A stretch of 64,000 bases of DNA from Sordariomycetes sp. S80-01Y (Eukaryota; Ascomycota; Sordariomycetes), in assembly GCA_037042185.1 (NCBI GenBank), contig JAXQJY010000029.1:62001-126000 (forward strand), in the 5' to 3' direction. This document shows, piece after piece, positions 1-64,000 of this stretch; the first letter of the stretch is position 1; each line of letters opens with the position of its first letter. The position numbers and the translations under genes are program-made. The notes below the pieces were generated by a model. That model was not told where the DNA came from, did not search any database, and saw nothing but the letters and a program-made list of their open reading frames with translations.

Positions 1-1338
1 GGTTGCCTGGCTCCGACTCAGAGCCGTCGCGGGGCCAGAGGCCGTCGAGCCAGAGCATGTTCGCGTAGTGCTATGAGATGTCAGTGCGAGGGTCTCAGTG
101 TACGGCAATGTTGCACTTACGTCGGCCCAGATGGACATGACGAGAACGTGGGGCTGGGCAAGAGCCTCCTCCATGGCAGTCCAGCCGCCAACATCGGCGT
201 AGCGGTCGGTGTCCTCGGTGAAGACGTCGAAGAGAACGTCGCAGAGGGCGGGGTTGATGTCCGAGGAGTCGGGGAGACCGGAGTGGGTGGGCGCGGGGAT
301 CTCGATCTCCTGGCCTCCCTGGATGAAGAACTGGTGGAGGTTGTCAGACTCGAACTGGGTGACAACGGTGAAGGGCTGGCTGGTGTCGAGAGTCTTGCCC
401 TCGCCGTAGAAGTCGGGGTTGCCCATGCGGTAAGGGTTGTAGTCGCAGCCGTTGGCGTCGCAGCGGCCGGCGTAGCGGTCCTCGGAGTAGGTGCCGCCGC
501 ACTCGTCGTCGTCACCGCACACGTGGTAGTCGTTGAAGCCGACCTCGCAGGCGTGGGGGGTCAGGGCGAAGGAGTGGGAGTTGGACTCCCAGACATCGAT
601 CTCAGCACAGCAAGCGCCGAGGGCGCCGACACCAGCGCTGGAGTCGGAGGACGAGGGCTCCCAGCCTTCGTAGTTACCCAAGCCACCGACGAACTTGAGG
701 TCACGGGCGCACTGGGCGTCGCAGTAACCAGTACCGTAGGCGGCACCGGCCTCGTTGACGGGGAAGCTGGACACGCCACCATCGGCCTCCATGGCAACGA
801 AGTAGAGGGCCGAGTTCATGCCGCAGGGGACGGTCGACAGATCGACATCAAAGGTGAACTCGTTTCCGGGCAGGTCGAACATCTGGTAGCTGTCCGGGGT
901 CTCCAGGAGGTACATACGGGAGCCAACGTTGCTGCCGTACTCGTGGTCGGTGACGAAGTTGAGGGTCAGGGCATCGCCGCTGGTGGAGACACCGTAGGTG
1001 CCCTCGTAGTCGGCACCCTCGACGGCACAGGACTCGGCACAATCCTCGTTGCTGGTGCAGACATCAGTCCACTCGTTGCCGTCGTAGCAGTTCTCAGAGC
1101 CGCCGACTGCGGCCGTCAGCCTCGCAATTTCCAGACATCATAGATTACATCGCGCCGACTTACCATCGTGGATCCAGCGCCAGTTGGCGTCAATGACAAC
1201 CTCGGTATCGATGGTCTCGCATGAACCGGCGGCAGAGCACCGCTGCCAGGTGAGGGAAGGGTGAGACTCGGCGGTGAGGTCACCGACCTTCTGGGCCGTG
1301 GCCACAGAGAGGAGGGAGAGGGCAGCAAGGGTCAGCAT
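1..1338 (-). CDS. GH7 cellobiohydrolase, 3' end cut by window edge
   Basis: Secreted cellobiohydrolase I type enzyme that releases cellobiose from cellulose chain ends with retention of configuration. Exons read on the minus strand are 1338-1164, 1106-121 and 70-1 (continuing outside the window). The introns (1163-1107 and 120-71) both have GTAAGT donors. The protein starts with a signal peptide ([16 protein letters not shown]). The retaining GH7 motif E227-I-D229-V-W-E232 is present, with the family blocks [39 protein letters not shown] and [14 protein letters not shown]. The tunnel-type blocks suggest cellobiohydrolase rather than endoglucanase, but the end is missing, so a linker or CBM1 cannot be judged. 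A TATA box lies about 90 bp upstream of the ATG. Family assignment is very secure; the subtype is inferred. Confidence 0.95.
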
Positions 1339-1427
1339 TGTATCGATGTAGTCCTGGGAGGGCTGTGACGAGAAGACAATGGTGGATGATCCAAAACAGT
1401 ATCCGAGACAGGCTGGGGGCTCGATGG

Positions 1428-1434
1428 TTATATA
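1428..1434 (-). promoter_or_regulatory. TATA box of the GH7 gene
   Basis: TATATAA on the minus strand, about 90 bp before the GH7 start codon. A CreA-like CTGGGG lies just upstream at 1413-1418 on the plus strand. The TATA assignment is by position and sequence; the CreA site is only a short consensus match. Confidence 0.6.
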
Positions 1435-3472
1435 GTACTCGAGAGGTCGCGAGGATGCGCGGATCTAATGCTTGCCCAGTTCAAGGGACCGGACTACCCG
1501 CCACCGAGGCGAGCGCAGAGGCAAAGTAGGCGCCGCAATCCGGCCCGTCGCTAGCGATCTCCTGTGTGTAATTGATTAAGATTGTGGATTCCTCTGCCCA
1601 TGGCTGAGTGTCGCTTGCTCCAGTCCGAGAAGGGCCAGCCATACGCGGGCCCTGGGCCAGGTGGCACCGTGTCCGTAGACTCGAGTGGGTGATGCCCCGA
1701 ATCGGTACACGAACCTGCGGCTTGGAGGCTCCGAGTGGCGGGATGGCACATCATGGTCCGATGAATGTTTCGGCTTAGACCTTTGTTTGGTTGTGGGAGC
1801 AGATCCAGCTCATTGGTCATGTCTCATCTCGTCCGGCGACATGGGTCCTGTGCCTAAACTGGGAAGCCCTTGGAGAGTCAACGTTTCGTGGCCAAGAGGG
1901 GGCTCCGCTGAAGCATGACAGATGAACGGCTGCGGACGAAACAAACAGCACGTACGAGTGACAGGCAAGTTCATGAGTTCCAGAGATGGAGTCACCCGAC
2001 GTGTACATGGCCATTGCCATTGACGGGGAGCTCTCCGAGTTGCTATGAGGCATCCAGGCCCCCATATCATTCAACAACAAGGCAGCCGACAATCCGGGGG
2101 GTCACCCGAAACGATCCTCATGGCGCTAGGCGCCGAGCTTCCCAGTCCATCCCACTGGCTACTCTTTCGAAATGACAGTCTTCGGCTTCTTGTGCATTCC
2201 TATCCGCGAGAGTGCCTTGGTTGCGCCCAACTGCAAAGGGGCAGCCGCTGCTCGTTGCACAGACGGTAGCAGGTTCATAGCTGATCACTCCAAGCGGACT
2301 CTGACGGCAGCCAAGGCATCTGGCTGACCCTCAGTGCCGAGAGATGAGGAGAAGGCGCATAGACGGGAGGGCCAATTAATCTCGAGGCGTGGTTCGTGGC
2401 ATTTCAACCACACATCCCGGCCAGGGCTCCCCGGCAGATGTAACCCCAGATTCCCCATCAGGAACATCGTGGAGAAACCCCACAGCGCAGAGCAACTGCC
2501 ACCGCTCATCGGTCTTAGTCGCCTACGGAAGCTCCGCACGCCCCTGAGGAGACACGCATTCAGCCTGGCGGGTCTGCATCTCTCCACGGAGGAGGGTCCT
2601 CCGTGCGCATCACCAGACCTGCTGGATACTGACTCAAGCCCTCAGAGACGCTCAGGAGGTTGACGGCGCACCATTTGGGTGTTTCTACCCCGCGGTGCGC
2701 GCGATGCGGCTGTTTCAAACGGGCTGGGATGCTGAAATGTGCTCTTTCGGCCTCGGGGCTCGGTGGAGAGGGCGCGGTCCGTCAACATCTGGAGGGAGAC
2801 ATGGGCCGCCAACCCGTCAAGCCGCAGGAAAGTCTGAAGCATCTGTCGGACGAGATCGGCGAGGCGGCTATCTGTGACCAGCCTGGCACGGGGATGGGTG
2901 AAGTGTAGAGATCAATTCCAACCGTGTTCAAGTGAACTTCATGAGAGGGTGGACCCACGCGTTATGTTGACGTCCGCAGTCACGCTCGCGTTCACCAACC
3001 TACCCTACGACAGCTCCAACGAGCGGGGTTTGCTTCTGGTGCACCAGGCATTGGCAGTCTGTCTATTTGTCAAGGTGCTCATTAGTTAATAAAAGTCAAT
3101 ACATCCATAGTCATGATTTGTTATGAGGACATGCATGGGTTACTGGTATCAAACGCAAAATTCACGGAATGCGGAGCGAAACCCCCAAACAAAGCAACTC
3201 TGTCCACTGTGTAAAACACCCCAGTAGGACTCCGGGCATAGCCTAGCACGATTACATGATGAGGGAAGAATGTCACAGCTCTAATGAAACGCAGATCACG
3301 CGCGCTATATTTCGAAACCATCTATACATCTTAACACCCTTGCGTGGCAAAGGGCCACCCACGCCCAAGCTCTCCAAAGATCATTTACACCAGCCTATGT
3401 CTATGCCCAACGCCGATACATGCTACTCTGCCAACACTGGCTTAATGCTTGTCTATCCTTAATCATTGAACG
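1435..3472. other. Long intergenic region upstream of the GH7 gene
   Basis: About 2 kb between the GH7 promoter and the 3' end of the zinc-finger gene. No frame has coherent protein-like sequence or believable splice pairs. It probably holds the regulatory region of the cellulase gene and the terminator of the UFD1-like gene. Confidence 0.5.
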
Positions 3473-5725
3473 TCATTGCTCCCTTGGTGCCCAAGCCTGC
3501 AGCCAGTCTCTCATCCTGTCCGGAGCGCCTTTCTCCGCCTCCGCAGCCGCAACGCACCACTCAAGGCTCCAGATCTTCTCTGCAGCCATCATCTCGGCGA
3601 GCTTCCGCCGTGCCTGATTCGCCTCGTCTACGCAGAACCACATTGGTTGATCTCGCTGCGGGATCTGGTCAAGCAGCGGCTTCACCAGCGGCAGAGCCGC
3701 CTGGGCGCTCGATCCCTTGGCATCCAGGTTCATGTTTGCCCTGCCCGTTTTGCACCACTCGTTTCTGCAATGTGACTTGCCGCACCCTTTCATCAGCTGT
3801 CCGAGATATCGTCGTTCGATACGCCGACGTAGCGCTTTGCCCTCCGGATCGTGCATGCTCACGTAGAGAGGCCCAAAGCACAGCGAGCAAAGGCCCAGAT
3901 CGTTGCCTGGCCCCTGGCCGTGGGATGTTGCGGAGCCAATTTGCCCCTTTGGGCCCACGCCATGTAACGTACGACCGCAATTGATATTGCGGCAAATCTC
4001 TGGCTTGGAACGACTGACTTTGTCGAGCTCATGATGCTTCAGGTGCGTCTCCATGTCCCTCAGTCGGATGATCTTGTCGCAGAGATGACATTCCGTTGTG
4101 CGTCCTCCGTCTGCAAGTTCGTGGGCCGTCATGCCGGACATGAGGACTTCAGGCGAGGGGTCAAACGGATCGCCTTCCTGCGGAACTTCAAGGTGGCAGA
4201 AGCGGCAGAGAATGAGCTTCCCGGGACAGACGCTTGTGTGATGCCGAGCAAGGTCTGGTAGCGAATTGGTGGTAAACGGGCAGGAGGCACACTGCCGTTC
4301 CAGGTGGAAAATGTTATCGTGTTTCGCCTTGCTTCGAGCCGAGTTTCCATGGGCCGAGTCAAGACTGCAATGCCAGTGCTCATCCCATTCAGAAGATCCT
4401 TTCTTGAAAACTCCTCTGCAATGAGGGCAGAGTATGTTGTTGCGTCGGCAGAAGTTCTCGTGTAGGACCATTGATCGCTTGGGCACCCACTGTAGGCAAT
4501 TCTTGCACTGCTCATCATCTGGCGAGGGCTCGGCCGCATCCACCACCATCGCGTCCGTGCTCGCTTCTGTCGGGGCCACTTTGGCCCTGATGCTGAAAGG
4601 TATGGGCGCCTGCGATCCTACCGCAGAGTCATGAGGATAGCCCTGCACTGATATGAGAATACTTTCGGCTTCCTCGAGCTCGACATTGGTCGGCGATATA
4701 AGGATGCACTTGGAGCCATCTACGGCTGGCTCAAAGTTACCAAAGGCGTGCGATGTATCTCGGGGTAGACCACGCTGCCGTGACGAGCGTGGCGAGACGA
4801 AAAGATCCAGCGCATCCTCTTCCCCGCCATGCGACAGCAATATCTCCAACGGCTGGGATCGGTCCCAGGAGGGAAGTGTATAGTCGACGTACTCGCCCGG
4901 CAGGGCCTGACCATCTGCACTTCTCCACACGTCCAGTTCGCCTCCCTTCGAAGATCCCTCTGCGGAGCCGGCTTGCGCCTTGGAGGCTATTTGCCGTAAA
5001 GTCTCGCGCGCTTGCTCTTCGTTCAGGGCCTCGATGTCGACTTCGATATCGGTATCCACCACGCAGATTCCGTCGCCCTCTGGGGCAAACTTGTCCAGCA
5101 AAAGCCGAAACGTCTCCCCTTTTACGCCCTGAACAGCAAGTATCGAGTCGAGCGTGAGTGTGGTGAAGTTGTCGCGCAGCTGGCGTTCCAGGAGCGGCTT
5201 CCAATCATCGGGGTTGTAACCTGCCTCGAGGGGACGCAGTCGAACATAGGTGCCCTTGGGTAGTTGTCGCGCGTGGACTGTCAGTCGGATCTGGGATGCA
5301 TCGTGAACATCCTCGGCCACTCCGGTCGCTTCGCCATTCTCTTTCTCCGCAACATAGTCCTCCTGGCTAAGACCTAGCGCTTCGGCCAAAAATGGACTGA
5401 CAGCCAGATGGCCTTCTGGCGCAGAAAACTCCCTTATCCCAGCGTATACGACATTGTTGTTTTTCGGATTGACAAGGCGGAATGTCAGCGGCTGTGGAAG
5501 CTGCTGAAAACTGTCGCGCAACCCATGGGAGGCGTAGGGGTTGAAGGGATCGTAGGAGGCGGAAGTTGCGCCGGTCGCGGTTTGCGACGGCGCCGCTGCG
5601 AGAAGCTGCTCGAGGGCGGATTGAGGTAGAAGGATCTTATCGCCGCGGAGGTTCTTTGAAGAGGGCGAAGTCGGGGGCAGGACCAGGAAGGCGCTGGACC
5701 AGTTCAAGGACGCTGCTTCGGTCAT
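3473..5725 (-). CDS. UFD1-domain protein with C-terminal zinc fingers
   Basis: Intronless 750-residue protein. Residues about 25-235 resemble the UFD1 double-psi barrel region (DKILLPQSALEQLL, LTFRLVNPKN, YVRLRPLEAGYNPDDWK), which in Ufd1 binds ubiquitin and works with Cdc48/Npl4. From C397 there is a string of Cys/His modules (CKNCLQWVPKRSMVLHENFC, CPHC, CRFCHLEVP, CHLCDKIIRLRDMETHLKHH) like TRAF-type or C2H2 fingers, followed by a Cys-containing tail. The same UFD1 plus zinc-finger combination is known in plant PRLI-interacting factor K-like proteins. A role in the ubiquitin/Cdc48 pathway is inferred from the domains. Canonical Ufd1 is much shorter and lacks fingers, so this is a paralogous family. 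Confidence 0.88.
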   Translation of the reverse strand: MTEAASLNWSSAFLVLPPTSPSSKNLRGDKILLPQSALEQLLAAAPSQTATGATSASYDPFNPYASHGLRDSFQQLPQPLTFRLVNPKNNNVVYAGIREFSAPEGHLAVSPFLAEALGLSQEDYVAEKENGEATGVAEDVHDASQIRLTVHARQLPKGTYVRLRPLEAGYNPDDWKPLLERQLRDNFTTLTLDSILAVQGVKGETFRLLLDKFAPEGDGICVVDTDIEVDIEALNEEQARETLRQIASKAQAGSAEGSSKGGELDVWRSADGQALPGEYVDYTLPSWDRSQPLEILLSHGGEEDALDLFVSPRSSRQRGLPRDTSHAFGNFEPAVDGSKCILISPTNVELEEAESILISVQGYPHDSAVGSQAPIPFSIRAKVAPTEASTDAMVVDAAEPSPDDEQCKNCLQWVPKRSMVLHENFCRRNNILCPHCRGVFKKGSSEWDEHWHCSLDSAHGNSARSKAKHDNIFHLERQCASCPFTTNSLPDLARHHTSVCPGKLILCRFCHLEVPQEGDPFDPSPEVLMSGMTAHELADGGRTTECHLCDKIIRLRDMETHLKHHELDKVSRSKPEICRNINCGRTLHGVGPKGQIGSATSHGQGPGNDLGLCSLCFGPLYVSMHDPEGKALRRRIERRYLGQLMKGCGKSHCRNEWCKTGRANMNLDAKGSSAQAALPLVKPLLDQIPQRDQPMWFCVDEANQARRKLAEMMAAEKIWSLEWCVAAAEAEKGAPDRMRDWLQAWAPREQ

Positions 5726-6756
5726 GGTTCAGTCGGGAGATTGGAGATACAGCCATGGACGAGGAAGCATCAGCGTGCAAGTTGTAGAAGGATGAAGTGC
5801 TGTCGCCGCTCCAGGCAGCGTGCCCTTACAAGTGCCCAAGAACGAGCTGTTTCGAAGTTGAGGTCCGAGTCGTGGCGACGCGTGTATCAGTCAGCATATT
5901 CGGTCAAGTTCTACAGAGTACCACCCAGGTGCGCCCCTCCAAGGGTAGCACGTGACGACAGTTCTTTCTGGGGGAATGACGATGCCGTTATCGGGGATGA
6001 CGTAGGAGCACAAGGCCATGCGCAACCTCGTCAAAGGAGCTCCCTATTCCTTGGGTTCACTCACTGCTTTAGTCGCAGTGCGATTGTCGGCGTGGATTGC
6101 TACGATCCGCCTTGTTGGACCTGGCTACCGCTAACACAACGACTTGGCTAGCTGGAGGTGCATGGGAAGCGTGGGGGATCGCCTGTTGCCCGTAACACTA
6201 CCAAGGAACTAAGTAGTAGTGCCCAGCTCCCTGACAGGACTCGGTCTACGAACCCGAAGACGCGCCGCAAATCATGCTGCAGCATCCGTATGTAAGGACA
6301 TTACGTCTCGCAACAGCATTCGTCTCGCGACTTCGAGAGGCGCCCCCGCCATGCCCCAGAATCTCCCCAAGTGCTTCATCCAGCGGCGATAAGGGTGCCC
6401 CCATCCTCCATCCCCCGGCTGGCCCTTTTGAGCCTCCCGTGGACACCTCAGGCCACACCACCCTGAGCTCCCGGCCGCCTCCCCCAACTTGAAGGGCCCA
6501 ACCACCTCGAGCCAAGCCCCGAGACTAGTTGATAGCTCAGCTTTGCCGTTTCTTCATCAACCCATCCCTTGCATCTGTCTCAAGTCAATGGCCTTTGCCC
6601 TCGTTTGCCGCCATTGAAGCGGCGACATCAGCACTTAGTCACACCTACGCTTTCTATACCCCAGCCTTGCGTTGCTAGCGACATTGCCAGGCGCCGCTAC
6701 ACAGGAGAACGGCATTCTATCTTCGACATCGCATATGCTACTCCTGGCAGCCTGAC
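5726..6756. other. Divergent intergenic region
   Basis: About 1 kb shared upstream region between the UFD1-like gene (-) and the F-box gene (+). No coherent coding frame. Promoters and 5' leaders are expected here; no clear TATA box. Confidence 0.5.
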
Positions 6757-8463
6757 ATGGTCCTAGCCACCGACGACACCCGAACGCGCTTTGAGACCGA
6801 GACAGAAGATCCGGCTACACCCAACTTACATCCACTCCTGGGGATCCTCCTCAACCGCATCGTCCTCGACAACATCGTCCCCTTCCTCCCGATTCTGAGC
6901 TTGCTGAACCTGTCAGCAACCAGCCGCGAATTCAGAAGCCTCGTTTACGACTCTCCAGGGGTCTTCCGCTACCTCGACCTCTCCAACGCCAAGCGCGCAC
7001 GGCTTAACGATGTCGACGGCATCGACCATGGCGGTCAAGTCTGGCGCAATGTTCAGCTCGACGAGAACCTCACCGAAGATGACTTCTATTCTGGGCCGCT
7101 GAGGGGCATCTTCTCTGTCTTACGACGACGCGACATTCTACAAGACGTGCAGACCCTTGTCCTCGATGGACTCTCTGTCACAGCCGAGCTCTGCAATGAG
7201 CTCATCAACGATAGCTCATACAGTGTCCGCATCCTCTCGATCCGCGAGGCAAAGAGCCTGAACCATGGCAAACTCCGCGGCTCGCTTCAATATGCCTGTC
7301 GAAGTAGTCGTCCGGAAGGATCGCCGCGTTTGAAGGCGCTGTACGTCTTTGGTCCTAAAGATGTGCCTGTGGCCCACCTGACATCCTCCGCGCAGCCATC
7401 CGTCAGCGCAGAATGGAACCAACGAAGTCAGCGTGCTCTGACTGCGGCCCTCGAACAGGACAAAGATGCTTGGTGGACCAAAAAGGGCCCGATGCAAGTC
7501 AGATCCCATCAGGAGGGCTGGCAAGACACCCTGGTTGCCTGCAGTGGCATCATCGCGTTTGACGCGGTGCTCTGCAAGGGACCTGCTCATCGCAACTCAC
7601 CCGCGTTTGGAACAGCACGATCCCATCGCAGCTCGGAGCCAGCCATTGCTTCCATCGCGCTGCCGCCTTGCGAGGGCTGTGGTATTTGCCCGGAGGGCTT
7701 GACAGACCTCAGCACAGAGGCGGTCAATCTTCCGCTTTTGGCGCCTCCTCCCGTGCTGTCTTCGTCGCTTCGCGCCGCCACGACACCTCGACAACCGGCA
7801 GCGTGCTTCGCTGCTCGCTGCGGCCAGTGTGTTCGGGACCGCTACTGCCTCGGCTGCAACAAGTGGTGGTGCGAGACATGCTACGTGCCACCTCATCTTC
7901 TACAGGAAACCACGGAGAATTCTGTCGCCAGCGACATGGGAACTCTATCATTAACGACGCTGCCCAAGCCCAAGGTACGAGCAGATTTCTGTGACGATTG
8001 TACGCCCTCTTCCTTCGGTGCGAAGGGACGACGCGAGGATCACGAGCCCTGAAAAGGCCCGATTTCTCATCTGTTCCGATACTCACCAAGGGTATGCTGC
8101 TTTCAGCCCCTGATGCGGCGAGAGCCTCCTGCCTCAACCATTGATATTTTGAATGACGTGAACTGACATAAACCAGCCCAAAGTCGCCAAGAGCTGCTGG
8201 GAATGCAAGCAGAATGTAAGAGTGGAAACTGTCTCGCGCAAGACGGTTCACGGCTAACAGTGCTCGGTCAGTGCGACGCCTGTATCGACAAAACTCAAAG
8301 ATACTGCAGGAGATGCTGCGGCGGATACTGCATTATCCACAACGAGGGCTCATCCGACACTTTCGTAAGTCATCACGTTCCACGTTCGATCGATTGGAGC
8401 TGACTGTAACAGTGTGACTGTAGGATTCTGTTTCCGCCATTTAGCCCAGATGGGGAGCACTAA
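6757..8463 (+). CDS. F-box protein with Cys-rich C-terminus
   Basis: Predicted 466-residue protein from exons 6757-7974, 8177-8215, 8272-8364 and 8413-8463. All introns are phase 0 and have CTGAC/CTAAC branch points. Residues about 25-70 form an F-box-like segment (NRIVLDNIVPFLPILSLLNL, then a Phe-Arg-Ser-Leu block). The middle resembles the scaffold found in many fungal F-box proteins. The C-terminus is Cys-rich (CxxC pairs CGQCVRDRYC, GCNKWWCETC, CWECK, CDACIDKTQRYCRRCCGGYC), probably zinc-binding. By family it would be a substrate adaptor for an SCF ubiquitin ligase. The last two introns and the final 17 residues are less certain; an alternative last acceptor would end the protein with a different short tail. 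Confidence 0.75.
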
Positions 8464-9361
8464 CATTCTCATAGGGTGCATCTCGAGAGGCCGCGGCCTC
8501 GGTCGGCTGTAGATTGGTGAAAGATACCGTCGAGCTTCAGCCCTCCCAGGAATTTGGAAGTCCTAGTTCTGCCGAGCCTGGGAAGATGGACTCGCTACTT
8601 ATGCGCTCAATATTCGAGGTGCTTGTTGGTGAAATATGTCCTGACTGCGCCTATTTCAACTCCACACTTTTTAGTTCAGCTTCGAATTGTCACTTGGCTC
8701 AATACAAACCCCTCATCACTGCTATTTCAAACTCAACGCCCGAGCTTGGTGACATTGGACTGCGCAGCCTATGGCGCACTTCGTTGTTACGGTCGTACGA
8801 TCTGCCCATGTTCGAATATCCTAGCAACACTACCGCTACCGACTACGCGGATTCCCGAAGTCTAAGGATTCTGCCGGACCCGGAATCACGCTCGGAGCTG
8901 CTTTCTGAAGTGCAAAGGCACTTCATGACCACTGCTGTGGCGCGTGTAGGATCGGCACCTCGGTCATAAACGTCAGATAATAAGTTCGGTCATTGAGTGT
9001 GATTTGGCAACGCTGTTCATTGATACACGGGTGTCCTAATCCAACCGCTCATCCTTTAAGCCGAGGTGCCAGCTCGGCGTGACCGAAACGTGAAGGCCAG
9101 GGCCGAAGCCTCAGTTGAGCCATCTTGCGCTGCACATCTCTCTAAAATTGATTTGAATCAGGACGTCACCAGGGCGGGGTCGGGGAGTGATCATGGCGTG
9201 AAAGGGGCCGGAGCAACACTTTTATACGCCACGTCCTGTTGCAACAACGGCCATTGCATAACGACTCTGCGCGAAGTCCGAGTGGCGGCCTTTAAGCGAC
9301 TCTTCGTTGCCGCGACACGCTAGCGTCAGGTATAAAGCATCTCTCAGGAGAGGTGCGTAGC
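8464..9361. other. Intergenic region between convergent genes
   Basis: About 0.9 kb between the F-box gene and ARP6. A stop-free stretch at 8586-8969 (first ATG at 8586) has no recognisable domain. I see nothing else. Confidence 0.45.
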
Positions 9362-10770
9362 TCATCCATCAGGCAAACCTTTCGCAAACCTCTTCGCGAG
9401 ACCTGCCGCTCCGATCTCCTCGTACTCCTGCCTCGTCACGCTCAGACGATCCGCATGGGCATGCTGGGCCAGAGAGGCAGCGCCTTGCCATGTGCTAATG
9501 ATTGGGTTTGCTGGTCTTGCAACGCGGACCGCACAGTCGTCCGGAAACCGTTGCACAACCTCGTCTCGAAGACGCTGGTGAAAGCCATCCAAGAGGCCGT
9601 TGCCTCCTACGACCACGATGTTTGCGAGCAACCCGGGCCAGAGGCCAATTGGTAAAGTTTGCAGGGATTGCAGTATCAAGTCTGCGAGGCCGGGCTGCCG
9701 CATGCCCATATCCGAGGGGTTGAATATGAGTTCTGGGATGACAAAGCGTTCGTTGCGCAGGGTGAGGACGTCTTCTTCAGGCTGGGCAGAAGCTGCAATC
9801 CGTTTCGCCTTGGAGTGTCGCGCAGGATCGTAGTCCACAAGTTGACCTTTGTCGCGCTTGTGGAAATCCGGCAGAATGTAGTCCTTGGCGATAGTGCCGC
9901 CAGTAAGCCAAGAATTGCGTCTTTCTCCCCGGGTGCCTTTCCATGAGCTCTCCAAGTCCGCCTTGAAGTCGCGAGAGACGAAGCACGCAGCTTCCTTCAT
10001 CTCGTTGACTATGGTCGTCTCGCTTCTCATATCATAGTGTCGCAAGGATAGCAGTCGGGCCAGGTAGTTGGTCATGAGCTTGCCGCCGACATCGAGCCTT
10101 CGTATCGCGCTGTGCAGGGGTCGTCCAGCCAGGGTTGGGGTGACGGTTGTGTGGGAGTAGCCGGAGTCAACAACGAGCATGACCTCGGCTGGCTTCTTGG
10201 GAGGGTGGTCGTTGTCCTTTTGGGTTCGGAAGAAGGACTGCACGTCATGATAGGCGTTCAGCGTCGGGCCTGGCAGCTGGTAAGTCTGGGGCGTCTCGGG
10301 TTGAGGATGCCTTGGCGTCACATACCCACTGCTCGGTAATAGCTCGCGAAGCCATACTCCTCAAACACGATCTGGTCGCAGTTGGTCTGCAGAACGGGCA
10401 GGTTGTTTGGCGGTTCGCACAGAAGCAGCCTCGTCTCTGCCGGGTCGCATCGCAGGGATGCCTTGTCGTCGAAGAACTGCCGATTCCAAATCTCCCTCTG
10501 AGCCTCCCAGTTGACAATGTAGCCGCGGTCAGCGGGACGCCGGTACTGGATGTCTGAGAAATCCTTGCATTTCTCCAGCTCATCGGCCACGTAGATCTTC
10601 TTAAAGCGGTCGCGGGCGATGCAGTTGGGGATGATGCGCGGCTCGAGGGTCGAAGGGTCGTCAGAGTTGGTCACGAAGCCGGCTTTGATGGTGGAGGCGC
10701 CATTGTCGACGACGAGCGTCTTTTGGGGCGGCGGAGGAGGTGCTGGCTTTGATCTGCGACCGCCAGCCAT
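9362..10770 (-). CDS. ARP6: Actin-related protein Arp6
   Basis: 450-residue actin-fold protein from exons 10770-10326 and 10269-9362. The 56-bp intron joins the conserved block as YYRAVGPTLNAYHDVQSFF. Actin-family motifs are visible: LVVDNGASTIKAGF (phosphate 1), MLVVDSGYSHTTVTP (phosphate 2), RRLDVGGKLMTNYLARLLS, and ANIVVVGGNGLLDGFHQRL (adenosine). The Arp6-type signatures NCDQIVFEEYGFASYYR and DYILPDFHKRDKG identify the subfamily. Arp6 is a subunit of the SWR1 complex, which deposits H2A.Z in chromatin. I start at the ATG at 10770; the frame is open further upstream, but that extension does not look protein-like. It shares an upstream region with the GNAT gene. Confidence 0.93.
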
Positions 10771-11371
10771 GGAAGCTGATGATGAGAAAGGCGCGGACGC
10801 GGTTGGGGGGAGCAAAACTTGGAGGCGGAGCGCAGAGACGAAGATGGACTGCCTGTGGACCACTGAAGTTTGCGACGCGCAGGGACTGAATAGGTCGCCA
10901 GGCGTCAGTGGCGTCAGTGGCGTCACTGGAGGCACCTGGAAGCCACGCGCGGTCACGTGGAGCACTCGATTGTCAATCCCAGAGGTGCCTTACCTATGAC
11001 CCAAAGTGATTGACGATGTAAGACTGCGAGTCAGACAAGCCATCCTCAATTGATCCTTCTTCCGCCCACGAACCACAGCTCTCTCGGCAAAGGAAGTCTG
11101 CGTTGTCAGATGTGGTTGAAGGCCAATTGAAGCTCTCCAACTGCAAACACGAAGCCCCGAGAGGCGCCATGGGCTCCAGACAAGGGCGCGTTTAACAGCT
11201 TGGGCGCGGTCTACACGGCGCGCGTTGAGCGAGTCGGTGCGCTTTAGGGACGGCATCAAAGCTATAAGAAAAAGCGACTCTGCGTTGAATCCGCCAACCT
11301 TTGGTATGTGAAAGAGCATTGACTCCTTTAGTGTTTGATCACACAGGGACCAAGCCGAAGTGCTCCTCGCA
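10771..11371. other. Divergent promoter region, ARP6 and GNAT genes
   Basis: About 0.6 kb with no coding frame. It holds a short tandem 9-mer (GGCGTCAGT, two exact copies and one variant) at 10901-10927. Confidence 0.5.
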
Positions 11372-12024
11372 ATGACAAGAATCAAGGACGCCGACTCCTC
11401 CCCGTCGAGTTACCTGATCCGTCCGGTTCGTCCGGGGGACATGGGTACAATCATCTCCCGCCATGGATCCATCGTGAGTACAAGTAACCATCCGATGCGA
11501 CTGGCTGACGAGGCAGCGTCACACAAGCCGGGTTCTGAATAACCTCGCAGTACGTCAGAGACTTTAACTGGTCCCCAAAGTTCGAGGCCGAATGCGCTCG
11601 CCTCTGCGCCGACATCATTGATAACCTTGACCCGACCCTCGAGTGCTGCTGGATCGCCGAATCGACCGCTAATGGAGGCTTCCTTGGATCAGTTGCCCTT
11701 CTCAAGGATCGATCAGCAGCCGACGCTGCCCAGCTGCGTCTGTTCCTCGTGGATCCTGCCGCCCGAGGCAAAGGCTTGGGTGCTCGCCTGATTGACGAAT
11801 GTGTACGTTTCGCTCGCGACAAGGGCTACGCGAAGCTCATCCTCTGGACATTTGACTGCCTGGAGGGTGCGAGGAGGCTGTACAGACGAGCAGGATTTGA
11901 GCTGTTACAGAGCCATCCGGAAAAGGAGACATTCGGAAGGATCATGGCCCAGGAGACCTGGCTTCTCGGGCTGTCCTCGCCAGAAACGAGCAGCTCGGCT
12001 CTTCCTCCATCTTCGGATGGATAG
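11372..12024 (+). CDS. GNAT family N-acetyltransferase
   Basis: 191-residue protein from exons 11372-11473 and 11551-12024 (GTGAGT donor, phase 0). It has the GNAT core: N-terminal YLIRPVRPGDMGTIISRHGS, then LRLFLVDPAARGKGLGARLI containing the acetyl-CoA-binding R/Q-x-x-G-x-G/A loop (RGKGLG), then AKLILWTFDCLEGARRLYRR and AGFELL. It would transfer an acetyl group from acetyl-CoA to an amine; the substrate is unknown. The N-terminal GDMGxxxSRHG and the strand order resemble the acetyltransferase half of bacterial MarR-GNAT fusions, here without the MarR half. The first in-frame ATG is used as start. There is no targeting signal, so it is probably cytosolic or nuclear. Confidence 0.87.
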
Positions 12025-12803
12025 AAGGGATTCCCGTACAGTACGAGTACATACCAGTAATCGCAACAACGCCAATGGCCTTGATTTCCATCACGCTCCA
12101 TGTCATTGGTGCGCTCCAATAAGCTTGTCCGAGATCACGACGGCCCCCAAGCCTGCGGATGGAGACGCCGGTGGAGTTAGACGCGGACGCCAGCTTCCGT
12201 CCGTCAACTTCGGCAATGCTTGTCTCATGAATCCGCTCCAACTTGTCCTCTGCGCAATCCGTCATTGGACATCTTCGAGTCTCACACAGTCATGCTGATC
12301 ATTCCAGATACCCAAACCTCGGAGAAACACCAAGGGCGGCCGCTGACGAAACGCGCGCGCGCGAGCCCATAGGTCCAGCAGGACGGCAGGCCCCCCTCCC
12401 TCCCCAACTCTGGTGGTTTCGACTTTCGTTACATGCATTGTGGGCAATCCCTACCACTTTCCAACTCGGGAAGATATCATAGTCTCGTTGCGGGACCGCT
12501 CACAACGCAGGCCCCGATGACACCCTGAATAACACACTTCAAAGCAACACGATTTGTCTTGGCGAAACTTAGCTTCCTTGCCTTTCTCGGCCAGGAAGGC
12601 AGGTGACGGGGTTTGCATGTGTCGCATCCTATAATCATGTCCCTCATGCAAGTGAATCAGTCAAGGCTCAGGGGCGTGTGTGGACGGCCAGAGTCTTGGT
12701 ATGGAGTATCAGTATAAGCTTAAAGGTATCCTCCGAATCTCTCTCTCCCGCTCTCTCTTGCTTTGGCACACCTTTTCGTAGCACGCATCTACGCTTCGTC
12801 AAA
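12025..12803. other. Intergenic region upstream of AA8-AA12 gene
   Basis: About 0.8 kb. No convincing coding frame on either strand. A TATA-like element (GTATAAGC) lies at about 12711-12718, some 90 bp before the AA8-AA12 start, followed by a pyrimidine-rich stretch typical of fungal transcription starts. Confidence 0.5.
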
Positions 12804-14862
12804 ATGCGCCGGTCGCTTTTCCTAGGGGCTGCGGCCCTCACTTCGAGCGGTAAGCTTCTTTGGGCTGATGCAAATAGGCAGACTAACGTTCCCAGCATAT
12901 GCGCAGTCTAGTTACTGCGATGACCTCGGTCGCTGCTTCTCTTCCAACACCAACGATGCCGGAATCACCTTTGGTGTAGCTATCCCGGAGGTAGCTGCGG
13001 CGCCTTTCCCCGTAATCCTCCAAGTAACAGCTCCGGTCGAGATGGGCTGGGTTGGTTTCTCTTGGGGCGGTGGCATGACATACAATCCCTTGACGATTGC
13101 TTGGCCTAACGGTGAGGACCTCGTAGCGTCTGCGAGGGCGGCTTTGTAAGTATACATGTCCCACGACGGCCCTTCCCGCTAACAAGCCCAGCTCTTACGC
13201 TCTCCCACCCGCGTACGAGGACGCCACCGTCCGCGTCCTGGATGGCTCATTTGTCAATGACACTCACTGGGTGGCCACAATTTATTGCGAGGGCTGCTCC
13301 CAGTGGGATCTACAATCTGCCCGCGAGCTTGATCCTGCAGGTCAGAACACCGTCGGCTTTGCCTGGTCGACTACTCCCGTCAACAGCCCTGGAAACGAGG
13401 ATTCTACGTTTGGCATCCACGAGGAAGCCAATCTCTTCGGCCTGGACTTTGCCTCTGCCCAATCTCCCGATTTCGACGACTGGGTTGGCGATGAGCCTCC
13501 GACCCCTACTCCCACGGCAACAACCAGCTCGGCTACTACCAGTCCCACCACACCACCCACGAGCCCTCCCATCCCCACGGACCCTGTCCCAGTTCCAAGC
13601 GACTGCGGCGAGACCAGCGCTTTTCCTCTCGAAGCTGCCGAGGGTTGGTCGTTCGTCAAGCTGGCGGGTGACTTGTCGACTCCCCGCGGCATCGCCGTTG
13701 ATTCGCTTGGCAGTCTTCTCCTCGTTGAAGTTGGCCGCGGTCTGAGTGTGCACACTTTTGGTGAAGATGGTTGCATTGCGGGCTCCAAGCTGCTGATTGA
13801 CCGCCCCGGACTCACTCACTCGGTGGAGCTTACCCCCGGCGGCACGACCTTGTATGTATCGTCTATCGACACCGCTTGGAGGTACACCTACGATCCCGAG
13901 ACGCAGAGTGTCAGCAACGAGGAGATCGTCGTCGCCAACATGTTCCCCTCATCGCACTCCACCCGCACTCTTCTTGTGCCTCCTGACACTCCCGACATTC
14001 TTGTTGTCAGCCTGGGCAGTGACGGCAACATGGATATGCCTGCTGTGAACAAGGAGGTTGGCCGCGCCATCGTCAAAGTCTTTGATATGTCTGAAGTCCC
14101 TGCCAACGGGTGGGACTACAGCTCTGAGGGCTGGTTCTTGGGCTATGGTCTTCGCAACGAAGTCGGCCTCACCGCTGATAACAACAACATGTAAGTTCTT
14201 CAAGGTACATTTGTTCCACGGCAGTGTCACTGACATTTTCCAGGGTCTGGGGAGTTGAAAACAGCGCCGATGACTTTACCCGTGATGTCGATGGAGAGGA
14301 ATTCGACATCCACCAAGACAATCCCTCGGACGAGGTCAACTACCTCGGCGATCCCTCCGTCTCCAACGAAGACTGGTACGGCTACCCGACCTGCTTCACG
14401 GTCTGGGGCGGTGACGAGTTCCCTGACGGCAACCCGGCGACTGGATCGCAATTCATCCCTGCACCTAACGACACCTTCACTGATGCAACATGCGAGGAGC
14501 GCTCCGTAGGCCCGAGACTGTCCTTCCAGGCTCATTCCGCCCCCATCGACGCCAAATTCGATCGCGAGGGTGCCAACATGTACGTTTCCCTGCATGGCTC
14601 GTGGAACCGCGATGTGCCCACTGGTTACAAGGTTGTATCTATCCCCTTCACGACCAACGAGAGCGGCGACTACGAGCCTGTTGCCTCCGCGGACAGCAAG
14701 GAGGGCTACGATGACATTCTGTGGGATCCTCAGGAGGATTGCAACAGCTCTAAATGCTTCCGCCCAAGCGGTCTGCACTGGGACCTTGACTTCACACGTC
14801 TTTTTATCGCCAGCGATAACTCGCAGCAAGGAGAGCTGTACATCTTGCACAAGACATCTTAA
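12804..14862 (+). CDS. AA8 cytochrome - AA12 PQQ-type dehydrogenase fusion
   Basis: 637-residue secreted enzyme from exons 12804-12849, 12896-13145, 13192-14190 and 14244-14862. All junctions keep frame. A signal peptide (residues 1-18) is followed by an AA8 cytochrome b-like domain (about 20-195). By analogy with cellobiose dehydrogenase, M76 (in WGGGM) and H175 (in GIHEEANLFGLD) are candidate haem ligands. A Pro/Thr linker (about 200-235) leads to an AA12 six-bladed propeller of the sorbosone/glucose dehydrogenase type (LSTPRGIAVDSLGSLLLVEV, GYGLRNEVGL, YVSLHGSWNRDVPTGYKV, CFRPSGLHWD). The architecture matches the basidiomycete PQQ-dependent pyranose dehydrogenase, minus its CBM1. It probably oxidises sugars outside the cell and passes electrons via the haem to acceptors such as LPMOs. 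Substrate and cofactor are inferred. Confidence 0.92.
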
Positions 14863-14962
14863 ACTAAGGAGAAGATGGTCTCCCCAGCTAAACATGTTTC
14901 TTTTACTGAACAAAGGCATTGCAAGTTGATTGAAGATGAATAAACGTCACGCCCTCATGCCC

Positions 14963-16809
14963 TCAATTTGGTTGGAGAATTCCCGAGCGGAGAAACGGTG
15001 CCTCAAAGCCGATGACCTCGCCCTCCATGTCTCTGTAGAACAAGACTCTGTCAACAGGTTCGCTTCCGTAGTGAACCCAATCTTCCAATGTCCACCAGAA
15101 GCAGTCATCCGACTGATAGTCTGTCCCGGGCAGATCCGATTCTGCAGCGCCGCTTGTCTCCGGCCAAAGTCTCCATGTCTCCTTGATGACCTTCGTCCCG
15201 TCTTTGAGAGTAGTCTCCTCGTCCAGGTCTTCCGGGAAGAGTCTGATGGGTGACTGAGCAACGAAGCCATACTGGCCGATGGTGAAGCCCCAAATGTCGA
15301 GCAAGGCTGTGACAATGTCCGCATCGCCGTTGAAAAGGCCCTCAACAACCATAGAGTCCTCATCCATTGCGAAGGTAGCTGTCACCCCAGTTGAGTTTGT
15401 CTTATTGCCTGATTGAGCTCCAAACGTTCTCGCGTAGGCCTGGTGGGCTTGCATTCTTGCAGCTTCGTCAACAGCAGGCACAAGGGTCTTTACCAGCGCT
15501 CCAGTCAACAGGTGCACCAGCTGAGGTGGCCCGGCTGTGAGCACAACAAATCCAACTCCGTATTCGTCGACCAGGGAGATTTGGCTCCGATAGCTCTGAG
15601 CACCACCACCTTTCCCGTGAACAGTGACGGGGTGTGGGTGTTGGGGAGTCAGCTCACTCGATCGATAGATCTCCCACGGAAGACCGACAGAGCCCGATGA
15701 GCCTCCATTGAAAGACGTTGGTTTGAGCCAGGCGCGGATCTGCGCCGCGGTCATAGGGACAGATCTGGACAGAATTCCATGGGCGAATTTGCTAAGGTCA
15801 GATAGCGAAGAGATCAATCCACCACCAGGGGCGTTGATGCTGTAGTCAGCACCCCATGAGCTCTCGCCCGGCGGGATTACCGCTTTTTCATCATCTCCTG
15901 GCGATGGCTTTGTGTTCTCAAGCCGCAGAGACCTAGATAGGTGTTCTTCAAGTAAGATTGTGTAGTTCTTGCCTGTGATGTTCTCGATCGCCATAAACAT
16001 GAGGGTGAACGAGACGCTCGAGTAGGCTGGGCGTTGGTTGAGCGCGGTGGTAGGGTAGGAAGAGTGCATTCCATCGAGGAATTCTGCTTTCGTCAGCATG
16101 CACTCCATAAATGATCTTTGCACAGCACTGCTTACGTTGAGGACTGCATCCATCGTTGAGGGTTATAACACCACACGGTGGGTAGTCTGCGTCTTTGATC
16201 GGCGGCAACCCGTAAGACGTGAAAACCTCTTTAAGGAAGTAGTACTCGGAGAATCCATCTTTCTCTTGTCAGCTTTAGTTGCATCAGGGCGGCTGTGCAC
16301 TAACAGTTGGCAGGCACACCGGCAAGGTGCTCTCCAAGCATTCTCAACGTCACCTCTCCCCACTGTATCATAGCACCAGGCTCCTTCAACGTTGGCAGAA
16401 ACTCAGTAATGGGACGGTCTATGTCCACATCAGTTTGAAGCATGACGTAGTCCGAAAGAAGCTTGCTGATGGACCCAATGAGGTATTGAGAGTCCCGGTC
16501 TAGCTTCTTGGTGCCGCGAGTGTTGGCTTCAGCGAGGTGATGATACTCCCAAATCGGCACGCCAGCATTGCACTGGTCGGCCGAGACGAGAGCCATGGAG
16601 AAGGATCCATTCTTCACATCCCAACCGCCATTTATGGTGCCAGAAATCGCGTCGTCGAGGATAGTGGTCAAGTTTGCTGCTGCCTCAGAGACGATGGTGG
16701 AGGATTTCAGGGAGGCCAGAGACGGCTTAGGCACGACAGGACCTTCGGGACGGCACATCAAAGCCGCCGAGACCACGGCTGGTAAATGAAGAAATTGTAC
16801 AAGACGCAT
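14963..16809 (-). CDS. Secreted serine beta-lactamase/PBP-like hydrolase
   Basis: 582-residue protein from exons 16809-16305, 16258-16136 and 16083-14963 (introns 46 and 52 bp). A signal peptide (about residues 1-18) is followed by a class C beta-lactamase-type domain. S113-I-S-K116 is the nucleophile motif SxxK. Y230-S-S232 occupies the YxN position with Ser instead of Asn. HGKGGG is at the KTG-like position near SYRSQISLVDEYGVGFVVL. A C-terminal beta-rich domain of about 150 residues follows. Fungal members of this family act as esterases, amidases or peptidases on varied substrates; the substrate here is unknown. A TATA box lies about 80 bp upstream. An alternative start 45 bp upstream would bury the signal peptide, so it was not used. 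Confidence 0.9.
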
Positions 16810-16884
16810 AATGAGAAGTATGGGTTCCAATGGGTGATGATTTGATTCCCTCAAAACTGTGCAACGGCTAGGAACACCATCGTT

Positions 16885-16891
16885 TTATACC
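16885..16891 (-). promoter_or_regulatory. TATA box of the beta-lactamase-like gene
   Basis: TATAAAA on the minus strand, about 80 bp upstream of the start codon at 16809. Confidence 0.6.
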
Positions 16892-17385
16892 CAGGCCAAA
16901 GACTTTCTGGAAGATGACAATGGCACACAAGATATAGACCCACATGGCCGACAAGAACGAACCGAGATACGAACCCTGAGTAGTTGTGAGCCAAGGCCGA
17001 TCATCATCGTCGCCTTACAGTACCGGCAGCAAGCGCGTGGCTACCGAGCGTTGAGAGATGAAGTAGATCGGTCGACGAAAATAGCTCCACACATTGTCTG
17101 CTAGAGAAGGTATTGCTCGACGGCCGAATACTGTCACCAGACGTAGATGGTTTGCGGGTGGCGTCCGCTAGCGTGAGTACCCAACGCGAGATACGATGCT
17201 TTGCGCTAGCAGGGATTGGAGGCTTAGCGGTGGAAGGCATCGCGAAATACGCTGGAGGCGCACTGACACAGGTGGCACAGGTGGATCAATCTGAGAATGC
17301 CACATTGGCGTCACCAGAGCCGCTGCGGGACGATCAGCCACCTCGATGTAGATCTTAGCAAAGCCTTTCTCTTGCCTATCTCTCG
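16892..17385. other. Intergenic region
   Basis: About 0.5 kb between the aldo/keto reductase 3' end and the hydrolase promoter. No coding frame or structure noticed. Confidence 0.5.
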
Positions 17386-18573
17386 TCATATCTTGGCGAC
17401 GTTGTCCATCGTAGCTCGTCTGGGGCGAGGCGCGGTATGTCCAACAGCTGCCTCGACCTTGGTCTCTCTTATCTCCGGTTCCTGTCCTTGCCAGAGACCA
17501 CTGCTCCAGGTGAAGTCCTTCCACCTGCCCAGGCTCGGCCACATCTTTTCCTCGACAAGCTTACCGATCTTGCGCCTCCTTATCCGTTCCACCTCGCCGT
17601 TTTCCAGTCCAGCGATGTTCCTCCAAGCATTGACCGTCTCGTCCAGCTCCGCTGTTGACGTAACGCCCATGACACTGATGCCCATTCGCCCCGGCGGCAT
17701 GTGAGGGTTGCCTTCGTCGCGAAACGGGATGGCGTCTGTTCCAAAGGCGGCACCCTCGCGAGCCCAATTGTCCAGCGCCCACTCTATGGCCACCTTTTCA
17801 AGGTTCTCGTCTTCGTCTATTGCCAGAGCCTGGAGGCTCTGACAGGCGTGTCTCAGCTCAGTGGGAGCAGGGTGCCATGACGCCATAGGTCCTCCATCTG
17901 CGCCGCGGCGAGTCAGAAGCCCCATCGACAACATGCTTGCATTCAGAAGACACTCGACTCCGGAATGTTGGAACCTTTGCAGCAGTTCCGGCCGGCCCAG
18001 TCGCGTGTTCTGAACGCAGAAGTGGCTGTACGAAAGGACCGCATCCAGGGGCTCTCCAGTCTCTGCAAAGATCATTTCTGCCAACGAGGCGAGAACCTCC
18101 ACAGGGTATCCGCTGATACCGACGTATCGTAACAGACCCTCCTCGTCCCGCAACCTTCTCAGCTCCTTCACGGCAGCCAGGACCTCCTCGGGTGACACAA
18201 ATTCGACATCGTGCGCGTATACAAGATCGAGGTACGGGCTTCGCAGCCTCGTCAAGCTGCGACGAACAGACGCTCGAATCGCAGCTGGGGAGTAGTCGAA
18301 AGTGTTGGCTGCAATGCGCCCGGCCTTGGTAATGAGGAGGTAGCTGGAGCGCGGCTCGTTGACCGTCTCGAGGGCGTCGCCGAGCAGTGACTCGGAAGGG
18401 CCGTAGTAGGGCGAGGTATCAAAGGCGGCGATGCCGTGGGTGAGAAGCGCTCGTCGGACAATAGACGTGTAGGGCATCCGTGCCGGGTCGGGATGGTACT
18501 GCGTGTTGAAGGTGGCCGTGCCCAGGATCAAAGGGGGCAGGACTGAGGACAAAGGCGGTTTGGCCATGGCCAT
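17386..18573 (-). CDS. Aldo/keto reductase, D-arabinose 1-dehydrogenase type
   Basis: Intronless 395-residue TIM-barrel oxidoreductase. The AKR catalytic tetrad is visible: D52 and Y57 (FDTSPYYGPSE), K83 (LITKAGR) and H121 (YAHDVEF). LILGTATF and GISGYPVEVL are typical of the L-galactose/D-arabinose dehydrogenase branch. Yeast Ara2 of this branch oxidises D-arabinose with NAD in D-erythroascorbate synthesis; that role is inferred. The start is the ATG at 18573 (MAMAKPPLSS); a second ATG at 18567 is equally possible. The tail after about residue 340 is a basic extension without a known domain. Confidence 0.87.
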   Translation of the reverse strand: MAMAKPPLSSVLPPLILGTATFNTQYHPDPARMPYTSIVRRALLTHGIAAFDTSPYYGPSESLLGDALETVNEPRSSYLLITKAGRIAANTFDYSPAAIRASVRRSLTRLRSPYLDLVYAHDVEFVSPEEVLAAVKELRRLRDEEGLLRYVGISGYPVEVLASLAEMIFAETGEPLDAVLSYSHFCVQNTRLGRPELLQRFQHSGVECLLNASMLSMGLLTRRGADGGPMASWHPAPTELRHACQSLQALAIDEDENLEKVAIEWALDNWAREGAAFGTDAIPFRDEGNPHMPPGRMGISVMGVTSTAELDETVNAWRNIAGLENGEVERIRRRKIGKLVEEKMWPSLGRWKDFTWSSGLWQGQEPEIRETKVEAAVGHTAPRPRRATMDNVAKI

Positions 18574-19838
18574 AGCTACTACAGCGCTGGCCACAATCGT
18601 AACTAACGGCGCGAAATCGGGAATGTCGCAAATCACGGGCTTGTTGACGGGCGCAGTGAGCGAAATCTTTTCAAGCTCGAGCGGGATCCTGAGCGCGTAG
18701 CGTCGGAAGCATGTGTTGCGGAAGAAGCCGAGTGATGTCGATGTGTGCCAGCCGACGAGGAAGAAGATATAGAGCTGGAGAAAGGCCCCGAAGTCAAAGA
18801 ATGAGGCTGTCGTCGACTATGTGTTGCGCCATAATTTTTGACAGCTAGCCTTGCTGCCAGCGTCATGAATCATCGAGGCCCATGTGGCTCTGTGGCCGCT
18901 TCCGACCCACGCGAGCCTCGGGCGACCTCGGACTTACTTTCAATGGCGCCATCTTTAATCGTATAAGTGAGATTGAGGACCGCGGCTAGTCTGACGGGTT
19001 GAGTAAGGCGCGCAGCTGGAACCGTGCTGGTCTGTCGCCATCTTCTCGGCCATATCGTGTTACGATGCAAGAGCTGTCAGCGTTTTGGGGCGCGATCGAC
19101 AGCACATGGGGTTGTTGGTCCTCCCGACCGTATGGCTGGGTCGATAACGTTATTGCGGGCACCACCAATCTAGTCGTCGGCTTAGCCTCGTTTATGCGAT
19201 GCGACTTTATCCTGGAAGCAGAAGGGGTGCGGGCTGAAGTTGCTAGATTTCTTCAATCAACAGATTGTTGAGATATTGTGTGAGGGACGACTGGGTGTCG
19301 TGACTGTGCTTACCGAGGCTGGTATTACTGTGAACGGCCAGTAATATGGCGCATCAGCCAGTCCGATACCACAACACCACACCCCTGACACTCACACAAC
19401 TGGGTGATAATCTTTCACGGAACTTCATGGTAACTTAGATCTTCTCCTCGTTGCACTACGAATACGGGCGTTTGGAAGTACGCTACCTCCCGCTGTCATT
19501 GACGCGACGAGCGTCGAGGGCAGACTTGATCCAGCTTCGGAGAACTCGGAATTCCGCTGCTAACATTTCTATGCCTTCGGCTGCTCAACGAGCGGTAAAC
19601 CCAGAAAGAAAGCTTACGAATCAATCGTCGGCAAATCAAGGTTTTCCGAAACTAACATATTGATTGTAAGTATTCCTTAATAGCTTACTCGGCTTATAAA
19701 CAGTAAGTATAAAACCCATTGCATGACGGGCATCATGCTACAGTCCCGGATCTATGATCCTTATTAGATCTTCGCACGGCTTCAATTCATTTCTCAAACT
19801 CTCAACTTTCCCGCTGGTCGCATCCCCGAGCCCTGACA
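18574..19838. other. Divergent intergenic region
   Basis: About 1.3 kb between the aldo/keto reductase and MAPEG genes. The part nearest MAPEG (from about 19650) is AT-richer and probably holds its promoter. No coherent coding frame seen. Confidence 0.5.
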
Positions 19839-20474
19839 ATGGCCGTTGGGTTCCCTTATGAATACGGGTATGAGTCTCACATGAACGTATCCCACGCTTG
19901 GCTAACAGAGAATGAACCAATAGCTATGTGCTCATTGCCGCAACTTCTACCTGCTTAGTGAGCTGGGTTCATTCCAACATCACTGTGAAATGGCGCAACC
20001 TCAGTGGCGTGGAGTATCCGGCGGCTTATGCTAGTGATGGACCTGCTGCTAAGGACGAGAATGCGGCCACCTTTAACTGCGGTACATCCTTTGCCCTTCG
20101 GCTGAGCCACGATACTCCTGAAGTTGACGATTTGCTAATATTCCACCATTGAAGCCCAGCGTTCCCATGCCAACTTCACCGAGAACCACACGTCCTTCCT
20201 AGGCCTCCTCTTGATTGCTGGTCTCAAGCATCCCGTTCTTTCGTCTTGGCTTGGCATCGGGTGGACTTGTTGTAGGGTCGCTTACGCCTATGGCTATGTG
20301 AGCAAGGGGCCTCCTGGGCGGCATCCGTAAGTTGAGCTCCTGCTACATGTGACGGCTTGTTGCTGACCCCTGTGCTTCTCAAGGTGGTTCTCTGGAGCGA
20401 GTCTTATCGCTGTCGTCACTGCCACGTTGGCTGGGCATGCCTCCTTCTCTATCTGTCGTGGAAGCGGTTCATAG
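19839..20474 (+). CDS. MAPEG protein, microsomal GST-3 type
   Basis: 149-residue membrane protein from four short exons: 19839-19867, 19924-20081, 20155-20326 and 20384-20474. No single frame shows it, but the joined product follows the MGST3 pattern closely: MAVGFPYEYG, YVLIAATSTCLVSWVH, RNLSGVEYPAAYA, then FNCAQRSHANFTENHTSFLG (the MAPEG hallmark), then AYAYGYVSKGPPGRHP. Four hydrophobic helices are expected. MAPEG family members conjugate glutathione to lipophilic electrophiles or reduce lipid peroxides at the ER membrane. The length matches the family (about 150). The start ATG has a good context (GACAATGG). It is convergent with the next membrane-protein gene. Confidence 0.9.
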
Positions 20475-20716
20475 ATCTGCGGCGTCGACCTGTCTTGTTT
20501 GCCGTTCCAGAGGAAAACTCGAAAAGCTGTCACTGGTGTTTACTTGATGAACTCTCCCTCCGAATCTGAGCTGAAACTTTAGTAACCCCATTCAGAAGTA
20601 CCGTGTGCTATGCATTGGCCAGGGTAGGCCGACGGAAGACGAAACTTGAGTGGCCGACAGTAAAGGTTGAGGATCTACGGGTCTACCTGACGGTAGTTGC
20701 CCCCTATTTTATTGTA

Positions 20717-21494
20717 TCATACTTGACTCGGGATGACTCCTTCCCTTATTCTGTGCTGGCATATACCCGCGCACACACTAAAGTTAAGGACGATTAGTCC
20801 ACATCCGCAGACCGTCACAGTAGCAACCTTCCAAGATACTTCAGCCTGAGAGGCATCAAAAACCGGGGTCAAGATATACAGAGCGTATCCGATCAAAAAA
20901 AAGACCCATGAGTAGCTCATTAGCATTGTCGGGCACTGCCAAACCCATAACATACGCATGCTGATCGCACGTTGTTTCGTAGTCACGCTGGCAGGCTTCA
21001 AAAACAAGTTGAGCGCAGCAGGCACCTTCTCTTTATCATAGTCCAGCTGTTCCTTCTCTCCAGTCTTTCTAATTTCCGGGAGATGTCGAAGCAGGCGTTG
21101 GTGGGCAGAGCTTATGAGAGCGAAGCAGGACATAAAGAAACTCCAGTTCCACAGCATCTTAGCTGCCCATACTGTGCTCTGCGTCGTGGGCCAAGAAAAA
21201 ACGCCTATGACGGCTGCGGCCGACAGCGCTGCCTGTAATCCGTCAGTGAGGGCCTCTCTGTGCTATTTATGGTTGGCATACTGCTCTTGAAACAAAAACC
21301 AGCTCCTCATTCTTAATGCTGCGGAAATGTGCAAGGGACCTGATGAGGTTGACGGGGTCGTCCTGACTGGATCTAATCGCCTCGATTGGTTTGACGTTGT
21401 GATATGCGTAGGAGCCGGAGTAGCTCCATGTCAGCACGACCAAGATGCTATGGGCGACAGTTTCAGGAAGTGTCCGAGGTTGATGTTGAGGCAT
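20717..21494 (-). CDS. Uncharacterised polytopic membrane protein
   Basis: 242-residue protein from exons 21494-21282 and 21232-20717; the 49-bp intron is phase 0 with a GTATGC donor. Four hydrophobic segments are visible: around AALSAAAVIGVFSW, MLWNWSFFMSCFALISSA, MLMSYSWVFFLIGYALYIL and VTVCGCGLIVLNFSVCAGI. A charged cytosolic loop (RKTGEKEQLDYDKEKVP) lies between the second and third. I do not recognise the family. It ends tail to tail with the MAPEG gene, about 240 bp apart. Confidence 0.7.
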
Positions 21495-22239
21495 TGACTT
21501 TTAGTAAGGATTGGTGGCATCCGATGGAAAGGGTCGATTGGAAGTTAACGCTTTAATCCAAATATGAAAAATGTCGATAGAAATTAAGGCCTGTGGGCAA
21601 CTCTATAATTGTTATGAGCGGTGCTGAGCCTTATGAGATGTATCGCTTCGTGTGAATGAACAGAAGCAGGTGCACAGCCATGAAGCATTTCGCATTCGGG
21701 ATCCCACGGTGGCTTTCTTTCAGCGCAAGATGGCCTGGGGCTGACTTAATCTCCGCGTCTGATCTATTCTGGCTCGGCCACCGGGACCGGAATGGAGAGT
21801 GCTTCTTCGTGGAATTTCCGCCTTTGGAGCCCGCCACCCCTGTCTTCGACGTAGGGCTGGAGACGACAAACCAATCAGCACCCAGTCATTGAGGCACGGA
21901 CTCCGCAGATGACCAGGATTTCCCGCAGAAAAGCCTTCTGATAGGTTGAGGGACTGTAAAAATAGATGGCGGGCTGTGCCGCTGAACAGTGTAATCGCAC
22001 TCGCATAGAGCCTGCTGGATGCGGAACATGTTGATCGCAAATAGAGCGCAGGAGCGAGGCTCTGCTGACAAGTTTCCGAGAAGCTCTTACGCACGCGATG
22101 GATATCAAGCCGCTTCAAGCTCGAAATACATATAATGCCAGGATCCCTATTGCGAGCTTCAAGTCCGAGACTCTCGAATTCCGCTACCACAAACGAACCT
22201 GTGCGAAGAACCGTTCCAGCGCAAGCGAAAACAGGAGCC
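21495..22239. other. Divergent intergenic region
   Basis: About 0.75 kb between two divergent genes. Nothing coding or structured was identified. Confidence 0.5.
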
Positions 22240-23053
22240 ATGAGCTACGACGACAAATCTTATTTCCGCAGCTATGACCAAGCTATATCCCTATACACGG
22301 CTCCACTTATGTATCAAAGAAGGTACCTCGGGCTCAAAAGGCCTATCGACGTGTTTGGTCATTGGGCAATCTGCATAGCAGGTCACTGCTATGAGCTGAC
22401 CAGGAACCGAAACCCGGTCCCAAAAGACAAGAAAGAAAAGAAGCTCTTCCAAAAATACATTGTCAACTGCGAGTCGGAGGAGTCTTGGTTGCACAAGAAA
22501 AGACATGAGGACCCCCCTCGAGAGCCCTATAAGCATGACGAGCCCCTGGGATACACAGCTCAGAACTTTCCCCCAAAAGTCATCGAATATATCGGTAAGC
22601 CTTCTCACACATACTGCACAAGCTCTTCTGGCTGACGATGGGGAAACAGCTCGTTTGATCTGGGCGACATCCCTCCAAAGCAAATACGTTGCCGACGAGA
22701 ACAATTGCCAAGTCTTCATCCGCCTCCTCGTCGAGCTCGTCGGGGACGCCGAGACCAAAGTCAAGTTCCCGGCTTCGTTCGACAAGTGGGTAAAAGGGGC
22801 CGGCATCTCTCGGGACGCGACAGCTCTGATATTCACCGCCGGCGCAGCAACGGTGGCAGCTGGGGCCACCTTGGTGGCGGCACCAGTCGACCCCACGGGC
22901 ACTGCGGCGGCTGGCTTTGCACTATCCGCTACAACCGTACTTAGGACGAGTACGCAGCTGATGACGGATCGTTATACGAAGGAGAAGTTCATCAAGAAGG
23001 CCCAGCAAGAGTTGCGGACCCGGCTTGTGCAGGAACGAGTTCTTACATGCTGA
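22240..23053 (+). CDS. Predicted permuted papain-fold (LRAT-like) protein with hydrophobic tail
   Basis: 252-residue protein from exons 22240-22594 and 22650-23053 (GTAAGC donor, GCTGACG branch point). No family is recognised with certainty. H41 in GHWAICIAG followed by HCYELTR, and C138 in ENNCQVFIRLLVELV, match the order His then Asn-Cys of LRAT/PPPDE-type circularly permuted papain folds. A short helix (LIWATSLQSKY) precedes the Cys. C-terminal residues about 160-215 are Ala/Gly-rich and hydrophobic (ALIFTAGAATVAAGATLVAA, then a second run), suggesting membrane insertion. A charged tail (RYTKEKFIKKAQQELRTRLV) follows. If the motif reading is right, it would be a thiol acyltransferase or peptidase acting at a membrane. 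No signal peptide. Confidence 0.7.
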
Positions 23054-23618
23054 TTTTGGATGTTGCGAATTGGTCAAAAGAGGATTGCTATTACGTGCTT
23101 GAAAAGCGAGGAGTTCGGACAAATAATGTTATTGGCTGGAAAGGGAGTACCGGGGGGTTTATGAAATTTCAACACCACCGTTCTTAATACTAAGCTGAGC
23201 AGTTCTTGTAAGAGGCGCCGTGAAATGCACCTATCTACCCTGCACCCTCTCAATGAACCGTCTTTAGATTCCGCCTAAGACCGTGTAAGCCTTATTTGTT
23301 TGCTCGAAGGTACAACCACAATTAAGTGTCTGTCGTGCTCGCTGTAGTTTTCCAAGACTTGTTTTGCCTAGTGTTCTGTGATTTCGTAAGCACCGCTGTA
23401 CTATGGTTTGGGGTGGTAACGTTGCTGAAGCTCTGTAACGTCGCAGGACACAGTTCCAGGCAACTTGCAAACATGATTTGCGCGTCATTATATAAGAACA
23501 ATTGATTGGCGACGATTTTCTAGTCTATTTATGCAGTGCTTTGGGGCGCTAAACTATATAGAAGAAGGACTGAAGCTGAGAAGCGAAATAGAACCTTGTC
23601 GCGTTAGCACAGGTTTGT
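23054..23618. other. Intergenic region between convergent genes
   Basis: AT-richer, about 0.55 kb. It should hold the two facing transcript ends. Nothing coding seen. Confidence 0.5.
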
Positions 23619-25489
23619 TTATGACGACTTCGGTGGCCTCGGCACACACCCTGGTCCATCGCCCGGTGGCTTTCCCGGACCATCATCTCCTTTGGCGCGA
23701 CACATTCTCCCGTCATTCTCAACGGTCCATACCTCGCTACCGACACCCGTCTCGACATACCACAGGTCCTTGGGGTCGTGCTTCTTCTTGATCTTGAGCA
23801 GGTCTGGGTAGTTAACGCCGTAGAATTCCTCCTGGTAGTTGGTCTGCTGGAAATCAGCCTCGTTCATGTACGCGCCAGCGCCAGGTGTCGCGGCCTCGAT
23901 GATGGGCTGGATCTCCTCGGTCATGCGGTTCTGCTCCGCGACCATGTCCTCGAAGGGCACGTCGAAGCTCCATGGAAGCGTGAGCGAAGCCTGGACGATA
24001 GACGTGCGCCATTGCGGGAGCACGGCATTGGCACTGTCCTTGCCGAACTTGGAAACGTTGGTTCCTACGCCGATAAAGGTCACACCCGCCTTGGCCAGCT
24101 TCCGCGCCGTGGGACCAAAGTCTGGCAGCGCGTCACGAGGGATCAGTCGACCGCCGAAGAGCTGCGTGCCGACTTGAATGTTTCCAGCCGGCAGCGGACC
24201 CCAATAGTTGTCGAAATGCTTGTGGTAGCTGGAGAACTCGGTGAGAGTGGGCTCGAACTGGATTCCAAGCGCGTTGACAGCAGAGGTGAAAGGCTTGAGA
24301 ATCTCCTTCGCCTCTTCCTTGGTCTTTCCGTAGGCGGTCATGGCTGGGACCTGCAAGAAGCCTTCGCCGAAGAAGTAGATGATCATGACACCTGCATCAA
24401 CAATGTCGGGCAGGGCGGCGTGGAAGGCATCGATGACCTCGTATATCTTCTCTGTGTCATTTTCGGGTGCCTGGACTGCAAAGGTCGCGCCGGCAACAGT
24501 AGCATCAGGGTGTGCCCGGACGGTCATGGATACGACAACGCCAAAGGTACCAGGACCTCCGCCGCTCAGCGCCCAGTACAGCTCCTGGTTCTCGGTGCGC
24601 GACGCTGTCACGAGCTTCCCCTTGGCTGTGACGACCTCGAAGGACAGGGTGTTGTCGGCTGCGAGACCGAATGAAGTGCAAAGGGCTGAGTGACCACCAC
24701 CTTGCGTGTAGCCTCCAGCAAGACCAACGCTCGGGCATTCTCCAGTCACCACCACGAGCCCTTCCTTCTCAGCGGCTGCAAGCGCCTCAAAACCCTGGAC
24801 ACCGGCTCCAACCTTGAGAGCCTTCCCTTGGTAATGCTCGTCATCCCAGTCGATAACCTTGGTATCCTTGAGATGATGGGTCCAGATGGCCAGGCCACCA
24901 GCACCTGTTGAGCGACCATTGTAGTCGTGGCCGGTGTTGCGGATCACGAGACGAATGTTGTGTTTGTCGGCAAACTTGATGGTTTCCTTGATGTCCTTTT
25001 CATCCTCGACTGCGACGGCATAGGAGACATAGTTGCCGAGCGTACACGGTTTGGAAACAGGCTCGAAGGGGTCGCAAGACTCATTGGCGAAGAGGGGAGC
25101 CATGACTGAGGACGAAGATTCGGTGCTGCAATGGTCAGAGATGAGTTTCTCATAGCTTTTGCTCCTTCCCATCATATCACTTACTGAATGCTCGAGAACA
25201 GCCACTCGTCCTTCAGCTCCTGGCACTTGGCCTCATCGTAAGCGTCGCCGTGGCAGGGCTGACCTAATGGCACAGTAGCCTGAAGACGCCCGCCGACCTT
25301 CTTATCCAACTTCTCCCATTCCTTGTCGCTGGGCCAGCACTTATCGCTGGGCAGGCATTTGCAATCGTCCTTGGGGCCACCAGGCGGCAGAAGGGCGTCT
25401 GCAACGGACTCGCTGGCAGCAGCGATGCCGGCGTTGCCGAGCACGAGCAGTTGACAGAGCGTTGAGATTCTCATGATGGCATGCCTCAT
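23619..25489 (-). CDS. Secreted FAD-linked oxidase, BBE-like (bicovalent flavin)
   Basis: 603-residue protein from exons 25489-25185 and 25125-23619 (59-bp intron). A signal peptide is followed by a short Cys-containing N-terminal segment (CKCLPSDKCW) common in this fungal subfamily. The FAD_binding_4 domain carries H168 in RNTGHDYNGRS and C232 in GECPSVG, the two positions used for bicovalent FAD in berberine-bridge and glucooligosaccharide oxidases. A C-terminal BBE segment (NYPDLLKIKKKHDPKDLWY) leads to a Pro/Gly-rich tail. Relatives oxidise sugars, alkaloids or polyketides with O2; the substrate is unknown. An internal ATG at 25474 is an alternative start that also leaves a signal peptide. 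Confidence 0.9.
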
Positions 25490-27656
25490 CGTCACGATCA
25501 ATTCCTGCGACAAGAGAGAACAGTGACGACGGCTCAAGGAAAATGAGGGCAGAGCTCCTTAAAGAGGATGCCGATTTGCCTTCACGAAAGTCGTTGACCC
25601 TCTCAATTGGGGCCGAGCTGCACCTCTGCGCCAATGACCGCTGGCGAGTCCCTCGTGGGACATGCAAGGCATCTCCACAAAGGATGAGACCATGTTTGCC
25701 ATCTTGTGTGTGCAGGTAGGCCATGGCCTGTCGATTAATCATGCGCAGGAGAATAAGCCACGAGGCACGAGTCGTGCGCTGTTTTGGTAGTTCCGTCTTC
25801 GCGAAAAGCAGTAATCCGTAGCTCCTGTTCGTCTCGAGAAAGAGAAGCAGCGCTGCTGTGACGACCATACAGGACCAACAGGCCGGGTCTCATACCAGTG
25901 AGTGGCGTGAAGCTCCCTTGTCCGCAAGGTAAATGTTTGACCAAATAGCTTTCTTGGCGAGCGTGACTTCCAGAACTTGATCATAATCAACTCAGTAGTA
26001 GCCCAACACCTAAGGTGTCGACTGATACAGACACTGCTTCCATACCTCTGGTCTTCGACACTCACAGCTTGGAGAGTGAGATACATGCCTGTGGCGCTTT
26101 TGGGCCGCCATGGGCCTTTGAGCTGGTGCGCGGAGACAGCGGGGACAGATTGCGAGCTTGTTACCAGGCAAGGTTTAGTTCTTGGAAGCGCTTCACTCTC
26201 GAGTGCCCGGGTCTCCCACTTGTGCCAACCCAGGTGCAACACAAATCTCTAATGAAATTGCATTCACTTAGTCGGAGCCTTCGCTCCCTCGAGGAGCAGC
26301 GTGGTGCGAGGCTTATGCAAGGCAAAGGAGGCAACATGCCTCGTAGACTCTGGCTCATCTTGGAGCCTGTTGATCCAAGTTCGAAGGAATCCTTAGCGCT
26401 GCTCAAATGCATGGCGCCAGGAGGTTCCAAGAAGGAGTTCGGGGTTAGTGCCGGGACGAGTGGGTTTCCGGTGCCAAGTTTAACGGCTGGAGCACCGGAA
26501 GACCCGGTTAGAAGCCCGGAATGGATATGATCGACAATGGTTGGAGGGGTCGGGTCTCTGGTCTGGAGACGGCTCCCGCAACGGTTGGACTAAACAACGA
26601 TCCCCAAGCACTTGAAGCGTTTGCGAGCGGTTGTTTGGCTTTGCTCGCGGCGGAGCTCTGTGAACTGACAGCCTGGAGCTGTGCGCAGAGGAATCTGAGA
26701 CCTAATAACAACTCATGATCCTACGCTGCAGGCCCGCACGGATCCAAGACGCTGGCTCCGACGAGTGCGAATGGCCCGATGCAACCGCGGCACGAGTGGC
26801 GATCCGGAGACTTAGCTGCCTGAAAGGGCTTCCTTCGGTGTATCTAAGAGAAGTGCGAAATGACGGAGGCACCACAATTCAGGTCTACCGTAGAGGCATA
26901 TCGACGAAGAAACGTGCCTGAAGATTGCAGAGGCTAGTCTAGAAAAACAGCAGTGTGGCTTCACCTGGCTTTCGAAGTAGCGCAGAGTGCACTCGGATAG
27001 GGAACGCGTACGACCTTGCCTCTGCCGCCACCACACGTGTTTTGATCGGCAAAGTTGCACATTTTGGCAAACGTAAGACGTTTGTGATTGTCTCGCCGAC
27101 AGCCAGTTCTGAGGTTCGGCCCTGCGTCGCCCCAGGATCAACATGGCTGTCGAGGCCAAGGCGGTCATGACGCCGCCCCCTGCAACGCCTGACCGGCATG
27201 AAGAAAATGCTCACAAATGACATGTTCTCATGTACCTGGTAGCATTTTGAGAAATGGAAAGTAATGCGATGGGCGGAAATCCACGGCCAAGGACGCCAGC
27301 GTCACAACGGACGTGCAGTAGCGAGTACGCACCAGTTACGCAGCGCAGCCTCCGACGGCACATCCCTTCTCAGGAACAGCAGGTGGCCGCCTTCAGTAAC
27401 GGCATTGACCCCTAATGTTGCATTTTTAGGTCGTGCACTGATCCGTCGCAGGTGAGCCGTGTCGATCGAGCAGCCTGGTCCCCAGGACTCAATCAGCATC
27501 TGACCATGTACGTACAGGTGATATATTGGGGCTGGCCTCCACCGTTGCCGTTCCCACAAGAGCCTGCCTCATTCCTCTGTTGCTGCTTCTGCACCGACTC
27601 GAGGCTGTGTACGAGATTCATCAGTTCATGGACTGTACGTGATACTGTTCGGCACA
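25490..27656. other. Long intergenic region
   Basis: About 2.2 kb between the FAD oxidase and the rhodopsin-like gene. Several stop-free stretches exist (the longest about 0.5 kb near 26015-26530), but none gives protein-like composition or splice support. No repeat or mobile element recognised. Confidence 0.45.
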
Positions 27657-28976
27657 ATGGGCTGGGTCTTCAACACACCCGATGACACACCGACCTACGG
27701 GTTGACCTTGGTGTCCATCGGCATGGTCATGACAGGTCTCGCCCTCGTTACAGTCTTGCTGCGGCTCTATGTCCGTCTCGTCATGATCAAAGCCACGGGA
27801 TGGGATGATTGGGTCATCATCGTCGCGTGGCTCGGAGCCGCAGGTTACACGATTGCGATGACCATTCGTGAGCACCCCCTTGCAGAAGCCACATACTCTG
27901 GAGGCTAACCTACCAGAAACGCGGTGGGGTCTGGGACTCATAAGTTTGGACGACATGCCGGATGAGAACCTATTCAACTTCGGCCTCGTGCAATATATTG
28001 GAGCCGCCTTGTACGTCACTTTCGTCACGCCGGTCTCGCCGGGACTGACAGCAGCAGCTATGTCGTTGGTATCTGGGGTTTCAAAGCAAGCTTATTGCTT
28101 TCGTACATGCGCTTCATGCCAAAGGGGTTCTACCACATCATGACGATAACCATTGGTGCGATCATCACTGTCGGACATATTGCCTTCTTATGCGTGTTCC
28201 TCTTCATGTGCACACCGGTGAGTGCTACGTGCAACGCGAAGAAAGGATATCGTTGCTAACATGCGACAGATTTCCAAGCAATGGGACCCGGCTGTAACAG
28301 ATGGGCACTGCGCTGACCAAGTACCCTTTTACTTGACATTCTCAGCCCTGACTATTGTATTCGATGTTGCTGTGTAAGTCGTGTAGCCCTTCGACGCACT
28401 CCATACTAACCGACGTCGTGTAGCCTCTTCCTGCCCTTCCCTGTCCTTCTCAAGTCAAAAATACAGAAGCGCAAGAAAGTCGTCCTGCTCGGCCTCTTCA
28501 CTCTCGGCATCTTCGTTACGGTTATTCAATCGATCCGAATCCAGACCATAAAGAACCTGTCGAACTATCTCGACAGCGCAAAATCCATCATTTGGTCCAT
28601 CGTCGAGAACGACATCGGGATTATAATCTGCAACATCCCCACCCTGGCGCCTCTGGTTAAATACTTCTCCGAGAAAACGCGAAGCGGAACTACGAGCCAC
28701 TCGAGGAAAGCCGACTCCCGTTATGCGATGCAGACTTGGCGCAGTACGCGCAGCGGAATGCGGCCCTTGGGGAGCGGCATTGACAAAGACGGGGATGTCA
28801 CTGGGTCGAGAGCGATGGCAACGCGAGCCGGGGACGACAACAGCACTGATAACATCCTGGAGCCAGCGGGGATCGTCAAGACGACTGATGTGGTGGTCAC
28901 AAGGTATCAGGCTAAGTCGAACGGGGATTTGGAGTCATTGGCTGATTCAGGGGTTGGACGGAGCGATCACTACTAA
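27657..28976 (+). CDS. Fungal rhodopsin-domain (PTH11-related) membrane protein
   Basis: 373-residue seven-helix protein from exons 27657-27867, 27917-28010, 28058-28217, 28270-28373 and 28424-28976; all four introns keep frame. N-terminal TM1 (TLVSIGMVMTGLALVTVLLR) and the following LVMIKATGWDDWVIIVAWL block are the hallmark of the fungal integral-membrane/rhodopsin domain family. Later features are YVVGIWGFKASLLLSYMRF, an extracellular WDPAVTDGHC segment and SAKSIIWSIVENDIGIIICN. A Ser/Thr-rich cytosolic tail of about 100 residues follows. Some members (for example Pth11) act in surface sensing; the ligand here is unknown. The start ATG is in good context; an ATG further upstream is possible. 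Confidence 0.87.
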
Positions 28977-29625
28977 GTAGCCGTCGCCGAACGACTCCAA
29001 CTCGAGGATAGTGTCACGATTTACAACTTTGTTCTTCATTTCCCCTACCGTTTTCCCTCGCAATTTCTATGTCCATATCAATGGTCTGCACGGGACGCCC
29101 AGATATTGATGATGCATGCAGCTCGGGCGACAATGCAGCCCAGGCGTGACAGCGGCACGCATTCTCTTGACAGCTCAACTGTGAACCAATCCTCGCAAGG
29201 CTGCATGTCCCTCGCTCGTCCCAACCTCAGTCGAACCAGATCTGCCGAGTGACCTCTCAGCCAAAGACGTTGAGTCCGTATGAGCTGAGCGCTGAGTGGA
29301 TACTGACAACTGTCGCCTGCAGGAATCCTGCAGACGATGCGATCATGGTGCCACGCACCGTGGAGAGGGGTTCGACCGGCCTGCTGGCGAAGCCAATATG
29401 GGCTGGTCTCCTGGTCCAATCTTACTGATGGTATTTGAAGCGGAAGAAGCGGTCTGTGGGTTGATAAGCAGCCGAGAGGTGAGGGGAAGTGAGCTCTCGG
29501 GGGACGACATGCTACGGGAGGGGAGTGTGTGAACCTTTACGTAGGCGATATAATGCGTGACATCCTTCGTCCGTCGAGCTGAGGGACAGAAGCCTGAATC
29601 TCACTGCCCCAAGCTTTTCCATATC
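28977..29625. other. Intergenic region upstream of P450
   Basis: About 0.65 kb. No coding frame recognised. It should hold the P450 promoter. Confidence 0.5.
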
Positions 29626-31325
29626 ATGGCATACTCAATCGGCGCCTCCCTCGCCGCATCAGCGGTAGCTGGAGTCGCATTCCTCGTTTTCCTCGTCGCA
29701 CGCTATCTGCTCCAGACACGACGCCCAGCAAACTTCCCACCCGGGCCACCCACCAAGCTTGGCCTGGGCAATCTGCACCAGGTACCACATGAGAAGCCCT
29801 TCCTCAAGTTCCACGAATGGTCCAAGCAGTATGGCGACATCATAGGTCTCAAAATGGGGCCCAAGAACTTCGTCGTGCTTTGCAACCCCCGGCATGCCCG
29901 CGAGCTCTTCGCTAAACGCGGCAATAAGTACAGCGGCAGACCGTACTCTGCGGTCCCCATGGAACATGTAGTCCAGCCGCCGGATAAGCACTTGCTATTC
30001 TTGCCGTATGATGGCTTCATGAAGAGGTGGCGCAGCGCGGTGAGAAATATTCTGAGTCCCGAAGGGGTCGCCAAGCTCGGCCCGCTGCAGTCTGCTCTTG
30101 GTGATCGTCTTACCTATGACCTGCTCCGAGATTCAACTTCATGGAAGAACTCTATCCGACGATGGGGTCTCGAGACTCCAATGCTGTCGAGTCCGTATCC
30201 CCCTCACGAAAATTGAAAAGCGGCGTTGACAAGATATAGTTGCTGGCCAGCGACTGGAGGACTACGGTCCAGGGTTTGCCGATCGGTATATGAGCGTTCA
30301 GCATGAGTGGTAAGATAGCCCCTCCTGCTCAAGTTGCAAGGACCGTACTGAGAGCCGTCAGGATGTACATTCTCGAGCCGAGCAACACGCCCCCGGTCGA
30401 GATCTTCCCTTTCCTGGCATATGTCCCCAGCTTCCTAGCCGCATGGAAGAGGCGTGCTGCGCGCGTCCGCAAGGGCATGTACGATGTGTACTTTCGAACG
30501 CTTGAGGCCGCCAAACACAGACACGCAAACGGGGAGGACCGTTTCAACACCCTCTTTGCGCACCTTCTCCGTCAACGCGAGAGAGGGGACAAGGTGTCGT
30601 TCACAGATCCGCAGCTGGCTTTCATGGGCGGTGGTCTCCTTGACGGCGCCATTGATACCACGCTGTCGACATTCGAGAGTCTGATTGTATGCTTGACGGC
30701 GCACAGGGACATCTTGCATAAGGTGCAAAAAGAGGTCGATGAGGTGTGCGGCGAACGGATGCCGCATAACGAGGATATTGCAAAGCTGCCTTTCCTGAAA
30801 GCGTGCCTGATGGAAGTCTTCCGCTGGCGAGGTGCGGGTAACGTTGGACTACCTCACTGCACGACCGAAGACGACGTCTTCGAGGGGTACCATATCCCCA
30901 AAGACACCACTGTGCTGGCCTGCATCTATTCAATCCATCTCAACGAGGAGGACTACGACCAGCCCGAGGTCTTCAATCCGGATCGCTTCCTAGCCAACCC
31001 GTACGGCGTTAAGTACGAGGTTGGCGAGGATGAGGGCCGCAAGGAGACGTATGCCTTCAGCGTGGGGCGACGCATGTGTCCGGGCGACGACTTTGCGAAA
31101 ATGATCATCCTGACCTCTGCGGCGAAACTCGTCTGGGCATTTAACTTTGACACTCAGAACGGCGAGATGCCGGATCTAAGCTGGGAGACAGGATACCGAA
31201 GTGGATTGACGAATCCACCCCACGGTTTCCAGCCCAAATTGACGCCAAGGTCTGAGGAGAGAGCGAAGGCTGTGGAGGCGGCGGAGAGAAGGTCCGAAGA
31301 GTATCTGTCGACGTGGTTTGGGTGA
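29626..31325 (+). CDS. Cytochrome P450 monooxygenase
   Basis: 532-residue microsomal P450 from exons 29626-30190, 30240-30309 and 30362-31325. An N-terminal membrane anchor (VAGVAFLVFLVARYLL) is followed by the proline hinge PPGPPTKLGLGNL. The I-helix has GGLLDGAIDTT, the K-helix E363-V-F-R366, and the haem loop FSVGRRMCPG with Cys451. The middle joins as MLSIAGQRLEDYGPGFADRY then VQHEWMYILEPSNTPPVEIF, matching related fungal P450s. The first intron needs a non-consensus GTCCGT donor, otherwise two stops break the frame. Substrate unknown; the LEPSNTPPVEIFPFL block is common in secondary-metabolism P450s. No cluster partners are adjacent apart from a membrane protein. Confidence 0.88.
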
Positions 31326-34048
31326 GAGAGTGGCCTGAGCGAGGGCTTGCCGTGCCAGACTAGCGACGACATGAGATCGATGATCCGTAGACCGCTGCGT
31401 ATCGTAGACTTACCTAGTTTCTGAAGCTTGTCCGCTATGTGAAAAGCCCAGCACATTCCACTGTGGAAAAAAAGATCGTGACTCGAGTTCGGTCGACATG
31501 CTATTCTCGGCCAGATCCGAAGACGATGGCGTGGGAAGCTAAAGAGGCCCAGAGTCAGCAGATCGACATGCCTCGGCCCATCCGACAAGGCGTCGCCGTA
31601 GCCTCTGTTCGCGACAAACTTCATCATTGATTCGGTCTGGAGTGTTCGCGGTGAGTTCCGACGTCACGACGTCTGGAATTCGGTGCCCCCCAGCGCGGAC
31701 CGCCCAGTGGATTCGGTCAGAGCATGCTGTCGCGTGGCTAGCAGAGTCATTACACGAGGCAGAGAGTTCCAAGACCAGCCGTGTGGGGTAAGGGAATCGG
31801 GGGCAGCGCCACCATCTTCTCCCCCAAGCGCCACCATGCCTGGTCTGGACCGTCGACCCTCTTAGCTCCCCAGTGAGGCCGTGGAGGTCCCGTGACGAGA
31901 TGCGGAGGTCATTTCAAATCTGGTCCTCAGTGGGGAGGTTGCAGGTGAATTTCACGAGTGCCTTTGCTAATGAGACCGAGACGTGCTGAAGATTTTTCTT
32001 CGGCAGGGATCTGAGACCGAGCGAGTCGAGTGAAGACCGTCCCGCGTTGACGAGATCTGAGTCAACCCGAGAATCGGATTTCGGCACCACCAAGACAGTC
32101 TGGTTTGAGTTGGGCTATTTTTCGCGTGTTGTTTGCCAGCATCGCAACTCCAAGCGACAGTGACGCGCTGCAACGTTGTGCCGCACAGCTGCAAGCAGAG
32201 TGCGAGATTCAGGGACGCCCTCTGCTTGAGCCTCGATCAACCGAGAAGGTGCTGAAACTGTCTTCACATAGCGCGTGATCCATGTGGTAGCGAGAGTTCA
32301 GGGATCGGCGCTTCTCTACAGAGTACCCGTAGATCTAAGCTCCCTGAAGCGGTGGCATTGAGAAGAACAGCGAATGGGATCCTGTAGCACCACTTCGCCG
32401 GGACCGAGCCAACAAGCCTTCGGGTGCATCGCGAACAAACGCGCGCGCCGCGCTCTTGTCACGCACGACAGGGAGGAATGTCGGCATGGTGGCACCAGCC
32501 ATGTCCTCCTCGGACGCGCGCTTGCACGAGCCTCTCACACGTCGGCCAAATGCTCGGATCGCGCAAGTCGCTGCCAACATGAAGCAGGCGGCTGACATGA
32601 CAGCAACCGGGGCCGTCGCGGGGGGATTGAATGACACGAGTCGAGAGATCGTGTCGTTGGCGCCAAGGGCAAACGCCTTCCTCGATCCATCACTGACTCC
32701 GACTCGGTCAATTAACCTCTGAGACGATTTTAGAGCCACGAGGCCAACAGCCCCAGCGAGCCAACCCAGAGTCAAGCTTAATGCGCAACGAATCAGACGG
32801 TTGGGCGGCGGGCTGTGGAGTGCCAAAGAGGCCAGAAAAGGTGGGAAAGTATGGCCGAAAATTCACCCATTGGGGCCCCGGCACCCCCCTCGATTCCCTC
32901 ACCTTATTTCCCCAAATCACGGGGCTCTCCTTTCTGACACGACCTCGCCAAGGAGGAGCCTGCCCAGGCGCCTGGCGTCCGCTGCTGGCCTGCCTTTGTT
33001 GGCTTGCGGAGGCTTGCAGATGTGCCGGCGGGAAGCCGAGCGGAATGGCAGGGATCTGCATGTACACATGTACACGGACCTTGGGTGTAAGAAGATGTTC
33101 TCTGAACAGGACCATCCTAAGAGACATCAAGATTCGCGCCAGGAACAGTATCATCACGTGGCAGAGGACGATATGAGACAGGCCGGACGGAAACCAACTT
33201 TGCAGAGCCACGAGACGAAAAGAATGGGACTCGTCTGGTGCCATGGAGAAGAAGAGAAGCCATAACGGCCCTTCTCGGCGCTTCTCCCAGAGACCCCATC
33301 TGCCCAACGGCATGGGGTGGAGCATCGACCATCTGGCCCCCGGACATCGCCCCTCAATCCCCAAACCCCAGCGCCATCGGCCTTATTCTCTTCGCGCTCA
33401 TTTCTGCTAGGCGCTCCCCAATGGGGCTCCGCCTCTGCACGAGCAGCCCAGGGCATCGGTAATGCTAGGTTTGGTAGATCTCGCCCTTCATCGTCGCGTA
33501 CCTGATGAGTGGCCTGTGACACGCCAGGGGGGGCAACTGTTGGGTAGTATGAGCTTCACGAGAGGCGCGAGCAGGTGAGACAGCTGCTCATTCAACCAGT
33601 CCAATGAAAAGGCAGGTCCTTGATTAAAGAAATCACGGCCGAATCCAGGCTTGGCAGGATGAAGGTCCGGTGCTACTTTGACCAAACAGGGGGGGTGGTC
33701 GACGTGCAGCAGCGGCGGAAGCAACAGGGTCCTCGACCCTTCCAGTCTTTTTGCCCATCACGGACACTTGCGAACCGGAACAGACGGCCAAACTGGATGC
33801 AACAATATCGCCGACCAGCTCGGCATCCCCTTGGCGCCTCCATTGAGTCTGGACTTGGCTCGATTCACACCATCGTGGCCCACGACCCCGGGTTGACTCC
33901 TAGTCCCTGGTCGTGGCACTAGTAGTATATGAGGCTTGCCTCCCCCATTCTGTCTTGACTTTTCCCGCCTCTTCTGTCTCACACCTCTCTCCGCATTCCA
34001 GTCTTGCGCCAGTCCTCCCGAGACAAGACACTGCAACAGTCGCCCACC
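31326..34048. other. Long intergenic region upstream of hexose transporter
   Basis: About 2.7 kb. On the minus strand, 32335 to about 32800 has a stop-free frame with two hydrophobic runs (LTLGWLAGAVGLVAL and APVAVMSAACFMLAATCAI) but no usable ATG or clear upstream exon; it might be part of an unrecognised gene. A TATA-like TATATGA sits near 33923. The length fits a large regulatory region for a transporter. Confidence 0.4.
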
Positions 34049-35802
34049 ATGCCGCCAGTCGACGATACAAAGCACGCCGTCGTGGAGGAGCGCAAGGGCT
34101 CCGTCACGCTCCACGCTGCCCAGGACGTCCAGAGCATCGAGGCTCCCGTCACCTGGAAGGCCTACCTGCTCTGCGCCTTCGCCTCCTTCGGTGGTATCTT
34201 CTTCGGTTACGACTCCGGTTACATCAACGGTGTCAATGGCGCCTCCATCTTCATCGAGGCCGTCGAGGGCCCCGGCGCCACTGAGCTCTCCTACACCAAC
34301 AGCTCCCTCATCGTCTCCATCCTGTCCGTCGGTACCTTCTTTGGCGCCATCATTGCTGGTGATGTCGCCGACTGGATTGGCCGCAAGTGGACCGTCATTC
34401 TCGGCTGCTTGATCTACATGATCGGTGTCGTGATCCAAATGATCACCAGCCCTGAACACGCTCTCGGTCCCATCGTTGCTGGTCGTCTCATCGCCGGTCT
34501 CGGTGTTGGTTTCGAGTCTGCCATCGTCATTCTCTACATGTCCGAGATTGTAAGTTGCTCCCCTCGGCACTGCGCGCTCGAACGCGGCTAACATGATTCT
34601 CCCAGTGCCCCCGCAAGGTCCGTGGTGCCCTCGTGGCTGGTTACCAGTTCTGCATCACCATCGGTATCATGCTTGCCTCCATCGTCGTCTACTGCACCGA
34701 GAACCGCAAAGACACGGGCTCCTACCGCATTCCCATCGCCATCCAGTTCCCCTGGGCTCTCATCCTCGGCGGTGGCCTGATGCTCCTCCCCGACTCTCCC
34801 CGTTACTTTGTCAAGAAGGGCAACCTGCTCAAGGCCAAGTCCGCCCTGGCCCGCGTCCGTGGCCAGCCTGAGGACTCCGTCTACGTCCAGAGCGAACTCG
34901 CTGAGATCGTGGCCAACGAGGAGTACGAGCGCGCCCTCATTCCCTCCACCACCTGGGCTGGCAGCTGGGGCAACTGCTTCAAGGGCAGCCTCTGGCACCC
35001 CAACTCCAACCTCCGCCGCACCATTCTCGGTACCTCGCTTCAGATGATGCAGCAGTGGACCGGTGTCAACTTCATCTTCTACTACTCGACTCCCTTCCTC
35101 CAGTCCACTGGTGCCATCGACAACGCCTTCGCTATGTCCATGGTCTTCACCGCCGTCAACGTCGGTTCCACCCCTCTCTCCTTCTGGACTGTCGAGCGCT
35201 TCGGTCGCCGCACCATCCTCATCGTCGGTGCCTTTGGTATGCTTGTTTGCCAGTTCCTCGTCGGTATCATTGGTGTCACCATTGGCTTCAACCACACCCA
35301 CCCCGACCCCAGCGACCCTGATGCCTCCATTGCGGACAACATCTCTGCCGTCAACGCCCAGATTGCCTTCATTGCCATCTTTATCTTCTGGTTCGCCTCC
35401 ACCTGGGGCCCCGGCGCCTGGATCGTCATCGGCGAGATCTTCCCTCTGCCCATTCGTTCCCGTGGTGTTGCCCTTTCCACCGCCTCCAACTGGCTCTGGA
35501 ACGCCATCATTGCCATCATCACCCCCTACATGACCCACGAGGACCGCGGCAACATGAAGTCGTCCGTTTTCTTCGTCTGGGGCGGTCTCTGCACGGCTGC
35601 CTTCGTCTACGCATACTTCCTCATCCCCGAGACCAAGGGTCTCTCCCTCGAGCAGGTCGACAAGATGATGGAGGAGACCACTCCCCGTACCTCGGCCAAG
35701 TGGAAGCCCACCACCACTTTTGCTCAGCAGGCTGGTGTCAAGGACGGCTTCCTCCACAGCGACGTCGTCGCCGATGTCGAGCGCCGTGGCTCTGCTGTTT
35801 AA
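34049..35802 (+). CDS. MFS hexose transporter
   Basis: 565-residue sugar transporter from exons 34049-34549 and 34606-35802, with strong codon bias suggesting high expression. Twelve membrane helices of the Sugar_tr family are present with the signatures GGIFFGYDSGYINGVNG, DWIGRKW, GRLIAGLGVG, LPDSPRYFVKKG, QQWTGVNFIFYYST, ERFGRR and IPETKGLSLEQVDKM. The QxxGxN block and the C-terminal PETKG are typical of glucose/hexose proton symporters. It imports monosaccharides at the plasma membrane; glucose is likely. The cytosolic C-tail of about 55 residues is too short for an Rgt2-like sensor tail, so transport is favoured over sensing. Confidence 0.93.
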
Positions 35803-36201
35803 ATGGTGTTAGAAAATTGTTGATGACAGATACCCGTTGATTGTGTGCGCGGCTGGCGCGAGATAAGCAGTAATAGCTGAGATGAATGCAACTTTTATCC
35901 TCTGAAACATATCCTTTCCTTGCCACAACTTGACTTGACTCGATACGCGGTCCTTTGCAACCCCAAACCCGCATGTTTGACGTGTAGGGTTCAATCCACT
36001 TGTGGCGCGACTCCATGAACCCTGACTGGTGGCATTGTCCACCGAAGGGACCCGTGATGGATCCACTCGGATCTTATCTGATCATCTGATAAAATTGCCG
36101 CATGTTGGAATTTGTCTCCTCATTCACCACCGACTCACCACAGGGTCATTGAACGTGTCAATCAGTTCGCAAATGATTTCTTCCCATCTCCGTCGACTAC
36201 G
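35803..36201. other. Short intergenic region
   Basis: About 0.4 kb between two plus-strand genes. Holds the transporter 3' end and the ferric reductase promoter. No TATA box identified. Confidence 0.45.
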
Positions 36202-38611
36202 ATGAGACGACAGGGTGCGGCGGCCCTAACGCTCGTCTTCTCATCGTTCGCTGCGCAGTCCTTTGCCGCTGACGATCCTCATCGGTTCTGCTTCCCAGCC
36301 TGCCAGAATGCCGTGGCCGCAGTACGCTTCGAGGCACGCGAAAACATCACAGATCCGACCTTGAAGCAGTGTGTTGGGTACCTGCGGTTGCAGAGCTTGT
36401 ATCTCTGTGCGGACACGCGGTGTGGCCGTCAGCGCCGCGATGCTGGCTTGAGCAGCCTAAATGAAACTTGCACAGGTCTCGGGGTACCGATCCCAGGGTT
36501 TGAAATCGTGGAGGAGTATGGGCGGGAAGACGTAGAGAAGCTCGAGAGGTTCAATGCGACGAGTCCCGGAAAAGACGTCGCGTTGACACAACCAGCTCTA
36601 CCCACCAAGGCCTTCCTCGACCTGTGGATGGGCACTCTCGTGCGTCTTCTCTCGATGGTATTGATGAAAATATTGACGTTTCTCTAGGAAGCTTCGGATT
36701 ACGTGAGGCGTCATCATTCGTCTTATGGCTGGCTCATGGGCTACTACTGGGCTGCCGTCGTTGCCGTTGGCATGCTTATGCGCTCCATGTCCTACCTTGA
36801 GACGCGGAGGAAGCACCTATCTTCGAGAGACTCGAAAGCCTGGACCTGGTTCAGAGCCAATCTTGCCACACCGGCAACTCTCGGGCGCCGGTGTGCACAA
36901 GACTATGGCAGCTGGGCTACCGTGCCGCCTTTGGTGCAATCCATTACCATCGGCCTGTTTGCTGCGCTTAACGTCTATTGCAGTTTATCCGGATACCGAT
37001 TACTTCCCGGAAACATCTAGTCAGTCTGTTTCGGGCACTTGCGAGGCGAGTTTCACTAACCGTATTAGTTACCCCGAGATATCCAAGCAGATTCTGCGCC
37101 ATGTGTCGGACCGAACGGGCATCATCTCGTTTGCCAACTTTCCCCTCATTTGGCTCTTTGGAATGAGGAATAACGTCGTTTTGTGGGTGACATGCTGGGA
37201 CTTTGGAACATTCAACAACTTCCACCGGTGGATTGCCCGCATAGCAACTCTACAGGCTGTGATACACTCAATCGGCTACACCTGGCTTATCCTAGAACGT
37301 AAGTCCGACGTGCGGATGCAAGGATATGAACGTTACTGACCCTGATCAGAGGGAGGCTGGAGCTACTTTGCTTGGTGGTGGACGCTGCTCTTCTGGTGGG
37401 CTGGTGAGCTGGTGAGTTGTCTCTTACACAGGAAGTTTGGGATGAAGCTGACGCCCCAGGCCACGATATTCATGTGCGCGGTACTTGGCTTTTCGTTCTA
37501 TTGGTTCCGCAGGAGCCAATACGAGCTCTTCCTGTTCGTTCATATTGGGCTGTCACTGCTCGTCTTAGTCACAATGCTTGGGTAAGTTGCCCCTTTCCTG
37601 AGAGCCCAGGTAGTCACGTAGCTCACGCAAGCAAGGCACGTCTCGATTTTCAACGGCGAGTATGACGCGTTGGTCTGGGTTCCCGTCATTATCTGGGCGG
37701 CAGATCGTGTGATCAGAGCTGCAAGAGTTGTTGCCTTCAATCGGAAGTTCTGGACGGTACACGGCCAAGCGACTTTCGACCCTGCATCAAACATGGTCCG
37801 TCTGGAGGTGTCCACGGCGGCGAGCATGTATCGGGTCAGGCCCGGGACGTTCTTCTACCTGATGACACTCGACGACACCGCGTTCTGGGAAAGTCACCCG
37901 TTCACGGTGGCCTCCGTTTCAACCTCTGGGAGAGACGAGGACTACTTGGGGGAAGCTTCGCCTCTGCTCGAAGCTAGCGATGCCTCGGATGTCCGTCCGA
38001 AGCGGATGACTATGTCCGAGTCCATGACATTCCTTATCCGGCCTTACAATAGCTTCACGTCTCGTCTCAGAGACCGCGCAGAGGCGCACTGGCCGAAACC
38101 AGCCCATGTGCGCATGGCCGTCGATGGTCCTTACGGTCGAACACTGGCACTAGACCTCTTCTCTCGCGTCGTCTTCGTGGTCGGTGGAAGTGGAATTGTC
38201 GTGGCACTCTCATACATACGCGTGCTGTTGGACTCTTCGCAATGCCAAAACATAGACATCCATTGGTCGGTGAGGGAGCCCGCTTTAGCCAGGGAGATCA
38301 TTCAAAGGGATTTGAGAGAAGCCTTAGGCCACGAGAAGGTATCTTTGAACTTCTACATGACAGGCGCCGACGACAGAGCCGAGAGCGAAGCGAGCGCAGA
38401 CGTGGTTTGGCACTGGCAGCGGATGAATCCAACTGCCCTGATCGAAGCAACGACAACACCAGGTGCATCCAGCAGTCAGCCATCGCTGGCCATCGTAGCA
38501 TGCGGCCCAGCTAAGACGGCTGACGAGACAAGGTGTGCGAGCGTAGCGGCAATGCGTCGTGCTGAGTCTGGGACGCGCGTTGAGTACTTTGAAGAAAGTT
38601 TTCAGTGGTGA
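36202..38611 (+). CDS. Ferric/cupric reductase, FRE family (NOX-like)
   Basis: 719-residue plasma-membrane reductase from exons 36202-36639, 36688-37019, 37069-37298, 37350-37411, 37460-37581 and 37636-38611. A signal peptide and a Cys-containing extracellular domain (about 25-145) are followed by the ferric reductase membrane domain. Paired haem-ligand histidines are in FNNFHRWIARIATLQAVIHS and FVHIGLSLLVLVTMLGH. The FAD site is ESHPFTVASV. The NAD(P)H site starts at VVFVVGGSGIVVALSYI. It moves electrons from cytosolic NADPH through FAD and two haems to extracellular Fe(III) or Cu(II), feeding metal uptake. Exon 4 is only 62 bp. The first intron donor (GTGCGT) is acceptable. Confidence 0.92.
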
Positions 38612-39026
38612 GAGGGCCTGTGTCCTACTTGAGGAGTCTGTCTTGTTGGCCGAGTTCAATGGGCGGACTTGTGGTGGTACGAAACGGATCAGTCAGCTTT
38701 TGATACGAGGTCTATATGAAACTGAAATAGGCTCCCAGTGCAAAAATTACAAATCTGAGCATTATGAGGACACAGTCATCATAAGGGAGGAACTGGATGA
38801 GCATCAGCAGTCTGCCCGGTGTGACGGTGACGCTCGCATTCGGATAGCCAGGGGCGGGCTTTTTGTGTGATGACCGCCCCGAGAGCGTCATCATGCTTTC
38901 TCAGCGAAATGTTTGCCCAGGGACTTAAAGAAGCCCGGAGACCTCGGGGGCTCAAACTGTACAGTTTTGTTATATGTGTTGAGCGTCTCTGGCAGTGTTT
39001 TCGCAGACTATCCTCAAACAGCCACC
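38612..39026. other. Short intergenic region
   Basis: About 0.4 kb between the ferric reductase and the next membrane-protein gene. Nothing coding seen. Confidence 0.45.
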
Positions 39027-39836
39027 ATGAACTCCACCTCTCCTAGACCTTTGAACTCCCTCTCCGCTCTTGCTGGGGAGTTTAGTATCCCGAGGGGGCT
39101 CTTCTGGACGATCTCGGCATTCCTATTCCTCTCGCCCCTGACCTGGAAGGCCGTTTCCGGGAAGACTCGATACTCCTACATCCGCCATCTTCCTCACATC
39201 ATCCTCCTTTCTCACGTGGTATCAGGTTTCGTTGAGATTCTGGCGTACTACGGCCCGTTCTATCGTTATGGAACTGCACCATCGCCGGACCGTCTCTTTT
39301 TAGCTACCTGTGTCTGCCATTCGCTGTCCAGCATCATCCTCAACGCGAGTACCTGGCGAGTCAAGGCCGGACAACATGACTTGGTGCGAGCGACATTCAA
39401 TGTCATGATACTACAGAGACTGTTGGCCGGCGGCATAGCGTACTACACCGGGTCGCTGGTGTGGCACAATGCCAGTGTGAAGCTCTTGAATTCATATATC
39501 TGGGCCCGGCTCATCGTCGTTTATCTGGCCAACTACATCACCGGCTTCCCGACCTACGGCTCACGATACACGGCAGGCATCGTTGGGGCTGAAATCATGG
39601 GGCTGTGGGAGGGGGACTACCCCCACGGTATGATCATGTACTTCGTACTCGGAAGCGCTTTCCTGTGGCTGGACAAGTGGTCCTCGGGAAAGGATCAGTA
39701 AGTGATCATGAATCGCTATTCATACTGTTAAGGTGCTAACGCTCGCAGCTTTGGAAAGTCAACGCTCCAACACTTGGGACTCGTAAGGCGTGACCATCTT
39801 GAGAGCGAAAAAGATGGGTATAAGAACAGTGAGTGA
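39027..39836 (+). CDS. Uncharacterised polytopic membrane protein
   Basis: 252-residue protein from exons 39027-39697 and 39749-39836 (GTAAGT donor, GCTAAC branch point). Roughly six hydrophobic stretches: GLFWTISAFLFLSPL, LPHIILLSHVVSGFVEIL, LFLATCVCHSLSSIIL, ILQRLLAGGIAYYTG, WARLIVVYLANYITG and MIMYFVLGSAFLWL. A soluble C-tail (GKSTLQHLGLVRRDHLESE) comes from exon 2. I do not recognise the family. The start codon has an excellent context (CCACCATGA). It converges with the repeat-protein gene, 305 bp apart. If exon 2 is not used, the protein ends just after the last helix. Confidence 0.72.
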
Positions 39837-40141
39837 GTGAATACCTGGGCGAAAGCCGCGCGATTAAGGCAAGGACAGGTGGGTTGAAAAGTCATGTTGG
39901 AAACCACGACAGGATAATTTGTCGGCTCCACCAGAGGAGCTTTACGCTCAAGTGCAATCACAATCTTGAAAAAACGCAGTGGAACAAAACTGATATTATC
40001 ATTGAAATTCGTGTAGAAAGTTAACCCCATGTTGCGTGCTTCCACTCTTGAAATTTTGAAGTAAAACTACCATTCCGACACTTGACACCGTTCCCTCTGC
40101 TCGTTAATCGCTCAGCAGGTGTAGGCGTCAGCCTGGCGCTT
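39837..40141. other. Short convergent intergenic region
   Basis: About 0.3 kb between transcript ends, AT-richer. Nothing noticed. Confidence 0.45.
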
Positions 40142-41815
40142 CTACTGCTGGTGGTTCTGCATCTCCATCTCTTGCTGGAGGCGGAGGAGACCAGGGATCA
40201 GGGCACCGCCGAGAAGACCACCAGAGCCTCCAGAGCCGCCGGTAAGGCCGCCAGTGAGTCCACCAACAGCATCAGTGACACCGTCGAGCTGACGCTTCTG
40301 CATCTGGTTCTTCTCGTCCATCTCCTGCTGAAGGCGAAGAAGACCAGGGATGAGAGCACCGCCGAGAAGACCACCAGAGCCGCCGGAGCCACCAGTCAAA
40401 CCACCGGTCAAGCCACCAACGGCATCGGTGACACCGTCGAGCTGACGCTTCTGCATCTGGTTGTTGTGCTCCATCTCCTGCTGCATGCGGAGGATTCCAG
40501 GGATGATGGAACCGCCGAGAAGACCATCGCCGAGCTGACGCTTCTGGTGCTCGTGGTTTTGCATCTCCATCTCCTGCTGGAGGCGGAGGAGACCAGGGAT
40601 CAGGGCACCGCCGAGAAGACCACCAGAGCCTCCAGAGCCGCCGGTAAGGCCGCCAGTGAGTCCACCAACAGCATCAGTGACACCGTCGAGCTGACGCTTC
40701 TGCATCTGGTTGTTGTGCTCCATCTCTTGCTGCAGGCGGAGGATACCAGGGATGATGGAACCACCGAGGAGGCCATCGCCGAGCTGACGCTTCTGCATCT
40801 CAGCCTTCTCCTGCTCCTCGGCCATGCGGAGGAGTCCAGGGACGAGGCCACCACCGAGGAGACCACCCTTTCCGCCCTTGCCAGTGAGGCCACCAGTCAG
40901 GCCACCAGTGAGGCCACCAACAGTGTCACCAAGAGAGCCTGTGAGTCCTCCAACAGCGTCGGTAGCTCCGCCAACAGGGTCTCCGCCAGTGAGTCCGCCG
41001 GTCAGATCGCCAACAGCGCCAGTGACTCCGTCGAGAGCACCGCCAGCGGCGTCAGTAGCACCAGATGCAGCCCCCATAGCGGCATCGGTGGCACCAGAAG
41101 CAGCATCGGCCTGACGCTTGACGACACCAGGAACGAGGCCACCGCCCAGAAGACCGCCCTTTCCACCCTTGCCAGTGAGGCCACCAGTGAGGCCGCCAAC
41201 AGTGTCACCAAGAGAGCCTGTGAGTCCTCCAACAGCGTCCGTAACGCCGCCAAGGGGGTCTCCTCCGGTAAGTCCACCGGTCACGTCACCAACAGCACCA
41301 GTCACTCCATCGAGAGCGCCGCCAGCGGCGTCAGTCGCGCCACCAACAGCGCCCATGGCAGCATCAGTGGCACCATCAACGGCGCCCGTAGCAGCGTCGG
41401 TAGCACCAGATGCAGCGCCGGCCTGACGCTTCACGACTCCGGGAACGAGACCGCCGCCAAGAAGACCACCCTTTCCACCCTTACCGCCAGTAAGGCCGCC
41501 AGTGAGGCCACCCACGGTGTTACCAAGAGTATCCGTAAGACCGCCAACGGCATCGGTGGCGCCGCCAACAGGGTCTCCGCCAGTGAGTCCGCCGGTCAGG
41601 TCGCCAACGGCGCCAGTGACTCCGTCGAGAGCGCCGCCAGCGGCGTCAGTCGCACCACCAGCAGCACCCTTGGCGGCATCACCAGCCTTGCCCAGAGCAC
41701 CAGAGGCGGCGTCAGTGACCCCATCCAGCTGTCTCGCGGAGAGATCACCGGCGGGGAGCGCGAAGCCGCTGCCAGCGAGGCATGTGAGAATGACGGCTGT
41801 AAGTCCGAACTGCAT
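40142..41815 (-). CDS. Secreted Kex2-site repeat protein (KEP)
   Basis: Intronless 557-residue protein with signal peptide (residues 1-19, MQFGLTAVILTCLAGSGFA). The rest is Gly, Ala, Leu, Thr and Asp-rich, with no Cys, Trp, Tyr or Phe. Seven Lys-Arg sites (R130, R234, R343, R374, R426, R457, R508) are each followed by Gln. They divide it into eight units: three long (104-130 residues, with GATDA and GGLT repeats) and five short (31, 52, 31, 51, 49). Every unit carries a core LLGG-x-[LI]-[VI]-PG-hydrophobic-hydrophobic-[KR]; the short ones add a polar tail beginning LQQEM or MQQEM. The Golgi protease Kex2 would cut after KR and release a set of peptides. Known fungal relatives in design are repellent-type and RiPP precursors; function here unknown. 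TATA box about 95 bp upstream. Confidence 0.88.
   Translation of the reverse strand: MQFGLTAVILTCLAGSGFALPAGDLSARQLDGVTDAASGALGKAGDAAKGAAGGATDAAGGALDGVTGAVGDLTGGLTGGDPVGGATDAVGGLTDTLGNTVGGLTGGLTGGKGGKGGLLGGGLVPGVVKRQAGAASGATDAATGAVDGATDAAMGAVGGATDAAGGALDGVTGAVGDVTGGLTGGDPLGGVTDAVGGLTGSLGDTVGGLTGGLTGKGGKGGLLGGGLVPGVVKRQADAASGATDAAMGAASGATDAAGGALDGVTGAVGDLTGGLTGGDPVGGATDAVGGLTGSLGDTVGGLTGGLTGGLTGKGGKGGLLGGGLVPGLLRMAEEQEKAEMQKRQLGDGLLGGSIIPGILRLQQEMEHNNQMQKRQLDGVTDAVGGLTGGLTGGSGGSGGLLGGALIPGLLRLQQEMEMQNHEHQKRQLGDGLLGGSIIPGILRMQQEMEHNNQMQKRQLDGVTDAVGGLTGGLTGGSGGSGGLLGGALIPGLLRLQQEMDEKNQMQKRQLDGVTDAVGGLTGGLTGGSGGSGGLLGGALIPGLLRLQQEMEMQNHQQ
40145..40786 (-). repeat. Five short Kex2 repeat units (in-frame tandem repeats)
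   Basis: Units at 40786-40694, 40693-40538, 40537-40445, 40444-40292 and 40291-40145. The first and third are near-identical QLGDG-type units of 31 residues. The second, fourth and fifth are QLDGVTDAVGG-type units of 49-52 residues. High DNA identity suggests recent duplication or homogenisation. Confidence 0.85.
40787..41815 (-). repeat. Three long Ala/Gly/Thr repeat units
   Basis: Units at 41815-41426 (including signal peptide), 41425-41114 and 41113-40787. Each contains GATDA repeats, a GALDGVTGAVGD block, GGLTGGDP, TDAVGGLT and ends in GKGGKGGLLGGGLVPG. Internal GGLTGG microrepeats vary in number between units. Confidence 0.8.
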
Positions 41816-41910
41816 TTTGAATGTGATGTAGAGGTGTTTGACTTTTGAGGTTGTGACGTAATTGCGGATGGTGATGGTAAATCAATGTAGTGACTCGGGA
41901 TCACCGACAG

Positions 41911-41917
41911 AACTTAT
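41911..41917 (-). promoter_or_regulatory. TATA box of the repeat-protein gene
   Basis: TATATAA on the minus strand, about 95-100 bp upstream of the start codon at 41815. Confidence 0.6.
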
Positions 41918-42989
41918 ATACATCGCATCCAAAGCGTCGGGAGGCTGCGAGGCCAGAGCGCCTGGAGAGCTGTCTCAGGGGTTGCTTCATCAACGACCAT
42001 TCTGACATGCTTCACGTCCAATAGTCAAGCGTGCGCTCCACGGGCTGTCGGTGGGCAGCTCACCCAGGAATTCTCCAGCCCGAAGTGGGCGATCATGACT
42101 ATCATCAAGGGGCAGGAATTCCTCGCAAGGAGCTGAGATCGGGCCAAACTGTAGCCAGGGGTTCAACATTTCCATGCGACTGACAGTTGGGGCCCAAATC
42201 GAACACATTCCACGGCGCCAAGTCTGGGGTGCATTTGACTCCTACAATGGCTGCAGGAATGGACGGCGGATGTAGAGGGATTACCTACACAGGCTTCCCG
42301 GGCACATATCGCCTGCGGGTCTCTCCCTTGGGGGCTGGATGACATGCTTCGAAGACATCACATCCGAGACATGTCATGAGCGCCACACGGCGAGGGGAGC
42401 TCCCTCTGGTATGCCATCCCTGGCTCTACCGAGATGAGACCGATCGACAGCCACTGTCTCAGCAGCGAGGAAGCAACTGAAGTTGGGGGAAATTTCTTCA
42501 TTTCCAAGACCGTTCGGCGAGGCCTTGAACGGAGACTTTGTGGACGTGAGGAGACGAGGAGCCTGAAGGGATACCGAATATACTACCTAGTCCTACTTTG
42601 CCGGGTATTGGGTTAAGCGAGCTACCCTTGTAGCAGATATTCTGGACCTCATTCTCAATTTGCGTCATCTATACAGCATCTCGAATTGGCTCAATATCTT
42701 AGCGTCCCACACGCGACGATGTAAAGCGATGCGATTGCTCGCGTCTGTTGGTGGCTTTAATTGCCGGCGTCGTGCCCAGAAGCTCGACGCCTTTCTCCAA
42801 ACTAAACTCGATGTCGTCAACGACCACAGGACCCGCTCTCTCTCTCCTCTGGATCCATGGTCTTGGTCAAATTACAGCCCTTTCGCTCTGTAGTCTAGTC
42901 TAGTCTCTCCCTGGGAATCCCATCCACCCTAATTATCTTAGCTACTCCAGTTACCGCTTCACCGCATTCCCCAGCACATCCTGTCGATC
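41918..42989. other. Divergent intergenic region
   Basis: About 1.1 kb between the repeat-protein gene and the MDR gene. Contains a TAGTC microrepeat at 42891-42905 and pyrimidine-rich stretches just before the MDR start. No coding frame recognised. Confidence 0.5.
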
Positions 42990-44000
42990 ATGCGCGCCTG
43001 GGTCTTCTCATCTCCCGGCACCGTCGAGTCAAGGCTGCAGCTCGACAATGACGCTCCAAAGGCTACCTCACCAGGCGAGAACCAGGTCCTGGTAGCCGTC
43101 ATGGCTTGCGGCCTCAACCCAGCCGACTACAAGGTGGCTGAGCTCGGGCTGGTCGCCCGCGCCATCGTCGGCTTCCCCAAGACGCCGGGCATGGACCTCT
43201 GCGGCCGCGTCGTTTCCGTGGGCAGTAGCGTGCGAGACATCAAGCCGGAAGATCTGGTCCTGGGCCGTGCCAATCCCTTCTCCAAATTCGGCGCCCTGTC
43301 TGAGGAGGTGGTGCTGGAACGCAAGCACGTTGCCGTCGTCGACGAGCAAAAGTACGACCTGGCCCAGGCTGCCGGGCTTCCAACTGCAGCATTGACGGCA
43401 TACCAGTCCATCAAACCATACGTGGAGCCCGGCGATAAGATTTTCGTCAACGGCGGCTCTGGAGGCGTTGGCACGTTGTGCATCCAGGTGGCCAAAATTC
43501 TTGGCTGCCATGTGACCGTGTCTTGCTCAACGGGCAAGGTCGACCTGTGCCGAGAGCTCGGGGCGGACGACATTATTGACTACAAGACGACTGATGTGGT
43601 CAAGGCGCTGGCGAGGAAGGGCAGGACATTCAGCTTGATCATCGACAACGTGGGCAACAACCCGTCCAACCTGTTCTCCGGAAGTAACGACTATCTCAAG
43701 GAGGGACGTCCGTACGTCTTTGTCGGTGGCAAGGTGTCATTCGCGACTGTGAAGAACCTGCTCCTCGCGAGGACGCTGCCCAAGTTCATGGGTGGAGCGA
43801 GCGGGCAGTTTGTCACCTTCATGACCAAGGACACCCACGAGGACCTTGAGACGGTTGCCGGGTACCTCGCCCAGGGGAAGCTGCGCGTCATCGTGGACAA
43901 GGTGTTTGAGTTTGACCAGGCCAAGGCGGCGATGCAGTACGTGAAGGAGGGATCCTCCAGCGGAAAGGTCATCGTCAAGGTTGGACAGAAAACGACGTGA
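42990..44000 (+). CDS. Zinc-independent MDR oxidoreductase (quinone reductase/Yim1-like)
   Basis: Intronless 336-residue medium-chain dehydrogenase/reductase. The N-terminal GroES-like fold (VMACGLNPADYKVAELG, GMDLCGRVVSVG) is followed by a Rossmann domain with the nucleotide loop NGGSGGVGTLCIQVAK and LGADDIIDYK. A C-terminal KVIVKVGQ follows. The zinc-ligand pattern of alcohol dehydrogenases is absent, placing it with zeta-crystallin/RTN4IP1/Yim1-type NADPH-dependent reductases. It probably reduces quinones or enals; substrate unknown. No targeting signal seen. Confidence 0.9.
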   Translation: MRAWVFSSPGTVESRLQLDNDAPKATSPGENQVLVAVMACGLNPADYKVAELGLVARAIVGFPKTPGMDLCGRVVSVGSSVRDIKPEDLVLGRANPFSKFGALSEEVVLERKHVAVVDEQKYDLAQAAGLPTAALTAYQSIKPYVEPGDKIFVNGGSGGVGTLCIQVAKILGCHVTVSCSTGKVDLCRELGADDIIDYKTTDVVKALARKGRTFSLIIDNVGNNPSNLFSGSNDYLKEGRPYVFVGGKVSFATVKNLLLARTLPKFMGGASGQFVTFMTKDTHEDLETVAGYLAQGKLRVIVDKVFEFDQAKAAMQYVKEGSSSGKVIVKVGQKTT

Positions 44001-44607
44001 AGTTTGACTGCATCAGCCTTTGGTGAACGACTCAGCAGTGAGCTAAGTCTTCCCATTGATGTTTACCATGAACCGGTACTGCGGTTCAAGGTTTAGGCCA
44101 AAGCTGTCCAGAGGCTATACGGACTGTTTGCTAGGCGACTAGTTAATGAGACTTGAAGAAAACACACCATTCCATGACGCGGCTACGGGTGCGCCTTTAA
44201 GTCGTCCCTTTTCTCACTTTGATATTTCCAGGGGCATAATCATGTCTCTTTACTTCGCAGTGGCCAACCACGATCGCCATTGGCGGTGCATGATTTGTCA
44301 CAATCTTCGGTGATTCGGCATCAGCTCACCACATCGAGCCCTCGCAGTTCACATGGTCTCGGATTTAGACGTCTACACCGTACACTAACCTCTAGGCCCA
44401 GACCGTCGTTCGTATGCGTGCAGGAAGACAAATGAGCAAATCAATCGCTGAGGCACTTCGCTAGCGGAGCTATTGCCAAGCCATATACAATATCCAAACC
44501 CCAAAAGACGCCGCTTACACCCCATCTATCCCACACCCTGTTATAATGAATGTATATAAAGAGAAGTCTCCACCTGCCGGGAGGGCATTCGCTGAGCGCG
44601 ACGCTCG
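44001..44607. other. Convergent intergenic region
   Basis: About 0.6 kb between two converging genes. AT-richer in the second half. Nothing coding seen. Confidence 0.5.
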
Positions 44608-47162
44608 CTACTGCGTGATCTGCGTGTGATGCTCCGTGATGCTTGAGTGACCCAGCTGCTTATCCGCCGGGCCTTCAGTTGCGGTGGGAGTCACCGGGCT
44701 GATTGTCAACTCGGGAGATGAGGAGCTCTCGTTGGGCCCCGAAGCCGCGGCGGCTGCTGGCTGCGCAGCATGGGGGTGCTGCATTTTGCGCTCCTCGACA
44801 TGCTCCGCCTCGGCCTCCTCCTTTTCGTCCTCGCCTATTTGAGAGAGAGGTCGCCCTGTAGACGGGTGTACCTTTGCGCCTGGTGATTCGCCATCTTCCT
44901 GAGCCTGCCCAGCATCAATGTCAACGCCAACGATCTCTGCCAAGCTGCGGAAGTTCCACATGGGCTCGTTGTTGTCGCTGTCCTCGCCTTGGACGCTGAT
45001 GCCGCTCGCTCTAGGGTTGGTTCCGTCAGCGCCTTGACCAGTATAGCTACCAGGCGGGGTGTCAATGGATGATCCCACTGACGAGGCATTGCTCATCTGG
45101 CGCAGATGAGAGCCACCCCGACTGATGGGCACCGGGAGGGTGGATGAGCCTTCTTCGGGGGTGCTTGCCCCGGACGCTCCACGATCAACGGCCTTGCCCT
45201 TCCCATTGCTGATATCCTCCTGTGAATAGTTCTCTCGGTGGGCTGGGCTCATGGGTGACGTCTCGCCACTGTGGCTCGTCTGCGACGCTCCCTGAACTGT
45301 GGCCTCCATGCGGAGATTGCTGGCAGCACTATTGCCTCGCCTCCGACCAAAACCACTCAGGGACAAGCTGCTTCCACTGGCGCCGGCGCTTCCACTGTAA
45401 GGGCTCGACGCTTGCTTCTTGGCGGCCTTCTTCTCCTCCTTCTCGCGCTCTTTTTGTTGTTTCTTGGCTTCTTTCCTTAGCGCCTTTTCCTCTTTCCTCT
45501 TGCGGTCTTCCTCGGCTGCCAAGCTGAGGCGAACAGCCTCAGCAAACATCATGTCTTCCAACTCATCCATCCGAGAACGTCTCGCAGTCCTGCCGCCTGG
45601 GCGGTCCGAGCCTTCGCCCTGGTCGCCAGACGCACCTTCGCTGCCGGCTGCCGCATCCGCTGAGCCAGAGGCGCTTGGTTGATCGCGGCCGGTGTTTCTC
45701 CTGCTGAACCGCCCTGGGCGCAGGATGGAGGTGCGCGACTGCTCGCTGTCCCCGGTAAGGAAAGCGGCGGTATGCAGAGCCGTCGCTGCAGCAGCTCTAC
45801 GTGCTTGGTGTTGCCGGGCTGCCTGGAGCTTGGAGGCCCAATCGGGTCGGACTCGGTCGGTAGTGATGACATTGGGTGCGGTGGCGGACAAACTATGGGC
45901 GCGTCTTCGGCCCGGTGATGTGGGCTGTGGTGAGTGCAGCGAGCTCTGCGATGACATGGGCGTCGCGCCGAGGTTTGTCGCGGAGCCCGAGTAGGTGAGC
46001 CCCCGACGGAAAGGAGGCGGGTCGTAGGTCACTCCGAACTCTGGTTGCTGGCAGTACGGGCAAGCAGCAGGCTCCGATATCAGATGCTCCGGCGGGTCCT
46101 CAGGCTGCAAACCCTCGTTGGGGTCGCGCGCCTCGCCATTGGGGTGGTATTCGGGGACGTGAGGCTCAGCACGCTTGATCTGGACGAAGCACTCGGTACA
46201 GATGGCCTGGTCGCAGCATCGAGTCTTATTCAGGTACGGCGGGTAGGTGAGGAAGCAGATGGGACATTCATCGGCGTTCTTGTATAGGAAAACCTCGAGA
46301 GCCTGACCGTTGACGAAGGGATCGTAAGGGAGCTTGACTTCCTTCGGGGCCAGGTCAGACGACGAGGCATTGCGCGAGTTTCCGCTGAGCACATTGGCGA
46401 TGGCCTTGGCTCTGCTGCCCGGCTTGAAGGCTGAGCTCTTGGAGCCGCCGGGCGAGGCGGTGCCCGAACCGCTCTTGTCGGATGCTGTAGACAGCGTCCT
46501 TGGGCCCATTGGCACCGTCAGATTCTGCAAGTTCTGGCTGGACTCGGATTGCGGCGGCGGCGGTCGGGGAACAAGGTCGGGGTCGGGAGTCTCATCGGCG
46601 GCGGGGACGGGCAGGCCGCGGGCTGCTGCTATGATCTGATGCTCAGCCCACGTGTCAGAGAAGTCATTCAATCCGCGCCAGAAGGGAGCTAGTTTGCGCT
46701 CGATCTGCAAATATTGTTAGTGCGAAGGATCGCTGAAGTTGCAGAGGAGGGCGGGCATGCCTGCAGCTGTCGCACGGTGGGTTTGCTGAAGTCCTCTGTG
46801 CCCGTATAGGTGCCCAGCGTAACCAGGTATCCTCCATCGACATGTTCTTCAGCCGTGCTCCTCGCACGTTCCTTTTCCCTGGCAGCACGCTCGCGCTCCA
46901 ACTTCCTTGCCTCTCGTTCGGCCTTTGTCTCCTTATGCGTAAAGGGCTCGTCCTCGCGATTGCGGTTGCGGTCCCGGGCGGACGAACCGATGCCCAGGAA
47001 GCTGAGCTCGGCTCGACTGGCTCGATTGCGCGCGGCGTTTGCACGGTCCTGCCTCTCGTTGTCGGCGGTGGGATTCTGAGAGGAGGGGTCGGCAACTGAG
47101 CGACGGCGGCCAGGATACGGATTGTCGGAGGCGCCGGACTCGCGGCCATTCTGGTTGCCCAT
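44608..47162 (-). CDS. SIP5: Sip5-like protein with RING-like zinc finger
   Basis: 832-residue protein from exons 47162-46761 and 46704-44608. The intron (46760-46705) begins with GC rather than GT and joins VRQLQ to [15 protein letters not shown], the conserved Sip5 core. It starts MGNQNGRE, a possible N-myristoylation site. Charged coiled regions follow (about 75-105). The zinc-binding block is C281-PIC284 ... [13 protein letters not shown] ... [12 protein letters not shown] long disordered half has a Lys/Glu-rich helix (about 500-540) and Ser-rich stretches. Yeast Sip5 interacts with the Snf1 kinase and the Reg1-Glc7 phosphatase in glucose signalling; that role here is inferred. The protein is far longer than yeast Sip5, as usual in filamentous fungi. 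Confidence 0.87.
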
Positions 47163-48959
47163 GGCGGCGATGGCTCTTAAGAGGTGTCAAGCAGCAGAAG
47201 GTCGCAGTAAGTGGTGGCTATGAGGAAGACAGGTGCCAACTCGATGCAGGGCAACGATGCTGGTTTGACGTTGACGCTGACACTGTCAGGCTGTCAGTCA
47301 GTCAGTCAGTCTGGAGATCCCGGATCACTGCCAGTGGCGGCGTGCGGCACCTTGGCTGGAAGTGCGAGCCTAAGTGGGCGGGCTGACGCAATGGCGATCC
47401 GGCAGCCTTACATAATCAGGTTCGTGGTCGCTACCCTGGACAGCGCGGTCTCTTTGACGACTTTGCATGAACTGGGCCGACTACTCATGAATCAATGCTG
47501 CAGGAATAATAATGTGATCTGTCAATGTTATTCTCTTTATGAGGTCAGATCAGCCCTCCAATATGCACCAATGTTGTGAATCCGAGGGGTGTCAGCGTTC
47601 GAATGGCAGCGAACATGTGAGCAACAGGTATCAAAGATACGACATAGGTACGTATGAGCTCCGACAGTGTCACGCAGAGAAGCAAGCCAACTAATCATAC
47701 TCTCGTCATCTTGTGATATCCTTCTTCACCATAGTGCAGACTGCATTTCTTTCTGATTAACCCAACCGCATCCCTTTCCTAGCGTTGTATTCCGTAACGC
47801 CTGGAACAACAAGACGCGGATCCGGGTTCAGACCGAGGGGCCACGCACGCGCCCACATTCAGGCACAGTCTCGTGGCAGGGCATTGGCGCGACTTGGCAG
47901 TGCCTGTACCAGGCTTACGGGCAGCTAAAATGCACTCCTCCAGATGCAATAGTGAATGCTCCTGCTGGTGATCGCTAAGATTACTCATGATGCGTCTGTT
48001 TATTTCCCCTTATCGATCGAGGCATGAATGAGTTCAATTATATCAATGCCCAACCCAAACCCATGCCACGTCGATAACGTCATGGATCCCCAGCTCGGTT
48101 CATGCTTTGAGATTGCGAAGGGAGCCCAACGCGCGAATCCCCATAGGCCCTGCGAGGCCTCGCGCCTGATGTATACGAAGATTACCGCCCACGAACAACT
48201 GAATTTACAGGCGCTCAACTGAATCACAGAGGTAAATCGTGAAATGTTCATCCCCAGACCGGTTTACTGGACGCATGCGGCGCCCTCGGCTGCAATCACA
48301 ACAGGGAATTCCTGTCAATAACCTGTTAGACCCGTTTAGCCGGGACCCCACATCGGCGCCCCTCTCGGCTAGATTGCCGACCATCGGAGGCCCCTCCAAG
48401 CAGGCGCCATCGACCGTCTTAGTGGAATTGGCAAGAGCAGGAAATAGACGTCGAGTATCAATGCTCCACGCGACACGAACAGCAGGACATATACGTCGGA
48501 TGCGTTTAGTGCTGCGTGAATGAACCCGAGAACTCACAGCCTGAGCAATGGATTGCGTCGCAGCCGGAGCCCTCCTTGGTACATCGGCCTGTCTTGCTAG
48601 GCGACTTACACGCCCGGTGCAAGTGACTGCTCTAGTCTGACGTCGCCTCTTTAATAGAAGAGAGGCCAGACTAGCGATGCAGAGTCCTTAAAGAGATAAT
48701 TCGATAATTTTTGCCCTCTCAACGACTCCTCAGCGTCGATTCGAAAGCCTGCGCAAGTTGACGCAGAGCTGCACTCTATGATGAGGTCAACGACCAGCGT
48801 CCCAAGTCCATGACGCACCGCGCCTTCAAACTGCCACTCCTTCATCCCTCGCGCAACAGTTCATCACTCACAAATTTCCAACCTTCATCACGAACCAGCT
48901 GTCGTTAAAAGCCGTTCAAATAACAGCAGAGACGAACAATCTCGTTGCTCATGCTCACA
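47163..48959. other. Divergent intergenic region
   Basis: About 1.8 kb between Sip5 and a membrane-protein gene. Contains a (GTCA)n microsatellite at 47293-47310. No coding frame or mobile element recognised. Confidence 0.5.
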
Positions 48960-49868
48960 ATGGGCGTCACACTGTCCACCGCTCGCTGGATGGCCCCGGC
49001 CTCCTTTGCCATCGACTTCGCCGCCCAGCAGTACGGCATGCTGGCAAGCCCCAACATGAAGGATGTCCACGACGCACACCTGGCGTTCTGGTCACCCCAG
49101 CCTTTCTTCATCGCGGGCTTCTTCTTTCCGCAGCAGATCTTCCAGCTGGCGTGGCTGTACAGGCTCTACAAGGCCAAGTCAGCCAAGGCCAGAGGCGGGA
49201 AGGATGAGGAGGACAAGGACGTCAAGACCATGGTTGATTTCGTCCCGTACTATGCCATCGGCAATCTGTGCATTGCTAGTAAGTAATTTGGACTGCTTGA
49301 TGTGTGACGCGCTGATAAGTGATAGCCTGGATGATATTCTGGAACAGCAGCATGCTGAAGACATCCCATATCTTCGTAGCGATCAACTCCCTGGCCCAGC
49401 TGTACTATGTTTTCGGTCGTCTCCCCCCAATGGACCTCAGCTCTGTCAACAGTGTTCTTACGCACATCGTCAGCAAAACCTTCGCTGGCATTGGCGTCCT
49501 AGACCTCCTGCACAATGGCGCCGTCGCCTTCTTTGATCACCAGCTGGCCCCATCGGCTACCATCAAAATCCTGACCGGACTTGGCTTCGGAGGGCTGGCG
49601 GCCTTTTCGGACTGGATCTTTGGCGGCTGCCTCGTGTATGATCTCGTGGCGTTGGCTGTCGGCCAGAGAATGTATGGAAACTCGGATTGGAGCAACCTGT
49701 TGTATCTGTACGCCGGAGGAACGGCGGCGATAGTTGGGTTGAGGAACTACCTCCGGTACGTCTCTGCGTGAGCCTCGCCGACGAGATGACACTGATGGCG
49801 GCAGACCCCCGTATATGAAGCGCAGTTCTGAGTACGAGAGGATCGCCACCGACGAAGAGCAGATGTAA
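48960..49868 (+). CDS. Uncharacterised fungal membrane protein
   Basis: 270-residue protein from exons 48960-49278, 49326-49755 and 49805-49868. Hydrophobic segments lie near FFIAGFFFPQQIFQLAWLY, FVPYYAIGNLCIATWMIFW, SHIFVAINSLAQLYYVFG, ILTGLGFGGLAAFSDWIFGG, CLVYDLVALAVG and LLYLYAGGTAAIVGLR. It ends in a charged tail (RPPYMKRSSEYERIATDEEQ). I do not recognise the family. The start with the better context (CACAATGG) is used; an ATG nine bases upstream is possible. The last exon ends cleanly in frame, which supports the splice model. Confidence 0.78.
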
Positions 49869-50431
49869 TGCTGCGCGCCCCGGGTAATTGGCACGTTATA
49901 TGAGTGCTCGAGTTGAAGGATGCTCTGAGACACGATAGACAGAAGCGAATGAAGCACGACGCCGAGAGCCATGCGCACCGGGTCGTCGTACGTGTAACAT
50001 TAACTAACGATATACTACGTACATGGTCGCGCTGAATGTGGGGTTTCCCCAAGTTGTAGAGCAACTCGCTTCAATGTTCTCGATCACCAACGGTCAACGT
50101 GTCAGGACGCCATGGACTCACAGATGTCTTTATAACAGCTCTCCATGGGTTGAGTGCAATGTGCACGCAGTCTCGCTTTTAACACAACCCCGCAGGCCTA
50201 GGTATGAAGGAGGCCAATCCAAGAGGGTAAACATTCTTGATTTCCCCCTTTAGATCCACTACTGGGAATGGACCCCGCACCGAGAACATCAACCTCCCTT
50301 TCCCGAGCTATGCGAGGCTTTGCGAGCTCCGAACACGAACACGACGCTTCGGACATCAACATCACCCCGGCATCCCACAGAACCATCGTTCTTCCACCAA
50401 CGGCCTCTTGCTCCCCCATCGCTCGCCCCGC
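49869..50431. other. Convergent intergenic region
   Basis: About 0.55 kb. Nothing coding or structured recognised. Confidence 0.45.
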
Positions 50432-51214
50432 TCAAGCATAAGGCCAGTTCTTGTTCACCGTCATCGTGCTCCCGTTACTCGCCTGCGCCACCGCCCTGTC
50501 CGCCAGGAACACACAGTACTTGGCGGCGTCGCGCAGCTCAATCTTCGTCTTGCCGGGAACGTACCCTGGGTTCGCAGCCTGGATCTGCCCGTACGCCTCC
50601 TGGTTCATGCCCGCCACGCGGAAGTTGTCCACGATGTTGGTATCCTCCATGCCGCCCAGCAGCAGCGCGATGCTGTAAATGCCCTTGCTGCCGTAGAAGC
50701 CAGCTGTGTTGCGCACCAGTCCCAAGAGGCCGTGCTTGCTCACGGTGTAGGCTGCGCCTGACGACAAACCGTGTTCCGAGGCGTTGGAGCCGATGTTGAT
50801 GATGGTTCCGCCGTTGGTCTTGAGCATGGCATTGACAGCGACCTTGGTCGCGATGAAGAGGCCCGTGAGGTTGACGCTAATGACGCGATCCCAGACAGCT
50901 TTAGACGTGGTTCCCACGGGGTCGAATGTGTCCATGAGACCGGCGTTGTTGACTAAGATGTCCAGCTTGCCGAATTTAGAAACGACTGAGTCGACGAAGG
51001 ACTCGAAAGCAGCCTCGTCAGTGATGTCCGTCTTTGAGGTCAGAAATCTGTCCGCATGACTTTGGCTCCAAGCCTTCTCAGTCTCGTCCAGTCGATTCTG
51101 GTTGACATCGCAAATGGCAACGTTGGCGCCGGCTTCGAGGTAGCTCTCTGCGATGGCTTTGCCGAGACCACCGCCAGCGCCTGTGATGGCGACTGTGGTG
51201 TTCGAAAGTGACAT
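50432..51214 (-). CDS. Short-chain dehydrogenase/reductase
   Basis: Intronless 260-residue classical SDR. The cofactor motif T11-G-A-G-G-G-L-G18, D36 in ICDVNQNR (favouring NAD), N89-N-A-G92, S143, and the catalytic pair Y156/K160 in YTVSK are all present. It oxidises a hydroxyl or reduces a carbonyl; substrate unknown. A TATAAA lies about 100 bp upstream of the ATG (51312-51317 on the minus strand). Confidence 0.92.
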   Translation of the reverse strand: MSLSNTTVAITGAGGGLGKAIAESYLEAGANVAICDVNQNRLDETEKAWSQSHADRFLTSKTDITDEAAFESFVDSVVSKFGKLDILVNNAGLMDTFDPVGTTSKAVWDRVISVNLTGLFIATKVAVNAMLKTNGGTIINIGSNASEHGLSSGAAYTVSKHGLLGLVRNTAGFYGSKGIYSIALLLGGMEDTNIVDNFRVAGMNQEAYGQIQAANPGYVPGKTKIELRDAAKYCVFLADRAVAQASNGSTMTVNKNWPYA

Positions 51215-51311
51215 TGTACCGGATTTAACGTAGAGTATAAGGTGCTAGGCGTAAGGGTGCTCGTGCCCAATGTTTGAGGATATCGAACAAGCAGACTCTC
51301 AAGCGCAACAC

Positions 51312-51317
51312 GCCCGT
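51312..51317 (-). promoter_or_regulatory. TATA box of the SDR gene
   Basis: TATAAA on the minus strand, about 100 bp upstream of the SDR start codon. Confidence 0.5.
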
Positions 51318-51777
51318 CTTTATAGAGACTGGAGCATCCATCCATACGCTTGAGAGACCCAAACTAAGCCCAGATACATGGTGGATTTATGCAAGAACCG
51401 GATCCGAGGCCCTCCGGTGAATGGCTGTGTAAACCGGGGCGGCTTTAGACCCTGGTGAAGATAGAGTTGGTGGAGACTCGTTTTCGTATTGCGCAGGCTC
51501 ACTACCCCAGGTGCCGAGTGATGGTCACTCCTACAAGCTGAAACTCTCCAAGTGGTTTCTCGTACGATTTGAACTTCGTAGGATGGCACAGACTCACCCA
51601 CGATTACCGAGCGGACCCTCCACAGGGAGCGTTGATTATCAGCAAACGTGGAAACCACTTTGATGATAGACAATATCGGACGGTCAGTTGCTCTGATGAG
51701 CAAATGTATGTAAAGAGAATTACATATGTACATGATCCTGTTCAATCGACCACGAATGAACGAACTTCTGATGGCAC
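51318..51777. other. Intergenic region
   Basis: About 0.46 kb between the SDR promoter and the PL4 3' end. Nothing coding seen. Confidence 0.45.
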
Positions 51778-53533
51778 TTAGTTGGTGAAAAGCTGAACAG
51801 AGTCGAACACCTGAAAACGTCAGCAAGATCCAAAGCGATTCAAATTCCTGGATGCCTACAAAGTTCGGGCTCAGGAAGGTAGCACCGCTGCTCCCAGAGA
51901 CAGGATTTATCAAGATGGTGTTCGAACCGCTCTTCAGGGTTCCAGCGGGGATGGTCACATCGTAGACCTCCCCAAAGCCTCTGTACGCGCCCCTGGTCAC
52001 CCCCCTTGAGTTGAGGTTCGTAGGTGCAGAGGGTATCGATCCCGCCCAGCCATTCACCGTGGCCTGCGGCCGAGCACCTGCGAAGCTGAGTGTTGTAGCG
52101 ATGCGTAGAGTGGCGGTGCCAGAGGGCGCAGAACCTAGATTGAAATTGATGGTGACGGGGCTGTTGACGTCTTTGAAAAGTGCCATGGGGAAGTTATTCT
52201 CGGCTGATGACCCGACGGTGTGGGTGACCGGACCCCATGAGGACATGCGCGAGTCGGAGGGATGCATTCTGAGGAACTTGTCTGCGTTGCGGAAACCAAA
52301 GGGTTGACCGTCGAGCTTGCCAATCTGCCAGAGCATGTTCCTGCTGGGCAGCGAGGAGGCGATGTTCTGGTTCGTAGTGCCGCCCTTGGACACCGTGACA
52401 CTGGATCGTGCAACTTCAAACTCAGTCTGGTAAAGGACCATGGTGTACGTCCCGGGCTTCATCAGCGGACTGGTAAACTGGCCATTGGAATTGGCGTAGA
52501 CCCAGTATTGAGCGGCGCTGTTGAACCAGTGAAGCACGATTTGGTGCTGCGAGGAGTCAACGCCTGAAGCAGTGCCAGAGACACGGCCGCGGTCAGCGCT
52601 AGCTACGTAGCCTTTGAGTCCAAGTTCGGACATCCACGCGGTATCGGCTTCGCTGAGCTTGGGGATGCCGGAGCGGGAGAACTGAAGGTAGTAAGGACCG
52701 TGGAGGCCCATGCGCCAGGACTCGGTCTGAACGTGACCAGAGTTCATATCTGAGAGGATCATCAGTGGCAGTACCAGTAGGAGTACTCGAAGACTTACAA
52801 TTGTAGATGTTGGTAGCGGCGCCGGCGTTGTTTGTCTGGCAGGTCAGAAAAGTCACCGCTGGAAAAGGCTAGGACATACCTCGATATCGCGGAAGAAGGG
52901 ACCGCCAGAGCTCGACTCATGCTGAGGGACAAGCATGCAGGCGTGGATTGTCTCGGGACTGTCGCCCCAGACGCAGTGGGCGTCCTTGTCGATAAATCTT
53001 TCGGAGGAGTAGAACTTGGACCGGGTCTGGCCATTGACAACGAAGACATCGCTGCCCTCGACCGTCGACGAAGATCCAGAAGTAGTCGAGACAGCTCCAA
53101 ATGGATACTCGTTGGGCAGGATCGAGGACTTCAGCCTCGCAATAAACCGCAGCTCGCCAATGCTGGGCTCAGCAGTGATGTAAGTAGCCATGAATATGGT
53201 ACTATCGCCCTCCCTGACGACAAGGTAGTGCGTCAAGGTGCTCGTTTCACAGGTCACCTTGATCCAGTTGTACGTCCCGGAGCCTTGCTGGACCGATACG
53301 GTGGCGCTCCCCAGGCCGGAGCTGATGTGAGAGCCCTTTTCGGGCTCCTGGAGCTCATTGCCGCGGTACTTGATGGAGTTGATGTCGCAGCTGGACTTGC
53401 TGACGCTGAATACGAGAGGGTTGGCGGAGCCAGCGTCGATGACAAAGTTGTTTCCCGAAGACGTGTACCCAAAGGCTGCAAAGGCCGGCGCCACAAGGGC
53501 GAGGAAGAGCGCGAAGCGCGCCGTGAGATTCAT
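51778..53533 (-). CDS. Rhamnogalacturonan lyase, PL4
   Basis: 537-residue secreted pectinase from exons 53533-52880, 52835-52799, 52749-51860 and 51810-51778. A signal peptide (1-19) is followed by the PL4 catalytic beta-sandwich. A Lys in the [15 protein letters not shown] block (K135) and the His in [17 protein letters not shown] are candidate catalytic residues by analogy with Aspergillus RhgB. A fibronectin-III-like middle domain (about 270-350) and a C-terminal carbohydrate-binding-like domain ending [10 protein letters not shown] follow. It cleaves rhamnogalacturonan I by beta-elimination. Exon 2 is only 37 bp and the last exon 33 bp, but all joins stay in frame and restore family blocks ([20 protein letters not shown]). 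Length fits the family. Confidence 0.92.
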
Positions 53534-54601
53534 GGTTGCTGTCACTTGACAAGTGAAGCCACAAGAGGGCACCAAGACGCTGTACTTATTCTACGGAGCA
53601 CCGGCTCTCGAAGTGATTCGAAACAGCGGCACCCCCAACATGGCCGAGTCCAGATCCCATGGCCATATTAAACCCCCCTAGCAACTCCCGTCAGCCATTG
53701 GCGGAACATCCCGAGCTCTCTGGGCACGGCAGTGACGGCATTGAGGCCATTGTAAGGGGTTCTCGATGGCAGCCCTACCAAGGCGAAGTCACCGAAGCCG
53801 AGGGTCCTGAACCTGCGGAGAAAATCCAGGAGCCCGGACACTGCGGTGGATGAGGTCCGCAGTCCGTTTCAGGATAAAGGGCCGGCAGTTACGCATTGGA
53901 CGGCGCGCAGCCAGTCTGCATCGTTTCATCTCTTTCGAATCAATAATGGAGTATTTAAACACGCTGAAGGGGTTTTCGAAGGAATTGATACATAGAGTGC
54001 AGATGGCTGATTGTCCCGAGGACGATTGCGTATGCGGCAAGGATAGGGGTCTTGGGCAGCGATTGACAAAGAGGAGACTGGCAACGATCGGCAGTCTGGC
54101 GCCTCCCGTCTTCCATATTGCATGGGTGCCCTAACTGTGTTAAGACGTCCAATTTCGTGTTGAGGCTCACGTAGGTTGGGGTCGTCCCTTTTATCCCTTG
54201 GCCGCTGTCGCCCTGAAACGCGTACGTCCTCCGCTGACAGGGCGAAGATCACCCTGGTCTGGCCCAAAACATGAATCACGGAGTTGGGATTGGAAGGCAT
54301 TAAAGAAGCAGGCGACGCGTGTGCCAATACTGTCGAATGTCCACGCACGAACTTCTAATCCTGCTCGATTAACTGGGGTTGCAGTTCGGCGGCGACTTTA
54401 ACACGCTCGACATTTGGGCCGTCACACTAACACGAGCTCCCCACCGACATAGTCGACGTCTGGAGAACGAGGCATGGAGCTGATTTGGCGAAGACATAAC
54501 CTACGAAACAGTTTTAGCCAAGCAGACGAAGAAGCGTAAGCACGTGCGGACAAGTGTCTTCAGATGGCTGCCGCAGCTCAATTCACCCGTCGTCTATCTC
54601 C
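53534..54601. other. Intergenic region upstream of PL4
   Basis: About 1.1 kb between PL4 and the broken NTF2-like gene. No coding frame found; it should contain the PL4 promoter. Confidence 0.45.
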
Positions 54602-55015
54602 CTACAATGAACAGCCCCCTTCGTTCCAGCCCATTTTGACCCACCACTCCTTTATCTTCCCCATACCATCCTCTTCCACCACGCCAAACATGTACTTGTT
54701 GCCGCCCCAGAACTGTGGCGATCCAGCCTTGGCCTCCTGGCCTTTGCGGGAGTGCTGGTTCAAGCACATCATTCACATCCTTCCGGACTTGGCGCCTGGT
54801 TCGAGGTGCACCCGCGAAACCACGTCGAAGAGCTTAGCCTTGATTTCGTCTGGACCCGTACAGTGTAGCCCAAACTCCTCGATGTGGAATGCTGGCGCCG
54901 TGTTGGTCGTCCACGCCGACACAAACACATCCCAGTCGTTCAAGTCGAAGGCCTAGGCCATACGGTAGTAGGCGTCCACTGCTGTCTCGTGGGGAGTGAG
55001 GCCGCTGCATTCCAT
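54602..55015 (-). pseudogene. NTF2/SnoaL-like protein, broken by two stops
   Basis: One continuous 138-codon frame on the minus strand, from the ATG at 55015 to the stop at 54602, reads as a small NTF2-like (SnoaL-type) protein: LTPHETAVDAYYRMA, AFDLNDWDVFVSAWTTNTAP, FHIEEFGLHCTGPDEIKAK, QFWGGNKYMFGVVEEDG, IKEWWVKMGWNEG. It is interrupted by TAG at codon 21 and TGA at codon 81. Neither stop can be removed by a plausible intron; the flanking segments stay in the same frame. Both could come from C-to-T changes (CAG to TAG, CGA to TGA). No RNA is implied. The family name is my reading of the pattern; the integrity judgement is from the sequence. Confidence 0.65.
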
Positions 55016-55413
55016 AGCCTAGGTAGAAGCATCATGATTTTGTTTATATGAAGAGGATTGCTAGCGCATAGTAATAGCCAGCGATCTATACAGAGGGAGG
55101 CGCTGATCAAAGCTGCTGATTGACGAATACTTCCACATAGGTACTAATCTCTTGCACTTCAATGCCCGGAGCGATGCAAATTTGACGCCTTCATGAGATT
55201 TTCTGGGACCGGGGATATATGTTGCATCGATACAATAGCATCATACAGTTAAGGCTACTTGATGTGTGACATAGTGACTCATTAAGACTAACAACACATA
55301 CCAATCGCCCCGCACATACAAAGAGCTTTGCTCGCAAGTTTCAATTTTCCTCTGAATTCCCACCTTCTTGCTAATCTTTCGTGCTTTTCGTTCTCTTATA
55401 CGTCACAGCCGGG
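55016..55413. other. Intergenic region
   Basis: AT-rich, about 0.4 kb, between the pseudogene and the kinase gene. Nothing coding seen. Confidence 0.45.
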
Positions 55414-56565
55414 ATGATAAACTGCACAAGCATTCCCGTGGCCCTGCCCCGAAATGGCCCGCCACCAAAGACTGCAATCAAAATTATCATCGGCACCTTT
55501 ATGAACGATCAATGGCGGAGCGTGGATCCAGAGAGACTCGTTGTCAAAAAGAATGCAGGCGCAAACGAGAACTATACGATAGAGAGACCACAAGCCGAGG
55601 ATACAGAGAATACAGAGCCTCGCAAGGTTTTCCTCAAGTTGCACGGCGAACACGATATTATCATCGAAGTGTTCAAGCAAGTAGTGCCCAATAAACAAGA
55701 GGAGGCGCAGCTATGTCACAAATACGGGCAGTCAGGCCTCGGTGCCAAGGTCTACGGGTTCTTTAAGACGATTGACGGCACATTGGGGAGGGTTGACGAA
55801 TTTCTGAACGCAAGAAGTTTAGAGCCAGAAGATGTGGAAGACGCAAGTATCCGAGGCGCCATGGCCAGAGGATATGCCGCTTTCCATGCTATGAAGACGC
55901 ACCTGGGAGAGAACCCGGTCCAGGTCTATTACGATGTCATTACCAGGCAGCTTGAAAAGTTCCACAAGGCTGACAAGCTCAAAAGACTCGCTCATGAAGC
56001 TGGTGTTTGCATGGACAGCCTCATTGACTACGACTTTGCGCCAAAGATCAGATGTATCACAGACAGGTTAGAGTCGATTGGAGGCAAAAAAGGGTTGTGC
56101 ATTCACGATGTGGCATTCATGAATGCAATGGTCAGGGTCAACCCCAGACAAGGAGAAAGTAAGATTGTTCTCATAGACTTTGAGTTCGTCTTTCGCAACT
56201 ACCGAGCCTTTGACATCGGCGGACACTTTATGCAAAAGGTGTTCAAGTGGGTTGACGAGGACAGCAAATTGGCCAACTGCAGATCTTATATGGAAGAAGA
56301 GAAGATTCACTTTTGCGATGAATATGCCGAGCAATGGAACCGGGAGACTGGCGACTCCGACACAGGGGAGCAAATTCTTAGGGAATCTGAGTTAGGTTAC
56401 CTGCTGGCTATCACCTTTGAGATGCACAATATGCTCTGCTACGTGGAGCAGGGAGCTCACGTGGAGCTCTTGAAGCAACTGGATATCTGTGCATTTAAGA
56501 ACTTGTTGGAAGAGTTCGATAAGCGGTATAAAGGGCTTGGACTAGATATACACAGTACGAACTGA
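55414..56565 (+). CDS. Choline/ethanolamine kinase-like protein
   Basis: Intronless 383-residue protein, AT-richer than its neighbours. The lobe order of choline/ethanolamine kinases is visible: FLKLHGEHDIIIEVFKQV, LGAKVYGFFKTIDGTLGRV, EFLNARSLEPEDV. The catalytic loop reads C-I-H231-D232-V-A-F-M-N237, keeping the Asp-to-Asn spacing of the HNDxxxxN motif but with His directly before the Asp. D255 in IVLIDFEFVFRNYRAFDIGGHF is the metal-binding Asp. By family it would phosphorylate choline or ethanolamine with ATP (Kennedy pathway), but the divergence makes the substrate uncertain. The first ATG is used; the next is at 55501. Confidence 0.82.
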   Translation: MINCTSIPVALPRNGPPPKTAIKIIIGTFMNDQWRSVDPERLVVKKNAGANENYTIERPQAEDTENTEPRKVFLKLHGEHDIIIEVFKQVVPNKQEEAQLCHKYGQSGLGAKVYGFFKTIDGTLGRVDEFLNARSLEPEDVEDASIRGAMARGYAAFHAMKTHLGENPVQVYYDVITRQLEKFHKADKLKRLAHEAGVCMDSLIDYDFAPKIRCITDRLESIGGKKGLCIHDVAFMNAMVRVNPRQGESKIVLIDFEFVFRNYRAFDIGGHFMQKVFKWVDEDSKLANCRSYMEEEKIHFCDEYAEQWNRETGDSDTGEQILRESELGYLLAITFEMHNMLCYVEQGAHVELLKQLDICAFKNLLEEFDKRYKGLGLDIHSTN

Positions 56566-57436
56566 CCTGCTCTTCCTACCGCAGCCGTGTGTATCCACTC
56601 ACACTGGACGGGTAGGTCGCCTTGAAATTCGCCGAGATATTCATGGGTTACCTGAACAATGTTCTTCGATCTTATGTATTCCCTAGATAGCGCTGGCGAA
56701 GTAATGGTATTTGATGATAGTCGTACCCGGAAGCAGCTGACAAGCCATTCACGACGTCGCTTACGTTGAAAGCTGCGTTGCCAGGACTCGGCGGAAGCGT
56801 TACTGGTAACCCTAGTCCATTCTCGAACTACTTGAGAAGCAGGACAGTTCAATTAAATGCGACGTATAATCAGGCATGGGACAAATCCTGCCAACCGCTG
56901 GCTGCATTACCGGGTGCCTTTAATTAGTCACGTCAGATCATCTTGGCGATGGTGAACGGTTTCGAGATGAAACGCACCAATCCTCCGACCATGGCCCCGT
57001 CGAAACACCACGAAACTGCCAATCCAAATAAGGCCCCAATGCCACCGAGACGCACACCAGCCTAGCCCCTCGGCTGCGACCGACGGCTCAGAGATCAGCG
57101 ACGCGACATCACAGTGGGCTCCGTGATCCGGTGGCGACTCCACGCCGCTCCAAGCGAGGCTGCACGGCCTTCCTCTTTGGATGCGCTACCCTTGCGAATC
57201 GTAGCCGACTGCCACCTTGGGGAACATGAACCAAGGGGAAAGCGGGAGGTGCTCATGCAACATTCACCTGAAGAGTCCCGCTGCGGCGGCACTGGAGGCT
57301 AAGCGAGATGGTCTGTGATGGCGATGGTGGTTGTGCCTAGACTACATAGGCGCTGCGATGCCAGTCACTAGTCTATCTTCACTTTGCTTCCCACTCCCTC
57401 TACCCTGAATACCATTTGTTCCATCTCATCATCACT
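56566..57436. other. Intergenic region
   Basis: About 0.87 kb between two plus-strand genes. Nothing coding recognised. The GH71 promoter should be here. Confidence 0.45.
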
Positions 57437-58697
57437 ATGGCAGGAAGACAGGTTTTCGCCCACTACATGGTACAGTCTGCCCTTAACCCCCCTCGTCACC
57501 AACACTGACCCCAAACAGGTCGGCCTCACGGACGGCCAGTCCGCAGACCAATGGACCAAAGACATCAATGACGCCAAGGCAGTCGGTATCGACGGCTTCG
57601 CCCTGAACATTGGCCCTTCAGACTCTTGGACCCTCTCCCAGCTGCGACTAGCCTTCCCAGCCGCCGAAGCGGCCGGCGACTTCACCCTCTTCCCTTCCTT
57701 TGACATGGCATGCTGCGGTGACTGGGACGCCCAGAAGGTCATCGACATCATAAACGAGTTCAGCCCCTCGTCCGCCCACACTATCGTCAGCGACAAGCCG
57801 CTCGTCAGCACCTTTGAGGGCCCGAACTGGAGCGACAACTGGCAGGGCGTGCGCGACGCCACGGGCGGTATCTACCTGGTACCCGACTGGAGCTCCCTCG
57901 GTCCGGCCGGTGTCAGCGCGAAGCTCGATGTCATTGACGGCCACTTCTCCTGGAACGCCTGGCCCGGCGCTGGAGAGAAGGACAAGACCGCCGACGAGGA
58001 CCGAGCATACCAGGACGTCCTCGGCGACAAGTCCTACATGATGGGCGTCTCGCCCTGGTTCTACACAAACCTGCCCCAGTGGGACAAAAACTGGTTCTTC
58101 ACAGGCGACACGCTTTGGTTTGACCGCTGGCAGCAGGCGCTCGACGTGCTGCCCGACTTCGTCCAGATCATCACCTGGAACGACTTCGGCGAGTCGAGCT
58201 ACATCAGCGACATTGCGTCCGCGCAGATCGTGGAGGGGGCGGACAAGTATGTCGAGGGGTTCGACCACGCTGCCTTCCGCGCCGCGCTGCCGTACTTCAC
58301 CGCCGCGTACAAGGCTGGCGACCGAGCGACCGCTCCTCCCAGCGACGAGGCCATCGCGTGGTACAGGAGCACGCCCGCCAAGGCCGGTTCCGACGGGGGC
58401 ACGATCTGGGGCCAGACCGGAAGCCTGTCTGCAAGCGACGGCACCGATGACGTGGTCAATGTGCTGACGATCACGGTCGACGAGACGGACATTCAAGTTG
58501 ACATTGGTGGTCAGAGCGAGAGCTTCAGGACTGGTGGTGGTGCCAACCCTGCCAAGCTGATCCAGGTTCCGTTCGAGGGACTGACGGGCGAGGTCGGGCT
58601 GAGCATGAATGGCAGAAATGTTGTTGGTCCGGCGATCGGGAACGAGCTGCCCGGGACTGGCTATGTCAACTTCAACGCGCACGCCATCGCTCTGTGA
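57437..58697 (+). CDS. GH71 alpha-1,3-glucanase, no signal peptide
   Basis: 403-residue GH71 enzyme from exons 57437-57469 (33 bp) and 57519-58697. The start MAGRQVFAHYM joins VGLTDGQSADQW, restoring the family's N-terminal strand directly after the Met. Further blocks are GIDGFALNIGPSDSW, FTLFPSFDMACCGDW, GHFSWNAWPGAG, YMMGVSPWFYTNLPQWDKNW and IITWNDFGESSYI. A beta-rich C-terminal region (about 330-403) follows. GH71 enzymes hydrolyse alpha-1,3-glucan of fungal cell walls. There is no signal peptide and no CBM24, which recalls the intracellular Agn2 of fission yeast. A signal-bearing upstream exon is not seen but cannot be excluded. Confidence 0.9.
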
Positions 58698-58818
58698 GGT
58701 TCCTTGCTGTTCCTTCAGGATGCCGGCTTTCACGTCGTAGCACAGACCGTATATATGTATAGCAAACGTTAATAACAAGCAATCTTGGCAGCGTATACTG
58801 CAGACCACCTGTACATTT

Positions 58819-59973
58819 CTATTCTTTCTTGATCTGGGCTTGGAACTTCTGCGCCCACTCAGTGAACTCGTCCTTTCCTCCGTCCCACGCCTCGCTCAAC
58901 AGCTCGCTCGCCGCAAATGCATCCAGGAAGCACTGGTCCATCAAGCTATCAATCTCCTCAGTCTCCAGCTCATAAAATGCGCATGCGAGGTCGCCGAAGC
59001 GATCGGGCATGACCTTTAAGAGCTCAGCAACCTCGTCCAGGCGTTGGGGAACCACTGCGGCAGATCCTGTCGCATCGCCAGGGGGAGGGACAGGTGGGAG
59101 CTTCTTGGCGCGGCGCTTGATGATGGCCGTGTAGAGGAGAGTGACAAGGCGTAGGCGCTTCAGTGAGGACTCCAAACGTGGGCGTATTCGGTCCGGATCG
59201 GACTTGGGGATTGTGGTGTTGGTGTTCATGAGGTCGTCAATCATGTCTTGTGTCGAAGAGATGTGTGTGTCTTGCAGCTGGTCGGCTAGGGCGTCCGCTG
59301 CGTCCGCCTCATCTTCCTCGTCCTCATCGTCGTCTGGCTCCTCGTTCCCCCACTCCTCGAGCTCCTCCATGACATCCTTCAGGGTATCTCGCCACTCGCC
59401 AACCTTGCTAGCAAAGAAGCCTCCCACGCCCGCATTGGCGAGCTTCGTAACGTCGTCACACGCAGACCAGAGCATACCTGTAAGAGCCAGGCTTCCCTTC
59501 TCGCCCTTCTCAAAACCTTGCTGTGAACTGGACAGCGCCTGGCCGTTGCCCGGCATCTTTCCCAGCAACTGTCCCAGCTCCACCAACACGGCGCGACACC
59601 TCCAAGCCAGCTCTTTCCGAAAGACGGCAGTGTACTTCTCGGGTTGGCATTCCTCCAGACTCGACGCAAGGCCGGGCAGGGGTCCACCTGTAAGGTCTCG
59701 AAGGACGGTGATAATCGCGCTGGGCGTGAAAGGCTCGTTGATCATGAGGAGGGAGATCTTGGTGGAATGCGCGCGGACGAGGGCAGCGGAATCGCGGGCG
59801 AGTGCGATCGCGTCGACTGGTTCGCGTGGTTTGCCATCTTGTGACGTCGGTTTAGGCGCTGGCGCGTTGGGGTTGCGGTGGATTTCGGCGAGGGCGACTT
59901 GGAGCTGGGAGAGGAGGGAGATGGACGACTGCACGATGAGGTCGAGGTTCTTGAGGTCGGTTGAAGGAGCCAT
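58819..59973 (-). CDS. GCIP/cyclin-D1-binding protein 1-like
   Basis: Intronless 384-residue mostly helical protein. The N-terminus (LDLIVQSSISLLSQLQVALAE) and the block LRDLTGGPLPGLASSLEECQ match the fungal cyclin-D1-binding/GCIP-like family. An acidic stretch (NEEPDDDEDEEDEADAADAL, residues about 210-230) is followed by a second helical half (LKRLRLVTLLYTAIIKRRAK ... DQCFLDAFAASELL). The mammalian relative binds cyclin D and Grap2; the fungal role is unknown. It shares an upstream region of about 0.36 kb with the glucosidase II beta gene. Confidence 0.82.
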   Translation of the reverse strand: MAPSTDLKNLDLIVQSSISLLSQLQVALAEIHRNPNAPAPKPTSQDGKPREPVDAIALARDSAALVRAHSTKISLLMINEPFTPSAIITVLRDLTGGPLPGLASSLEECQPEKYTAVFRKELAWRCRAVLVELGQLLGKMPGNGQALSSSQQGFEKGEKGSLALTGMLWSACDDVTKLANAGVGGFFASKVGEWRDTLKDVMEELEEWGNEEPDDDEDEEDEADAADALADQLQDTHISSTQDMIDDLMNTNTTIPKSDPDRIRPRLESSLKRLRLVTLLYTAIIKRRAKKLPPVPPPGDATGSAAVVPQRLDEVAELLKVMPDRFGDLACAFYELETEEIDSLMDQCFLDAFAASELLSEAWDGGKDEFTEWAQKFQAQIKKE

Positions 59974-60332
59974 GGGGGGCCAATGTAGTGGGTTGCGCAG
60001 GGAGGCTGACCTGACTGCAACTTCGAGGCATATATAAAGCCAAGAGTATGACTCACGCGCCGATGAAGTGTAGGATTTTTTCGAAGCTCAGCCGGTGTGA
60101 CTGTTGACATGTAGAGGAAAAGTTGAGGGCGGCGACGATGGAGGGGCAGCCCTGGACTTTTCGCGGCTCCCCCGCCAGGGCAACACGGCGCCTCCTTATC
60201 TTATCGGTGGGTCGGCTCATCCCTGAATCTGATGTGGCCTCGAGCTTCAGCTTCCCTTCAGCTCTTGGACCACTGCAGACACCCTCTAAACCTCCAACAT
60301 CCGCCCGTCCACCCTCAATTGAGTCCCTCAAG
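59974..60332. other. Divergent promoter region
   Basis: Upstream of both the GCIP-like gene (-) and the glucosidase II beta gene (+). A TATATAAA at 60031-60038 lies about 60 bp upstream of the GCIP-like start codon, reading best as a minus-strand element. Confidence 0.4.
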
Positions 60333-62121
60333 ATGCTCCAGCCGACCTCTGTCGCGCTGCTGAGCGCCATCTACTCCTTCACCCTCGCAGCTGCTGGCAG
60401 CCTGCCTCGAGGAGTCGGTCCGGACTGTGAGCTTCCCTCCCGCCGCTCACGAGCTCACCTTGATATTAATAAACATCCTAGTTGCGGCACACTACCAGAA
60501 AGACGAATTCGCCTGCATTACCAACTCGGCTATCAAACTGTCCCTCAGCCAGATCAACGACAACACGTGCGACTGCCCGGATGGCTCTGACGAACCCGGC
60601 ACCGCTGCCTGCGCCTATATCGATCCTCTATCACCGAAGCAACCCCTTCCCGGCTCACCTACTGGGGACACGAACACCAAGAACGTACTGCCAGGCTTCT
60701 GGTGCGAGAACAAGGGACACATAGGCGCGTACGTACCGTTCGTCTACGTAAACGATGGAGTCTGCGACTATGACCTGTGCTGCGACGGAACAGAGGAGTC
60801 CGGCCGCGTCAAGTGCGAGAACAAGTGTGCCTCGATAGGGAAAGAGTATCGGAAGCTCGAGGCCGAAAAGAAGAGCAAGTTGGAGCGGGCTGAGAAGAAG
60901 AGGAAGGTTATGGCTGAGGAGGCGCAAGAGCTGCGGCGGAGACTTGAAGCCAAGGTCGTCGCGTTGAAAGGAGAGGTTGCTGTCCTGGAAGCCAAGAGGG
61001 ATGATTTGAAGCGGAAGCACGAGGAGGCCGAGAAGGAGGACTCAACAAAGGTCGTAAGGAACGGCGGTTCGGCGAGTGGAGGTAAGGTCGGTGTTCTCAT
61101 GGGCGTAGCGAAAGCCCGAGTCGACGAGCTGAGGAATACTCTCCAAAACGTCCTTCAGCAGCGCGATGAGCTCAAGGGCAAGGTCGATGAGCTTGAGACG
61201 ATTCTGAGCAAATTCAAGGAGGAGTACAACCCCAACTTCAATGACGAAGGCGTCAAGGCTGCCGTCAAGGCGTACGAAGACTATGCCGCCAGGGAAGATG
61301 AGCTTCTGGAGAAGATGCCCGATTCTGAAGTTCAGGACATTCTGAAGGAAGACAGTGAGACGAGCGGCGTCAACTGGAAAGAATTCGAAGGTGTCGAGGG
61401 CAGCGACACGGATGTCTGTGAGTCTTGCATGCTTGGACAACCTCGATGGGGATTGTGCTAACGAATCCCAGTATACAGTCTCGAAGCCTACCTCCCGCCC
61501 TTCCTCCGCACCGCCATCCGCGACAAGATTACCGCCGTACGCGTGTGGCTTGTGACCAACGGGGTCCTCGCCGACAACAATAAACCGGGCTCCGAGTCGG
61601 CCCTCGTCAAAGCCGCTCGCCAAGCTGTCGAAGCCGCCGAAAAGGACCTCAAGGCCAAGAACAAGGACCTAAGCAAAGAGGAGGACGACCTCAGCAAGGA
61701 CTACGGCCCGGGCGACATCTTCCGATCCCTCAGGGACAAGTGCGTCAGCGTGGACTCGGGTGAGTACACCTACGAGCTCTGCTGGCTGGGCAAGACGAGC
61801 CAGAAGTCGAAGAAGGGCCACGGCAACACGGGAATGGGCAACTTTGAGCGTATCGAGTGGGAGGAGGCCGACGACGAAGACCGCTTGGATGGCAAGAGCC
61901 TGGGCCAGGGCAAGCGGATGGTGATGAAGTACGAGAACGGCCAGTCGTGCTGGAATGGGCCCAGGAGGAGGACTGATGTCTGGCTGGGATGTGCCGAGAC
62001 CGAGGAGCTGTGGCGGGTGAGCGAGTCGGAGAAGTGCGTCTACAAGATGGAGGTGGGCACGCCGGCAGCCTGCGAGCCCCAAGAGGGCAGCCCCAAGGCC
62101 GCGGGTAAGGACGAGCTGTAA
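60333..62121 (+). CDS. Glucosidase II beta subunit
   Basis: 559-residue ER lumen protein from exons 60333-60426, 60482-61417 and 61472-62121. A signal peptide is followed by the conserved GVGPDFAAHYQ start. Two LDL-receptor-A-like Cys repeats follow (NTCDCPDGSDEPGTAAC and DGVCDYDLCCDGTEE). A long coiled coil (about 165-320) has Lys/Glu-rich heptads. The mannose-6-phosphate-receptor-homology domain (RDKCVSVDSGEYTYELC ... QSCWNGPRRRTDVWLGC ... EKCVYKMEVGTPAAC) would bind mannose on glycans. The C-terminus is KDEL, an ER retrieval signal. It partners the catalytic alpha subunit to trim glucose from N-glycans in glycoprotein quality control. Confidence 0.95.
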
Positions 62122-62241
62122 ATGCTTCCCAGGAAAAATGTACAAATTTGCAGCGGTGTTTGATGTCATTACGACCAGGCTACGTAAAAACGGGAGCAGG
62201 GGAGAGATGTTATAGACAGCCATTCATTTTCATAAGGCACA

Positions 62242-63384
62242 TTACAGCATAATAGCAGCCACGCCGACTCCCACACCAAACGTCAGGAAAGCCACGACGG
62301 ACCGATCAAAGAAGCCAGAAGCCTCGTTAGCACCGCCGCCACCGCCGACCTGCCCTCCGCTGCCAGAATCGTCACCAGAGTCCGACGCGCTGGGGGCGGG
62401 GCCCGAGGCGGTCTCGTCGAAGCCGGCGCTGGCCGTCTCGGTGACGGTCTCGCTGACGTAGGAGGTCTCGCCGGCCAGGCTCTCGAGCGAGGTGGCCGAG
62501 GCCGGGGTCGGCAGCTCGAGGTCGCTGGACAGGCTGGAGAAGTAGGTCTCGGCGGCGTCCGAGTCGGTGGTGCGCACGCTCCAGGTGCTGCTGGTGGTCT
62601 CCCTGGTGCTGGTGACGATGCTGGCCTCGATGTCGATGCTGTAGGTCCAGTAGTAGGAGTAGTACCACCACGTGACGGTCCAGTAGTAGTACTGGGTGCT
62701 GGTTGTGGTGTAGGTCCGCGTGGTGGTGCTGGTGCTCGCCGTGCTGGTCGAGCCCGTCTCGTCGATGTACGCGGTGCAGCGGCTGTTGGTGCAGCAGCGC
62801 ATCGTGTCGTAGCCCGCGACGATGTAGCACGAGTTGCCCTGGGGACAGTGAGAGCCGTCCTGGCAGCACTGCGCGCCGGCCTCCATGCAGTTGTTGGCGC
62901 CGCAGCACTCCTCGCCCGAGCGACAGGGCCCATTGGGGCAGCAGATGGTGTCAGACTCGAGGCAGTAGCCGTAGGAGCAGCAGCGCGTGTCAGAGGGACA
63001 GCAGCGGCCGAAGCCTAGGATTTGTTAACCTGGCGTCTCTCATGAAGAGGAGAGGAAAGGGGGAAAAAAGAGGGAAGACCTACTGGAGCAGTATCCGTAG
63101 CCAGGGTCGCAGTAGCTCTGGCGCTTCTCCACGACAGCGTCGAGGTTGGCGGGCGAGAAGAGATCACGCTGGTCAAGGGCCCCGACGCCGTTACCCGGAG
63201 CATCCAGGTGGCTCTTGCGCTTCGTAGCGCCCGAGACCTCGCCGACTACATCCTCAACGACCTCGTTGAAGCCAATGCGACCCTCGAGGGCCTTGTCGAA
63301 GCTGATCTCGAGCTTGTCGGTGGGGATGCGATCAGCGACGGCACCCAGCGGGGCGAGCAGAAGAAGGAGGGAGGCACGCATCAT
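62242..63384 (-). CDS. Cys-rich GPI-type cell-surface protein
   Basis: 357-residue protein from exons 63384-63084 and 63014-62242 (69-bp intron). A signal peptide (MMRASLLLLLAPLGAVA) is followed by a prosegment ending in a Kex2-like EKR then QSYCDPGYGYC. The Cys-rich region (residues about 93-165) contains repeated CC pairs (RCCPSDTRCCSYGYC, TICCPNGPC, EECCGANNC, AQCCQDGSHC, MRCCTNSRC). A Ser/Thr stretch leads to an unusual aromatic block (residues about 185-205: YYYWTVTWWYYSYYWTYSI). Ser/Thr-rich sequence then leads to a hydrophobic C-terminus (VVAFLTFGVGVGVAAIML) typical of GPI attachment. Likely a cell-wall or plasma-membrane protein; family not named. TATA box at 63503-63509. Confidence 0.85.
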
Positions 63385-63502
63385 GCACAAGCTCCGAGCT
63401 GTTGCTGTCGAGTGAGACTATGGGGGTGGTTAACAGAGACAATCGTCGACGGCAGAGAGCAGCGGCGGCGCCACGGCTGGCGAGGAGGCGGCGGGCCATC
63501 AT

Positions 63503-63509
63503 TTATAGC
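63503..63509 (-). promoter_or_regulatory. TATA box of the Cys-rich GPI-type gene
   Basis: CTATAAA on the minus strand, about 120 bp upstream of the start codon. Confidence 0.5.
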
Positions 63510-64000
63510 GCGCGAAGCGATCTGGCAAAAGCAGGCCCAAGACGCCTCGCCAAGCCAACTTATGCAAAAGCAGGCGCCGATTCGCGGGGGTGTGACCTCA
63601 GCCGCACCGCGAAGTACATGGATGAGGTCGAGGTGATGCCCAAAGGGGCAAGGGCTGGGCTGCGAGAGGATGAGCTAGGTCCAGGACGGGTGATTTGTGG
63701 CTTGTGGCTTGAGGGATGGGGGCAAATCGGTGTTGGAAATCTAGATTCCCTTGCCTCGGAGGATATGGTCTAGTGCTGCCTGCTTCCCGGAGCTTGTCCA
63801 TGCTTAAAGCGCCCTTTCTTGGGCAAAGATCGTCCGCGCGTGTCTGTCGTGACTCTTCTGGTCGTCCTGGTCGTATCGGTCGTATAAGCGACAAGGCTGA
63901 ACGCCAAGACCGCCCCGCATGGGCTGAATAAAGGTGCAGAAAAAGGGTCGCAGGCGCGGCAGGATATCTCAACCGACAGCCAAGTGACGCCGACAATGCA
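63510..64000. other. Intergenic region at window end
   Basis: About 0.5 kb upstream of the Cys-rich protein gene. Nothing coding recognised; the window ends here. Confidence 0.45.

Follow-up and report, generated by a model that had tools for sequence, protein, structure and literature searches.

A Gln-first repeat precursor with seven Lys-Arg sites in a Sordariomycete fungus, and a possible surface role for its peptides

A long open reading frame, here called KEP1, in a 64,000-nucleotide stretch of DNA from Sordariomycetes sp. S80-01Y (hereafter the window) raises two linked questions. Does it encode a precursor that is cut into a series of related peptides and, if so, what might such peptides do for the fungus? 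An earlier sequence-only reading had placed the frame, listed seven Lys-Arg (KR) sites and divided the product into three long and five short related units. These observations are borne out here, as each of the seven positions is that of the Arg in a KR pair (129-130, 233-234, 342-343, 373-374, 425-426, 456-457 and 507-508), and the unit boundaries coincide with a shared opening sequence described below. KR is the sole dibasic pair in the protein, which has no RR, KK or RK, and Gln directly follows all seven pairs. The N-terminal sequence, MQFGLTAVILTCLAGSGFA-LPAGDLSAR-Q (hyphens here and below mark putative cuts), has a hydrophobic start by Kyte-Doolittle hydropathy, and QLDGVTDAA comes directly after its single Arg, R28, such that unit 1 also begins with Gln and is in register with the others. 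The coordinates of these features, and of a second gene discussed below, are collected in Table 1.

Table 1. Features of KEP1 (positions in the window) and of the second gene, KEP2
Feature	Position	Strand	Remarks
KEP1, whole coding sequence	40142..41815	-	557 aa + stop, ATG to TAG, no internal stop
KEP1 signal peptide-like residues 1-19 (MQFGLTAVILTCLAGSGFA)	41759..41815	-	from hydropathy profile; putative cleavage site, -3/-1 rule by eye
KEP1 short pro-segment, residues 20-28, ending in single Arg (LSAR-Q)	41732..41758	-	putative cleavage at its end
KEP1 long unit 1, residues 29-130, ending in VPGVVKR	41426..41731	-	102 aa with KR
KEP1 long unit 2, residues 131-234, ending in VPGVVKR	41114..41425	-	104 aa with KR
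KEP1 long unit 3, residues 235-343, with hydrophilic tail like that of short units	40787..41113	-	109 aa with KR
KEP1 short unit 4 (type A), residues 344-374	40694..40786	-	31 aa with KR
KEP1 short unit 5 (type B), residues 375-426	40538..40693	-	52 aa with KR
KEP1 short unit 6 (type A), residues 427-457	40445..40537	-	31 aa with KR
KEP1 short unit 7 (type B), residues 458-508	40292..40444	-	51 aa with KR
KEP1 short unit 8 (type B), residues 509-557, at the C-terminus and not followed by KR	40145..40291	-	49 aa
249-bp tandem repeat (TRF; 1.9 copies at 89% matches), made up of an A and a B unit	40317..40795	-	
TATATA box-like site, 105 bases 5' of the KEP1 ATG	41915..41920	-	consensus only
KEP2	C12:1774842-1778969 (= L044:1343-5467)	+	1375-aa open frame, secreted-looking, Gly/Ser-rich

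The eight units are arranged in the order long, long, long, A, B, A, B, B, and without KR the long units measure 100, 102 and 107 aa and the short ones 29-50 aa. Every unit opens with Gln and contains the string GLLGGxxxPG; Gln 1, GLLGG and PG are invariant. The long units are built from stretches of GATDAA type and GGLTGG type, with KGGKGGLLGGGLVPG close to their ends. The A units (31 aa) read QLGDGLLGGSIIPGILR(L/M)QQEMEHNNQMQKR, and in the B units (49-52 aa) GGLLGGALIPGLLRLQQEM is preceded by a linker of Gly and Thr. Unit 3 is a hybrid that joins a long body to a tail of the short-unit type, and a hydrophilic C-terminal tail is therefore found in six of the eight units, being absent from long units 1 and 2. 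Identity between unit 5 and the four other short units ranges from 65 to 96%. The only Cys in the protein is located in the signal peptide, the eight-cysteine pattern of hydrophobins is absent, and no Tyr, Trp, Phe or Cys occurs after residue 28; given this composition, the released peptides are expected to be linear.

As judged from its sequence, KEP1 is a KEX2-processed repeat protein (KEP) by the published criteria for this class, which was surveyed in 2019 (Le Marquer, PMC6339444) and again in 2020 (Umemura, PMC7329392). What it shares with other KEPs is a start that resembles a signal peptide, three or more similar repeats set apart by KR sites and the lack of a Pfam domain above cut-off. 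Eight similar fragments lie between its KR/RR/KK sites, where at least three of at least 8 aa define the class, and the repeats make up 26% of the protein (29 aa x 5 of 557), compared to the 15% minimum given in PMC6339444. Two of the three long units exceed the 100-aa repeat limit given in PMC7329392, and therefore the Umemura pipeline might have skipped this gene. KEP1 differs from the class in that it mixes two unit size classes within one protein, and none of the motifs quoted for KEPs (DADAATXYV, YVW, SPPHKT, QKLKVD and XSDW) was seen in it by eye. The 2020 survey counts 7878 members as 838 types plus 2560 without a homolog (PMC7329392), and the functions of KEPs are described as mostly unknown in PMC9769878.

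The proposal that no named family fits this sequence thus holds for the peptide, which has no Pfam, NCBIfam or PDB match above cut-off, but not for the architecture, which is that of the published KEP class (PMC6339444, PMC7329392 and PMC9769878). Likewise, the idea of an undescribed secreted peptide system has to give way with respect to its kind, whereas the KEP1 sequence type is without assignment here. The few rows obtained were taken as chance: DUF4899 in Pfam (12.6 bits where the cut-off is 25, E 0.076), the Ag473 lipoprotein in NCBIfam (19.4 bits where the cut-off is 100) and three viral glycoprotein chains, the sole PDB rows, with E values no better than 0.16. Six KEP1 peptide strings gave no match in a literature search of main text, figures and supplements lying outside it, and KEP1 may already be an entry in the supplements of the KEP surveys. 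The system is accordingly not categorically new, and it is the peptide that looks undescribed. As just another orphan KEP, this gene would be ordinary. Its advantage over other KEPs is a probable paralogue in the same genome that places the unit in a different protein context, together with constraint on the units themselves, and for these reasons a role in surface material becomes directly testable.

Chance is a poor source for the KR pairs. In 20,000 composition shuffles of residues 29-557, KR arose 0.41 times on average and four times at most, versus the seven pairs observed. Among the 94 ATG-initiated ORFs that reach 100 aa across the six frames of the window, the runner-up has three KR pairs, each followed by a different residue. 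However, the seven sites are not seven independent events because they were partly copied by unit duplication, and therefore a comparison of synonymous and nonsynonymous differences weighs more than the shuffles. Seven whole-unit comparisons were made within class only (B/B, A/A and long/long, the A/B and short/long pairs being left out), using basic counts of the Nei-Gojobori type, uncorrected for codon bias, on stretches that are short and of low complexity. Synonymous versus nonsynonymous differences per site were 0.45 versus 0.088 for B5/B7, 0.47 versus 0.083 for B7/B8, 0.25 versus 0.014 for A4/A6, 0.38 versus 0.064 for L3/L2, 0.44 versus 0.069 for L3/L1, 0.52 versus 0.101 for L2/L1 and 0.05 versus 0.019 for B5/B8, a pair that is little informative on constraint because it is a recent copy. 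Thus, in six of the seven comparisons, 25-52% of synonymous sites differ and only 1.4-10% of nonsynonymous ones, which points to selection on the amino-acid sequence. When the variable tail ends are excluded, the nonsynonymous value for B5/B7 falls from 0.088 to 0.033, and B7/B8 likewise gives 0.033. By these tallies, what selection maintains is the protein sequence of the units, least so in the tail ends, which are the least conserved part of the short units.

The genome also holds candidates for part of the machinery that would act on such a precursor. A single P_proprotein match, on contig C10 at 104 bits, corresponds to a kexin with subtilisin-like and membrane-spanning parts by eye. The core of the sequence-only reading, a secreted precursor of several peptides that Kex2 would process, is well supported at the level of sequence by this single kexin match, the conserved units and the Gln after seven of seven KR pairs, and we consider it very probable that KEP1 is indeed cleaved at its KR sites. 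Peptidase M28 matches occupy 22 stretches of the genome, and the DGEE motif, which is typical of glutaminyl cyclases, was sought in 20 of them. When one DGEE-bearing frame, on C10, was compared with the PDB, 29 of 35 rows were named glutaminyl cyclase or cyclotransferase, with a top row named 'peptide hydrolase'; the gene is described here as glutaminyl cyclase-like. Gln-first KEP peptides of Coprinopsis were found as pyro-Glu forms, according to PMC9769878. However, PMC5241404 places the glutaminyl cyclases of Neurospora in the ER, ahead of Kex2, which speaks against pyro-Glu formation on the KEP1 peptides. The same genome encodes an alpha-pheromone precursor built on this Kex2 logic, with 11 copies of WCERPGQSCW between KR sites (C15:582500-585500; L016, L046). 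This precursor additionally carries one WCERPGQPCF variant and Ste13-type dipeptides, and the WCERPGQSCW core had no literature match in a search with three pheromone strings.

A search of the source genome (30.9 Mb, 16 contigs) with the KEP1 protein yielded one credible match besides KEP1 itself, at E 1.1e-6. This is KEP2, which is located on the same contig at a distance of 1.67 Mb. Two further rows were set aside: a match on C16 (E 0.057) is a Gly run in what appears by eye to be an ABC transporter, and a fourth row (E 2.5) is the opposite strand of KEP1. The KEP2 protein starts with the secretion signal-like MKGDTSAFLLLASLLGSTLAAPTG, followed by KR36-Q, a single-Arg TR64-Q and QLEAVRSIVERSSGGSSGGLLGGALIPGLLRAAQIEAEREHIQ-KR109-QSFSF, downstream of which extend 1,266 Gly/Ser-rich residues that form a silk-like repeat region. 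It contains no Cys and no Trp and has no Pfam match at E 0.01. In the reverse direction, a 35-aa KEP2 query leads back to six KEP1 units out of eight: four have E values of at most 8.4e-5, with 1.9e-6 for the best, and two are near 0.009. A 14-residue core is identical in KEP2 and in units B5, B7 and B8, with 5, 3 and 5 silent differences, respectively, and no replacements. Taken together, the two proteins have Gln after nine of nine KR pairs, the KEP2 contexts being LKRQI and QKRQS.

The match between the two genes is short and Gly-rich, and its score of 94 was reached by none of 2,000 sequences in each of four dipeptide shuffle sets, the maxima of which were 86, 85, 86 and 93; the approach of one set to within a point is due to Gly bias. 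Alignment-based scans led to phage tail-like proteins (by eye) in one of 33 bacterial and three of 68 viral candidate stretches. These proteins, from Sinorhizobium and IMG/VR contigs (L054-L057), carry RSGGLLGGAIIPGIL, which is close to the KEP core. They were rejected as relatives of KEP1, as they have no KR-Q frame, and convergence of a Gly-rich hydrophobic turn is the most likely explanation. Given that the core string recurs in very large collections, the link to KEP2 is somewhat weaker than its score suggests, yet it stands because of the additional KR-Q context, the secretion signal-like start and the small search space. We therefore regard KEP2 as a probable paralogue that carries one probable copy of the KEP1 unit, closed by KR-Q.

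The surroundings of KEP1 were also inspected. The window holds 28 ORFs of at least 200 aa, and the Pfam scan covered KEP1 and nine others: a sugar transporter, two ferric reductase pieces, a zinc-type dehydrogenase, a P450, a berberine-type oxidase, a rhamnogalacturonan lyase and two without a match. By these assignments, the nine scanned ORFs do not look like a peptide-maturation cluster. Adjoining KEP1 on the forward strand (39027-39701) is a 224-aa protein that is hydrophobic by eye and has no Pfam match at E 0.01. The ferric reductase-type oxidase (36725-38611, forward strand) is distributed over two ORFs, one transmembrane and one FAD/NAD-binding, and is probably split by introns. Elsewhere in the genome, class II hydrophobin matches were found at four places, and hence there is no hydrophobin gap to fill; a search for class I hydrophobins, run without a positive control, gave none.

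With these observations in mind, we propose that KEP1 enters the secretory pathway, where Golgi kexin would cut behind each KR, making seven cuts, and a Kex1-type carboxypeptidase would presumably trim the KR from the released units. Eight linear, Gln-first peptides would then be secreted, perhaps with cyclisation of the Gln. In six of the eight, a hydrophobic, Gly-rich core (GLLGG..(I/V)PG) is combined with the hydrophilic C-terminal tail, and such peptides could act as head-and-tail amphiphiles. They may serve as structural, surface-active peptides at the hyphal wall or air-water interface in the manner of the Rep1 repellents of Ustilago, while the single unit copy in KEP2 would tie the peptide to a large, Gly/Ser-rich secreted protein. 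The overall reading, that KEP1 is a source of Kex2-released linear peptides that are structural and surface-active at the wall or air-water interface, seems to us about evenly balanced between right and wrong. The specifically Rep1-like surface role, argued by analogy, is our best guess and a tentative one.

The physical evidence on this role is mixed. Head-tail polarity is visible by eye in the units, but facial amphipathicity was not found in the C-terminal segments: in all five segments tested, the fraction of shuffles with a hydrophobic moment at or above that observed was 0.20-0.80. A structure model of unit 5 predicts a helix at 31-51 (pLDDT 73 for 31-40 and 78 for 41-50) preceded by a loose linker, within a model that is weak overall (mean 59.7), and a model of the whole protein is uninformative (mean pLDDT 52.5). 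We also count against a surface role the hydrophobin matches given above, the missing hydrophilic tail of long units 1 and 2, the weaker conservation of the short-unit tails and the finding in PMC9769878 that six kep deletions in Coprinopsis had no phenotype. A bolder version holds that KEP1, by flooding the cell surface with its short peptide, and KEP2, with its one unit copy and silk-like Gly/Ser chain, form a coupled system. The free peptides and the long chain would co-assemble into a new kind of surface or matrix material, belonging neither to the hydrophobins nor to the repellents; we consider this version improbable.

The main rival to a structural role is that the linear peptides serve as signals or affect other organisms in a hormone-like, antimicrobial or effector-like manner. 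The conservation of unit sequences is compatible with this view, as are the signalling, effector and cytolytic roles recorded for linear KEP peptides (PMC7329392) and the signal peptide and seven KR motifs of Candida Ece1p (PMC5784256). Against it, the short units at 29-50 aa are long relative to alpha-type signals of 9-24 aa (PMC6339444). Moreover, the XA/XP dipeptide run expected of Ste13 processing is absent, since QA follows two of the seven KR pairs and QL the other five, so that KEP1 does not conform to an alpha-pheromone precursor in this respect. Gly-rich, low-complexity units would also fit a structural use better, and on balance we judge the signalling or effector role rather unlikely. 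A second possibility draws on KEP2, whose unit is positioned between TR64-Q and KR109-Q, ahead of the 1,266-aa chain. The unit could be a propeptide or chaperone-like element that keeps Gly-rich, aggregation-prone chains soluble in transit, in which case KEP1 would be an expanded form and the real product would be its long units or the Gly/Ser chain of KEP2. Five KEP1 short units have no long partner behind them, however, and we hold this account to be quite improbable.

Still less probable is that KEP1 is an unprocessed, Gly/Ala/Thr-rich structural wall protein in which the KR pairs are incidental to the repeat. Its sequence complexity is very low, and repeats copy whatever they contain, but KR-Q is kept across differing contexts (VVKRQA, MQKRQL and HQKRQL in KEP1, where the adjoining tail residues vary, and those of KEP2 given above), and the shuffles argue in the same direction. 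Strongly disfavoured, finally, is a precursor of a cyclised, dikaritin-type RiPP: ustiloxin precursors do combine a signal peptide with KR repeats (PMC7329392), but the RiPP idea of the sequence-only reading is not supported in its best-known ascomycete form, UstYa cyclisation, as mature KEP1 is devoid of Tyr, Trp, Phe and Cys and the three stretches matching UstYa (DUF3328) are on C2 and C15, with no match on C12, the contig of KEP1, compared with the 22% of published KEPs that have UstYa nearby, at 3.09 genes on average (PMC7329392).

Returning to linear, surface-active peptides as the preferred reading, we can place KEP1 among known systems. Ascomycete alpha-pheromone precursors share the Kex2 logic, but KEP1 has neither a pheromone core nor the Ste13 dipeptide run, and its mature chain is free of Cys and Trp. 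Ece1p of Candida albicans (PMC5784256) is likewise a secreted precursor with a signal peptide and seven KR motifs; it differs in having 271 aa and one unit that is a cell-damaging peptide, and we claim likeness in layout alone. Neither candidalysin-like nor Ece1-like proteins, combined with filamentous fungi and Kex2, appeared among the literature matches listed. Two further parallels are proteins of Ustilago maydis, both described in PMC4617103, and here the likeness of KEP1 to Rep1 and of KEP2 to Hum3 is one of architecture. Rep1 has twelve repeats of 34-55 aa in a total of 652 aa; its cleavage by Kex2 yields ten peptides with lengths of 35-53 aa and a further one of 228 aa, and these form surface fibrils. 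Like KEP1 (557 aa), it is secreted and mixes short and longer Kex2 units, the short ones being of similar size (29-50 aa in KEP1 versus 35-53 aa). Unlike KEP1, it is a basidiomycete protein, and its units are called amphipathic, whereas the KEP1 segments are not facially so. Hum3 resembles KEP2 in that Kex2-bounded units stand ahead of a large surface protein; in Hum3, seventeen repeats are joined to a C-terminal hydrophobin domain, whereas in KEP2 one unit is joined to a Cys-free Gly/Ser chain.
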